Below are positions 1 through 64,000 of a DNA stretch of 64,000 nucleotides, piece by piece. The position numbers were made by a program, and so were the translations under genes. The notes beneath the pieces are model-generated. The model was not told the origin of the DNA, did no database searches, and worked only from the letters and a program-made list of their open reading frames with translations. The first letter of the stretch is position 1. Each line of letters begins with the position of its first letter. Origin of the DNA: an uncultured Aurantimonas sp. (lineage in GTDB: Bacteria; Pseudomonadota; Alphaproteobacteria; Rhizobiales; Rhizobiaceae); NCBI GenBank assembly GCA_947488615.1, contig CANKZU010000012.1:1-64000 (forward strand), written 5' to 3'.

Positions 1-635
1 ACTGTCCGCCGCCCACGCTTCTCTTTCTTCTCAATATCAAATTGTCAAAGAGCACGGCAAAAAAAAGATGCCGTCGGAGAAAGCAAACGAAAGCTTGCCA
101 AACCCCTGGGAGGGTCGCTGTATCAGCGGCACTCGAAAAGATAGGACGAAGGCGGCACAAAACCGAACCGGTCAGAACATTTCGTTCGTACCGGCTCTCG
201 GCGTCCCGTTCAGGCCGCCCCGGCGCCACCGCCGTCGTCGATGACCGGCATATAGGCGATCGCTGATCCCCCTGTCAACGCCGGGCGGCGCAAAAATTTC
301 GAAAAGCTGGCGACAACGGCCTGGCGGCGGAGCCGCGTGAAGGGCGGAGGCGCTCGGCGCGGGGCTCTCTCTGCTGCTCTGCCGAACGCGAAAGCGTTAT
401 CTGCCCGACGCGCTTGCGGCTGCCTCGTGCATCTTGTGCCTGAACCGCAGCGGTGGATAGAGGCGCTGCCATCAGCTCAGCTCGCCAACCACCCTTGAGG
501 CCGAAAGGTCGAGACTCTATTGCCAACGGACAGGGGATTTTCAAGGCGCGCGCCGCCGACGAAGCGCCTCGGTCGATATTTCGCCACCTTGTACGCGCAC
601 ACGCGATGAGCAAATGACGACGGGGGACAGACCGC

Positions 636-2558
636 TTGCGATATGACAGGCCGGCTTTTGGGGACGAGCCGCCGCTGGTGGCCGATCGGCGTCGCCGGCC
701 GGACCGTCGGCAGGTGTCGGCACGCTGGCTGGCCGGCACGCTCCTGACCGGCCTCACCTCGACCGCCTTGATGGGCATCGCTCTCTCCGCGGCGCTCGAC
801 GGCCACCGCGGTGCGGCACGGCCCGCCGGCCTCGCGGCGCTGGTCTTCAACAAGGCGCTCACCGAAAAAGGCGAACGCGTCGTGGCGACCGCGATCCCGG
901 TCGCCCGCAGCCGCCAGATCATCGAGCTGTCGACCATGAGCCGGGATGGAGATCGCGAGGTCATCCGCACCCTGCCCTTCGGCTACGTCAACATGTTGCT
1001 CGGCGCGCGCTATCAGGCCAGCGCCGACTATCCGAGCTTCGATCCGTTGAAAATCTTTGCCGACGCTGCGGATGGCGGGGCAGTCGCGGACGCTGCCGAG
1101 CCTGCCCAGATTTACGGCGCGCGGGTCGAATCGGAGGTGCAGCTCAAGGTCCAGTCCTTCGACTATGACGAGGCCGCCTATGAACGCATCGACGCCCTCA
1201 CCACCGCCAACGCGGAGCAGCTCGTGCGCTCTGTCGCGCCGAGCCTGTCCTACCAGCCGGTCCAGGTCGCATCGCTGGCGACCATCGACCCGATGCGCTT
1301 CAACCTGACGAGCGATGCCGCCGACTACGAACCGGGCTCCGCGTTCCGGGTGGTGGAGGAAAACGTCTCGCTGGCGACCTCGGACACTGACGACGCGCTT
1401 CCACGCTTTCACGAGGAAGTCATCCCGTTGCGCGAGACGGCGAAGATTGCCGACATTCTCGCCCGCAACGGCCACGAGGAAACCGAGGCCGGTGACGCGG
1501 TCGAGGCGTTGGTCGCGCTGTTGAAGTCCGCAGAGTTGAAAGCCGGTGACGCATTGCGGGTCGGGATCGTCACGGCCGATGAACGCGCGCGGGTCGTGCG
1601 GCTTTCGGCCTATCGCGGCAGCCGCCATCTTGCCACCACCGCCGAGACCGAGGACGGCCCCTTCGAAGCGGCGTCGGCGCCGGAGATGGGCGATTCGGTT
1701 TCCGATGCCTTCAATGAGAACGAAAACGAGACGCCGCTGCGCGCCGATATGCCCAGCGTCTATGATGGCGTCTACCAGGCGGCGCTTTCCTATGGTCTGA
1801 ACAGCCGGCTTTGCCGTCAACTCGTGCGCATGCTCGCCTCGGATGTCGACCTGCAGGCCCGGTTGAGCCCGACCGATCGACTGGCCGTGTTCTATTCCCT
1901 GGAAGAAGGCGAGGAAGACGCGACGGACAGATCGGAGATCCTGTTCGTCGAGGTCCGTTTCGGCGACACCACGAAGCGCTTCTATCGGTTTCGACCGAGC
2001 GACGCCGACGGCGCCGACTATTTCGATGCGGAAGGGCGCAGCGCCAAACAGTTCCTGCTACGCAATCCCGTGCCCAACGGTCGCTTCACATCCAGTTTTT
2101 CGCCCAACCGCAAGCATCCGGTGCTTGGCTATGTGCGCCCGCATTGGGGGGTCGACTGGGCGGCCCCGCGCGGCACGCCGATTCTCGCCTCCGGCAACGG
2201 CGTTGTCCAAAAGGCCGGCTGGTCCAGCGGCTATGGCCGCCAGACCATCATCCGTCATGCCAATGGCTACGAGACCTCGTATTCGCACCAGAACGCCATC
2301 GCGAAGGGCGTCAAGCCGGGCGCCAAAGTGCGCCAGGGGCAAGTGATCGGCTATGTGGGGTCGACCGGCCTGTCGACCGGCAACCACCTTCACTATGAAT
2401 TGTCAGTCAACGACAAGAAGGTCGATCCGATGCGCATCAAGCTGCCCTCGGGCCGCGCGCTGAAGGGGGCCGAACTCGACACCTTCGACCGGGAACGCGA
2501 CCGGATCGACAATTTGTTGCGCGAGCGCGTCGAGTCGCCGCTGGTCGCCAATCGCTGA
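636..2558 (+). CDS. M23 family metallopeptidase (murein endopeptidase-like), N-terminal membrane anchor
   Basis: 640 aa ORF; C-terminal GRFTSSFSPNRKHPVLGYVRPHWGVDWAAPRGTPILASGNG...GNHLHYELSVNDKKVDPM is a classic LytM/M23 domain; N-terminal hydrophobic segment. Confidence 0.9.
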   Translation: MRYDRPAFGDEPPLVADRRRRPDRRQVSARWLAGTLLTGLTSTALMGIALSAALDGHRGAARPAGLAALVFNKALTEKGERVVATAIPVARSRQIIELSTMSRDGDREVIRTLPFGYVNMLLGARYQASADYPSFDPLKIFADAADGGAVADAAEPAQIYGARVESEVQLKVQSFDYDEAAYERIDALTTANAEQLVRSVAPSLSYQPVQVASLATIDPMRFNLTSDAADYEPGSAFRVVEENVSLATSDTDDALPRFHEEVIPLRETAKIADILARNGHEETEAGDAVEALVALLKSAELKAGDALRVGIVTADERARVVRLSAYRGSRHLATTAETEDGPFEAASAPEMGDSVSDAFNENENETPLRADMPSVYDGVYQAALSYGLNSRLCRQLVRMLASDVDLQARLSPTDRLAVFYSLEEGEEDATDRSEILFVEVRFGDTTKRFYRFRPSDADGADYFDAEGRSAKQFLLRNPVPNGRFTSSFSPNRKHPVLGYVRPHWGVDWAAPRGTPILASGNGVVQKAGWSSGYGRQTIIRHANGYETSYSHQNAIAKGVKPGAKVRQGQVIGYVGSTGLSTGNHLHYELSVNDKKVDPMRIKLPSGRALKGAELDTFDRERDRIDNLLRERVESPLVANR

Positions 2559-3011
2559 CCAGCCGTGATGGCGCCGCGTCAGCGCGAACGCGAGAACCCG
2601 TCAAAGTCGCTGCCGCTGCGACCTAACCGCCCCGCGCCGATGCCATTCCTGACCAAGCGGTCAGGACGTAGCGATACCTCAGGCGAAGGTCCGGTAGGGA
2701 GCGAAACGGCTCTCCTGCACCATCCGCCAGCGCCGCGACGTCGACATTACGGTCTCGTCCGCTTCGCCGTTCCGCCCAGGCAGTCCGACATCAGCGAGAA
2801 TATGACTGTCATGCGCGGCCATGGAGCGATTGAGAAGCTCGGCACTCTTCATGGCCCGACCGGCGGTCTTGGTCTTGGGACCTGTTTTCAATCCGAACAT
2901 GTCGCACCCATACGCTTGCCTGCAGATTCCATATTGCTGTGCGACAATTCGTTTGATTAGTCCAGCGACAAGTTTTAAACTGACCGGTGAGAAAAACTCG
3001 TTGAACTCCTC

Positions 3012-3908
3012 ATGCCGGATCCGCCCATGCCCCTGATCGAGGTCGATCTCGTCCGTACCTTCGTCGCGATCTGCGAGACCGGCAGCTTCTCCAAGGCCGC
3101 GCAGCAGGTCGCCCGCACGCCCTCGGCTGTCAGCCTGCAGATGAAAAAGCTCGAGACGATCCTGGGCCGCGCGCTTTTCGTGCGGGAGGGTCGCTCGGTC
3201 GGCCTCAGCGGCGATGGCGAGGCGTTCCTGGGTTATGCGCGCCGTCTGATGCAGCTCAACGAGGAGGCGGTCTCGCGCTTTCGCGCGCCCGCCATGGAGG
3301 GCCGCGTGGCGTTCGGCGCCCCGGACGACATCGGCTATATCGCAATTCCGCAGATCCTCAAGCGCTTCGCGTCGACCCATCCCCATGTCGAAGTCGACGT
3401 GAAGCTCAAGTCCAGCGACGAACTGCGCCGGCTTTGCGATACCGGCGCGCTCGATCTCGCGGTGCTGTGCTGTTCGGATTACGGCAAGCGCGACGTGCGG
3501 ATCGTTCACACCGAAAATCTCGTCTGGATCGGACTCAAGCACGGTCAAGCCGTCAGCAAGAATCCGTTGCCGCTGGCTCTCGCGAGCCGGGGCTGTGCCT
3601 GGCGAGCCAGCGCGCTCGGTGCGCTCGACGCGGCTCACATCGGCTACCGGATCGCCTATTCGAGCGAACACTCGCAAGGCCAGATCGCAGCGGTTCTCGC
3701 CGATCTGGCGATCGCGCCGCTTCCCGAAAGCCATGTCTCGGCGTCGCTGCGCCAGTTGGGCGAAGCCGACGGGCTGCCGCCGCTGCGCCAATATGAGGTG
3801 GCGCTGATGAAACGGAAGGGCTGCGGCAAGATCGCCGACGCGCTCGCCGAACATGTCACAGAAAGCTTCGCCGACCTTCGTCCCGCCCCGAGCTTCGCGC
3901 TCGCCTGA
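3012..3908 (+). CDS. LysR family transcriptional regulator
   Basis: N-terminal HTH DLVRTFVAICETGSFSKAAQQVARTPSAVSLQMKKLETILGRALFVREGR is typical LysR. Confidence 0.92.
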   Translation: MPDPPMPLIEVDLVRTFVAICETGSFSKAAQQVARTPSAVSLQMKKLETILGRALFVREGRSVGLSGDGEAFLGYARRLMQLNEEAVSRFRAPAMEGRVAFGAPDDIGYIAIPQILKRFASTHPHVEVDVKLKSSDELRRLCDTGALDLAVLCCSDYGKRDVRIVHTENLVWIGLKHGQAVSKNPLPLALASRGCAWRASALGALDAAHIGYRIAYSSEHSQGQIAAVLADLAIAPLPESHVSASLRQLGEADGLPPLRQYEVALMKRKGCGKIADALAEHVTESFADLRPAPSFALA

Positions 3909-3988
3909 ACAGGGGCGGCCAGGCCAAGGAGAGATCATACTCCCCGCCGCCTTTTCATGAGCCGAGCGACCGGCATCGTCGCTGGCGA

Positions 3989-5026
3989 TCAGCCGGCGCT
4001 CTCGACGCGCGACTGCGCCCGCCAGAGGTCGATCTCGCCCTCGCCGGCGTGACGATCGATCTCGGCAAGCTCGGTCTCGGAGAAGTCGAGCCGTTGCAGA
4101 GCGTCGAGCGAATCGTCGAGCTGATCGACGGTACGCGCGCCCACCAGCGCCGACGTCACCTCCGGGCGCCGCAGCACCCAGGCGATTGCCATTTGCGCTA
4201 GGCTCTGTCCGCGAGCCTCGGCGATCGCGGTAAGCGCGCGAATGCGTTCGATGTTCGCGGCGCTGAGCATGTCGGGTTTGAACGAGCCCTCGCGCGCGGC
4301 GCGCGAGTCGCTCGGAACGCCCTCCAGATATTTTCGGGTCAACAGCCCTTGGGCCAACGGCGAAAAGGCGATGCAGCCGATGCCCAGTTCGCCGAGGGTG
4401 TCCAGGAGCCCGTCCTCGACCCACCGGTTGAGCATCGAATAGGACGGTTGATGAATGACAAAGGGCGTGCCCTGCTCCTTCAAGATCGCGTAGGCCTGCC
4501 GCGTCAGCTCCGGCGAATAGGACGAGATGCCGACATAGAGCGCCCGACCCGATCGCACGATCTGATCCAGCGCGCCCATCGTCTCCGCGAGCGGGGTCTC
4601 GGGATCCGGCCGGTGATGGTAGAAGATGTCGAGATAGTCCAGCCCCATGCGCTTCAGGCTCTGGTCGCAGGAGGCGATCAGATATTTGCGCGAACCGAAA
4701 TTGCCGTAGGGGCCGGGCCACATGTCGTAACCGGCCTTGGAGGAGATGATCAGCTCGTCACGGTAGGGCCGGAAATCCATCTCCATCCAGCGGCCGAAAT
4801 TCTCCTCGGCGGAGCCGTAGGGCGGGCCGTAATTGTTCGCCAGGTCGAAATGCGTGACGCCCCGGTCGAACGCACGCCGCAGGATCGCTCGTCCGGTCTC
4901 GAAGACATCCGTGCCGCCGAAATTCTGCCAAAGTCCGAGCGAAATGGCCGGCAGTTTTAGACCGGAGCGCCCGACCCGGCGATAAGGGATGGCGTCGTAA
5001 CGATTTGCCTCGGCGAGATAGGGCAT
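3989..5026 (-). CDS. aldo/keto reductase (YghZ/L-glyceraldehyde 3-phosphate reductase-like)
   Basis: MPYLAEANRYDAIPYRRVGRSGLKLPAISLGLWQNFG...FDLANNYGPPYGSAEENFG; start chosen at internal ATG 5026. Confidence 0.9.
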   Translation of the reverse strand: MPYLAEANRYDAIPYRRVGRSGLKLPAISLGLWQNFGGTDVFETGRAILRRAFDRGVTHFDLANNYGPPYGSAEENFGRWMEMDFRPYRDELIISSKAGYDMWPGPYGNFGSRKYLIASCDQSLKRMGLDYLDIFYHHRPDPETPLAETMGALDQIVRSGRALYVGISSYSPELTRQAYAILKEQGTPFVIHQPSYSMLNRWVEDGLLDTLGELGIGCIAFSPLAQGLLTRKYLEGVPSDSRAAREGSFKPDMLSAANIERIRALTAIAEARGQSLAQMAIAWVLRRPEVTSALVGARTVDQLDDSLDALQRLDFSETELAEIDRHAGEGEIDLWRAQSRVESAG

Positions 5027-5137
5027 GCGGCGGACCTTTTTTGGCGAACCAGGAGTGTCTGCCGGTATAGGCGGTCGTGCGGCGAGGGAAAAGAGCACCG
5101 GAACGCCAGCGCGATGGGCCTCCTCGCCGCCGCGTGC

Positions 5138-6232
5138 CTACTTGCAGTAGGTCGAACCGTTTCGCCGCGCCGCGATATCGAGGTGGAAATGTGTCGCATG
5201 GTCGGCGTCGGTGCCGGGGCCGAGCACCGTCTTGAACGGACCGCACGCCCCCTCGCGAACCGTGCGTTGAAATCGCGCTTCCGGCGAGCCGGGCTCGTGC
5301 CTCTCGACGCCGATCCTCGTCCCATCTTTGAAGGCGAAAGCCGCGATGTCGACGGCGCTGCCGCGCGCGTGTTCAGATATGCCGTTTTCGGATGCGCGGT
5401 TGCGGCAGACATAGGTGGATGCATGCCGAAACTCGGCGAGCCGGTTCGCCGGAAAACTCACCTTTGCCGCCGGGACGACACTCTCCGTCATCCAACGATC
5501 GAGGGCAAGCGCCGATCGACAGAGGAGCTTGGTGCCGGACGAAATCGCGACGCCGCTGGAAAGCCGTTCGATATTGACCGGCCGCAGGACGCCGCACGCG
5601 CCATCGCTGATGCTTTCGCCAATAGTGAAAAGGACCCCGCGTTTTTCCAGTTCCGCCTCGCACATCTTGGCGTCGTCGATGGCCGCGGCAGCCAGCACAG
5701 CTGCGGCCGGCGTAATGGTGGCCTTGCGGGCCTTCAGCTTGTCCGGCGCCCGGTCTGGAGCCCCCGAGCCGGTCACGTCCGGTTTGGCGGCCTTCGTCGC
5801 GGACGCCTTCGGTGCGACAGGCGCCTCGTCGCCGATTGTCGCGGGAGGACGCGCCTCCGGCACAGGAATATCGCCGATCGGCCGTTCCGACGCGGGGCCA
5901 GGCATCGGGTTCTCACCGGCGGATCGCGCCGCGTTAGAGCGATCCGGCCGGCGCCCGGTCGCATCGTCCCCGCCGGCTTGGCCCGGTTTCTCCGAGCTTA
6001 GGCCAGAGCCGGAAGCGGGCGAGCCGTCGTCGCCCACCGCGCCCTCTGCCGGAACAGAGGCTTTGTCTGATGGTATTTCGCCGGCGCTCGGCGCGCCGTC
6101 CGGCCGCAATTCCGGCACCGGGACCGCCGCCACCGGACTGTCCTCTTTCGCCAGCGGCGGCACGACGGTCAGGCCGAAGGCCAGCGCCGAGGTCGCTACA
6201 ATCAGCGCCCCCCGGCGCACCGCCCACCTCAC
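5138..6232 (-). CDS. extensin family protein (extensin-like C-terminal domain) with Pro/Ala-rich N-terminal linker
   Basis: C-terminus LLCRSALALDRWMTESVVPAAK...RNRASENGISEHARGSAVDIAAF...HFHLDIAARRNGSTYCK; GTG start overlaps the upstream ORF stop (GTGA). Confidence 0.75.
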   Translation of the reverse strand: MRWAVRRGALIVATSALAFGLTVVPPLAKEDSPVAAVPVPELRPDGAPSAGEIPSDKASVPAEGAVGDDGSPASGSGLSSEKPGQAGGDDATGRRPDRSNAARSAGENPMPGPASERPIGDIPVPEARPPATIGDEAPVAPKASATKAAKPDVTGSGAPDRAPDKLKARKATITPAAAVLAAAAIDDAKMCEAELEKRGVLFTIGESISDGACGVLRPVNIERLSSGVAISSGTKLLCRSALALDRWMTESVVPAAKVSFPANRLAEFRHASTYVCRNRASENGISEHARGSAVDIAAFAFKDGTRIGVERHEPGSPEARFQRTVREGACGPFKTVLGPGTDADHATHFHLDIAARRNGSTYCK

Positions 6233-7242
6233 TCCTTGAATTCCACCACGGTCTGGCCAGGCACGACCAGCTGCGCCAGCGTCTCGGCATCCCAGTTGGT
6301 CAGCCGCACGCAGCCATGACTCTGGCTCTTGTCGATCAGGTCGGGTATCGGTGTTCCATGGATGCCGTAGGTCGGCTTTGACAAGTCGATCCACATGGAG
6401 CCGACCGGTCCGTTCGGACCTGGTGGGATCGTCAACGGCTCGGTATTCTCGCCCTGCTGAAAGTTCTTCTTCGGGTTGTAGCTATAGGTTGGCTCAGGAG
6501 CGATTGCATCCACGGTGACGGTGCCCGAGGGGGATGGCGTATCGGCGGAGCCGATCGTCGCCGGGTCGGCAAGAACGATCTCGCCCTTGTCGTCATAGGC
6601 CACGAGCCGGCCGGCCGCCTTGTCGACGACGATCTTGGCGACTTTCGTCGTCGGGAGCTCACCGGGCTTGGTGACGAGGATTACCGTCCCCGCTATTGCG
6701 AAGTCCGCTTCCGGATTGAGCGTCTTGAGAAGTTCTTCGTCCATATGGAACTTCTCGGCCAGCATTTCGGCGGGATCATGGTAGCCGAGCCAATCCATCT
6801 TCGCCCGCTCGCCATAATCGTCCGGGATGGTGTCGACGTAACGGCCCGAAACGTCTTCCTCGGTGATCTCGTATGTCGTCATCGCTTCGCCCTCGTCAAC
6901 GACGAGAACAGTCCACATATCAGCGTCGGGTTTTCCGTCGACCGGCAGGCCGCGCATCATCTCGTAGGCGCGAACGGCCTTCTGCGTGTTGTCGCCGGGA
7001 AAGCCGTCGATCACGCCGGGCGAGGAATGGGCGCGGTCCAGCAAGACCTGCAGCCGAATAAGAAACGGATCCGCCGTCCCGGTCTCACCTTGGCGCGCCT
7101 GCCAATCATCGAACGTCGCTGCGTTGATTGCTTCCATGGAAAGCGGCGTCGGAGCCGCGATGGATGCTGGCGGCGCCAGGATTGTCAATATGCCGCTCAC
7201 GGCGGCGATCGAAAGATTTTTCATAAAAAACCTCGAATTCAA
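6229..7242 (-). CDS. L,D-transpeptidase (YkuD domain) with peptidoglycan-binding domain
   Basis: IHGTPIPDLIDKSQSHGCVRLTNWDAETLA YkuD catalytic motif. Confidence 0.92.
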   Translation of the reverse strand: MNSRFFMKNLSIAAVSGILTILAPPASIAAPTPLSMEAINAATFDDWQARQGETGTADPFLIRLQVLLDRAHSSPGVIDGFPGDNTQKAVRAYEMMRGLPVDGKPDADMWTVLVVDEGEAMTTYEITEEDVSGRYVDTIPDDYGERAKMDWLGYHDPAEMLAEKFHMDEELLKTLNPEADFAIAGTVILVTKPGELPTTKVAKIVVDKAAGRLVAYDDKGEIVLADPATIGSADTPSPSGTVTVDAIAPEPTYSYNPKKNFQQGENTEPLTIPPGPNGPVGSMWIDLSKPTYGIHGTPIPDLIDKSQSHGCVRLTNWDAETLAQLVVPGQTVVEFKE

Positions 7243-7349
7243 ATTGATTCAAGACGTGAAACGCAAAAGGGAGCCAGATGGCTCCCCTTTTTCTTCCATT
7301 CATTTTTGATCATGGCAAAGAATTTATTACCGCCAAGACAATCGCTCGG

Positions 7350-8897
7350 TTATTCCACGAACTCCACCGTGACGCCTGGCTTGACCATCTTGGCGAGTTC
7401 GGTGGCGTCCCAGTTGGTCAGCCGCACGCAGCCATTGCTGTTGGTCTTGCCGATCTTGGAAGGCTCGGGCGTGCCGTGGATGCCGTAGGTCGGCTTCGAC
7501 AACGCGATCCAGATCGAGCCGACCGGGCCGTTTGGACCCGGCTGGATGGTCAAGACCTTGTCGTTGTCGCCCTGTTTGAAGTTGATTTTCGGATTGTAGG
7601 TATAGTTCGGGTCGAAGGCGATGCGGTTCACCTGGACAGTGCCGGAGGGCGAGGGTGTCTGGGTCGAGCCGATCGTGGACGGATAGGCCGTGATCAAGGT
7701 TCCGTCGGCGGCATAGACACGCACCTGCTCGCGCCCTTTGTCCGCGATGATCTTCGCGACGTCCTGCTTCACCGGCTCGCCGATCGCGGCGACCTTGATA
7801 CGCGTGCCCGCACGGCTGAAGTCGGCGCCGGGGTTGATCTCGCGCAGATAGGCCTCATCCATATGGAACTTCTCGGCGAGTTTCTCCGAAACGCGCTCGA
7901 AGCTCATTGCCGGCAACTGCGCCTTTTCCCCGTAATCGGCGGGAATCGAGGCAACGAAGGGACCGGCGACATCGTCGGCGGTCAACTCATAGGAGGTAAT
8001 GGCCGGGCCGCCGGTGGCGTCGAGTTCTTCGGCCAACGCCTTGGCGTCGCCGGTCGGAAGCGTACGGCCGTATTTTTCCTGATAGGCGGCCACTGCCTTA
8101 TCGACATTGGAGCCCATGCGCCCGTCGATCACGCCTGGAGACGTGCCAGCTCTATCGAGCAAGATCTGCAGAGCCGCGATCTCGGCCTTGGCGTTCTTGC
8201 CCTTGGGCGCCGCCACTTTGGGGGCCGGATCGCTCTCTTGGACAGTCTGCCCCTCCGGCTGGACGATCGGCGCACCCGGCTCCGGCAAGGGCTCGGACGA
8301 GGGAATCGTGTCCGGCAGCGCGGCGTCTCTCTGCGGCTCGACGATCACATCGCCAGGCGCTGATGGCGGCAGTTCCGCTTCGCGGCGGGGTTCGGCCGCC
8401 GGTTGCTCGGGCGCCGGCAATGGCGCGGCGATCACCGGGGCATCGAACGCCGGGCCATTCTCGTGAGGGGTTTCATGATAGGGATCCGCCGACGGTGGGC
8501 GAACTGTCGAACGCTCCACGGGGGCCGGCTCGACGATGACGCCCGAGGGAGCGATATCGACCCGCCCTTCAACCGTCACTCCCGGCGGCGGCGGTCCGTC
8601 GATGATCGCGCCGCGGCGATCCTCGAAGCGTTGACGGCGTTCCCGGAACTGCTGGCGGCGCGGCTGCTCCACGCCGATGATGCGGCCATAGGCATCGACC
8701 ATGACGCGCCGGCCCATTTCGTCGATGTAGACTTCGGCGACGTTGTCGTCATAGATCTCGACGTTCGGATCGTAATATTGCGCCAGCCGCACGCTTTCAT
8801 CGACCCGCTTCGCGGGATCGGCGGTTTGCGCCAAGGCCGCCGTCGCGCCGAATGACAGCACGAGCGCCGGAACATACAACCGCGCGATTACACTCAT
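7350..8897 (-). CDS. L,D-transpeptidase (YkuD domain), longer paralog
   Basis: IHGTPEPSKIGKTNSNGCVRLTNWDATELA motif; ATG at 8897 preceded by GAGAGGTGAAG; signal peptide MSVIARLYVPALVLSFGATAALAQ. Confidence 0.92.
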   Translation of the reverse strand: MSVIARLYVPALVLSFGATAALAQTADPAKRVDESVRLAQYYDPNVEIYDDNVAEVYIDEMGRRVMVDAYGRIIGVEQPRRQQFRERRQRFEDRRGAIIDGPPPPGVTVEGRVDIAPSGVIVEPAPVERSTVRPPSADPYHETPHENGPAFDAPVIAAPLPAPEQPAAEPRREAELPPSAPGDVIVEPQRDAALPDTIPSSEPLPEPGAPIVQPEGQTVQESDPAPKVAAPKGKNAKAEIAALQILLDRAGTSPGVIDGRMGSNVDKAVAAYQEKYGRTLPTGDAKALAEELDATGGPAITSYELTADDVAGPFVASIPADYGEKAQLPAMSFERVSEKLAEKFHMDEAYLREINPGADFSRAGTRIKVAAIGEPVKQDVAKIIADKGREQVRVYAADGTLITAYPSTIGSTQTPSPSGTVQVNRIAFDPNYTYNPKINFKQGDNDKVLTIQPGPNGPVGSIWIALSKPTYGIHGTPEPSKIGKTNSNGCVRLTNWDATELAKMVKPGVTVEFVE

Positions 8898-9245
8898 CTT
8901 CACCTCTCCACCAAAGCCGGTGACCCGGACGCCTCGATCAGCCTGCGAAAAAGCCCCTCGATTGAGGCAAGCGGATTTCGCGGCGACTTGACGACCGGCC
9001 CTGACCGTATCGTCATAGAAAATGGCAGATGAACCGGACATGAAAATGGCGGTTTTACTTCTTTTTCCGGTCAAAGTCGGCTGATCCAGCCTCGATTCAG
9101 CCAAAATGCGCCGGAACGCCACTCCGCCGCAAGCCCCCGTCCGATGGTCCGGCCGCCTCCACGCCTCACGTCGGGTACGACCAGGTGGAACGCGATGCGC
9201 CCGCAACCCGTTGACGGCAAGACCGAAACGGATCGGAGAAGCATC

Positions 9246-9638
9246 ATGTCATCGACTGAAGGCCGGACCATCATGGGCAATGAGACCGACGGCGTCGGCA
9301 TCGACAATATCGAGGCAAGTCGCGTCTCGGGGACCGAAGTCTACAACACCGACGGACACCATCTCGGACATATCCACGATCTTGTGCTGGGCAAGCGTGA
9401 CGGCCGCGTGAAATACGCCATCATGTCGTTCGGCGGCTTTCTGGGGATCGGCGAGGAATTTCACCCCCTGCCCTGGCAGGTGCTGAAATATGACGAGCGC
9501 CAGGGCGGCTACGTCGTTGGCATCACCCGCGATCAACTCGAGGGCGCTCCGCGCTATGCTGCGGGCGCAACGCCGAGTTGGGGCGATCCGGACTACGGCC
9601 GCAGCATCGACGACTATTACCGGCCCGCCTACATCTGA
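9246..9638 (+). CDS. PRC-barrel domain-containing protein
   Basis: VYNTDGHHLGHIHDLVLGKRDGRVKYAIMSFGGFLGIGEEFHPLPWQVLKYDERQGGYVV. Confidence 0.85.
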   Translation: MSSTEGRTIMGNETDGVGIDNIEASRVSGTEVYNTDGHHLGHIHDLVLGKRDGRVKYAIMSFGGFLGIGEEFHPLPWQVLKYDERQGGYVVGITRDQLEGAPRYAAGATPSWGDPDYGRSIDDYYRPAYI

Positions 9639-9661
9639 GCGGTGGAGACCAGGACGAAATG

Positions 9662-9690
9662 AAAAAGGGCGGCCTCGCGGTCGCCCTTTC
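9662..9690. terminator. hairpin between convergent PRC-barrel gene and clpB
   Basis: AAAGGGCGgcctcgcggtCGCCCTTT inverted repeat with A-tract/T-tract flanks, downstream of both convergent ORFs. Confidence 0.65.
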
Positions 9691-9709
9691 CCGTTTGTCA
9701 TCGCATCTT

Positions 9710-12334
<2,625 letters not shown>

Positions 12335-12505
12335 TGGATCGCTTCTCCTTTCGGCGGTCCACCCTCACTCGAGGCATGAGCCGCGCATCCATGGAGAACG
12401 GCTCCCGACACCGGCGAGCCGCCCGCTTCCGATATGGGATCGGAAAGATCGCCGCGAAAGAGGTGGCTTGCCAGACTGTTGCAAAAATGTTGCGCCACCA
12501 TGAAC

Positions 12506-12538
12506 GCAAAAGGACGCCGCGGCAGCCGCGACGTCCTC
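12506..12538 (-). terminator. Rho-independent terminator-like hairpin after DUF4167 gene
   Basis: minus strand GGACGTCGCGGctgCCGCGGCGTCCTTTTG. Confidence 0.55.
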
Positions 12539-12585
12539 GATCTTGATCATATGCATTCGACGATCGGCCGAAACGGCCAGCCGCC

Positions 12586-13668
12586 TCAGCCGTTCGATGC
12601 CAACAGGAAGTCCGGCAGGGTATTGCCTTCGCCATCGCTGGTTTCCGCCGCCGCTTCGTCGGGCTTTTTCTTGCGCGGCCGGCCGGGCCGGCGCTTCACG
12701 GGTGCTTCGCCTTCCGTCTCCGGTGCCTTCACCCCCTGATCCGGGGTGACGGCATCCTCGACCTTGCGGGCTTCAACCGGCGCGCCTTCGTTATTCGGAC
12801 GGGTTTCGCTCGCGTCGACCGCTTCGTCGCCCTCGCGGTTCCGGCGCGGCCTGCCCCGGCGACGCGGCGGCCGTTCCGCCTGCGCGTCAGGCTGTGATTC
12901 GCCGGCCGTACCCGGTGCGCCGTTTGACGCTTCCGACGAACGCTCGTCACGGGTGCGCTCGCCGTCATTGCGCTGGTGGCGGCCGCTGTCGCCTTGTTCG
13001 GAGTTCTCGCGTCCGATCACCGGCTGCGGGCCGGTGCCGTCCGCCTGAACCCTGTCCCGGCGATCGCGGTTCCTGTCGCGATTGCCATCACGGTTGCCGT
13101 CGCGACCCCGATTGCCGTCCCGGTCGCGATTGCTGTCGCGATCTCGGTTGCCGTCACGATCACGGTTGCCGTCGCGGTCGCGGTTGCCATCGCGGTTGTC
13201 GCGAGCGTTCTCCCGATCGCGGTTGCCATCCCGATCCCGGTCACGATTGCTATCGCGATCACGAAAACCATCGCGGCCATCGCGATCGCCGTCCTGCTGA
13301 CGATGATCGTTGCGCTCGCCGCGATCGCCCGAATTATCCTGCGAATCGTCGTCCTCATCGGACTCGTCACGGGAATCGCGATCGTCGCGCTGTTGCGGGA
13401 ATTGTGCCTGAGCGGCCGCGACAATACGATTGTAGTGTTCGGCATGCTGCAGATAGTTCTCAGCCATCACCCGGTCGCCGGCCCCCGAAGCATCGCGCGC
13501 GAGCGTCGTGTATTTCTCCGCGACATGCTGGGCCGTGCCCCTGATCTTCACATCCGGGCCGTTCGACTCGTAACTGCGCGAGAGCGGATTAGGACCTTTC
13601 CGTCCGCGGCCGCGCATACGGTTTTTCTGCTGTCCTGGCCTCATGAACTTCCTGTCTATTGGATGCAC
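12586..13668 (-). CDS. DUF4167 domain-containing protein with RDGNRDRD low-complexity repeat region
   Basis: MRPGQQKNRMRGRGRKGPNPLSRSYESNGPDVKIRGTAQHVAEKYTTLARDA conserved N-terminus; long Arg/Asp/Asn/Gly repeat. Confidence 0.88.
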   Translation of the reverse strand: MHPIDRKFMRPGQQKNRMRGRGRKGPNPLSRSYESNGPDVKIRGTAQHVAEKYTTLARDASGAGDRVMAENYLQHAEHYNRIVAAAQAQFPQQRDDRDSRDESDEDDDSQDNSGDRGERNDHRQQDGDRDGRDGFRDRDSNRDRDRDGNRDRENARDNRDGNRDRDGNRDRDGNRDRDSNRDRDGNRGRDGNRDGNRDRNRDRRDRVQADGTGPQPVIGRENSEQGDSGRHQRNDGERTRDERSSEASNGAPGTAGESQPDAQAERPPRRRGRPRRNREGDEAVDASETRPNNEGAPVEARKVEDAVTPDQGVKAPETEGEAPVKRRPGRPRKKKPDEAAAETSDGEGNTLPDFLLASNG

Positions 13669-13956
13669 CGGTCGCGCCGGTATGGCCTACTGCCTCAGAG
13701 CGCACGATGCGCGCCCGCACGAATTTAGCTCCGCCGCAGCAAAGCCAACATAAAGAGGTTAAAATCGGTTGTGCCTGGCGATACCCTCACGCCGGCTTGA
13801 CGGACGACCTACCAGTCATCTCGAGCGTCCTATGGCTGCCGTCGAGCGGCACCTAAAGGAACTGCCCCCTCGGATGTTCCGTACTGGCCGCGACCCTAGA
13901 GGGTAACGCGCGCCGTAACAAGTGCCTTTTCAATAATTAAGCCGGAGAACATCAGA

Positions 13957-14880
13957 TCAAAGCGCGATCCCCTCCCGCTCTGATTGCGGTTTCTCGGCTC
14001 GACCAAAACCCAGGACGCGAACCACACCGGAAAAATCGCGTGTGGAAACCTCCAGGCGCAACCCTTGCGATGCAAATATCGCTGTCACTTCGTCTTCCTG
14101 CCCAATACCGATCTCGACGATCACGCGGCCATCGGGCCGCAACACGGCGCCGAGTCCCGCCGCGATCGCGCGATAGGCATCCAGCCCATCCGGCCCACCG
14201 TCCAAGGCCACCAGCGGATCGTGCTCTCGGACCTCAACCGTGAGGGACGGGATATCGCCACTCCGGATGTAGGGGGGATTCGATAGAACCAGATCAAGCG
14301 GGCCGCCGGCCGCCGCGAGATAGTTCGACAGGACAGGCAGCATCCTGTCGGCAACGCCCGCCGCCTCGGCGTTGCGACAGGCCGTCGCCAGCGCGCCGGC
14401 CGAAATATCGATCGCCAGTGCCCGCGCTTGGGGAAACAGCGCCAGCAGCGAGACGGCGATGACGCCGGAGCCCGTCCCGATATCGGCGAAGCGACAGTCC
14501 CCGCGTCGGTCGATAATTGCGGACATCGCCTTGCGCGCCTCATCGACGAGGATTTCCGTGTCCGGTCGCGGCTCCAGGGTTTCCGGAGAGAGTTCGAACT
14601 CTTGCTCGTAGAAGGCGCGCCGACCGAGTATGCGGTGAACGGGCTCTCCCGCGAGGCGCCTGGTAAGGCGTGATTCGAGGCAGGCCGCCGCCCCGCTCAT
14701 TACAATCATGTCGGACGCCGAATGAACCTCTCCCAACGGCAGACCCGCGCACTCGGCGACGAGCAGGCGCGCGTCGAACTCGGGCGTTGCCGATCCGGCC
14801 GCACGGAGGCGCCGGGTGGCGTGCCGCAGCAACGGGCCCAGCCTGTCGGCCGCCTCAGTCATCCACGCCGACGGCGGCAA
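13957..14880 (-). CDS. prmC: peptide chain release factor N(5)-glutamine methyltransferase
   Basis: [14 protein letters not shown] and NPPY motif ([12 protein letters not shown]); adjacent to prfA. Confidence 0.95.
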
Positions 14881-15934
14881 GCTGGTGAGCCTGGTGGTCG
14901 GCGACCAGGGCTCCGACCAGTTCGTCCATCTCGCCCTCGATCACGCGATCGAGCTTGTAAAGGGTCAGATTGATGCGGTGGTCGGTCACCCGGCCTTGCG
15001 GAAAATTGTAGGTGCGGATGCGCTCGGAGCGATCGCCGCTGCCGACCTGTCCCTTGCGCGCGGCCGAGCGCTCGTCGTCGGCCTTCTGGCGTTCGAGATC
15101 GAAAAGGCGCGCCTTGAGCACTTGCATCGCCCGCGCCCGGTTCTGGTGTTGCGACTTTTCCGACGACGTCACGACGATGCCGGTCGGCAGATGGGTGATG
15201 CGAACAGCAGAATCGGTGGTGTTGACGTGCTGGCCGCCGGCCCCCGAGGCGCGCATCGTGTCGATGCGGATATCCTCTGTGCGAACATCGACGTCGATGT
15301 CTTCCGCCTCCGGCAGGACGGCAACGGTCGCGGCCGAGGTATGGATTCGGCCGCCCGATTCGGTGTCGGGAACACGCTGCACCCGGTGCACGCCCGATTC
15401 GAACTTCAGCCGCGAGAACACGCCGGCGCCCTGGATCGAGGCGATCACCTCCCGGTAGCCGCCGACCTCACCCTCGCTCGCCGAGAGGAGCTCCACCTTC
15501 CAGCGGTTCAACTCGGCATAACGCTGGTACATGCGAAACAGGTCGCCGGCGAAGAGTCCCGCCTCGGACCCGCCGGTGCCCGCGCGGATTTCGAGGATGA
15601 CGCCTTTTTCGTCCGCGGCGTCCTTGGGCAGCAGCAGGAGACGGATCTCGTCCGTGAGTTCATCGAGACGCAGCTTCAATTCGTCGATCTCGATCTCGGC
15701 GAGGTCGCGCATCTCGCGATCGGCGGTCGGGTCGTCCAGCAGCGAGCGGGAATCGGCGAGTTCCCGTTCCACCTTGCGATAAGAGCGGATCGCCGCGACC
15801 ACCGCCTCGAGGCCGGAATATTCCGCGGCGAGCTTGGAATAGACGTCGTGAGCCGGCCCTTTGGCCATCTCGTTCTCAAGATGACCGAAACGGGCCAGGA
15901 TCTCATCAAGGGTCGAATTCGGCAGCGTCGCCAT
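14855..15934 (-). CDS. prfA: peptide chain release factor 1
   Basis: GGQ motif in [30 protein letters not shown]1-length protein. Confidence 0.97.
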
Positions 15935-16021
15935 AATGTCCTGAAGCTGATGTCAAAGTGAGTGGATCGCGGCGTCAGCCGCGGCGAAAAGGCGAGCCGA
16001 GCCGCCGATCACTGCGGTCCG

Positions 16022-18283
16022 CTAATATGAGATCCCATTGGCTTCCGCGAAATCGACGAGAAGCTGTCGCGGGCTGGCCGCCAGTTGGCCGCCGTTGAGT
16101 TGCTGCGCCAGCGCCCCGGAAAGCTTGTCCGTCTGCAGTTCGACGATCATCGCCTTCACCGGACCGATCGAGGGCGGTGCCATGGATATGGAGCGGAAGC
16201 CGAGTCCAATCAACGCCATCGCCGAGAGCGGCTGACCGGCCATCTCGCCGCACAGCGTCACCGGGACGTCGTGACGCCGCCCGGCATCGACGATCGACTT
16301 CAGCGCCCGCAGGAACGGCGCCGACAAATCGTCGAAGCGCGTGGCGACGCGCGCATTCCCCCGATCGACGGCATTGAAGAACTGGAACAGATCGTTCGAA
16401 CCGACGGACACGAAATCGAGCAATTCCATCAGCTCGTCGAGCTGGAACAAGAGCCCCGGAACCTCGATCATCGCGCCCACCTTCAGCCGCTTCGGCATGA
16501 CATGGCCGAAGCGCGTCAAGTGTTTGAACTCGCGGCTGATCATCTCGCGCGCCTGCCGCAGCTCCGAGACCTCCGTCACCATCGGGAACATCACGCGCAG
16601 TTCGCGCCCGGCAGCCGCCTTGAGCAACGCCCGCAGCTGAGTGCGCATCAAGCCCGGACGATCGAGGGCAAGCCGCAGCGCCCGGTAGCCCAGCGCCGGG
16701 TTTTCCTCCGGCGACTGGCTGAGATAGGGCAACACCTTGTCGCCGCCGACATCCAGCGTGCGAAACGTCACCGGCCGGCCATTCGCAGCATCGAGGACCG
16801 CCGAATAGAGCCGTTCCTGATCGCGCGCACGCGGCATCGTCGAAGCGACCATGAACTGGAGTTCGGTGCGGAAAAGGCCGATGCCTTCCGCGCCCGCCGC
16901 GTCGAGTTGGGGCAGGTCGACGAGAAGGCCGGCGTTCATCTGCAGGCTGATCGGCACGCCGTCCTTGGTCTCGGTCGGCACATCGCGCAGCGAATGATAG
17001 CGTTCCTGGCGCTTGGCCCGGAATGTCACCTTGTCGGAATAGAGCGCCTCGAGCTCCGGCCGCGGCCGGAGATGAACGCTGCCGTCCTCGCCGTCGACGA
17101 TGATCGAATCGCGGTTCTCCGACATCGAGACCGCGCCCTTCACCTGGCCGACCACCGGAATTCCCAGCGCTCGCGCCACGATGACGACGTGGCTGGTCGC
17201 CGCGCCCTCTTCCAGCACCAGCCCGCGAATGTCGTCCCGGCGATAGTCGAGCAGTTCCGCCGCGCCCATCGAACGCGCGACGATGATGGCGTCGGCATTG
17301 TCCGTGCCGGCGTGGTCGTCGCGGCCGATCAGCTGGCGCAGCAACCGGTTGGCGAGATCGTCGAAATCATGCAGCCGCTCGCGAATATACGGATCGGTCA
17401 TGTGCATCATGCGGGCCCGCATGTCCGACTGCACCTTCTCGACGGCGGCTTCCGCCGTCAGTCCGTTGCGCACGGCCTCCTCAAGCCGACGTACCCAGCC
17501 GCGATCATGGGCGAACATGCGGTAGGCCTCGAGAACGGCCCGGTGCTCGCCCTCGCCGGCCACGTCCCGGCGCGACAGCATGTTCTCGATCGACACCCTG
17601 AGGACGCTGAGCGCCTTGTCGAGGCGTTCGACCTCCGCGTCCATGTCCTCGTTGAACAGGTTGGTGACGACGACCCGCGGCTCGTGCAGAACCACCTTGC
17701 CCAGACCGATGCCGTCCGACAGGGCAACGCCATCGAAGCTGACCGGCCGCGACAGGTCGAGCGCGACGCCTGGGCGTTGCAAGCCCTCCAGACTGCCGGC
17801 CGCGATCATCTCGGCGACGACCATCGCCACCGTCTCCAGCGCTTCGGACTCCTCGTCGCGATAGATCCGCGCGGATTTGTTCTGGACGACGAGCACGCCG
17901 AGGGTCCGCCCAGCGCGCAGGATCGGCACGCCGAGGAAGGAGTGGTAAACTTCTTCCCCGGTCTCCGGCAGATAGGTGAAGGCGGGGTGTTTCTGCGCCT
18001 CGGACAGGTTCAGCGGCCGTGCCGTCGCCGCGATCGTGCCGACGAGGCCCTCGCCGAGCTTGAGTTGGGCGAGGTGGACGGCGCCCGGATTGAGACCCTC
18101 GGTGGCATAGAGTTCCAGCACCGCGTCGGCGCGCAGCACGTAGAGCGAGCAAACCTCGGCCACCATGTTCTGTGCGATGGAGCGGACGATCTGGTCCAGG
18201 CGCACTTGCGCGTCGAGAGGCTCGGCCATGAGCTCCCGGATGCGGCGCATGAGGACGCGCGGACCTGACATGTCGCTTCTCAA
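16022..18283 (-). CDS. ptsP: phosphoenolpyruvate--protein phosphotransferase PtsP (GAF domain + EI), nitrogen PTS
   Basis: N-terminal GAF; VLEEGAATSHVVIVARALGIPVVG and GIGLFRTELQFM EI motifs. Confidence 0.96.
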   Translation of the reverse strand: MRSDMSGPRVLMRRIRELMAEPLDAQVRLDQIVRSIAQNMVAEVCSLYVLRADAVLELYATEGLNPGAVHLAQLKLGEGLVGTIAATARPLNLSEAQKHPAFTYLPETGEEVYHSFLGVPILRAGRTLGVLVVQNKSARIYRDEESEALETVAMVVAEMIAAGSLEGLQRPGVALDLSRPVSFDGVALSDGIGLGKVVLHEPRVVVTNLFNEDMDAEVERLDKALSVLRVSIENMLSRRDVAGEGEHRAVLEAYRMFAHDRGWVRRLEEAVRNGLTAEAAVEKVQSDMRARMMHMTDPYIRERLHDFDDLANRLLRQLIGRDDHAGTDNADAIIVARSMGAAELLDYRRDDIRGLVLEEGAATSHVVIVARALGIPVVGQVKGAVSMSENRDSIIVDGEDGSVHLRPRPELEALYSDKVTFRAKRQERYHSLRDVPTETKDGVPISLQMNAGLLVDLPQLDAAGAEGIGLFRTELQFMVASTMPRARDQERLYSAVLDAANGRPVTFRTLDVGGDKVLPYLSQSPEENPALGYRALRLALDRPGLMRTQLRALLKAAAGRELRVMFPMVTEVSELRQAREMISREFKHLTRFGHVMPKRLKVGAMIEVPGLLFQLDELMELLDFVSVGSNDLFQFFNAVDRGNARVATRFDDLSAPFLRALKSIVDAGRRHDVPVTLCGEMAGQPLSAMALIGLGFRSISMAPPSIGPVKAMIVELQTDKLSGALAQQLNGGQLAASPRQLLVDFAEANGISY

Positions 18284-18472
18284 CTACGCGGTCTTCCGTT
18301 TCACGGGCCGCTATGGTGCCGCAACCGGTTCAATCCGGTTACGGCACGGCCTGTCCCTACAAGATCACATACTCAGCTTCACTGAGAAACCCACCGGGCA
18401 ATGACACGCCATCGCCCGGAAAAACATGTCGTGGCGCGCCTCTCGACGACACGAGGGCATCGCCCCACGACA

Positions 18473-19726
18473 TTACCCCTTGTCGAGGCCATATACCGAA
18501 TGCAGCGCGCGAACCGCGAGTTCGGTGTAATCGCCATCGATCAGGATCGAGATCTTGATCTCGGATGTGGTGATGGCGCGAATGTTGACGCCGCGATCCG
18601 CCAGCGCCTTGAACGCCGTGGCGGCAACGCCTGTATGGCTGCGCATACCGACCCCGATGACGGAGACTTTGGTCAATCCCTGTTCGCTCTGGATCGTATC
18701 GTAGCGCATCTCCGCCTTGGCCTTGTCGAGCACGGCGGTGGCCTTGCCCAGATCGCCGGCTGGGACCGTGAAGGTCATGTCCGTCGAGGCGCCCGATTCG
18801 GAGATGTTCTGGACGATCATGTCGACGTTGACGCCGGCCTCGGCGAGCGGCCCGAAGATCGCGGCCGCGACACCCGGCTGGTCGGCGACCCGCCGCAGCG
18901 AAATCTGTGCTTCGTCCCTAGCGTAGGCGATCCCTGTGACGACCTGCTGTTCCACGATTTCATCCTCGTCGCAAATAAGCGTTCCCGGCGGGTTGTCGAA
19001 ATCGCCCATGCCGGGCGCGTCCGGGTCGTCGAAAGACGACCGCACGAAGGTGCGCACCTTGTGCACCATGGCGAGTTCGACGGAACGGACCTGTAGCACC
19101 TTGGCGCCGAGCGAGGCCATTTCCAGCATTTCCTCGAAGGAGATGCGGGCCATGCGCCGCGCCTTCGGCTCGATTCGCGGATCGGTGGTGTAGACCCCAT
19201 CGACATCGGTATAGATGTCGCAGCGGTCGGCGCCCAGCGCCGCGGCCACGGCCACGGCGGATGTATCCGAGCCGCCGCGGCCGAGCGTGGCGATGCGGTT
19301 GTCCGGCGCGATCCCCTGAAAACCTGCGATCACCGCCACCTGGTTGTCCTCGAAACGCCGGATGATGTCGGACGCGTCGATCTCCTGGATGCGCGCCGCG
19401 CCATGGGCGCCGTCGGTCTGGATGGCGATCTGCCAGCCCTGCCAGGAGCGGGCGTTGATCCCCATCGCCTGGAGTGTGATCGCGAGGATGCCGGCCGTCA
19501 CCTGCTCGCCCGAGGCAACGACGGCGTCGTATTCGCGCGCGTCATGGATCGGCGAGGCCTCGCGGCACCAGCCGACGAGCTCATTGGTCCGACCGGCCAT
19601 GGCGGAGACGACGACGGCGACGTCGTGGCCCGCGTCGACCTCACGTTTGACATGCCGCGCGACGTTGCGGATGCGATCGATGTCGGCGACGGAGGTTCCG
19701 CCGAATTTGAGGACGAGACGGGCCAT
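18473..19726 (-). CDS. lysC: aspartate kinase
   Basis: [24 protein letters not shown]-terminal ACT domains. Confidence 0.97.
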
Positions 19727-19952
19727 GAAAACGGGTTCGTTGTCTTGGGGGACCGAGCCCCAGGGGGGCCGATCGGTGGCAGGTGCGGCGAACGCTTGTC
19801 ACGGCGCGTTCTTGAAATGCCCAGTAAGGGTTAAGCGGGCGTTCCCTAGCCGATGCGGCCCGCAACTGCAATCGGGGGAGTCGTTTGGAACGTTGCTGGT
19901 TTGCGCGGCCCCCGCAGGGAGCAGGGGCCAGCGCGCCGGGTTCGACCGCGCC

Positions 19953-20573
19953 TCATCCCCGGCTTTCTCGCGCATGGTCCGAGGCAACGCGCTTTGGTCC
20001 CGCATCGAAGGCGAGAGCCACATAGCGAGCGTTGCGGTAATGAACTTGCAGCCGCCAGCGCCGACGCATGAAACGGTTGGCTATCCTAGTGGCGCGCGCC
20101 GGCAAGGTGGCCGCATCGTCGAACGGGACGATGTGATGGAGGAGGACGATTCGGCCGCCAGCTGCGATCGCCTGTTCGAGCGCCAGCAGACAATGCCGCA
20201 GGGCCTCCGGCGACAAATAGTAGAGCACTTCCGAGACCACGATCAGATCGAATGGCCCTTTCGGCATCGCGTCCGGCAGCACGGCCTGCACGAATTTCAC
20301 CGTGTCTCGCCCACGATTGCGGCGCCGGGCAATGTCCAGGGCGGTCGCCGAACCGTCCGTCGCAGTCAGGCGCAGGCACCGGTCAGCCAATGCCGCCGTG
20401 GTTTCGCCATTGGCGCAACCGAGTTCCAGCCCTCTGCCGTAGCAGCGCGAGCCGCAAGCCCTCAGCAGCACGCCGCGCTTGTAGTGCTCGAACGGCGCCT
20501 CTGCATAGCGCCAGGGGTCCGGATCGGCGGCGAACAGGGCCTCGAACCCGGCGACGTCGATCACCTTTCGCAT
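19953..20573 (-). CDS. class I SAM-dependent methyltransferase, NodS-like
   Basis: [27 protein letters not shown]...[19 protein letters not shown]; DPWxY-E-K signature resembles the NodS family. Confidence 0.8.
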
Positions 20574-21289
20574 GGCTGCCAGTAGATCTCTTCAGGACCG
20601 GTCAGCCGGGCGATGGTCGCGGCGGTCAGCCGGAAGCCGTCTGGGTCGTCGACGATCAGCTCGCTCGTCTGCGAGACATGCGCGGCCACGGCCAACCGCT
20701 TGGCCGCCTGATAGGGTGTGATGTCGAGGCGCCGTTCGACCATTTCCCCCGCCCGGGGCCGATCGTCCGCCGCGCCCAGTTCGTCGAGCCAGATCGCGTA
20801 TTCAAGCTGCAAGGGCTGCTGGGCCGCCGTCGCCAGGGCCGCGGTCACCAGCCCCCAGCTGTCGCGATGATCCCGGTGCGGGTCGCGCCGCCAGGGCAGG
20901 AGGACGAGGTCAGGCCGGAAATCTTTGATGATCTCCACCACCTTGCTCTTGGCTTCGCGCCAAAGCGCGGTGCCCCCGGTCGGCATATCGGCGTCCCGCA
21001 AACGCAGAAAGCTGCGCGGATGTTCGCCGGCGCCGAGGCGTTCCAAGGCGTTCGACGCTTCGACTTCACGCTGAGCCGCCAATCGCTCCCGGGACCATGT
21101 GGCGGAGCCGGGATGCGACGCGCCGCCGTCTGTGACAAAGATCGTGTGGGTCTGCCGCCCGCGCGCCGCGAAGCGGGCAATCGCTCCGCCGCAGCCAAGC
21201 GATTCGTCGTCGGGATGCGGTGCGACGACGAGGACCCGCTCGGCTGCGAACGCCTGTGGTGATCCCGTGTCGGTCATGTCCGCCGCCAC
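20561..21289 (-). CDS. PIG-L family deacetylase
   Basis: [20 protein letters not shown]... and [12 protein letters not shown] metal-binding motifs. Confidence 0.92.
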
Positions 21290-22365
21290 GAGCCGGGATG
21301 CCAGGCGCCCGTCGCCATTGCTTCGCCAAGGGCACGGAGCGCGCCATCCGGGTTCGGCTGACGCAGATAGGTCCGCAGATCGCGGACCAGACGTTCCAAT
21401 GGATGCGGCGCATTGAAGCCCGCGGCTCCAACGGCCCGTTCCGCCGTTTCCAGCACCAGCAATGCGTTGGCCTCAACCGCCGACCGAGTCGCATTGGCAT
21501 AGGCCAGAAGTGCCTTTGCGGACCCCTCGTCCTCCGGCGCCCTCTCGGCGGCATCCCAGACCCCGGCGGCCCGATCAATCCAGCCATAGCCCGACTCGAC
21601 GGCGATTCCCATGCGCGCCAGGCGATGCAATTGGTAGGGGTCGCCGGCCCGCCCGGTGCTGGTCAGATGGGCCTGCGCGGCATCGAGTACCGCATGCATT
21701 CCGCCGACATGCACAGCGGCGAAGCGGATCGCGCCCCCGCTGAACCACGGCTCCTGGACATAGTCGTCCGGCTGCCCGAGGACGTGATCGGCGTCGGCGG
21801 ACACACCGGTCAGGTCGATGATGTGACTGCCCGAAGCGCGCATGCCGAGCGGACGCCACCAGGAGCGGTCGACCAACGCGGCGTCGAGCGGCGCCACCAT
21901 CATCTGGCGACCTCCCGTCGTCGGCATCGTCACGATGGCCTGAGACAAGCCGTCGACGCCGGACGCGTAGTTCTTCTTGCCGGCGTAGCATCCCTCTTGG
22001 AGCCGCAGCGGATCGGTGGGCGCGTCGGTGTTCCAGACACCGAACAACTCCCCCTTCTGAGCCTTGGCGCGATACGCCGCCGCCTGTTCTGGCGTCCCGT
22101 AGCGACAGACCAGCAGCAACGCGTTGGCATGCCCCTCGAAAATCCGGCCGGTGCTGAGATCGCCACGGCCGATCGCTGCCAGCAGCCGCAGCAGTGACGC
22201 CGATTCGCCACAGCCAATCGGCGGTCGGGTGGAGTAGCCGCGCGACGCCAGCACCGCGAATGCCTCATGCGGAAACTCACCGTCGCGGTCTCGCGCGGCG
22301 GCAAGGGCGGCGAGGCGATCCGACAGTTCCTCCAGTCGAGCCCTCTCGTACGGATCATGCCGCAC
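21274..22365 (-). CDS. acyl-CoA dehydrogenase-like flavoprotein
   Basis: 363 aa; LGMRASGSHIIDLTGVSADADHVLG and C-terminal LVRDLRTYLRQPNPDGAL typical of the ACAD fold. Confidence 0.8.
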   Translation of the reverse strand: MRHDPYERARLEELSDRLAALAAARDRDGEFPHEAFAVLASRGYSTRPPIGCGESASLLRLLAAIGRGDLSTGRIFEGHANALLLVCRYGTPEQAAAYRAKAQKGELFGVWNTDAPTDPLRLQEGCYAGKKNYASGVDGLSQAIVTMPTTGGRQMMVAPLDAALVDRSWWRPLGMRASGSHIIDLTGVSADADHVLGQPDDYVQEPWFSGGAIRFAAVHVGGMHAVLDAAQAHLTSTGRAGDPYQLHRLARMGIAVESGYGWIDRAAGVWDAAERAPEDEGSAKALLAYANATRSAVEANALLVLETAERAVGAAGFNAPHPLERLVRDLRTYLRQPNPDGALRALGEAMATGAWHPGSWRRT

Positions 22366-23578
22366 GGGACGCGCCCCCGAAACGTCGGACTAGCCCGTCG
22401 AGTTCGTCGATCGCCGCCCGGACCGGAACGGTCGGAGTCGCGTCGGGCGCCTCGGGCGCGAAGCGTTCCACTAGTTCCTCCGGCGATCGCGGCTGCCCGA
22501 ACGAATCGTGGAGATCCGCCGGCAGGATGGAAAGACCCATGGCGGCGGTGGCGAGCGACGCCGCATCGCAGTCACCGAGCGTCCGCAACAGTCGGCGCCG
22601 CCGCGCGCGTTCGAGTATCGCCGTTGGAGCCTCCACCAGGTGCGGATCGCCGGCTTCCGTCGCCGTGACCCATTGCTTCAGACAGTCCGCCATCCCGCCA
22701 ACTGCCCGACCGGACAGACGCGCCGAGACCTCGACGACGACCTCAGGCGCGTGCCGCACCTTGAAGCCCCTTGCCCGGACATTCGTTACAAACGCAAGGT
22801 CCTCCCTGCGAGGCAACGCCGGCAGCCCACCCACCAGATCATACACCTCGGCCCGCACCGCAAGGCTTGCACCGGTGTGGTCGTGATGGCGCGGCCACGG
22901 ATCATGTGGCAGCGGGTCGACGATCGCGGTCAGCTGGTCGCTCAACATGGCAAACTCTTGCTGATCGCGCGCGCGGCGGAGAAACGCCGGGCCAAGCGAG
23001 GCCTCCTCGTCCGCATTGCCGATCAGGCGTCCTCCGACAAGATCGGCGCCTTGGGAGATCGCAGCCAGATTGGCGTCGATCCAGTTGTGCGCCGGCACCG
23101 CGTCGGCGTCGGTCGTCAGCAGCACCCCACGCTCGCCCGGAGGGCAAAGCGCGCGCGCCGTGTCCAATGCGAGCCGCCGCGCCGAGCCGGCATGGGCGTC
23201 CGCCGGTTCGAATGCGACGGTCACCGCATGAAGATCGATGCCCTCGTGCTTTTCCGCCTCGCGCCGAGCCGCTCCAAGCGAGTCGTCGCGACAATTGTTC
23301 AAGATCAGCACGACATCCAGCCGGCCACCGCCACACATGAACCAGGTCTGCTTGGCCAAAGCGTTGATCAGGCCCGGAAGCCGCTCGGCCTCGTCGCGCG
23401 CCGGGACAGCGATCAAGGGGTAAAGATCAAAGGCCGGTCGAGCCGGAACGAGCGTCGGCGCTGCCCAACGATGAGGGAGGGTTGACGCCGGACGCCTGAA
23501 GTTCGGCGCACCGGACCCTGATGGATCGTCGATAGCCGCTACGTCCGGGAACTTTGCGATTTCTGTCTTGCGAAACAT
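22355..23578 (-). CDS. glycosyltransferase family 2
   Basis: LIAVPARDEAERLPGLINALAKQ..., TTDADAVPAHNWIDANLAAI (DxD-like), LPRREDLAFVTNVRARGFKV; start taken at MFRKTEI. Confidence 0.85.
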   Translation of the reverse strand: MFRKTEIAKFPDVAAIDDPSGSGAPNFRRPASTLPHRWAAPTLVPARPAFDLYPLIAVPARDEAERLPGLINALAKQTWFMCGGGRLDVVLILNNCRDDSLGAARREAEKHEGIDLHAVTVAFEPADAHAGSARRLALDTARALCPPGERGVLLTTDADAVPAHNWIDANLAAISQGADLVGGRLIGNADEEASLGPAFLRRARDQQEFAMLSDQLTAIVDPLPHDPWPRHHDHTGASLAVRAEVYDLVGGLPALPRREDLAFVTNVRARGFKVRHAPEVVVEVSARLSGRAVGGMADCLKQWVTATEAGDPHLVEAPTAILERARRRRLLRTLGDCDAASLATAAMGLSILPADLHDSFGQPRSPEELVERFAPEAPDATPTVPVRAAIDELDGLVRRFGGASRAA

Positions 23579-23766
23579 CTTGATTTGCCGCCGAGGCTGG
23601 AACCGAAGCTCAAACACCAAGGCCGGTGCTCGCGTTCCCGTCACGCTTGAGCCAAATCGTTACCCGGCTTGCGACCCATGCCTACTGTCATGGCGCGCCC
23701 GGCGCGCCCACGGCGCCCAAGCGTCGCCTGCCCCCGGTACTCGACCGGCGGGCGGCCGACAGCCGT

Positions 23767-24543
23767 TCAGGCCGTGTCGAGGAGGCTGCTGACCACGCCG
23801 CTCGCATCGATTTGACACCAGATGGGAGCCTGTCTGACCTCGTAGCCACCACGGCGCTTATAGGTGACCCGCGTGAACAGAGGGGCCAGATAACCACCGT
23901 CCTCCAGCTGCTTCATCTTTCCATAGCTCCTGACGATCACCTGCGTGGAACCGTAGGGCATGGCGGCTTGCGCGACGGACTTCTTGCAGGCCCCGAGAAC
24001 GCGGCGAGGCGTCCCGGCGATCTGCTTGACAGGCGCCGAAGAGGCCTCATCGCGGGTGAGCAAAGCCGCCTCCCCACCATTTGTCGGGCGAAGATACCGA
24101 GGCAACACGATCGTTGACTGGGCAGAACCTGTCGCCTGCGGCGCCGCCGCGGTAGCATTGCCGGTAGCCGCTTCCGTTGCGCCGTTTGTTCCGGCGTTGC
24201 CAGCCGATACGCCTGCGGATGCGTCAGCGCCACCGACCGAAACGCCGGCGGACACTCCGCCAGCCGTCGCGCCAGCGGATACGGCACCGCCGCCGGCCGA
24301 AACGCCCGCCGTCACGCCACCAGTCCCCGCGCTGACACCAGCCCCGGCACCGTTTGCCGAAACGCCACCGCCACTCGCCGACACGCCAGCCGATACGCCG
24401 CCTGCGGAGACGCCGGCGGAAACGCCGCCGCCCGACAGGCCACCTCCGGCACCCACGCCGCCCGCGCCGACATCGATCGCTCCCGCAGTGGCGGGCCACA
24501 GAAGAACGGTAGCGGCGGCAAGAACTATGCCGGGTCTCATCAT
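23767..24543 (-). CDS. secreted low-complexity protein with GVSAG-type repeats and Cys-containing C-terminal domain
   Basis: signal peptide MMRPGIVLAAATVLLWPATAGA, repeats GGVSAGVSAGG..., C-terminal RRVLGACKKSVAQAAMPYGSTQVIV...IWCQID. Confidence 0.7.
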   Translation of the reverse strand: MMRPGIVLAAATVLLWPATAGAIDVGAGGVGAGGGLSGGGVSAGVSAGGVSAGVSASGGGVSANGAGAGVSAGTGGVTAGVSAGGGAVSAGATAGGVSAGVSVGGADASAGVSAGNAGTNGATEAATGNATAAAPQATGSAQSTIVLPRYLRPTNGGEAALLTRDEASSAPVKQIAGTPRRVLGACKKSVAQAAMPYGSTQVIVRSYGKMKQLEDGGYLAPLFTRVTYKRRGGYEVRQAPIWCQIDASGVVSSLLDTA

Positions 24544-24577
24544 GGGAAAGCTCCAGGGTTTCCAGGATTTCGTTGTG

Positions 24578-25540
24578 TCAATCCGCCGCCGGTCGGGTGG
24601 GTAGTAGCGAATCGGGAAGTTTGGGCGCGGATCGCACGACCGCTGGCGGCTGAGTTTTCTTCCGCCGAGCGGCAGGCTCAGCGACAGCGGGCGTGGCGGA
24701 TCGAATATTATTGGCCTGTCGGGATTGGGCCTTCATCGCGCGGGGCCGATCGACTGGACGGACTGGACCTTTAACCTTCCGGGTCGTCGGTGCGGCCCGC
24801 GCGGGCGGGGCGGCAGGACCGGATTCCGGCGATGGCGCGGCCGCCCGAGAGATATCGCTCCTCGGACGCCCTGTCGGGACAGGAACTGCGGCACCCTTCC
24901 CCTGCTTCGGGGCGCCGGCAAACGGGGAAATCGCACCTGAGCGAAGTCCTTCGGGAGGCGCGAAAGCCGTCACGTGATCGGCAATCGGGGCATCCGGCAA
25001 CTCCAGCGTGCTCTGGGATTCCCGAAGGATGTAAGTGAAAGGCAATCTGGGGTCGGAAGCCGCGTAACGTGGCGCCATCACAGGGGCGGGACTGCGCTCA
25101 GTCCCCGCATGTGGCTCGGAAAGAGCAATGCGCAGACTGAAGATCGGTGACTCCGCACGATCGATTTCGGCCGTTCCTCGGCCAATTTCCGGGCGTGAGG
25201 CGGAGACGGCGAACGCCTGCGCGATGCGTCGATCGGCAAGCGCCGCCGAGACCTGGCGCGCTTCAGGCTGATCGACATCCCCCAACGCAGCGACCGTGGC
25301 TTGCGCCGAACTCTGAGACGCGGACAAGCGTGCCTGTTGCGCTGCTCCGGCGCTGGCGAGCAAGACCACGCAAGTCGCCGCCAACGCCATCGTGATGCCT
25401 TGGGAAGCCGGGAAGATATCGCGCAACGCGCCGCGGCGGGGGCTCGCATGGACCGTTTGGTCCAGGCGATCCACGGGAGCGACTGTGACAGCCATTCTCG
25501 GGCGTTCGGCGATCTGGATCATGGCTTCAACAACACGCAA
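24578..25540 (-). CDS. hypothetical membrane-anchored/periplasmic protein, Pro/Ala/Arg-rich
   Basis: 320 aa ORF with single TM (GITMALAATCVVLLASAGAA); no recognised domain. Confidence 0.5.
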   Translation of the reverse strand: MRVVEAMIQIAERPRMAVTVAPVDRLDQTVHASPRRGALRDIFPASQGITMALAATCVVLLASAGAAQQARLSASQSSAQATVAALGDVDQPEARQVSAALADRRIAQAFAVSASRPEIGRGTAEIDRAESPIFSLRIALSEPHAGTERSPAPVMAPRYAASDPRLPFTYILRESQSTLELPDAPIADHVTAFAPPEGLRSGAISPFAGAPKQGKGAAVPVPTGRPRSDISRAAAPSPESGPAAPPARAAPTTRKVKGPVRPVDRPRAMKAQSRQANNIRSATPAVAEPAARRKKTQPPAVVRSAPKLPDSLLPTRPAAD

Positions 25541-25902
25541 TTACTCCAAGTTCATCCCTTCAAACGAGCAGAACTCTTTTGCGTTCCGTACTACAGAAAT
25601 GAATCTCTCTATCGGTATGTTTGGCCGTATAGAATCAAAAGGGAATTGAAGACTCGAGATGGAATCCATTTTAATTAAAGTTTTATTTAAATATTATGAG
25701 AACAATTTGCCATTCCGACATATAAACTGCCATGGCACAAAAGACATCGGATGGGGACTCTGCGACGACTCGCACCGACCTCCGCTCAGAGTTGCGGCGG
25801 ACGCTCCTCCGGCGCTCAAGTATCCGGATATCCGAACGCCACTGGCCTGATCAGTGGGAGGAGGCTTGACTTCGTTCGGTCGCGCCGAAAGTTGAGCCCT
25901 CA

Positions 25903-26718
25903 ATGACCGAAGCCGGCGACGCGACGACGAGCAGATCGGCGCGGCCATCAATCGACGGGGCAGACCGAATGACCGAGGCGCGGCAAACGACGATCGACGC
26001 GGGCGAAGTGGAGCGCTTCTCGCGCCTTGCCCAGGAATGGTGGAATCCGGCCGGCAAGTTCAAGCCGCTGCACAAGTTCAACCCGGTTCGGCTCGAATAT
26101 ATTCGCGAACAACTGACGATGAATTTCGACTGCGACGTGCGAAGCGGACGCCCCTTCGAGGGTCTCGCGGTACTCGACATCGGCTGCGGCGGCGGCCTGA
26201 TCTGCGAGCCGATGGCAAGGCTCGGCGCTGATGTCGTCGGCGCCGACGCATCGGAAACCAATATCGAGGTGGCAAAGATCCATGCCGCCGAGAGCGGCCT
26301 TGCGATCGACTATCGCGCAACCACCGCCGAGGCGATCGCGGCGGGAGGCGAGCGTTTCGACGTCGTTCTGGCCCTCGAAGTCGTCGAACATGTCGCCGAC
26401 GTCGAGCTGTTTCTGACGTCCTGCGCACGGATGGTGAAGCCGGGCGGCCTATTGTTCGTCGCAACGATCAATCGGACGCTCAAGGCGCTCGGCTTTGCGA
26501 TCGTCGGCGCCGAATATGTGCTCGGCTGGCTGCCCAAGGGCACCCATCAATACGCCAAGCTGGTGCGGCCGGAGGAGATCGCGGCACCGGTCGAGCGGGC
26601 CGGGCTCTCGATGATCGATGAGACGGGTGTCGTCTATCATCCACTGGCCGACGCCTGGCGCCGCTCGCGCGACCTCGACGTCAATTACATGGTGCTGGCG
26701 CGGCGCCCAGGCGCCTAA
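25903..26718 (+). CDS. ubiG: bifunctional 2-polyprenyl-6-hydroxyphenol methylase/3-demethylubiquinol 3-O-methyltransferase
   Basis: [27 protein letters not shown]...[28 protein letters not shown]. Confidence 0.95.
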
Positions 26719-26884
26719 GCCTCTGAGAGAAAACGGGGGATAGCCGAGCAAAGTCGCAACAGGCAAGCTGCGCGCAAGCTTCTGGCCGCATTGTTTGGTT
26801 GCGGGTGCGCTGTGCGCGCACAACCACAGACATCAAGATCTGACGGGAACCGGCACGTGTAGACAGCGAACACCGGAGGACGAG

Positions 26885-27232
26885 ATGATCGCGGCACAGA
26901 CAGACAGCATACCCAATGAGGCGAATTGTCCGATCCATCTGGAGATTCTGGCGCTGTTGCTGCGCTCGGACGACCGGACCAAACAGGCCCTCATCCAGGA
27001 AATCCCTGCCCCCTCGCGGGCAAGATTGGCCTTTTTCTGTTATAATCGCGTCCATCTTCGCTCATTGGCGTTTCAGGTCGCCGCGCTGTGCGAACTCCGC
27101 GATCTGAGGTTGATCGCCGGCACCAAGGGCGATCTCCTCTATAGTCAGGCGACGGAAGTCGGTCTGTTCGACGACAGCGACCCCGCGTCGCGTCGCAAGG
27201 GCGTGACCCTCGCCCGCACCGCGCGCGGCTGA
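26885..27232 (+). CDS. hypothetical protein
   Basis: 115 aa ORF from ATG 26885; coherent composition, no recognised domain. Confidence 0.5.
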   Translation: MIAAQTDSIPNEANCPIHLEILALLLRSDDRTKQALIQEIPAPSRARLAFFCYNRVHLRSLAFQVAALCELRDLRLIAGTKGDLLYSQATEVGLFDDSDPASRRKGVTLARTARG

Positions 27233-27250
27233 GGACGAGCCTCTATCTCG

Positions 27251-27721
27251 TCAGTTCTTGTCTTCGGGAAGCCCCGGCAGCGGAAACGCCGCAATGCCCT
27301 CCTCATGCAAACCCTTGACATCTTGCGTCGAGGCCTCGCCATAGATCTGGCGATGATCGCTCTCGCCGTAATGGATGCGCCGCGCTTCCTCCGCGAATTT
27401 CGGCCCGACATAATCCGACGTCGCCCGCAATTCGCGTGCCATCGCCTGAAGCTTGGCGATCGCTTTCGCCGCCTCGGCATTGGCGAATTCCCCGACCGGT
27501 TGGGACGCTTCGCCCGCGGCAGCGGTCGAAGCGTCCGCAGTCTTCGTTTTCGCGCTCGTTGCGACCGCGGGCTTCATCAACGCCTTGGAGACGTCGCTCG
27601 AGCCGCAGACCGGACATGCGAGCAAGCCGGCGGAGGCCTGCCGCTCGAAATCCTCGCCGGACCGGAACCAGCCGTCGAACGCATGGGCGGCGGGACGGCA
27701 GCGGAGCGCGAAGCTGATCAC
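27251..27721 (-). CDS. DUF1178 family protein
   Basis: MISFALRCRPAAHAFDGWFRSGEDFERQASAGLLACPVCGSSDVSKALMKPAV. Confidence 0.88.
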   Translation of the reverse strand: MISFALRCRPAAHAFDGWFRSGEDFERQASAGLLACPVCGSSDVSKALMKPAVATSAKTKTADASTAAAGEASQPVGEFANAEAAKAIAKLQAMARELRATSDYVGPKFAEEARRIHYGESDHRQIYGEASTQDVKGLHEEGIAAFPLPGLPEDKN

Positions 27722-28602
27722 TCCGCGGCCTCGAGCGAACCGGTCACGCGAATCTGCGCTGTCTCATCGCCAACGACGAAGGCGCGCGCGTTCCGCAAAT
27801 TCGGAATTTTTGCCCGCGCCGCCGCGACCTCGGCGGTGTCGATCGTCGCGATCGCCATCCCCGGCTCGGCAGTGTCGACCTCGGCGACTACCCGGCCCCA
27901 CGGATCGACGATCAGCGAATGGCCAAAGGTCTCGCGACCGTCGTCGTGCCGTCCGCCCTGCGCCGCCGCCACCATATAGGCGCCGTTCTCGATCGCGCGG
28001 GCGCGCAAGAGGACGTGCCAATGCGCCTCGCCGGTCTGGCGCGTGAAGGCGGCAGGCGCCGTCAGGATTTCCGCGCCGGCCAGCGCCTCCTCGCGGAACA
28101 GATGCGGAAACCGCATGTCGTAACAGACCGCAAAGCCGAGCCGTGCCGAACCTCCGGATAATTTCAGGTCGGCCAGAGCCGCGCGGGTTCCCGGCCGGTA
28201 GGTTCGCGATTCGCGCCAGCTCTCGCCATTGTCGAGGTCGACATCGAACATGTGGATCTTGTCGTAGGTAGCGGCGCGCCTGCCATCTGGCGCGAACAGG
28301 AAAGCCCGGTTGGCCACCTTGCCGTCGTCAAGCGCGATGGCTGTCGAGCCGACATGCAGATAGACCGCATGTTCCTTGGCGAGCCGTGCAGCCGTGGCGA
28401 CCAGGAGGTCGTCGTCCTCCGAGCGAAGTCGCTTCATCAGTTCGGCGCGGTCGCGATGGACCATTCCTGTCATTTCCGGCGACTGCAGATAGGACGCGCC
28501 CTCGGCCACGGCTTCGCGGACCAAGCCTTCGAGGGCTGCGGCATTGGCCTGCGGCTCGAGCCCGGAGCGCATTTGCAGGACAGCGGCGCGAAAGACGGTC
28601 AT
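27718..28602 (-). CDS. carbon-nitrogen hydrolase family protein (nitrilase/Nit-like)
   Basis: GFAVCYDMRFPHLFREEALAGAEILTAPAAFTRQTGEAHW catalytic Cys motif. Confidence 0.92.
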   Translation of the reverse strand: MTVFRAAVLQMRSGLEPQANAAALEGLVREAVAEGASYLQSPEMTGMVHRDRAELMKRLRSEDDDLLVATAARLAKEHAVYLHVGSTAIALDDGKVANRAFLFAPDGRRAATYDKIHMFDVDLDNGESWRESRTYRPGTRAALADLKLSGGSARLGFAVCYDMRFPHLFREEALAGAEILTAPAAFTRQTGEAHWHVLLRARAIENGAYMVAAAQGGRHDDGRETFGHSLIVDPWGRVVAEVDTAEPGMAIATIDTAEVAAARAKIPNLRNARAFVVGDETAQIRVTGSLEAAE

Positions 28603-28632
28603 GGCAAAGTCCCGATGGTCAACGATACCTTG

Positions 28633-28890
28633 TCATGCGGACAGCAACCCGTCGAGTTTTCCGGCACGCTCCAACGCGTAGAGGTCGTCGCAGCCGCCGA
28701 CATGGGTGTCGCCGATGAAGATCTGCGGATAGGTGACGCCGCCCTTCGCCCGCTGGGCCATTTCCTGGCGCAGTTGCGGCGACGACGTGGCGTCCTTCTC
28801 CTCATAGGTCAGCCCCTTCTGGTCGAGAAGCTGCTTGGCGCGCGCGCAAAAGCCACAGAACTGGCGGGTATAGATCGTCACGTCCGGCAT
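28633..28890 (-). CDS. grxC: glutaredoxin 3
   Basis: MPDVTIYTRQFCGFCARAKQLLDQKGL...YPQIFIGDTHVGGCDDLYALE. Confidence 0.93.
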   Translation of the reverse strand: MPDVTIYTRQFCGFCARAKQLLDQKGLTYEEKDATSSPQLRQEMAQRAKGGVTYPQIFIGDTHVGGCDDLYALERAGKLDGLLSA

Positions 28891-28929
28891 CGGATCACAT
28901 TCCTGGTTATGAGCCCGAAACATATGGCT

Positions 28930-29679
28930 TCACTCCAGGCCAGCCGCAACCCTTGCGAAAGTCAGAACATCGACATCCCTCGCGCCGGCTCGCTTCAACG
29001 CCCGTGTCGCGCTCGCTGCCGTTGCGCCGGTCGTGTAGACGTCGTCGACGAGCAGGACGCGGCGACCATCGATCTCCAGCCGCCGCGCGTCGAGGGCACG
29101 AAAGGCGCCGCGAACATTGTCCCGCCGCTGCCGGGATCCAAGTCCGACCTGGCTGCGCGTCGGCTTCACCCGCCTGAGCGCCAGCGGCGCGAAGGCGATG
29201 TCGGCGTTGCGAGCAAGCAGCCGGGCAATTTCGGCGGACTGGTTGAACCGGCGGCGCCACAGCCGGCCGGCATGCAGCGGAACCGGCACCACCACATCGG
29301 CGTCGCCGAGAAGCTCCACGCCCGAACGCCCCATCCATCCGGCCATCAACGGCACCAGATCGGTGCGGTCGCCGTATTTCAGCGCAGTGACCAGGCGGGC
29401 GGCAAGATCCTGGTAGATCACCGCGGCCCGCAGCCGGGCGAAGGGCGGCGGATCGGCGATAGCCTCCACCGACAGGAACCCTTCGCCGAGATCGTAGGCG
29501 AACGGCAGCCCCAGAACTTCGCAATAGGGCCGCTCGATGAAGCGCAGTTTCGCCCAGCAGGCCGGGCAAACGGTGTCCAATCCCGTGATTGCCGCCTGGC
29601 ATCCCGGACAGACCGGCGGAAACAGCAGCCGACCGATCGCATGACCGACGGCTCCGGTGCCACGCTTGAATGGGCTCAT
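28930..29679 (-). CDS. ComF family protein (phosphoribosyltransferase-like)
   Basis: CPGCQAAITGLDTVCPACW zinc ribbon; RRVLLVDDVYTTGATA PRTase motif; start at MSPFKRG estimated. Confidence 0.88.
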   Translation of the reverse strand: MSPFKRGTGAVGHAIGRLLFPPVCPGCQAAITGLDTVCPACWAKLRFIERPYCEVLGLPFAYDLGEGFLSVEAIADPPPFARLRAAVIYQDLAARLVTALKYGDRTDLVPLMAGWMGRSGVELLGDADVVVPVPLHAGRLWRRRFNQSAEIARLLARNADIAFAPLALRRVKPTRSQVGLGSRQRRDNVRGAFRALDARRLEIDGRRVLLVDDVYTTGATAASATRALKRAGARDVDVLTFARVAAGLE

Positions 29680-29837
29680 TGCATCGACCTGCCCTCCAGC
29701 CCCGCGCCCCGATTGACTCCGTCGACCGGTCGGGGCACCTCGACGACAGGGACCGTTCCCCGTTCCCTTGACGATACGCCACCCGCTGTCAGCTACAAGC
29801 GCTGTCGCGGTCACCTGCGACAGAGCGCCGAGAGATC

Positions 29838-30737
29838 ATGCCAGACATTTCGGATCACCAGGTTTTCGATCGGGCTTTGCTCGACCGTCGGCGGCAGCGC
29901 TGGCTTGACGCCAAGCCGCGGCCGGGCGTCGGCTTTCTGCTGCGGACGGTCGCCGACGAACTTGGCGACCGGCTGTCGCTGGTCGAACGCCGTTTTGCGG
30001 TCGCCGTCGAGCTGGGCGGCCACACCGGCGAAATGGCGGCGCGGCTTCGCACTGGCGGTCAGGTCGACCGCCTCTTGCGGATCGAGCGGCTGGCGGCTCT
30101 GCTGGAGGGCGAGGAACTCGCCTGCGTCGGCGACGAGGAGGCCCTGCCGCTGGCCGACGACAGCGTCGATCTCGTCGTCTCCACCCTGTCGCTGCATTTG
30201 ACCAACGACACGCCGGGCACCCTCGTCCAGATCCGGCGGGCGCTCCGGCCGGACGGTCTCTTCCTTTGCGGCTTTCTCGGCGGCGAGACCTTGTCGGAGC
30301 TTCGGACCGCGCTTCTGGCTGCTGAAGCCGAGATCACCGGCGGCGTCTCGCCGAGGGTCGCGCCATTTACCGATGTGCGCGATGCCGGCGGTCTGCTTCA
30401 GCGGGCCGGATTCGCGCTGCCGGTGGCCGATCAGGATCGGCTGATCGTGCGTTACGACACGCTGTTCGATCTGATGGCGGATCTGCGGGGCATGGGCACG
30501 GCCAACATGCTGGTCGAGCGATCCCGTCGTCCGGCCTCCCGGCGATTGTTCCTGCGGGCGGCCGAGATTTACGCCGAGCGCTTTTCCGATCCCGACGGAC
30601 GCATCCGCGCCACCTTCGACGTCCTCTACCTCTCCGGCTGGCGGCCGCATGACAGCCAGCAAAAGCCCCTGCGGCCGGGCAGCGCCCGGACAAGCCTCGC
30701 TGCGGCACTCAAGGACCGGTCGGACGATCTGACCTGA
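29838..30737 (+). CDS. SAM-dependent methyltransferase (BioC/NDUFAF5-like)
   Basis: DDSVDLVVSTLSLHLTNDTPGTLVQIRRALRPDGLFLCGFLGGETLSELRTAL. Confidence 0.85.
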   Translation: MPDISDHQVFDRALLDRRRQRWLDAKPRPGVGFLLRTVADELGDRLSLVERRFAVAVELGGHTGEMAARLRTGGQVDRLLRIERLAALLEGEELACVGDEEALPLADDSVDLVVSTLSLHLTNDTPGTLVQIRRALRPDGLFLCGFLGGETLSELRTALLAAEAEITGGVSPRVAPFTDVRDAGGLLQRAGFALPVADQDRLIVRYDTLFDLMADLRGMGTANMLVERSRRPASRRLFLRAAEIYAERFSDPDGRIRATFDVLYLSGWRPHDSQQKPLRPGSARTSLAAALKDRSDDLT

Positions 30738-30812
30738 GGGGGCGTGCGTTGTCGGAGAAGCGCCTCCGGCGATGCTGGGGCATAGCGGTCGCGGTGGACG
30801 AGCGTCAGCCCG

Positions 30813-31013
30813 TCAGAAGGCGGCGACGACTGCCGTAAACAGGGCCGTCAGGTTCGTGCCGATCGCCGTCGCGCCGACGATGATTGCAAGCGATATGATC
30901 CCGGCGATCAGCGCGTATTCGATAGCCGTCGCACCGCTGACGTCATGACGAAGCTTCTTCGCGGCTTTGCGCGCGCGTCCAGGCTGATGATGCGGCCGTG
31001 GCCAGTTCAGCAC
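30813..31013 (-). CDS. Flp family type IVb pilin
   Basis: HDVSGATAIEYALIAGIISLAIIVGATAIGTNLTALFTAV. Confidence 0.9.
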   Translation of the reverse strand: MLNWPRPHHQPGRARKAAKKLRHDVSGATAIEYALIAGIISLAIIVGATAIGTNLTALFTAVVAAF

Positions 31014-31354
31014 GCGCCGGTACTCCCGCCGTCCGAGAAGATCACGCAGGGCTGCGCACCTGACCGCTGCAGGACACTGCGCCGCACGGTGTACCGGTTC
31101 GAGGACCCGATGGAACCGGTCGTCATCGTATCGATACGCGCGGTCGAGGCGACATAGTCGGCCCCCCGTTTGGCCGCCGGCGTGACAATGAGCGCCAATG
31201 CCAGCGCGATCGACCCGAACAGCAGGGTCGCCCGGAACAGTCCGGTTCGAAGATCCGTGATGGAGTCGGGTGCGCTGCGTCCGCCGCCCAGTTCGTCATC
31301 AGCCTCGAAATCGCGCATCGTTTCCTCACAAAGCTGGTAAGCTTCGTGGACCAA
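31007..31354 (-). CDS. hypothetical single-TM protein overlapping the Flp pilin gene
   Basis: 115 aa ORF with TM segment LFRATLLFGSIALALALIVTPAAKRGADY; 7-nt overlap with flp. Confidence 0.5.
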   Translation of the reverse strand: MVHEAYQLCEETMRDFEADDELGGGRSAPDSITDLRTGLFRATLLFGSIALALALIVTPAAKRGADYVASTARIDTMTTGSIGSSNRYTVRRSVLQRSGAQPCVIFSDGGSTGAC

Positions 31355-31434
31355 TATGCGCGCTTACAATGAAAAAGCTCTTAAATGACTCGGTGCGTTT
31401 TCACGGCTGTGTAACGCCATTTGCCCGCACGCCC

Positions 31435-31848
31435 TCAGAGCAGATCGATCAGGTGGGGGATCAAAGGCTCGTCGGCAGGCGGCATCGGGTAGTCGCGAAG
31501 CTGCGTCGCGCGGACCCATTTCAACCGCTGCCCCTCGCGCGGGGCCGGGATGCCCTCGTAACGGCGACAGATGTAAAGCGGCATGAGGAGATGGAAGTCC
31601 TCATAGGAATGACTGGCGAAGGTCAGCGGCGCCAGACAGGCCGCCTTCGTCACGATGCCCAGTTCCTCGCGCAATTCGCGGATCAGCGTCGCTTCCGGCG
31701 TCTCGCCGGACTCGACCTTGCCGCCGGGAAATTCCCACAACCCGGCGAGCGGCTTGCCGGCCGGGCGCTCGGCGATGAGCAGGCGCCCGTCGGCATCGAT
31801 CAGCGCGCAGGCGACGACGAGGAGCAGGCGGCGTTCTGCCGGCATCAT
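31435..31848 (-). CDS. mutT: (deoxy)nucleoside triphosphate pyrophosphohydrolase, MutT-like
   Basis: Nudix box GGKVESGETPEATLIRELREELGI. Confidence 0.93.
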   Translation of the reverse strand: MMPAERRLLLVVACALIDADGRLLIAERPAGKPLAGLWEFPGGKVESGETPEATLIRELREELGIVTKAACLAPLTFASHSYEDFHLLMPLYICRRYEGIPAPREGQRLKWVRATQLRDYPMPPADEPLIPHLIDLL

Positions 31849-32633
31849 CGCGTTCCGCCCGGCGGCGCGCGATAGACGTAGCGATAGGCTTCCGTAAAGC
31901 CGAGCGAACGATACAGCGACAGCCCCGCCGCGTTGGCGGCCTCGACCTGCACCCAGCCGGTCATGGCACCCTTGTGGACCGTATAGCGCAGCGCCGTCGC
32001 GACGAGGTCGCGCCCGATTCCCTTCTGGCGTTCGCTGTGATGGACGGCGACGTCGAGAAGCCCGGCGAGATCGTTATCGTGAATCGCGAGCGCCACCGCG
32101 ACCGGCGATCCGGCCTCGTTCTCACGAACGAACAGGCCCGTCGGCGGCCGGATCGCCTCCAATATGTCCGTCAGTCCCGTACGCAGGGCCGATGACCGTT
32201 CGTGGACTCGAAGGCTGGCCTCGACGTAGCGCGCCGTGTCGCGGATCGGAATCCGTTCGATCGAGGCGCTGAGATCGAGCTTGGTCAGGTCCGCCGTCAT
32301 GACGATCGATTCGTCGAAGCGCTCCCATCCCTCTGCGTCGAGATAATCCACGAGTTCGGGGGGCGCCAACGGCGACTGCCGGACGATGATCGCGCGGCCG
32401 AATTGCGTAAACGTCTTGCTGGCGCGCTCGATGCGCTGCGCGATGTCGGAATTGTCGGATGGATCGAGTGGATTGACGGAGTTCAGGCGTTTGGCGGGGA
32501 ACGCGGCGGTCAGGCGCACTGCCCAGGTGCCGTCGAACGCGGTCGAAGACGCCGGCCAGGCCCGGAAACCGGCCGCCTCGAGCCGCCGGACGACGGCGAG
32601 CTGGCGCATCGTCTCAGCTTCGGTAATCGCCAT
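31845..32633 (-). CDS. GNAT family N-acetyltransferase
   Basis: [61 protein letters not shown]. Confidence 0.9.
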
Positions 32634-33855
32634 TGATCGCGACATAGTCCTTGGTCAGATCGCAGCTATAGACCGTCCAACGCCCGGTCCCAAGGCCGAG
32701 TTCGACCCGGATCGGGATTTCCGCCCCGCGCATCACGGCCGACGCCTCGGCTTCGGAATAGTCGGGGTCGCGCGCGCCGCCCTCGGCGACACGAACACCG
32801 CCGAAATGGATCGTCAGCCGATCGCGGTCGGCCTCTTCGCCGGCTTTGCCGACGGCCATGACGACGCGGCCCCAATTGGCGTCCTCGCCGGCCACGGCCG
32901 TCTTGACCAGCGGTGAATTGGCGATCGACAGGGCAATCCGCTTGGCGGCCGCGTCGCTGGTCGCGCCCTCGACGGTGACCTGAATCTCTTTGCGCGCGCC
33001 CTCCCCGTCGCGCGCGACCTGACGCGCGAGATCGAGCATGAGATCGCCGAGCGCTTTCCGAAAGCCCGCGGCGCGCTCATCGTCGGCGTCGGAGATCTCC
33101 GGACAGCCGCGCCGCGCGGCGGCACCTGTCGCGAAAAGCAGCAGCGTGTCGGAGGTCGAGGTATCGCTGTCGACCGTCACCGAATTGAAGCTCGGGGCGA
33201 CGGACTCCGTCAGCATCGCCTGCAACGCCGGTGACGCGATCGCCGCGTCGGTGGCGACGAAGGACAGCATCGTGGCCATGTCCGGCGCGATCATGCCGGC
33301 GCCCTTGGCGATACCGTTGATCGTCACGACGGTCCCCTCGATCGTCACCTGCCGGGTGGCGAGCTTGGGATAGGTGTCAGTGGTCATGATCGCGTCGGCA
33401 GCCTCGCGCCAGCCGTCGCTGACGGCCTGTTCGGCCAGGCCGGCAAGGAGGCCGGTGAACTTGCCGGCATCGAGCGGCTCGCCGATGACCCCCGTCGAGG
33501 CGAGAAAGATGTCCTGCGGCGAAGCATCGACCGCTGCCGCGGCGGCCGCCGCGGTCATTTCCGTCGCCTCGCGCCCCTTCTTGCCGGTGAAGGCGTTGGC
33601 GTTGCCGGAGTTGACGACCAGCGCCCGGGCAACGCCGCCGCGAAGGCTCTCACGGCTAAAATCCACCGGCGCCGACGGACATTTCGATGTGGTGAAGACT
33701 CCGGCGACCGCGGCCGGCCCATCGAACGTCATCAGGAGAACGTCGGTGCGGCCGGCATATTTGATGCCGGCGGCGGCCGTCGCGATCCGCAGCCCCTCGA
33801 TCGGAGGCAGAACCGCGAAGGCAGTGGGGGCAAGCGGCGAGACGGTCGTCGTCAT
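32614..33855 (-). CDS. argJ: bifunctional glutamate N-acetyltransferase/amino-acid N-acetyltransferase
   Basis: [21 protein letters not shown] (autocleavage KGxxMxxPxMAT region); length. Confidence 0.96.
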
Positions 33856-34033
33856 ATCGTTACCGGAAGAGCTCGGTTGCAAACGTGAACGAAAGGCAGT
33901 CGGCGGCGCGATAAACCAGCCGCATCACGGCCGGCCGCCAATGCCCGCGCGGACGGGCTGAAACGAGGCCATCCGCCGCTCCTGACGCCATCGAAACCGG
34001 CGGATCGGACGAACGGCTCTCGGGCAAGGACTG

Positions 34034-34921
34034 CTATTTAGCGGCCGGTTCGGTGGCGGGAGCGACATCCGGCTCCATGCTTTTTTCGATCGCCTCGACC
34101 TGCTTTTTCATCTCCGGGTCGACATATTCGACCGAAAGCGCAGCGCGCGCATCGCGCACCAGTTCCATGTATTTCTCGCGCAGGACGACTTGGCGCACCT
34201 GATCCTTGATCTGCTCGAAGCTCGGCTTCTCCGCCTCGCGCTTTTCCTCGACCTTGATCACATGCCAGCCGAACTGGGTCTCGACCGGTTCCCTGGTATA
34301 GCTGCCCGGCTCCATTGCGAACGCCGCCTTCTCGAAGGCCGGCACCATCTGGCCAGCGCCGAAGAACCCGAGGTCGCCGCCTTCGGGGCCGGACGGGCCG
34401 GTGGATTTCTCCTTGGCCACCGCCTCGAAATCCGTGCCTTCGTCGAGCTGCTTGATCACCGCCTCGGCCTCCTCCTTGGTCTTCACCAGAATGTGACGCG
34501 CGTGGACCTCCTGCTTGGCTTCGACCGAGGCAATTTCCTTGTCGTAGCGCGCCTTGAGCTCCGCGTCGGTCACTGCCGCTACGCCGTTCTTGGCGAAATA
34601 GGCGTTGTGAAGCGCGCGTTCGCGCTGGAAGGCGATCTCGGTGGCGACATCCGGCTCGTCCTGGAGCTTGGCCTTCTCCGCCTCCTGAGCGAGGGCCTTG
34701 ATGTCGATCAGGGCGGACAGCAGGGCGAGCTTGCGCTGCTCGGGGGGCAGCTGGGCGAACTGCTGGCCGATCGCGCCGGCGGCCGCCATGAGGTCGCGCT
34801 CGGTGATCTCCTTGTCCCCCACCTTGGCGACGACGTCGGATTCGGCGGCGAAAGCCGGCGTGGCGAAGGTGATGAGAGCAACAGCGCTTGCTGCGAGCGT
34901 CAGTCTGAGATCGAAAGTCAT
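34034..34921 (-). CDS. peptidylprolyl isomerase (parvulin/PpiC-SurA type)
   Basis: signal peptide [90 protein letters not shown]. Confidence 0.94.
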
Positions 34922-35209
34922 GGCAAAGACCGTCCTTTGCGGTTCGGTGGGAAATGGGCCCGGATACCAAGCCGCGAGATGGGTTGCGGAGCGGCCCCGT
35001 GCGAGCTGTCCGCGCGGCGTGGCGGCCTTTGGTGGCGCGCCGTTGACATCGGTTTGGCCCCCTCTTATCTCTCGCGCGATCTGAAAGTCCAGCCGCCTTC
35101 CGCGAAGTTTGAGGGCTTCCGACATTCCGGCGACTGCCCGGAATCAGCGGCAGCCGGCCGGCAGGCCGGTCGGGGCAGCGGCGACTCACATACTTGGAAG
35201 GACCGGTTC

Positions 35210-37936
<2,727 letters not shown>

Positions 37937-37966
37937 GAACGCCCAACGGCGCGCAGGCTCAATAAC

Positions 37967-38007
37967 GAAACGGCCGCCGGAGCAAAACTTCGGCGGCCGT
38001 TTTGTTT
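37967..38007. terminator. bidirectional terminator hairpin downstream of secA
   Basis: GAAACGGCCGCCGgagcaaaactTCGGCGGCCGTTTTGTTT; between convergent secA and L,D-transpeptidase genes. Confidence 0.8.
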
Positions 38008-38046
38008 AACCCGGCGAGCGGCCCGAGGGCCGTTCCGTGGACCCGT

Positions 38047-39045
38047 CTACTTCAAGAAGCCGGAGAAGATCGAGCCGCCCGAGGATGACCGGCCGATGCG
38101 GTTGCCCTCCCGGTCGTAGCCCTCGCGGCGATGCTGTTCCACGGCATAGGCCTCGGCCGTGATCGGCTGGCCCGTGCGATAGCTGAAATTGGCGGTTTCC
38201 GCGAACTCGCTCGGCGCCATCGACGCCGCGATCGTCTGCTCCTTGGTCTCGTCCGCGGATACCTTGGCAGCCACTTCCGGCGCCAGGTCAAAGTCCGGAC
38301 AGGCCCCGGTCGGGGAAAGACCTGCGACGGTCTCGGCGCTTTGGTCGAAGACGTAACGCCTATCGCAGACGCCGACGTTCGGCTGGCGGCGGGTGATCTC
38401 GAAATGATCCGAGCCCTTCTTCAGCATCTTCCAAAATGCGTAGTGCTGGGAATTGCGATGCCGCGCCATGTTCTTCGGCGTCATGCGGAAGGGGTAGGCC
38501 TGGATCTGGAACGCGCGCTGCCCCCCTTCGAAGGAATGGCGGGCGAGCGCGAAGATCTCGGTGATCTGATCGTTGTCCATGGCGTAGCAGCCGGATGAAT
38601 TGCAGGAGCCGTGGATCATCAGGAAGGTGCCGGTGCGGCCGTTCGCACGGTCATAGGCGTTGGGAAAGCCCATATTCACCGCCAGATGGAACTTCGAGTT
38701 CGGGTTCAGCTGCCCCGGCGTCACCGTGTAGAAGCCTTCCGGCGCCTGCCGGTCACCCTCCTGGAACTTCGGCCCGAGCTTCCCGGACCAGGCGCAGATG
38801 TCGTAGGTCTTCAGAAGCGCGTAGGTGCCGTCGGTTTTCTGCTTCCAGACCTCAAGGTTCGATTCTTCCTTGAACAGCCGGACCAGGATCGGCGAATTGA
38901 CGCCCATTCCATTGGCCTTGATCGCCTGAACGAGCGCGGCCGGCAGCGGCGCGTTCGCCGGCATGAGATCGCTGTATTTACAAGCGGAAAGCGTGAAGAG
39001 CCCCAGCGCGAGCGCGGCGGCCGTCACCAGGCGGCGGACCAACAT
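38047..39045 (-). CDS. murein L,D-transpeptidase family lipoprotein (YafK-like)
   Basis: lipobox LFTLSAC; MIHGSCNSSGCYAMDN YkuD-like catalytic motif. Confidence 0.87.
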   Translation of the reverse strand: MLVRRLVTAAALALGLFTLSACKYSDLMPANAPLPAALVQAIKANGMGVNSPILVRLFKEESNLEVWKQKTDGTYALLKTYDICAWSGKLGPKFQEGDRQAPEGFYTVTPGQLNPNSKFHLAVNMGFPNAYDRANGRTGTFLMIHGSCNSSGCYAMDNDQITEIFALARHSFEGGQRAFQIQAYPFRMTPKNMARHRNSQHYAFWKMLKKGSDHFEITRRQPNVGVCDRRYVFDQSAETVAGLSPTGACPDFDLAPEVAAKVSADETKEQTIAASMAPSEFAETANFSYRTGQPITAEAYAVEQHRREGYDREGNRIGRSSSGGSIFSGFLK

Positions 39046-39332
39046 CCCCTCAATTCCCCATCGCATACGAGGATCACCCGACGATCCTCGTCCCCACTCG
39101 GATCGCGGCCCTAGAGGCGCCGCTCGATCCCTTGCGATGGCGAACCCCGGCCACGCCGGCCGGGCCCATCGCAGACTTGATCCATTGTACCGCGATCAGG
39201 GTAAAAGAACCGTAAACCGCGCATCTCGATCGATCGGTCAAGACCTGTATTCTTAGGCCACGACCATGGCCGCAATTTGGCAAATGCCGAAGGGTAAGGA
39301 TACTGGTGATCGCGGCAAAACCGCAACAGGCC

Positions 39333-40286
39333 TCAGAGATTCCGCCCGATCGCCAGGAATTTCTCCCGGCGCTGGCGCCGCAGCGCCTCACCGTCCAGGC
39401 TCGCCAGTTCGGCAAAGGCCGCCCGCACGCTATCCGCCGCCTTGTCGATCCCCTCCTCCGGCGAGCGATGAATGCCCCCGACGGGTTCCTCGACGATGGC
39501 GTCGATGACGCCGAAGCCCTTCAGATCCTGCGCGGTGATCTTCATCGCCTGGGCGACGTCGCGTGCCCGCGTCGCGTCGCGCCAGAGGATCGATGCGCCG
39601 GCCTCGGGCGAAATGACGGAGTAGATCGCGTGCTCGAGCATGAGCACCCGATTGGCCGTGGCGATGGCGATGGCCCCGCCCGAACCGCCCTCGCCGATCA
39701 CCAGCGAGACCATCGGGACCTTGAGATTCAGACAGGCCTCCGTCGAACGGGCGATCGCTTCGGCCTGCCCGCGCTCCTCGGCGCCGATACCGGGATAGGC
39801 GCCCGCCGTGTCGACGAGGGTCAGCAGGGGGATGGCGAAGCGCTCGGCGAGTTCCATGACTCTGACAGCCTTGCGGTAGCCCTCGGGCCGGGCCATGCCG
39901 AAATTGTGCTTGAGGCGGCCTTGCGTGTCCGAGCCCTTTTCCTGGCCGATGACCGCGATCGGTTGGCCGTCGAGGCGCCCGAACCCGCTGATGATCGCGT
40001 AATCCTCAGCATAGAACCGGTCGCCGGCCAGCGGCACGAAATCCGTGATCAGCCGGTTGATATAGTCCAGGCAATGCGGCCGGTCGGGATGCCGCGCCAC
40101 CTGGGTCTTCTGCCAGGGCGTCAACTTGCGGTAGAGATCGGCCAAGGCATCGCGCGAGCGCTTTTCGAGCCGCTGGATCTCGTCGGTGACATCGACGGCG
40201 TCTTTGCCCCCCTCGATCTTCTTCAATTCGATGATCTGGCCTTCCAGATCCGCGACCGGTTTTTCGAAATCCAGGTAATTGTACAT
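39333..40286 (-). CDS. accA: acetyl-CoA carboxylase carboxyltransferase subunit alpha
   Basis: MYNYLDFEKPVADLEGQIIELKK...IGEGGSGGAIAIATANRVLMLEHAIYSVISPE. Confidence 0.97.
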   Translation of the reverse strand: MYNYLDFEKPVADLEGQIIELKKIEGGKDAVDVTDEIQRLEKRSRDALADLYRKLTPWQKTQVARHPDRPHCLDYINRLITDFVPLAGDRFYAEDYAIISGFGRLDGQPIAVIGQEKGSDTQGRLKHNFGMARPEGYRKAVRVMELAERFAIPLLTLVDTAGAYPGIGAEERGQAEAIARSTEACLNLKVPMVSLVIGEGGSGGAIAIATANRVLMLEHAIYSVISPEAGASILWRDATRARDVAQAMKITAQDLKGFGVIDAIVEEPVGGIHRSPEEGIDKAADSVRAAFAELASLDGEALRRQRREKFLAIGRNL

Positions 40287-40466
40287 CGGTTACGCGGCGT
40301 CGGCCGTCCTTTGGATTTGGCGACCGGCAGGGCGGCCGGTGGGCAGCGAGGCAAAATCCACGGCGGCCCGTTCGACCACCCCACGACGCCATCGGCTGCA
40401 GGTCTTCATGCGCGGCGGAAACTGGCTACACGCCGCCGCCTTGTCAAGGAATCCCGCACGGCGGCA

Positions 40467-41441
40467 TCAATCGCCGCTCAGCGCCGACAGCGGATGATGA
40501 TCCGTCACGAGTCGGATCAAGCGTTCTTCCAGGACATGGGTGTAGATCTGTGTCGTCGAAATATCGGCGTGACCGAGAAGCTCCTGCACCGCCCGCAGAT
40601 CGGCGCCGTTCTGCAGGAGATGGCTGGCGAAGGCATGGCGCAAGACGTGCGGCGACATCCGCGCGGCGGGAATGCCGGCGCGAATCGCGAGCGCTTTGAG
40701 GTCGCGCGCGAAGGCTTGCCGGGTCAAATGTCCGCTTTCCGAGAGCGCCGGGAAGAGCCATTGCCCGTGGTCGGCGATGCCGGCCGCCCGCATCGCCTCG
40801 GCAAATCGCGCCAAAGCTTCCCGCGCGGCCTCGCCGATCGGCACCATCCGCTCCTTGTCGCCCTTGCCGCGCACCACAATCATCCGGTTTTTCGCGCGAA
40901 GCACCGACCGCGGCAGGCTGACGAGTTCGGAGACCCGCAGTCCGGTCGCGTAGAGAAGCTCGACCAGCGCGCACATCCGTGCCGCCCGTACGAGGCGGCG
41001 CGGCGAAGCCTCCGGGTCTCGTGCCTCGTCGTCGGCCCGGCCGATCAGCCGGTCGACCTCATCCTCGCCCATGATCTTCGGCAGCGGCCGTTTTTTCCGC
41101 GCGCCCTCGATCGGCCCGGTTGGGTCATCCCCGCGGCGACCCTCGGCATAGAGAAAGCGGTAGAACTGGCGCAGCGCCGACAGCCGCCGCGAGCGGCTGC
41201 TCTCCGCAAAGCCGCGGACGCCGAGCCGCGCGACATAGGCGCGGATATCGTCCGTCTGCGCCGCCATCAGCGAACCGCCTTGCCCGGCGACGAAGCCCGC
41301 AGCATCCTCCAGATCGCGCCGATAGGCGGCGATGGTGTTGTCGGAAGCGCCCCGCTCCACCGCCATCATCTCGAGAAAGCTCTCTATGTCGGCTTCATCG
41401 CGCCGGCCAGCCGCAACGGGCGAGGCGGAGGCCGTGCTCAT
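40467..41441 (-). CDS. xerD: site-specific tyrosine recombinase XerD
   Basis: [41 protein letters not shown]. Confidence 0.95.
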
Positions 41442-41623
41442 CGGCGAAGGCTCTCGGTCGGCGCCCCCGGATCAAGCTGTGGCAACGGCACCTCGACCGT
41501 CATCTCGTGGCGGGTCGGTTCGACGAAGTAGACGAGCGCCGCCATGATGCCGTAGATGAGGCCGGCGAGGATGAGAAGCGTCGTCAGGAGGCGAACGAGG
41601 GTCGGCATCGTGGTCTGGCGCAC
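41438..41623 (-). CDS. small hypothetical membrane protein
   Basis: 61 aa, one TM ([27 protein letters not shown]), ATGA-type overlap with xerD. Confidence 0.6.
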
Positions 41624-41769
41624 TCACTGCTGGGTCGGATCCCGTTGCGGCCATTTGCTTCTAGTGAGAATGGCGCGGGACGCAAGCGACGCGCCCGGTT
41701 CTGTTCCGGCATAACCGACGGTTTTTAAGATTTCCTGTCCTTCGGCACGGGACGGTAACGAAAGGCGCC

Positions 41770-42351
41770 ATGAGAAGCGAATTGTCCCCGGACGGAGCAG
41801 CGGCGATCCATGACCGACTCGACAACCGTTCGATCGCGCTCATCGGCTTGATGGGCGCCGGCAAGACGACGGTTGGCCGTCGGCTCGCCGCGTTGCTCGC
41901 GCTGCCCTTTTGCGACACCGACGTCGAAATCGAGGCGGCGTCGCGCATGACCATCCCCGAACTGTTCGAGGCCTATGGTGAGCCCGAGTTCCGGGCCCTG
42001 GAGGCGCGCGTCGTTGCGCGCCTCGCCGCCGATGGCCCCCGGGTGATCGCGACCGGCGGCGGTGCCTATCTGCATGCCGAGACGCGCGCCATGCTGAAGC
42101 GGACGGCGATCACGGTCTGGCTGAAGGCCGATCTGGAAACGCTGATGGAGCGGGTGTCACGCCGCTCCAACCGGCCGCTGCTGCAGACCGACGACCCGCG
42201 CGAGGTCATGCACCGCCTCATCGAGATCCGTTATCCGATCTACGCCGAAGCCGACATCACCATCGGCACCCGTGACGTGAAGCGCGACATCATCGCGGCC
42301 GAGATTCTCGAAGCCTTGGACCGACACCTCGAGACGGAGACGACCCGATGA
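41770..42351 (+). CDS. aroK: shikimate kinase
   Basis: IALIGLMGAGKTTVGRRLA Walker A; precedes aroB with overlap. Confidence 0.95.
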   Translation: MRSELSPDGAAAIHDRLDNRSIALIGLMGAGKTTVGRRLAALLALPFCDTDVEIEAASRMTIPELFEAYGEPEFRALEARVVARLAADGPRVIATGGGAYLHAETRAMLKRTAITVWLKADLETLMERVSRRSNRPLLQTDDPREVMHRLIEIRYPIYAEADITIGTRDVKRDIIAAEILEALDRHLETETTR

Positions 42352-43499
42352 AACGTGAAGCGGCCTATCAGGCGGATGACGACGCCACGGCGCGCCAGCG
42401 CGTCGTCGTCGATCTGGGAACGCGCTCCTACGACATCCTGATCGGCCCCGGCCTCGTCGACGAGGCCGGCGAGGAGATCGCGCGCCATCTGCCGGGCATT
42501 CGTGCCGCGGTGGTCACCGACGAGACCGTTGCCGGCCTGCATCTGGAGCGTCTGTCGATCGCCCTGCGCGCCGCCGGCATCGACCATTCGACGATCGTCC
42601 TGCCGGCCGGCGAGACGACGAAATCCTTCGCGCACCTGACCCGGGTCGTCGACGAGGTGCTGGCGCAGCGTCTGGAGCGCGACGACGGCGTCATCGCCCT
42701 CGGTGGCGGCGTGGTGGGCGACCTCGCGGGCTTTGCCAGCGCGATCGTGCGGCGCGGCATGCGCTTCGTCCAGATACCGACCACGCTCCTGGCCCAGGTC
42801 GATTCGTCCGTCGGCGGCAAGACCGGCATCAACTCGCCGCGCGGCAAGAACCTCGTGGGGGCGTTCCATCAGCCGTCTCTGGTCCTGGCCGACACGGCAT
42901 TGCTCGACACGCTGTCGCCGCGCGAATTCGCGGCTGGCTACGCCGAACTCGTCAAATACGGGCTGATCGACCGGCCGGATTTCTTCGACTGGCTCGATCG
43001 AAACCGCGAGGCGATCTTCGCGGGCGGCCCCGAGCGGGCGGACGCGATTCGGCAAAGCTGCGAGGCGAAAGCCGCCGTCGTGGCGGCGGACGAACGCGAG
43101 GACGGCAGCCGCGCGCTGCTCAATCTCGGCCACACCTTCGGGCACGCGCTGGAGGCCGCGGTCGGCTATGATTCGGGCCGGCTCGTGCATGGCGAGGGGG
43201 TCGCGATCGGCATGACGCTCGCCTACCGCTTCTCCGCCGAACGCGGTCTCTGCACGGCCGAGGACGCCAATCGTTGCGAAGCGCATCTTCGGGCCGCTGG
43301 CCTGCCGACCCGGGTCGGCGCGATCCCGGGCACGCCGCTCACGACGGCGCAGCTGATGGCCGGCATCGCCCAGGACAAGAAGGTCAAGCGCGGCCGCCTG
43401 ACCTTCATCCTGACGCGCGGCATCGGCCGGGCCTTTGTCGAGTCCGATGTCGAGCCGCCAGCCGTCGAAGCCTTTCTCGAACGGGAGATCGCCCGATGA
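42348..43499 (+). CDS. aroB: 3-dehydroquinate synthase
   Basis: ALGGGVVGDLAGFASAIVRRGMRFVQIPTTLLAQVDSSVGGKTGIN. Confidence 0.97.
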   Translation: MKREAAYQADDDATARQRVVVDLGTRSYDILIGPGLVDEAGEEIARHLPGIRAAVVTDETVAGLHLERLSIALRAAGIDHSTIVLPAGETTKSFAHLTRVVDEVLAQRLERDDGVIALGGGVVGDLAGFASAIVRRGMRFVQIPTTLLAQVDSSVGGKTGINSPRGKNLVGAFHQPSLVLADTALLDTLSPREFAAGYAELVKYGLIDRPDFFDWLDRNREAIFAGGPERADAIRQSCEAKAAVVAADEREDGSRALLNLGHTFGHALEAAVGYDSGRLVHGEGVAIGMTLAYRFSAERGLCTAEDANRCEAHLRAAGLPTRVGAIPGTPLTTAQLMAGIAQDKKVKRGRLTFILTRGIGRAFVESDVEPPAVEAFLEREIAR

Positions 43500-45052
43500 C
43501 CACTTCCTTGTGGATCATGCTCGCCATCGTTCTGGTCCTCGTTTCGATCTCGGGGTTTTTCTCAGGCTCCGAGACCGCGCTGACCGCCGTGTCGCGCGCG
43601 CGGCTGATGAGCTTCGAGAAGAACGGCGACCAGCGCGCCGGGATCGTACAGCGGCTGATCGAGCAAAAGGACCGGCTGATCGGCGCGCTGCTGATCGGCA
43701 ACAATCTCGTCAACATCCTCGCCTCGTCGCTGGCCACGACCGCCTTTCTCCGGCTCTTCGGGGAGGCCGGCGTCGTCTATGCGACCATCGCGATGACGAT
43801 CATCGTCGTCATTTTCGGCGAGGTCCTGCCGAAATCGGCCGCGATCGCGCGGCCCGACGGCTTCTCGCTCGCGGTCGCCCGGCCGGTGTCGGTGGTGGTC
43901 GCGCTGTTCGGGCCGTTGACCCGCGTCGTCAACTGGATCGTCCGGCGCGTCCTCGCCATGTTCGGCGTCAGCCTGGAATCCGACGCCTCGCTGCTCACCG
44001 CCCATGAGGAACTGCGCGGCGCTGTCGAGGTGCTCCACCGCGAGGGCGCGCTCGTCAACGCCGACCGCAACCGGCTGGGCGGGCTGCTCGACCTGCACGA
44101 GCTCGAAGTCTCCGACGTGATGATCCACCGCACCGGGATGCGGCAGGTAAACGCCGACGACGGACCCGCCGAAATCGTCCGCCAGATCCTCGAAAGCCCT
44201 TATACCCGCTTGCCGGTATGGCGTGGCCACTACGACAACATCGTCGGGGTGGTTCACGCCAAGGATCTGCTGCGCGCCCTGCATGAGGTCGACAACGACC
44301 CCGCCAGGGTGGACATCCTCAAGATCTGCGCCCAGCCTTGGTTCGTGCCCGAGACGACCACGCTGCAGGACCAGCTCAACGCCTTTTTGCGCCGCAAGTC
44401 GCATTTCGCCATCGTCGTCGACGAATATGGCGAGGTCGAAGGGCTGATCACGCTCGAAGACATTCTGGAAGAGATCGTGGGCAACATCGCCGACGAGCAC
44501 GACGTCGACATGCAGGGCGTCAAGATCGAGGCCGATGGCTCGGTCATCGTCGACGGCCAGGTGCCGATCCGTGACCTCAACCGGGCTCTGGACTGGAACC
44601 TGCCGGACGAGGAGGCGGTGACGATCGCCGGACTGGTCATCCATGAAACCCAGACGATCCCGGAAGAGCGGCAGGCCTTCACCTTCTTCCACAAGCGCTT
44701 CACCGTTCTCAAGCGCGAGAAGAACCGGATCGCCAAGCTGCGCATCCGCCCGGCGACCGTGCTGGTGCCACCGAAAAAGCTCGGCGGCCACGCTGCCGCG
44801 GCCGGCGCCTCGGCGCCGCTGCCGGAGACCGATGGCGACTTCGACGACGACTACGATATTTTCGAGAGCGAAGCCGTTACATCGGCCGAGGAGGCCGATC
44901 GCCAGATGGACCCGGAGGAACTGGAAGGGTGGGAAGATAGCGCCGAGCTGCCGGCATCGGACATCGAAAAGCCCGACGACCGACGCGACGGACCGGGCAG
45001 CTCCGGTGGATCACCAAATGCCGAGGGAGGCGACAAGGATCGACATGACTGA
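43496..45052 (+). CDS. HlyC/CorC family transporter (DUF21/CNNM + CBS domains)
   Basis: ATG at 43496 overlapping aroB stop; FFSGSETALTAVSRARL; CBS pair and transporter-associated C-terminal domain. Confidence 0.92.
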   Translation: MTTSLWIMLAIVLVLVSISGFFSGSETALTAVSRARLMSFEKNGDQRAGIVQRLIEQKDRLIGALLIGNNLVNILASSLATTAFLRLFGEAGVVYATIAMTIIVVIFGEVLPKSAAIARPDGFSLAVARPVSVVVALFGPLTRVVNWIVRRVLAMFGVSLESDASLLTAHEELRGAVEVLHREGALVNADRNRLGGLLDLHELEVSDVMIHRTGMRQVNADDGPAEIVRQILESPYTRLPVWRGHYDNIVGVVHAKDLLRALHEVDNDPARVDILKICAQPWFVPETTTLQDQLNAFLRRKSHFAIVVDEYGEVEGLITLEDILEEIVGNIADEHDVDMQGVKIEADGSVIVDGQVPIRDLNRALDWNLPDEEAVTIAGLVIHETQTIPEERQAFTFFHKRFTVLKREKNRIAKLRIRPATVLVPPKKLGGHAAAAGASAPLPETDGDFDDDYDIFESEAVTSAEEADRQMDPEELEGWEDSAELPASDIEKPDDRRDGPGSSGGSPNAEGGDKDRHD

Positions 45053-45072
45053 TCCTTGTCGCCGCGACCGAG

Positions 45073-45375
45073 TCAGCGCCGTGTGGGCTCGCCGGGCGCC
45101 GAGGCCTCGATCGCCAGCGCATGGACGCCGGTGGCCAATTGCTCCTTCAAGATCGCATTGACCGCCCGGTGACGTTCGACGCGGCTCTTGCCGACGAAGG
45201 CCTCGCTCACCAGCCTGACGCGGAAATGCGTGCCCCCGGAGCCATCGAAGGGCGCGTGGTCTCCGCTATCGGCATGATGATGACCGGCGTGGAGATGGCT
45301 CTCGTCGATGACGGCCAGCGTCTCGGGCGCGAATGCCTCGGCCAGCTTCGTCTCGATCGTGGTCTTGATATTCAT
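45073..45375 (-). CDS. BolA family protein
   Basis: TIETKLAEAFAPETLAVIDESHLHAGH...RLVSEAFVGKSRVERHRAVNAIL. Confidence 0.93.
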   Translation of the reverse strand: MNIKTTIETKLAEAFAPETLAVIDESHLHAGHHHADSGDHAPFDGSGGTHFRVRLVSEAFVGKSRVERHRAVNAILKEQLATGVHALAIEASAPGEPTRR

Positions 45376-45521
45376 GGACGTCGTCGTCTCCTGAGGCCGA
45401 TTCTGAGGCCGATTTCGGCCGCGCGAAGCTTGCGCGAAACCGCCGGACCCCTTGAGTTTCCGGCTTTTTCCGTTCTGTCAATTCTTGTTCGTTCGGGTGT
45501 AGGGCACCATAATCCACCGCA

Positions 45522-46142
45522 ATGAAGCTCGATTCAAAATATTTCGACGCGATCCGCGTCAAAGGCAAACGTGCCGCCGACAAGCCGCGCGCGCCCGAAT
45601 GCGCGTGGGAAGGTTGTGACGAGGCCGGCATTTACAAGGCGCCGATGGGCCGCGACCACGAGGGCCAGTACCTGCATTTCTGCGTCGACCACGTTCGGCA
45701 GTACAACAAGTCCTACAACTATTTTTCCGGTCTCGACGACAAGGACATCCAGCGCCACCTCAAGGATTCACTGACCGGCGACCGCCCGACCTGGAAAATG
45801 GGCCATAGCGGCGCAGCGCCCGGCGACGCGGCAAAGGCGGCGACTGCCGCTCGCGCGAAGCGGCGGAATGGACGCACGCGCGACCCATTCAATATCTTCA
45901 CTGGCGAGGACGCCCCGCCCCGGCCGCAAACACGCCGCACGAAGGTGCGCTCCCTCGAGGCCAAGGCGCTGAAGACGCTGGATCTGAGCCAGCAGGCGTC
46001 GGGCGAGGCCATTCGCGCGCGCTACAAGAACCTGGTCAAGCAGCTGCATCCCGATGCCAATGGCGGCGACCGCGGCACCGAAGACCGGTTGCGTGAAGTG
46101 ATTCAGGCCTACAAGCTTTTGAAACAATCCGGATTTTGCTAG
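45522..46142 (+). CDS. J domain-containing (DnaJ-like) protein
   Basis: C-terminal ARYKNLVKQLHPDANGGDRGTEDRLREVIQAYKLLKQ with HPD. Confidence 0.9.
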   Translation: MKLDSKYFDAIRVKGKRAADKPRAPECAWEGCDEAGIYKAPMGRDHEGQYLHFCVDHVRQYNKSYNYFSGLDDKDIQRHLKDSLTGDRPTWKMGHSGAAPGDAAKAATAARAKRRNGRTRDPFNIFTGEDAPPRPQTRRTKVRSLEAKALKTLDLSQQASGEAIRARYKNLVKQLHPDANGGDRGTEDRLREVIQAYKLLKQSGFC

Positions 46143-46306
46143 GCCATTCGCGGCGAAGCTCGCAGCTTCGTCCGTGACGCCGGTCGCCAGACCGGCGACG
46201 TATTCGATTGTCACCGGCAAGGCCGTTCGGCGCCCGGCGGCATGGTATGGCAGATTTGACAGGGTCCGCGGCGAATCGCCCGAACGAGTGCCGGACCGTT
46301 GGAGGT

Positions 46307-47296
46307 ATGATGAGTGCAGCGGAACAGGAAGTGGCCGGCCTGCCGGACACCACGATCTCCGTCCGCGAAACCTTCGGTTTCGAAAGCGACCTGACCGTCC
46401 CGGCCTATTCGAAGAGCGACCTCCACGTTCCCGAGCTGGACCCCGATTACATCTTCGACAAGCCGACGACGCTGGCGATCTTGGCGGGCTTCGCCAAGAA
46501 CCGCCGTGTCATGGTGTCGGGCTATCACGGCACCGGCAAGTCGACGCATATCGAACAGGTGGCCGCGCGGCTGAACTGGCCCTGCGTGCGCGTCAATCTC
46601 GACAGCCATGTCAGCCGCATCGACCTGGTCGGCAAGGACGCGATCGTCGTGCGCGACGGCATGCAGGTCACCGAGTTTCGCGAGGGCATCCTGCCCTGGG
46701 CCTATCAGCACAATGTCGCGCTGGTCTTCGACGAATACGACGCCGGCCGCCCGGACGTGATGTTCGTCATCCAGCGCGTGCTGGAATCCTCCGGCCGCCT
46801 GACCCTGCTCGACCAGAGCCGCGTGGTGCGCCCGCATCCCGCCTTCCGGCTGTTCGCGACCGCCAACACCGTGGGCCTCGGCGATACGACAGGGCTCTAT
46901 CACGGCACCCAGCAGATCAACCAGGCGCAGATGGACCGCTGGTCGATCGTCACGACGCTGAACTATCTGCCGCATGACAACGAGGTCGGCATCGTCGTTT
47001 CCAAGGCCAAGAGCTACGATACCAAGGAGGGACGCGAGACCGTCTCGAAGATGGTGCGCGTCGCCGACCTGACCCGCTCGGCCTTCGTCAATGGCGACCT
47101 GTCGACGGTGATGAGCCCGCGCACGGTAATCACCTGGGCCGAGAACGCCGAGATCTTCGGCGACCTCGGTTTCGCCTTTCGGCTGACCTTCCTCAACAAA
47201 TGCGACGATCTGGAACGCGCGCTCGTCGCCGAATTCTACCAGCGCGCCTTCGGCGAGGAACTGCCGGAGAGCGCCGCGAATATCGTGTTGGATTGA
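46307..47296 (+). CDS. cobS: cobaltochelatase subunit CobS
   Basis: [46 protein letters not shown]+ CobS signature; ATG 46307. Confidence 0.96.
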
Positions 47297-47376
47297 CCGC
47301 CAATCGACCGCCCCTTGAGAAATGCAGCCAAGCAGTGGTGCGCGCTCTTTCGGCAAGGCCCACTGTCGTCACGTCA

Positions 47377-48204
47377 TCAACGGGCTTGGAGGCCGCTCCC
47401 GAGGACGCTTGCGATCGGTCGGCAGTTTAGCGCAATCCCGTTTGCCTGAAGCCGACCGTTACCCTGCGGTTGAGTGGAAAAGCTCGCCCCAATGGCAACG
47501 TGGTCGGCCGGACAATTTGCCTGAGCCTCCCAATCGTCGTCCGGACCACCATTCCCGCCCCGGCAGTTGGTCCGCTCGTAATAGGCTTCACCCAACTGCG
47601 CGAGCTCCGGGCCGGTGCAGGACAATGGCTCGAGTGGCCCGGTCCTGCTGCTCAAGCATGTGTTGCCGTTCGGCGTACACGTCCGTTCGTTGCTTGGAAT
47701 GCTAACGGAGTTCTCACCGAGAACACAACCGCCAAATTCATGGCGCAGGGAGACGCCCTTGATTTTGTCGCGCGCGCGATTGAGGCAGACTTGAACGCCG
47801 GTCACGAACATACCGGGTAAGCGAACACGAGTCGCCTTCGCCGAACCTGGGTTTCCACGCATGCGGTTTGCATTCGAACCATGACACCTTGTAAATTCGG
47901 CACCTCGGTTCGCCCGTGCATAGTCCCGTATTCGGGCAAACTCCAATTCGAAATGGCATGGCTCGTCGCTGCGCTCGAAACCGGTGATCCGCGTAAGAAA
48001 TACGCGTTGATTCGGTGCATCGAGCATTATTGGCGCGCCGTTCGACCGTCCGGAAAATCCACTTGACTGGACGATCGTTGCAGGACCCGCGAGCTGAAAT
48101 CTTCGTTCGAAGGCATTGACTTCGCTGAGTGGGCGCAGGTGCTCGTCGGCGAATACCGCAGTTGCGAAGACCGCGAAAGAAAAGATTAGAAGCAAACGTC
48201 CCAT
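47377..48204 (-). CDS. hypothetical secreted Cys-rich protein
   Basis: signal peptide MGRLLLIFSFAVFATAVFADE; multiple Cys; inserted between cobS and cobT on the opposite strand. Confidence 0.55.
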   Translation of the reverse strand: MGRLLLIFSFAVFATAVFADEHLRPLSEVNAFERRFQLAGPATIVQSSGFSGRSNGAPIMLDAPNQRVFLTRITGFERSDEPCHFELEFARIRDYARANRGAEFTRCHGSNANRMRGNPGSAKATRVRLPGMFVTGVQVCLNRARDKIKGVSLRHEFGGCVLGENSVSIPSNERTCTPNGNTCLSSRTGPLEPLSCTGPELAQLGEAYYERTNCRGGNGGPDDDWEAQANCPADHVAIGASFSTQPQGNGRLQANGIALNCRPIASVLGSGLQAR

Positions 48205-48528
48205 GGTACAAATACCTCTGAAAAGCCATTGACGACCTGTCAATGCGCTCTGATTTTCTAACACGGTGACTATGGATAAAACGGCAAGCGTTGTCATCAT
48301 TCCCTTGGGGTATAAAGTGAAATTTTCTGCTATACGACAGACGCAGAAGACCGTTGGATTTCTGAGATCCTTCGCAAGTGGTTTTCCACTGAGCCTTGCA
48401 CAGTCTGTCGTCTCACCATACCAACTGTTGTTTATGCGCCGTTTCAGGTGAGGCGGTGACGTGCTTTTCGCTCACGGATCTGCTGAACTCTCTTGCCGCC
48501 ACACCGATGAACGCCTTATCTGCGAACC

Positions 48529-48624
48529 ATGAGCAGAATCGGCGACAACCAGCGTCCCGCATCGCAGAAACCCGTCGACCGGGAGCGGTTCCGGCGCGCC
48601 GTCGCGGCGGGCACCTTGGGCTGA
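48529..48624 (+). pseudogene. truncated duplicate of cobT 5' end (31-codon [34 protein letters not shown])
   Basis: first 25 codons 64/75 nt and 21/25 aa identical to cobT start at 49129 ([25 protein letters not shown]); stop overlaps hicA ATG (TGATG). Confidence 0.85.
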
Positions 48625-48859
48625 TGGGAAAAACCATCGAGAAGATGCGCGCCAATCCCAAGGGCGACTGGCAAATTCGTGATGTCGAGAAGGCCTGTCG
48701 CGAGGCCGGTGTGTCGTGCATGAAACCCAGCAGGGGGTCGCACTGGAAGGTGGCAGCCCGGACGGTGGTCGCCGCTACACCATCCCCGCCAAACGGCCTA
48801 TAAAGATGGTGTATATCCAAGAGCTTGTAAAATTTCTGGATGAAACGGGAACGACATGA
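48624..48859 (+). pseudogene. hicA: HicA family toxin gene with internal frameshift
   Basis: N-terminal frame MGKTIEKMRANPKGDWQIRDVEKACREAGVSCMKPSRGSHWKV, then from 48755 another frame gives SPDGGRRYTIPAKRPIKMVYIQELVKFLDETGTT*; stop overlaps hicB ATG. Confidence 0.85.
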
Positions 48860-49125
48860 GCGCGACACCAGCATTGACGACCGTGGATGGGTTGCCATTC
48901 GAACCGGCATCCTACGCGATCATCCTGCGGCCTCTGACCGATGACGAGGGAGGCGGATGGTTGGCGACAATTCCGGCCTTGCCGGGCTGTACGGGCGACG
49001 GCGAGAGTGAACTGGAGGCGATAGCCGACGTTCGCGCGGCGGCTCTGGAATGGGCCGATGCCTGTGCTCAGGACGGTGAGTCGATACCGTCACCGACGAG
49101 CGCCGACCTCCAAGCTGCCGAGTAG
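48856..49125 (+). CDS. hicB: HicB family antitoxin
   Basis: YAIILRPLTDDEGGGWLATIPALPGCTGDGESELEAIADVRAAALEWADAC; ATGA overlap with the hicA reading frame. Confidence 0.88.
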   Translation: MSATPALTTVDGLPFEPASYAIILRPLTDDEGGGWLATIPALPGCTGDGESELEAIADVRAAALEWADACAQDGESIPSPTSADLQAAE

Positions 49126-49128
49126 ACC

Positions 49129-51039
49129 ATGGCCCGCATCGGCGACAACCAGCGCCCCGCATCGCATAGGCCGGTCGACCGGGAGCCCTTCCGGCGCGCC
49201 GTCTCGGGATGCCTGCGCGCCATCGCCGGCGATGGCGAGCTCGAAGTCACTTATGCCTCCGAGCGGCCGGGTCTGTCCGGCGCGCGCGCACGGCTGCCCG
49301 AACTGCCCAAGCGCGCCACCCGGAACGATCTTGCCGTCACCCGCGGCCTTGCCGACGCGATGGCGCTGCGCAAGGCGCGGCATGACGCCAAGCTGCATGC
49401 CAGCCTGTCGCCGGAGGGCAAGGCCGCGCGGGCCGTCTACGACGCCGTCGAGCAGGCCCGCTGCGAGGCGATAGGCGCCAAGGCCATGCAAGGCGTCGGC
49501 GACAATCTCGCCTCGATGCTCGAGGACAAATATTTCCGCTCCAACCTCACCGACGTGACCGACCGCGCCGAGGCGCCGATCGAGGATGCCGTCGCGCTGA
49601 TGGTGCGCGAGAAGCTGACCGGCCGGCCGGTGCCCGAGAGCGCGCGGGCGTTGGTCGATGTCTGGCGCGACTTCGTCCACGGCAAGGCCGGCGAAAAATT
49701 CGACCGGCTGTCGGAAACCGTCGGCGATCAGGAAGATTTCGCCCGCGCCATGCGCGACATGCTCGTCTCGCTGGAAATGGCCGAAAAGCTCGGCGACGAG
49801 AACGAGAGCGAGGAAAGCGACGAGGACGAGGAGCAGGGCGACAACCAGACCCGCGATTCGGAAGACGGCGGCTCGGAGAAGGAAAGCGGCACCGACGAGG
49901 CCGAATCGCAGGAGAGCGAAACCGAGGGCGAGAATCAGGACGCGGCGGACGCCGAATCGTCGGACGTCAGCGCCGAGGACCCGACCGACGACGACAGTCA
50001 GGACGCCGAGACCCCCGGCGATTCGCGGCGACCGAACCAGCCGCTGAACAACCTCAGTCTCGCCACCGACTACAAGGTGTTCTCCCAGGCCTTCGACGAA
50101 ATGATCGGCGCCGAGGAGCTGTGCGACGAGGCCGAGCTCGACCGGTTGCGCTCGTTTCTCGACAAGCAGCTCGCGGCGCTCCAGGGCGTCGTCGGGCGGC
50201 TCGCCAACCGCCTGCAACGCCGCCTGATGGCGCAGCAGAACCGGTCGTGGGATTTCGATCTCGAGGAAGGCTATCTCGACAGCGCCAGGCTGCACCGCTT
50301 GGTCATCGATCCCATGCAGCCGCTCTCCTACAAGATGGAGCGGGACACCGACTTCCGCGACACGATCGTCACGCTGCTGATCGACAATTCCGGTTCCATG
50401 CGCGGCCGGCCGATCACCGTCGCGGCGACCTGCGCCGACATTCTGGCTCGCACGCTGGAGCGGTGCGGCGTCAAGGTCGAGGTGCTCGGCTTCACCACCC
50501 GCGCCTGGAAGGGCGGCCAGTCGCGCGAGGCGTGGCTGAAGGCGGGCAAGCCGGCCAAGCCGGGCCGCCTCAACGATCTCAGGCACATCATCTACAAATC
50601 CGCCGATTCGCCCTGGCGCCGGGCGCGGCGCAATCTCGGCCTGATGATGCGCGAAGGCCTGCTCAAGGAGAATATCGACGGCGAGGCGCTGATCTGGGCG
50701 CATAACCGTCTGTTGGCGCGGCCCGAGCAGCGGCGCATCCTGATGATGATCTCCGACGGCGCGCCGGTCGACGATTCGACGCTGTCGGTCAATCCGGGCA
50801 ATTATCTGGAGCGGCATCTGCGCGCGGTGATCGAGGAGATCGAAACCCGCTCGTCGGTCGAACTGCTCGCCATCGGCATCGGCCACGACGTCACCCGCTA
50901 CTACCGCCGGGCGGTGACCATCGTCGACGCCGAGGAGCTGGCCGGCGCGATGACCGAGCAGCTCGCCGATCTCTTCGAGGACGAAAGCCGCGGCCGGAAG
51001 CCCCAGCGCCGCAGAGCCGCGGCCGGCGGACGGCATTGA
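49129..51039 (+). CDS. cobT: cobaltochelatase subunit CobT
   Basis: acidic central region, C-terminal VWA-like [49 protein letters not shown]. Confidence 0.96.
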
Positions 51040-52067
51040 TGAATCTATCGCAAGGCAGAGCGCGGTTGCTCGCGTCGCTTGTCGTGCTAGCGGCGCTGAT
51101 GACGTCCGGCCAGGCGACCGGGGCGGAATCGATCGACGTCTCCGCCAAGCCGATTGCCCGTTTCGGCAAGGATTCCGCCCGGGGTCGTTACGGCGACCTC
51201 GATTTCGTCGGCGGCTTCGAGTTCTGGTCGCGTGACAGCCGCCTCAAGGGCGTCTCGGCGATCCGGCTGCTGGAGGGCGGAGAGCGGTTTTTATCCGTCA
51301 CAGACAGCGGAAACTGGTTTGCCGGCCGCGTCGAGCGGGATGCCGCCAGTCGCCCAACAGGCTTTGGCGATGCCGTGATCGCGCCGCTTCTGGGGCCTGA
51401 CGGCCAGCTGATGAGCGGCAAGATCGCCGCCGACGCCGAATCGCTGTCGATCGACGGCGACCGCGTGTTCGTCGGCTTCGAGCGCGATCACCGGATCTAT
51501 GTCTATGAGAACCCGCGCGCGCCGTTCGGCGGGAGGGCCCACGAAATCCCCTTGCCCCTCCCCCGGCACGAGTTGCGAACCAATCGCGGCATCGAGACGA
51601 TTGCCACCGCCCCCGCCAAAAGCCCGCTTGCCGGCGCGCGGATCGCCATCGCGGAGCGGTCCATCGATCCCGACGGCAACCTCTTCGCGGCGATCTTCGA
51701 CGGCGCCTCGAACGGTGTCTTCAAAATCCGCAAGGACGCCGACTGGGACGCCTCCGACGGCGCCTTCCTGCCGGGCGGCGACCTCCTGCTGCTGGAACGC
51801 CGTTACCAGGGCATCCTCGGGGGATTGGGCATCCGAATCCGCCGGATCGCCGGGGCAAGCATCCGGCCCGGCGCGCTCGTCGACGGTCCGGTGATCATGG
51901 AGGCTGATCTGTCGAACGAGATCGACAATATGGAGGGGCTGGACGTGTGGATCGATGCCGAAGGCGGCACAAGGCTCACCCTCGTTTCCGACGACAATGG
52001 CTCGATCTTCCAGCGCAATCTGCTCTTGGAGTTTCGCCTGGCCGACCGGCCCGCGCCGATCAACTGA
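51036..52067 (+). CDS. esterase-like activity of phytase family protein
   Basis: [46 protein letters not shown]...[11 protein letters not shown]...[22 protein letters not shown]. Confidence 0.85.
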
Positions 52068-52091
52068 ACAGCCGCAGGCGTCTGTCGTTCA

Positions 52092-52775
52092 TCAGGCCTG
52101 CGCGGCCCGATAGGGCAGGAACTGCTGCATGATGATCCGGTAGGGCACCAGCGCGAAGACGGCGATGAGGAGTTTCACTCCCAGATCGCCGAGCCCCCAG
52201 GACACCCAGCGGGGGGCCTCGACGGCGAAAGCGCCGAGGAGCGGCGCACTTTCCAGCGCGAAGGGCTCGTTCGGCCCGAGCAAAACAAAGGCCGGCGCGA
52301 AGGCCACTGTGAAAAACACCAACGTATCGAGCACCGACCCCGAGATCGACGAGGCCGCCGGCGCCCGCCACCAGCTTGCCCCCCGCAGCCGGTTGAAGAC
52401 GGCGATGTCGAGAAGCTGGGCCGCCAAAAACGCCGTGCCCGAGGCAATGGCGATGCGGAACAGGCGCTCGGCCGCCGTGGCGTAACCGAGCAGGCCGAGA
52501 TCGAACAGCAGCGGCGGCACCATGATCGAGCACAGCACCGCCATGGCAAAGCCGGCATAGACGGCGCGCCGCGCCACCTGCGGGCCGTAGCGCCGGTTGG
52601 CGAGATCGGTGACCAGGAAGGCGAAGGGATAGACGAAGGCGCCCCAGGTCAGAATGTCCGCGAGCTGAAGCGAACCGAGCTGAACGAAGAGCGGAAACTG
52701 CACGGCGACATTCGCGGCGAGGACGATCAACGTCATCGCCGCGACGGGCAGAAGATAGATTCCCAAGGGCTTCAT
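52092..52775 (-). CDS. queuosine precursor transporter (VUT/YhhQ family)
   Basis: WGAFVYPFAFLVTDLANRRYGPQVARRAVYAGF...AQLLDIAVFNRLRGASWWRAPAASSISGSVLDTLVFFTVAF; start ATG 52775. Confidence 0.92.
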   Translation of the reverse strand: MKPLGIYLLPVAAMTLIVLAANVAVQFPLFVQLGSLQLADILTWGAFVYPFAFLVTDLANRRYGPQVARRAVYAGFAMAVLCSIMVPPLLFDLGLLGYATAAERLFRIAIASGTAFLAAQLLDIAVFNRLRGASWWRAPAASSISGSVLDTLVFFTVAFAPAFVLLGPNEPFALESAPLLGAFAVEAPRWVSWGLGDLGVKLLIAVFALVPYRIIMQQFLPYRAAQA

Positions 52776-52801
52776 TTTTTTAACCTGGGTAATGGAACCA
52801 G
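52771..52801 (-). promoter_or_regulatory. candidate preQ1-I (class I) riboswitch aptamer overlapping the transporter start codon
   Basis: minus strand CUGG-UUCCAUUAC-CCAG-GUUAAAAAAAUGAA: 4-bp P1 (CUGG/CCAG), loop starting UUC and ending in C directly 5' of the P1 3' strand, A-rich tail, CAUU/AAUG P2 pairing; located immediately upstream of a preQ1/queuosine transporter. Confidence 0.65.
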
Positions 52802-52874
52802 TATGCCGGACGCGAGGCTCGCGACCGGCAAGGATCATCGCATGGCCCGGCCACTCGCGCGGCCGGAAACAGCC

Positions 52875-53171
52875 TTAGCTGGCCGCGGCTTCGGCCGCCT
52901 TCTTGGCGATCTGACGCTTGAGCAGGCGGGCACGCTGCGACAGCTCGGCGGCATCCGCCTTGAGCAGGAAGGCGTCGAGGCCGCCACGATGCTCGACCGA
53001 GCGCAGCGCGTAGGCCGAAACGCGCAAACGATAGCGCTGTCCGAGCGAATCGGAAATCAGCGTGACGTTGCACAGATTCGGCAGGAACTTGCGACGCGTC
53101 CTGTTGTTCGCGTGGCTGACATTGTTGCCCGACTGGACAGCTTTGCCAGTGAGTTCGCAGGTGCGTGACAT
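52875..53171 (-). CDS. rpmB: 50S ribosomal protein L28
   Basis: [72 protein letters not shown]. Confidence 0.97.
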
Positions 53172-53220
53172 CGGATCACCTTTCAGATTAACGTAACACC
53201 CGATCCGGGCGCGCCGCCGC

Positions 53221-53266
53221 TAGAGCGTCCTTTGTGCGTCCATCCGGACGCACAAAGGACGCTCTA
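53221..53266. repeat. perfect palindromic (REP/RIME-like) intergenic element, 21-nt arms
   Basis: TAGAGCGTCCTTTGTGCGTCC-atcc-GGACGCACAAAGGACGCTCTA. Confidence 0.9.
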
Positions 53267-53277
53267 CCACTTTGATT

Positions 53278-53327
53278 GAGCATCGGAATGACCCAAAAAC
53301 CGGATTCCACTTTTTGGTCCGATGCTC
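53278..53327. repeat. second palindromic (REP/RIME-like) element
   Basis: GAGCATCGGAatgacCCAAAAAccggattccacTTTTTGGTCCGATGCTC; 10-bp outer and 7-bp inner stems. Confidence 0.85.
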
Positions 53328-53506
53328 TAAACGGCGCGATCATCGCTGTCGGGCAAGACCGGAAATTCGACCGGCTCTATAGGCCGCGCAAAGGAAGGCG
53401 TCAAGCCGTTACAACTTTGCGGGATAGCACTTCCGCGCCACAAAAGCCGACTGATCGCACCCCCACGGCTGCGTCGACGATTTTTCTCAGCCTTGAAGGC
53501 AAACCG

Positions 53507-54295
53507 ATGACACTGAAACAGCTTCTTCTCGGCGTCGCAATACTGACCTCGGCCCATGCGATCGGCCCGGCCGGTGCCACGACCGATCGCCAGACGGTGA
53601 CGACGCAATACGGCATGGCGGTCATCGGCCTTCAGATCGGCAAGGCGTCCTTCAACACGGTGATCGACGGCGGGCGTTTTTCGGTCAAGGGCACCCTCTC
53701 CTCCGCCGGCCTCGGCAGTCTCGTCTCCGACGCCGCCGGCACCAGCCGGGTCTCCGGCCGCGTGACCGGCAAGAGCTTTGCCCCCGACAGCTACGGGCTT
53801 GATTATTCGAGCGACGACAAGCGCTGGAAAAGCGAGGTCGCCTTCAGTGGGGGACGGGTCACCGCGGCGAGCGTCAGCCCGAAGCGCGACAAGCCGAAAC
53901 CGAGCTATGTGCCGGTGAAGCGATCCCAACTCGCCGCCGTGGTCGACCCCCTGAGCGGCCTGATGATCAAGACAACCGACGCCGCCTCGGTCTGCAAACG
54001 CACCCTGCCCTTCTACGACGGCTGGTCGCGGCTTGACCTGCGGCTCTCGCCGGCCGGTACGCAGCAATATTCGATGCCCGGCTATTCCGGCCCGGCGACG
54101 GTCTGCAACGTCAAAATCCGACCGGTCGGCGGCTATGACGCATCGTCGAAGGGCCTGACCTATCTGGCGAAGCAGACGATCCAGATCTGGTTCGCGCCGA
54201 TCGCGCGCCCGGATCTTTTCGTGCCGGTCTATGCCCGCATCCCGACCAAGGTCGGATCGCTGACGCTGCAAGCGACATCCGTGTCGGTGAAGTGA
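53507..54295 (+). CDS. DUF3108 domain-containing periplasmic protein
   Basis: signal peptide MTLKQLLLGVAILTSAHAIGPAGA; YGMAVIGLQIGKASFNTVIDGGRFSVKGTLSSAGLGSLVSDAAGTSRVSG. Confidence 0.8.
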   Translation: MTLKQLLLGVAILTSAHAIGPAGATTDRQTVTTQYGMAVIGLQIGKASFNTVIDGGRFSVKGTLSSAGLGSLVSDAAGTSRVSGRVTGKSFAPDSYGLDYSSDDKRWKSEVAFSGGRVTAASVSPKRDKPKPSYVPVKRSQLAAVVDPLSGLMIKTTDAASVCKRTLPFYDGWSRLDLRLSPAGTQQYSMPGYSGPATVCNVKIRPVGGYDASSKGLTYLAKQTIQIWFAPIARPDLFVPVYARIPTKVGSLTLQATSVSVK

Positions 54296-54385
54296 CCGTC
54301 GCGGCCCCGTTCCTGACCACCGCATTGACCGGATAACCGCCTGTCACCCATAAGCACGCGTCGATACGGATGGCGGGACGCGGGT

Positions 54386-55252
54386 TTGGGAACGATTCTG
54401 GGCTTTTCGGCGGTGCTGATGTGGGCGCTGCTGGCGCTTTTGACGGCCCGCAGCGGCGCGGTGCCGCCGTTTCAGCTCGCCGCCATGACCTTTCTGATCG
54501 CCACTCTCGTCGGCCTTGCCGCGATGAAAGCCCGCGGAACCGGGATGGCGGTGTTCCGGCAACCGCCGGCCGTCTGGATTCTCGGCGTCGGTGGGCTGTT
54601 CGGCTATCACGCGCTCTATTTCGCCGCCCTGCGCAACGCCCCGGCGGCCGAGGCGAGCCTGATCGCCTATCTTTGGCCGCTGTTCATCGTGCTCGGCTCG
54701 GCGGTGCTGCCGGGCGAGCGGCTGCGCTGGTTCCATGCCGCAGGCGCCCTGCTCGGCCTTGCCGGCGCGGCGCTGATCGTCACCGGCGGCGGGGCGATCG
54801 CCTTTTCGCCCGACTACGTCTTCGGTTATGCGCTGGCCGGGCTCTGTGCCCTCACCTGGTCGAGCTATTCGCTGCTGTCGCGCCGCTTCGGCAGCGTTCC
54901 GAGCGACGTCGTCACCGGTTTCTGCGCGGCGACGGCGGTGCTCGCGCTGGTCGCTCACCTCATCTTCGAGGCGACGGTCTGGCCGCAGACATCCGGCGAA
55001 TGGCTCGCCGTCCTCCTGCTGGGACTGATGCCGGTCGGCGGCGCCTTCTATGTCTGGGACCACGGCGTCAAGCACGGCAACATCCAGATCATCGGCGCGT
55101 CGAGCTATGCCGCGCCGCTCCTCTCGACGCTGGTCCTTGTCGCGGCGGGGGAAGCGGCCATGACCGGCGCGATCGTCGCCGCCGCCGTGCTGATCACGCT
55201 CGGCGCCTGCCTCGCGGCGCTGCCGCTGTTTCGGCGGCTGCTGCGACATTGA
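54386..55252 (+). CDS. DMT family (EamA) transporter
   Basis: ten hydrophobic segments, EASLIAYLWPLFIVLGSAVL and WDHGVKHGNIQIIGASSYAAPLLSTLVLV. Confidence 0.9.
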   Translation: MGTILGFSAVLMWALLALLTARSGAVPPFQLAAMTFLIATLVGLAAMKARGTGMAVFRQPPAVWILGVGGLFGYHALYFAALRNAPAAEASLIAYLWPLFIVLGSAVLPGERLRWFHAAGALLGLAGAALIVTGGGAIAFSPDYVFGYALAGLCALTWSSYSLLSRRFGSVPSDVVTGFCAATAVLALVAHLIFEATVWPQTSGEWLAVLLLGLMPVGGAFYVWDHGVKHGNIQIIGASSYAAPLLSTLVLVAAGEAAMTGAIVAAAVLITLGACLAALPLFRRLLRH

Positions 55253-55374
55253 GCCACCCGCATTCCTGAACGGCGCACAACGGCGCGTTCACGACCGAAT
55301 CACCCGCCACTTCTTACACTTCATCCATCGTCATCGGACGCCACTTCTGGACGTCGCAACGAAGGAAGACTGCA

Positions 55375-55881
55375 ATGAAGCGCCTGATCATCACTGCCGC
55401 CGCCCTCGCCAGCCTGTTCTCCGCCACCACCATGGATATCGCCTCGGCCGGCAGCCGCACCGTCGTCAACCAGTCCGGTTGGGGCAATGGCGCCGCGATC
55501 AGCCAGGACGGCTCGTCCAGCGTGATCTTCCAGACCCAGCGTGGCCGGCGCAACGACGTGAGAACCATACAGAGGGGAAACCGCAACTTCTCCGACACAT
55601 TCCAGCGCGGCCGCTCCAACCGGGCATTCACCGATCAGCTCGGCGCGCGCAACGAGGCCGTGATCGGGCAGCAGGGCCGCCGCAACTACGGCGAGATCAT
55701 CCAGACCGGACGCGGCAACATCGCCGGGGCCGCGCAAATGGGCAACGACAACGAAGCCGTGATCGAGCAGAGCGGAAGCAACAACGCCGCCGCGACCATC
55801 CAGGTCGGCAGCGGCCAGAGCACCACGATCGTGCAGAATGGCGGAAACAATATCTCCGTCGTGATCCAGGGGCGCCGCTGA
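55375..55881 (+). CDS. curlin-like repeat protein (secreted amyloid subunit candidate)
   Basis: signal peptide MKRLIITAAALASLFSATTMDIASAG then 12 tandem 11-residue QxGxx(N)-type repeats. Confidence 0.85.
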   Translation: MKRLIITAAALASLFSATTMDIASAGSRTVVNQSGWGNGAAISQDGSSSVIFQTQRGRRNDVRTIQRGNRNFSDTFQRGRSNRAFTDQLGARNEAVIGQQGRRNYGEIIQTGRGNIAGAAQMGNDNEAVIEQSGSNNAAATIQVGSGQSTTIVQNGGNNISVVIQGRR

Positions 55882-55953
55882 TCCCGCATCACACGGGGTG
55901 GAGGCGATCCGTCTCCACCCATCCCGGCGAACGGACAACCATGGGAGACGAAC

Positions 55954-56331
55954 ATGTCCCTACCATTGAAGATCGGAATCCTAACCGCCGCCATCGCTCT
56001 CGTCGCCGGCTTCACCGCCTCGGCCGAAACCGGCAGCTCCGACGAAGCGGCCATCTCATGCAGGATCGAAAAGATCGAGGCCAGCGGCGGCGTCACCCTC
56101 AATGCCATAGCCGAAAGCCAGAAGGCGATCGAAGGAACCTACCTGTTCGAGGTGCAAAGACGCGGTGGAGGCGGAATATCGAGCTCCGCGCAAAGCGGCG
56201 ATTTCCAGCTGAAAGCAGATGAAACCGTGGTCTTGGGCGTGGTCGGCCTCGGCGGCTCGGACCGGTTGACCTATGATGCTCATCTGACGCTGACATCCCC
56301 CGACGGCAAGCTGCTTTGCCGTCCCGACTGA
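55954..56331 (+). CDS. csgH: CsgH-like curli assembly/chaperone protein
   Basis: signal peptide then CRIEKIEASGGVTLNAIAESQKAIEGTYLFEVQRRGGGGISSSAQSGDFQLKADETVVLGVVGLG; directly downstream of the curlin-like gene. Confidence 0.75.
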   Translation: MSLPLKIGILTAAIALVAGFTASAETGSSDEAAISCRIEKIEASGGVTLNAIAESQKAIEGTYLFEVQRRGGGGISSSAQSGDFQLKADETVVLGVVGLGGSDRLTYDAHLTLTSPDGKLLCRPD

Positions 56332-56368
56332 TAGGCCGGCACCGAGCGGTTCGACCCGGAGCCGCCGA

Positions 56369-56821
56369 TCAGTCCTTGGCGGTCTCGCGCGGCGTCGGCC
56401 GCCAGCCCTCCGGCGCCATCTCGAGCGATTTGAACATAAAGCCCGGCGCGACCGTGCAGCCGACCAGCGTGTATTCGCCAAGGCTCGTCGCGGTCTGCCA
56501 CCAGCCGGCGGGCACGACGAATTGCGGCGATTCATGCTCGCTGACATCCGGGCCGAGGCGATGGGACGACGCCTCGTGGCCGTCTTCCGACACAGTGATC
56601 ACCAGCGGCGCGCCGCCATACCAGTGCCAGACCTCGGCGGCGTCCTTGACCCGGTGCCATTGCGACGTCTCGCCTTCCTCGAGCAGATAGTAGATCGCCG
56701 TCGAGCGGGCCCGGCCCTTGCCCTTCGCCGGTTCGTCACGAAAGGTTTCGCGATACCAGCCGCCCTCGGGATGCGGTTTCAGGTCGAGCGTCTTGACGAT
56801 CTTCAGGGCAGCCGAACTCAT
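56369..56821 (-). CDS. cupin domain-containing protein (DUF985)
   Basis: LDLKPHPEGGWYRETFRDEP...STAIYYLLEEGETSQWHRVKDAAEVWHWYGGAPL; in-frame ATG at 56821. Confidence 0.9.
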   Translation of the reverse strand: MSSAALKIVKTLDLKPHPEGGWYRETFRDEPAKGKGRARSTAIYYLLEEGETSQWHRVKDAAEVWHWYGGAPLVITVSEDGHEASSHRLGPDVSEHESPQFVVPAGWWQTATSLGEYTLVGCTVAPGFMFKSLEMAPEGWRPTPRETAKD

Positions 56822-57591
56822 CAGTATTGATCCCTCTTCTTGCGAATGGCGGCGAACACAGCGGCGGGCTCGGCGTCCGTCATGCCCATCGCTTTCATCA
56901 GCGCCGGGTCGTCGGCGCGCAAAAACGGATTGGTCTTTTTCTCGCGCCCGAGCGAGACGGGCAGCGTCGGCTTGCCGTCGGCCCGCAGCGCCGCGACCTC
57001 CTGCGCCCGCTCCTGCAAGGCGGAATTGTCCGGATCGACGTCGTTGGCGCAGCGGGCGTTGGTGGCGGTGTATTCGTGGCCGCAATAGAGCATCGTCTCG
57101 TCGGGCAGCGCCCTGAGGCGCTTGAGCGACTCCCACATCATCGCCGCATCGCCCTCGAACAGCCGGCCGCAGCCGAGCGAGAACAGCGCATCGGCGGCGA
57201 AGACGGCCTTGGTGTCTGGCAGATAATAGGAGATTTCGCCCAGCGTGTGCCCCGGCGTGTCGATCGCCTCGACGCGAATGCCGCCGAGTTCGAACGTATC
57301 GCCGCCCGAAACCGACCGGTCGATGCCGGGAATCTTCGCCCGCTCCTTTTCCGGTCCGATGATTTCGACCCCGAACCGCGCCTTCAATGCCTCGTTCGCC
57401 GCGACATGGTCGCCGTGGTGATGCGTCGTCAGGATATGGGTGAGATTCCAGCCGGCCTTCGTGAGTTCGGCGAGGATCGGCGCCTCCTCCGGCGCGTCGA
57501 TGGCGATCGTCGTGCCGCTGTCCTTGTCGTGGACGAGCACGCCGAAATTGTCGCCGCGGCAAACGAATTGACGAATTTCGATCTCGGCCAT
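56821..57591 (-). CDS. gloB: hydroxyacylglutathione hydrolase (glyoxalase II)
   Basis: ILTTHHHGDHVAANEALKARFG metallo-beta-lactamase motif; DALFSLGCGRLFEGDAAMMWESL; start MAEIEIRQF at 57591. Confidence 0.95.
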   Translation of the reverse strand: MAEIEIRQFVCRGDNFGVLVHDKDSGTTIAIDAPEEAPILAELTKAGWNLTHILTTHHHGDHVAANEALKARFGVEIIGPEKERAKIPGIDRSVSGGDTFELGGIRVEAIDTPGHTLGEISYYLPDTKAVFAADALFSLGCGRLFEGDAAMMWESLKRLRALPDETMLYCGHEYTATNARCANDVDPDNSALQERAQEVAALRADGKPTLPVSLGREKKTNPFLRADDPALMKAMGMTDAEPAAVFAAIRKKRDQY

Positions 57592-57611
57592 GGAGGTCTT
57601 CCCTTCATTGA

Positions 57612-58577
57612 ATGCGGTGCATTGTCGAGTTAGGGCGCTCCGACGCCATGTCAGCCGCCGGGCACACTGCGGCCGCCTCGCAACTGGATCGAGGCCATTC
57701 CCCCGAAAGAGAGTTTCGACCCAGCTTGCGAGCGTCCTATAGTGGCTGTTCGATCCGTCATATCCAACCAGCGGCGAACAGGGAGCCGTCCACACTGACC
57801 ACCAATGCCGACATCGTCGACCTTCGCGACTTCTACGCCTCGCCGCTCGGTCTTGCGGCCGCCCGCGCCGTATCGCTGGCCTTGACGCCGTTGTGGCGGC
57901 CGATCTCGGACGAGCGGCTGGTCGGGCTCGGCTATGCCGTGCCCTATATCGACCGCTTCGCCGCCGATGCCGAGCGCGCCTTCGCCTTCATGCCGGCCGC
58001 GCAAGGGGCGCAGAACTGGCCGATGGGCGCCGCGTCCCTGTCGGCGCTGGTCGGCGTAGAGGATCTGCCGCTCGGCGACGCCTCGGTCGATCGCGTCCTC
58101 ATCATCCATGCGCTGGAATTCGCCGAAAGCCCCGAAGCCATGCTCAGCGAGGTCTGGCGGGTGCTGGCGCCGGGCGGGCGCATCGTCATCGTCGCGCCGC
58201 ACCGGCGCGGCATCTGGGCGCGCTTCGAGCACACGCCGTTCGGCTCGGGCCGTCCGTGGTCGCGCGGCCAGCTCACCCGGCTCCTGCGCGGCGCGATGTT
58301 CACGCCGTCCGCCTGGGCCGAGGCGCTGCTGTTTCCGCCGTTCCGGCGCCGCTCGCTGCTCGGCTTCGCCGCGCCGCTCGAACGCCTCGGCCGTGACCTG
58401 TGGCCACTCTTCGCCGGCGTCGTCGTCATCGAGGCGACCAAGCAGCTCTACCGGGGCGTTCCGGTGACCTCGACGGCCCGCGAGCGCCGCCGCTTGGCCA
58501 AGCCCGTGCTGGTCCCCGCCGGCGCCGGCGCGCGGAGGGAGGAGTTGGGCGGCAAGGCGTGGAACAGAATACGATGA
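57612..58577 (+). CDS. class I SAM-dependent methyltransferase
   Basis: DIVDLRDFYASPLGLAAARAVSLALTPLWRP...HALEFAESPEAMLSEVWRVLAPGGRIVIVAPHRRGIWARFE; true start probably internal. Confidence 0.82.
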   Translation: MRCIVELGRSDAMSAAGHTAAASQLDRGHSPEREFRPSLRASYSGCSIRHIQPAANREPSTLTTNADIVDLRDFYASPLGLAAARAVSLALTPLWRPISDERLVGLGYAVPYIDRFAADAERAFAFMPAAQGAQNWPMGAASLSALVGVEDLPLGDASVDRVLIIHALEFAESPEAMLSEVWRVLAPGGRIVIVAPHRRGIWARFEHTPFGSGRPWSRGQLTRLLRGAMFTPSAWAEALLFPPFRRRSLLGFAAPLERLGRDLWPLFAGVVVIEATKQLYRGVPVTSTARERRRLAKPVLVPAGAGARREELGGKAWNRIR

Positions 58578-58694
58578 AAGTGTTTCAGATTCGAGCACTT
58601 GCCACGGTCAGAAGCATGTAGGCGGACATCCATGTCGGTGTGATCACGAGCGTTGGCCAGGCACGGGGCGCTCAATGAACAGCAGCGCAACTCA

Positions 58695-59027
58695 TCACGG
58701 CGTATAAATTTTAGTAGGTACTGCCATCCAGCCATTCTCTTTCATGCAGCGTAAAACAGGTTTCCTCCTGCTGGAGCCCACGAACCATCCAGAAGTAAGA
58801 TATTTCCTACCTGTGTTGAGATCGTGCAATCGATCAGGATCATACATCTCGACACAGGTTCGAAGGGCACTGGCGAGATCGGTAACTGGCGGTTCTGGAG
58901 TCCCAAGAAGATGCAGCCGCGCCCACTCTCTTTCAAAGGTGTATCCACAAGAAGCGGTAGCGAGACCGCATAGAGCCACGAAACCCACCCGCAACGTCTT
59001 TGTGAAGTGTTTCCTGGCTGGCACCAT
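58695..59027 (-). CDS. hypothetical lipoprotein
   Basis: lipobox-like VALCGLATASCGYTF; small orphan ORF in lower-GC region. Confidence 0.45.
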   Translation of the reverse strand: MVPARKHFTKTLRVGFVALCGLATASCGYTFEREWARLHLLGTPEPPVTDLASALRTCVEMYDPDRLHDLNTGRKYLTSGWFVGSSRRKPVLRCMKENGWMAVPTKIYTP

Positions 59028-59181
59028 ATTCTTAGATCTTAGCCTATGCAGAATTCGCACCCATATGTTCCACAATAGCAGGTGCTCGCGCTATCCCTTC
59101 TCCGCCAAAGTACGCCGGACTGTGGCCGCGTCGTTCATTTTGAAACAGGAATTAGCAATTCTGTTTCACTTTCACCTTTCG

Positions 59182-59520
59182 CTACGCCAGCACCGCCGCG
59201 TTTTCCTGTGGCTCCAACTGGACCTTGAAATGCACGCCTTGGCTGTGCGCCAGATGCGAAATAATCCCGATCAGATGGACGGCCGTTGGACTGCCGTTTG
59301 GGCCGAGCATCCGCATGAGGCTTTTCGGGTTCTTGCCGGTAAGGCGCGCCAACCCCTCGAACCCGATCGTGGCATTGACATGCGCGCGCAAGAGCACGCG
59401 TCCCTCGTCGACCTCACCGTTCAAAAGCGCGTTGGCGGCGTCTTCGAGCAGATGCCGAGCAAACTCCGGCTTTCGCGCGGCGACTGTCTTCAACGCTTCG
59501 CTGTAAGGCATCGTCGGCAT
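59182..59520 (-). CDS. HTH antitoxin of HigBA/addiction module type
   Basis: MPTMPYSEALKTVAARKPEFARHLLEDAANALLNGEVDEGRVLLRAHVNATIGFEGLARLTGKNPKSLMRMLGPNGSP; directly downstream of toxin. Confidence 0.82.
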   Translation of the reverse strand: MPTMPYSEALKTVAARKPEFARHLLEDAANALLNGEVDEGRVLLRAHVNATIGFEGLARLTGKNPKSLMRMLGPNGSPTAVHLIGIISHLAHSQGVHFKVQLEPQENAAVLA

Positions 59521-59522
59521 AA

Positions 59523-59852
59523 TCAGTCCTTCCGCTTTTTCTGCAGCTTGTAGTCCGACCACAAACCTCTGGCCCGTTCGATGTCCCGGTTCTGGCGGCG
59601 CTTTGTCCCGCCGGTCAACAAGATCACCAGACGTTCGCCATCCTGTCCCAAATAGATGCGGTAACCGGGGCCGAACGGGATGCGCAATTCGTGGACGCCA
59701 CCCCCAAGGCTCTTGAGTTGGCCGGTGTTGCCGCCCTCCAGTCGATCGAGCGCAATCGTCACGCGGTTGACCGCCTGCCGGTCAATGCCTGAGAGCCAAT
59801 CCACGAAAGGCGCTTCGCCGGCATCGTCGGTGTAGGTGACCAGTTCGACCAT
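59523..59852 (-). CDS. RelE/HigB (Gp49-like) family toxin
   Basis: FVDWLSGIDRQAVNRVTIALDRLEGGNTGQLKSLGGGVHELRIPFGPGYRIYLGQDGERLVILLTGGTKRRQNRDIERARGLW. Confidence 0.9.
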   Translation of the reverse strand: MVELVTYTDDAGEAPFVDWLSGIDRQAVNRVTIALDRLEGGNTGQLKSLGGGVHELRIPFGPGYRIYLGQDGERLVILLTGGTKRRQNRDIERARGLWSDYKLQKKRKD

Positions 59853-59858
59853 GATCTA

Positions 59859-59878
59859 TGGTAACAAATTTGATACCA
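59859..59878. promoter_or_regulatory. 20-bp near-perfect palindrome, candidate autoregulatory operator of the TA module
   Basis: TGGTAaCAAATTTGaTACCA, 9/10 base pairs matching, 6 bp upstream of toxin ATG. Confidence 0.7.
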
Positions 59879-59958
59879 GACGCAAGTGATCGAAAGCGGG
59901 AAAGGTGCGTGGGTTGCCTCGCTTCGCGGCGCCTGCGAGCGCCCAGACCTAACGCTCC

Positions 59959-60618
59959 TCACCGCCTGAGCACGAACACCGCCTGCTGGCCGAACAGGTT
60001 CCAGAACGCCCAGGGCATATTCATCCCCATCTTCTGGCCGGTGGCATTGATCGCCATCGCCAGTTCGACCTTGGCGCCGATCTCGTCGGCGAGCGCGACA
60101 AAGTCGCGGATCGTGCAGAAATGGATGTTCGGCGTGTCGTACCAGGAATGCGTCAGGTTCCGCGTCACCGGCATGCGACCGTAGAGGCCGAGCGACAGGC
60201 GGATCGACCAATGGCCGAAATTCGGGAACGACACGATCGCCCGCTCGCCGATTCTGAGGAGTTCGGTGAGGACCGTCCTCGGATTGCGGGTCGCCTGGAT
60301 GGTCTGCGACAGGACGACGAAATCGAAGGCGTCGTCCGGATAATGGACGAGGTCGCGGTCGGCATCGCCCTGGATGACCGACAGGCCGCGCCCGACGCAT
60401 TCGTTGACGCCGGCCTGGCTGAGCTCGACTCCGCGCCCGTCGACCTGGCGGCGCCGCTCGAGCAGCGACAGAAGCGCGCCGTCGCCGCAGCCGACGTCGA
60501 GCACCCGGCTTCCCGGCGTGACGAGGCCGGCGATCAGTTCCAGATCGATACGGGTCGACGCGTTGGCCGTGACGGTCTCGCTGGTGGGAATTGGCGTATC
60601 CAGAACCGCCATCGTCAA
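59959..60618 (-). CDS. metW: methionine biosynthesis protein MetW
   Basis: [65 protein letters not shown]. Confidence 0.95.
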
Positions 60619-61874
60619 AGCCCCCTCACCCGCGCCGCCGAGGAAATGAAACCGTCGATCGCCGCGAAGAATTCCGGCTCATCGAGGAGGAACGCGTCGT
60701 GCCCCCGGTCGGTCTCGATCTCCACGAAGGACACCGACGCCGCGGCGGCATTCAGCGCGTGGACGACGGCGCGGTTCTCCCCGGTCGGAAACAGCCAGTC
60801 GGAGGAAAACGAGACAAGGCAGAAGCGCGTCGTCGCGTCGCGGAACGCCTCGGCGAGGCTGCCGCCGTAATCCGCCGCGATATCGAAATAGTCCATCGAC
60901 CGGGTCATGTAGAGATAGGAATTGGCGTCGAAGCGATCGACGAAGGTCATTCCCTGGTGCCTCAGATAGCTCTCGATCTGGAAATCGGCGTCGAAGCCGA
61001 AGCCGAACGCCTCGCGGTCCTGCAGATTGCGGCCGAACTTGCGGTGCAGCGCCGTCTCCGACAGATAGGTGACATGCGCCGCCATCCGCGCGACGGCGAG
61101 CCCCTTGTGCGGCCGTTTGCCGACCGCGTAATAGCGCCCGCCATGCCAGTCGGGATCGGCCATCACCGCCTGCCGCCCAACCTCGTGGAAGGCGATGTTC
61201 TGGGACGAGTGGCGCGCGCCGGTGGCGATCGGCAGGGCGGCGAAGACCTTCTCGGGATAGCTCACGGTCCATTGCAGCACCTGCATGCCGCCCATCGAGC
61301 CGCCGATGACGGCGAACAGCGTGTCGATGCCGAGCCGCTCGACCAGCATCGCCTGCGCCCGCACCATGTCGGGGATGGTGATCACCGGCAGGTCGAGACC
61401 GTAGGGCTCGCCGGTCGCCGGATCGATCGAGGCCGGGCCGGTCGAGCCCATGCAGCCGCCGATGACGTTGGAGCAGATGACGAAATATTTCGACGTGTCG
61501 ATCGGCTTGCCCTCGCCGATGATCGAGGTCCACCAGCCCGGCTTGCCGGTCACCGGCGACTGGCTGGCAACGTAGTGGTCGCCGGTCAGCGCGTGGCAGA
61601 CGAGGATGGCGTTGCTCCCATCCGCGTTCAAGGTCCCGTATGTGTTGTAGGCGATCTGGAACGGCGCCAGCTCCCGGCCGGCATCCAGACGCAGCGGCTC
61701 GTCCGCGCCGAAATGGGCGACGGGACTAGACGGGTGGTTCGCCTCGCGGCTGCCGGCCGCATATTCCAGGTCTTCGGTCGAGGCTTCGACGCTCATGTCC
61801 ATCCCGCTCGATGATGCGCGCCGGCCGGCACGGCTTGGTGTCGTGGCGACCGGCGGTGTTCGGGTTCGAGGCAC
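60615..61874 (-). CDS. metX: homoserine O-acetyltransferase
   Basis: [15 protein letters not shown]...[22 protein letters not shown]; true start may be internal (MDMSVEAS near 61802). Confidence 0.94.
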
Positions 61875-61996
61875 AGATACGCATTCGCGCCCGCTGCGGC
61901 AATCGTCGCGCCGCCCAGTCAGCTAAAGCCGGCGCTTTGCCAAGCGAACGAAGGGCCGGTAGAAGCACTGCGCAAGACCATAGGGAGTTCGAACGC

Positions 61997-62794
61997 ATGA
62001 GCGGAACCGTCACCGCCGACCCATCGCGGCTCGCGGAACTGAGAGCGAAGATCGACGCCATCGACGAATCCGTGCATCGGCTGCTGATGCAGCGCGCCAG
62101 CGTCATCGACGAATTGATCGCGGTGAAGGGCACGGCGAAGAACGGCGCCGCCTTCCGCCCCGGCCGTGAGGCCGACATGATGCGCCGGCTGGCCAAGCGC
62201 CATGAGGGGCACCTGCCGCTGACCGCGATGGAGCATCTGTGGCGCGAGATCATCTCCACCTTTACCGCCCTGCAGGCCCCGTTCGAGGTCGTCATCGCAG
62301 GTGACGGCGACCGTGTCGCCAGCGCCGAGACGGCGCGGTTCTATTTCGGCTTTTCGGTCCCCCTGTCGATCGCCGCATCGAGCCAGGCGGTGGTCGCATG
62401 CATCGAAGCCGGCGGCGACAAGCTCGGCATCCTGCCGATCGGCGCGACCGGCCATCCGTGGTGGCAGGGGCTCGGCTCGGCGCAGATCGTCGCGCGGCTG
62501 CCCTTCTTCGACGAACCGGGCCGGCCAGCGGCGACGCCCGCGCTGGTCATCGCCCCGCCGCTCGCCGATCCAGTGTCGCCGGAGATCGCCTGTTTTTCCG
62601 TCGATGGGCTGACCGCGCTCACGCAGATCCCGGACGGCCTGACGGTGATCGCCGAGGCGCCTTACGGAACCGACCGCTTCAGCGTCCTCGTCGCGACCGA
62701 AAAAGACGCGGCTTCGGTGGCCGCGGCACTGGGTCCCGGCCTCGACATCCGGCCGATCGGGGGCTATGCGGCCCCGTGCCGGTCCCTATCCTGA
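61997..62794 (+). CDS. chorismate mutase (with C-terminal prephenate dehydratase-like extension)
   Basis: [33 protein letters not shown]...[41 protein letters not shown]. Confidence 0.88.
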
Positions 62795-62874
62795 TGCACC
62801 TGTCGTGGCGCGACGGCGTCGCGATCGGCCCGCAATCACCAGCGCCTGCAGTCACCAGCGAAAGAACACGGACG

Positions 62875-63972
62875 ATGAGACCCGTTCCGAATAAGGGCGT
62901 CCTCGACATCGAGGCCTATGTGCCGGGCAAGAGCAAAGCGCCGGCCGGCGTGACGCTGCACAAGCTCTCCTCCAACGAGACACCGCTGGGCGCCGCGCCG
63001 GCGGCGCGCGAGGCGGCGATCGCGGCGCTTGCGCATCCCGAGCTCTATCCCGACGGTCAGGCCAGCGAGCTGAAGCGCGCCATCGCCGAGGTGCATGGCC
63101 TCAACCCGCAAAACATCCTCTGCGGCAACGGCTCCGACGAACTGCTCGGGCTTCTGTGCCAGTGCTATCTCGCACCGGGCGACGAGGCGATCCATACCGA
63201 GCACGGCTTCCTGGTCTACCGCATCCAGATCCTGGCGCGCGGCGCGACGCCCGTTGTCGCGCCGGAGACCAACGTTACCGCCGACGTCGACGCGATCCTT
63301 GCGCGGGTCAGCGAGCGTACCAGGCTGGTTTTCCTCGCCAACCCCAACAACCCGACCGGCACCTATCTGCCCTTCGAGGAAGTCCAGCGCCTGCATGCCG
63401 GCTTGCCGGGCAACGTCGTTCTCGTCCTCGACGCCGCCTATGCCGAATATGTCCGCCGTAACGATTACGGCGCCGGCATCGAGCTGGTCTCGTCCTCCGA
63501 GAACGTCGTGATGACCCGCACCTTCTCCAAGATCTACGGCCTCGCCGGTCTGCGGATTGGCTGGCTGTACGGGCCGGAGGCGATCGTCGATGCCCTCGAC
63601 CGGGTGCGCGGGCCGTTCAATCTGAACGCCGCAGCCATCGCAGCCGGCGCCGCCGCCATTCGCGACCGCGGCTTCGTCGAAACGGCCGCCGACCACAACG
63701 CCCGCTGGCTGGAATGGACCACCGCCGCGCTGGAAGGCCTTGGCCTGACCGTGACGCCGAGTGTCGGCAATTTCGTTCTGGTCCACTTTTCCGACGCGCC
63801 CGGCCAGACGGCGGCGGAGGCCGACGATTTCCTCACCGCGCGCGGTTTCATCCTGCGCCGGGTCGGCGGATATGGCTTTGCGAACGCGTTGCGCATGACC
63901 ATCGGAACCGAGGAAGCCAATCGCGGCGCCGTCGCGGCGCTTGGCCAGTTTCTCGGCAAGGGGGCTGCATGA
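62875..63972 (+). CDS. hisC: histidinol-phosphate aminotransferase
   Basis: [19 protein letters not shown]...[12 protein letters not shown]...[23 protein letters not shown] motif; ATG 62875. Confidence 0.95.
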
Positions 63973-64000
63973 GCGAGCCTCTGTTTACGCGCGTCGCGCT
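63969..64000 (+). CDS. 5' end of next gene (probably prephenate/arogenate dehydrogenase), truncated by window
   Basis: ATGAGCGAGCCTCTGTTTACGCGCGTCGCG overlaps hisC stop; product inferred from common hisC-tyrA order. Confidence 0.4.

Follow-up and report, generated by a model that had tools for sequence, protein, structure and literature searches.

The element at the yhhQ start codon

The yhhQ locus of the window (the whole stretch of Aurantimonas DNA that was analysed, 64,000 nucleotides) raises the question of whether the start codon of a queuosine precursor transporter gene can itself be a structural strand of a riboswitch. A preQ1-I-like pseudoknot had been proposed here in a sequence-only reading, with the AUG of the transporter gene placed in the second helix, P2. 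The minus strand from 52801 to 52773 reads CUGG UUCCAUUAC CCAG GUU AAAAAA AUG, which confirmed the proposed layout of a CUGG/CCAG helix P1, a C at the end of the loop, an A7 tail and the AUG (Table 1). The A7 run (52781–52775) includes the A of the AUG. The putative Shine-Dalgarno (SD) sequence is AGG in the window and AGGA in most relatives, and its first two bases are at the same time the 3′ end of P1.

Table 1. Features of the yhhQ leader and its neighbourhood, with the related leaders of canonical type.
Feature	Position or loci	Strand	Basis
Whole element, preQ1-I type III-like pseudoknot merged with the translation initiation region	52773–52801	−	Sequence; conserved in relatives
P1 5′ strand, CUGG	52798–52801	−	Pairs with 52785–52788; compensatory changes in relatives
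9-nt loop, UUCCAUUAC	52789–52797	−	Same length as E. coli UUCCCUCAC (PMC10622847); last base C
Putative ligand-specificity C	52789	−	Analogy with E. coli C14; no binding data
P2 5′ strand, CAU	52792–52794	−	Always CAU with an AUG tail; replaced by CCU with an AGG tail
P1 3′ strand, CCAG	52785–52788	−	Pairs with CUGG; compensatory changes in relatives
SD, AGG, overlapping P1 3′ strand	52784–52786	−	Sequence; SD role inferred
A-rich L3 tail, A6 ahead of the A of AUG	52776–52781	−	Sequence
Putative counterpart of E. coli A27 (preQ1 contact)	52776	−	Analogy to PMC10622847
Start codon AUG of yhhQ, P2 3′ strand	52773–52775	−	Abuts conserved element in relatives
yhhQ-family queuosine precursor transporter, 227 aa	52092–52775	−	PF02592 (Vut_1) 99 bits, TIGR00697 91.8 bits, both over cut-offs
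rpmB (ribosomal protein L28), upstream neighbour	52875–53171	−	PF00830; not thought part of the switch
Canonical type III leaders, Betaproteobacteria	L250, L258–L261, L263–L265, L268, L270–L272, L274, L276, L277		

The assignment of the downstream gene to the VUT/YhhQ family also held, as both profiles scored over their cut-offs. A further in-frame AUG at 52838 is a possible trap for gene callers; homology and the conserved leader make 52775 the likely start of yhhQ. The genome of the window encodes QueF, the maker of preQ1; therefore, preQ1 is made in this organism and can report on supply. The gene rpmB was found upstream in 140 of 142 element-bearing loci, at a spacing of 50–350 nt in nearly all of them.

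The lone hairpin of the element is weak (−2.1 kcal/mol), with a P1 of only 4 bp, and P1 was absent from the minimum free energy fold of the full 69-nt RNA by RNAfold, a method that can represent neither pseudoknots nor ligand. A scan around the element for promoters and terminators found none. Upstream of rpmB, a near-perfect palindrome (GAGCGTCCTTTGTGCGTCC / GGACGCACAAAGGACGCTC) was observed at 53223–53264; locus L016 has a comparable one ahead of its element. The palindrome of the window has the appearance of a dispersed intergenic palindrome. An inverted-repeat-like stretch (ATCGGACCAAAAAGTGGAATCCGGTTTTTGG...) is also present at 53285–53345 on the minus strand, and resembles dispersed repeats of the order Rhizobiales.

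Conservation and distribution

The pattern of the element occurs once in its own 3.9-Mb genome. A pattern search allowing up to 3 mismatches detected it in 349 of 398 sampled genomes of the family, representing 95 of 109 genera, and the reversed control pattern gave one match in the same 398 genomes; the element is therefore conserved far beyond chance. Carriers include Mesorhizobium, Rhizobium, Sinorhizobium meliloti, Brucella, Bartonella, Phyllobacterium, Hoeflea and Aurantimonas aggregata. Among the 49 genomes without a match at this threshold, some retain a form with a 10-nt loop (L112, L113), and others that still carry yhhQ have lost the element (L022, L116, one of which is a small genome). 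In a retrieval based on the protein, the element CUGGU[UG][CG]CAUNNCCCAG.. A7 UG was present at 36 of 37 yhhQ loci of the same family; the terminal AUG was in the yhhQ frame, normally as the start, in 35 of these 36.

The element was not found by reading and descriptor scan in 26 sampled yhhQ loci from other families of the order, in which the rpmB-yhhQ gene order is often kept. Outside the family, the covariance model R1 returned only weak A-rich hits (<25 bits), and those that were read did not lie at yhhQ. Coding conservation of the leader was considered and ruled out by in-frame stops just upstream, 1-nt indels and changes in tail length: locus L021 has a stop at −30 together with a 1-nt insertion, and loop and tail lengths differ by single bases in L021, L018, L112, L113 and L288.

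The last loop C was invariant in both alignments (A1 and A2). Across the family, the loops fall into the branches UUCCAU, UGGCAU and UGCCAU. Many relatives have UG in place of UU after P1, some have CC or UC in place of AC before the P1 3′ strand, and C or U replaces the gatekeeper A13 in some of them.

Covariation in P1

P1 was intact in nearly all elements collected by loop and gene, and it was preserved through double changes in several lineages. These comprise CCGG/CCGG (U-A to C-G) in L115, CTAG/CTAG (G-C to A-U) in two genera (L119 and L297), and CTTG/CAAG (G-C to U-A) in L133, from a Limnohabitans metagenome-assembled genome (MAG). A search that required a changed base in the 3′ strand, with no condition on the 5′ strand, recovered two genomes of different genera, both of them compensated (L119/L296 and L297). 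In 17 distinct rows, trimmed by hand with the linker removed, 99.2% of cells were paired and two-sided changes were seen in 4 of 7 pairs. None of 500 shuffles reached as high a value, and slid controls were 26–45% paired. These counts ignore phylogeny. One P1 pair is broken in the Mesorhizobium member L204 (CCGG/CCAG). Covariation in this sequence comparison shows that P1 is real.

Covariation in P2 and proposed capture of the start codon

The second pairing was evaluated by a scan of all loci that fixed loop positions 1–3 (U, U/G, C/G), the loop-end C, the P1 pairing and the A-run. No constraint was placed on the three loop bases of P2 or on the two bases that follow the A-run, and pairing between them was not a condition. 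The scan returned 28 distinct elements that combine CAU with AUG and 14 that combine CCU with AGG, and no crossed combination was observed. The CCU/AGG elements come from E. coli and from the family to which the Limnohabitans MAG belongs, in which they were seen in 15 of 29 sampled yhhQ leaders. P2 is thus subject to a compensated swap, in which a C-G pair with the SD tail AAGG in type III preQ1-I riboswitches corresponds to an A-U pair with AAUG, the start codon, in the element. This covariation lies between clades, and it may reflect no more than one or two events.

The supported P2 is CAU/AUG, of 3 bp. The sequence-only reading had proposed a 4-bp CAUU/AAUG helix; the fourth pair (loop U52791 with A52776) was not conserved, the loop position being U, C or A in relatives. 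Its claim that the AUG is buried instead of an SD held in part, since pairing of the AUG is supported and the SD is also involved through the 3′ end of P1. The covariation it had suggested testing in yhhQ leaders was found for both helices.

In one genus of the family (six of its seven members, L278–L284), and also in L010, AAUG was kept although it is out of the yhhQ frame, from which we conclude that the strand is kept for pairing. The SD within the P1 3′ strand is gone in these loci (CCAGCC or CCAGCT), and AUGGA stands a few nucleotides before the likely start. Judged from sequence alone, this AUGGA probably serves as the SD of a start slightly downstream, and the lineage probably has the classical layout in which an SD is captured.

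Comparison with known riboswitches

The closest relative of the element is the E. coli yhhQ leader, a crystallised type III preQ1-I riboswitch (PMC10622847), which in strain K-12 reads UUGGG UUCCCUCAC CCCAA UGGUUAAUC AAAAAGG. In that structure, a 9-nt loop (U6–C14) ends in the specificity base C14, P2 is formed by C9-G30, C10-G29 and U11-A28, A27 of the SD contacts preQ1, and preQ1 is bound with a KD of about 58 nM (PMC10622847). Published descriptions confine type III almost entirely to gammaproteobacteria and give it an AAGG tail (PMC10622847; PMC11625349). A common form of the element, with the loop UUCCAUCAC, has a single difference from the E. coli loop (C10 to A), and the partner of this base in the tail is changed as well, from AAGG to AAUG.

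The element and E. coli type III (PMC10622847; PMC11625349) share a position upstream of yhhQ, a small H-type pseudoknot, a pyrimidine-rich 9-nt loop that begins with UU and has AC before the P1 3′ strand, the specificity C, an A-rich tail before a 3-bp P2, and the expectation of translational control. Four of the features that define type III were met by the window: a yhhQ-type preQ0/preQ1 transporter downstream (also present at the element loci checked by profile), the UU ... AC loop of 9 nt (UUCCAUUAC), the invariant specificity C, and 4–5 adenines directly before the P2 3′ strand (A6 before AUG). The SD AAGG as P2 3′ strand was not found, its place being taken by AAUG with a compensating loop change. 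The P1 of the window has 4 bp, and two rather than the three conserved top G-C pairs (G-C, G-C, U-A). The element further differs from E. coli type III in that its SD has moved into P1, a fixed GNU replaces the variable linker, and its host family, the Rhizobiaceae, is alphaproteobacterial.

With types I and II (Can, Bsu, Tte; RF00522), the element shares the P1/P2 pseudoknot layout, the specificity C before the P1 3′ strand and the A-rich L3 tail; it differs in its shorter loop, in the lack of a useful RF00522 match and in the use of the start codon as a P2 strand. The preQ1-I loops of Tte and Bsu are 10–12 nt long. The preQ1-I kinship proposed earlier is thus retained, with type III and not types I or II as the nearest kin, and the loop, thought to be shorter than in characterised aptamers, is exactly as long as that of E. 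coli. SAM-II and preQ1-II, riboswitches of the direct-occlusion kind (PMC10907184), likewise hold the ribosome-binding site within a ligand-stabilised pseudoknot; it is the SD or ribosome-binding site that is embedded in their 3′ helix, whereas in the element it is the start codon.

A search of the window with Rfam RF00522 (gathering cut-off 39 bits) gave no hit at E ≤ 10, an outcome that the sequence-only reading had listed among those that would count against it. That condition is formally met but invalid: RF00522 also gave no hit, even at an E of 10, on the validated E. coli type III leader, and a model that misses a proven aptamer makes the negative result for the window uninformative. RF00522 was therefore rejected as a deciding test, and represents an annotation blind spot for type III preQ1-I. 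No report of a start-codon-capturing variant was found in the literature searched, from which subscription papers were excluded, among them McCown 2014, reportedly the origin of the type III model.

Canonical type III elements were also observed in Betaproteobacteria (NCBI taxonomy), in yhhQ leaders of the family that includes the Limnohabitans MAG; these have UUCCCUCAC or 10-nt UUCCCUCGCC loops followed by AAAAAGG. The Limnohabitans MAG itself (L133:19-776) carries the AUG-capturing form. Its P1 is CTTG/CAAG, no rpmB stands upstream, and the gene that follows encodes a divergent TIGR00697 transporter without close relatives among 250 genomes of the MAG's own family. Transfer or a binning error are both possible sources of this copy. 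A phage origin was not supported. Nothing was found in a plasmid search, but its 32-nt query was too short for this to carry much weight.

Alternative explanations

Three other explanations of the conserved element were considered. The one that survives best, although we regard it as unlikely, is that of a real riboswitch that recognises preQ0 or a different 7-deazaguanine as its cognate ligand, perhaps in the UGG-loop branch alone. In its favour, the two positions that in E. coli (U7 and C8) give the preQ1 pocket and the AA contacts their shape are both G in UGGCAU loops, found in a large share of the family (they are replaced wholly or partly in the UGGCAU and UGCCAU branches), and YhhQ imports preQ0 in preference to preQ1 (PMC10622847). 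With two pocket bases changed, it is possible that UGGCAU loops do not bind preQ1 as type III does, and equal binding cannot be assumed. Against this explanation, UU, CC and AC are all kept in the loop of the window, the specificity C does not vary, and QueF provides for preQ1.

A ligand-free, conserved and structured ribosome-binding site, in which a protein-bound hairpin with an A-rich spacer (bound by Hfq, for example, or by L28 as an autoregulator) tunes yhhQ translation, is very unlikely. The merging of the SD AGGA, the A7 spacer and the AUG with the element speaks for it. The proximity of rpmB does as well, and synteny alone does not exclude L28. An A-tract would suit Hfq. However, other families of the order keep rpmB-yhhQ without the element, and no rpmB lies upstream of the Limnohabitans copy. 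The element agrees in every point with a solved preQ1 aptamer as to loop length, the specificity C, the AC ahead of the P1 3′ strand, the A-tail and the yhhQ context. The P2 swap also obeys base pairing, something that a protein-binding site would not require.

A DNA operator, in which a transcription factor binds the inverted repeat CTGG-N9-CCAG at yhhQ, is all but excluded: the P1 double changes would preserve such a repeat too, but the spacing to the AUG is fixed in hundreds of genomes, the asymmetric loop and A-tail are conserved, loop CAU/CCU is coupled to tail AUG/AGG, AAUG is retained when it is not the start, and overlap of an operator with the start codon would be unusual.

Proposed mechanism

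The presence of the element, its conservation, the pairing in P1 and P2 and the identity of the gene are shown by sequence comparison. It is likely that the yhhQ leader is a family-wide translational variant of the type III preQ1-I riboswitch that captures the start codon; the ligand, the off-direction and the occlusion of the SD are inferred, in the absence of data on binding or regulation. The RNA structure and lineage are well supported, and the ligand and the switching are strongly suggested but remain unproven.

The aptamer and the translation initiation region would form one unit of 29 nt. A 7-deazaguanine, most likely preQ1, is predicted to fill the pocket between P1 and P2 with Watson-Crick pairing to C52789, and A52776 would contact the ligand by analogy with the type III structure. 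The A-rich tail would dock on P1 and the loop CAU (52794–52792) would pair with the AUG (52775–52773), while the SD (AGG/AGGA), sharing bases with the P1 3′ strand, would be partly closed too. With SD, spacer and AUG locked, initiation would stop, and plentiful preQ1 would shut down import. Under preQ1 shortage, the pseudoknot, being weak, would open and leave the AGGA-A7-AUG initiation region free.

A bolder reading goes further, and we favour it moderately. Initiator tRNA carries the same triplet, CAU, as its anticodon. The start codon would, on this inference, be a structural part of the ligand-bound aptamer, the loop CAU would mimic that anticodon, and ligand and tRNA would compete for the AUG; the A of the AUG and the preceding A would then lie at the ceiling or edge of the preQ1 pocket. 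The lineage with AUGGA as its putative SD would, as part of the same reading, show evolution between start-codon and SD capture.

Significance

The element stands before yhhQ in most Rhizobiaceae, where the Rfam model detects nothing. If the proposed reading is true, few natural gene switches would be as small, as its sensor, SD, spacer and start codon together take up 29 nt, and the range of type III preQ1 riboswitches would grow to cover alphaproteobacteria besides gammaproteobacteria. The element would also be a rare case of a ligand directly burying the AUG, in a family whose natural variants separate the sequestration of the start codon from that of the SD.
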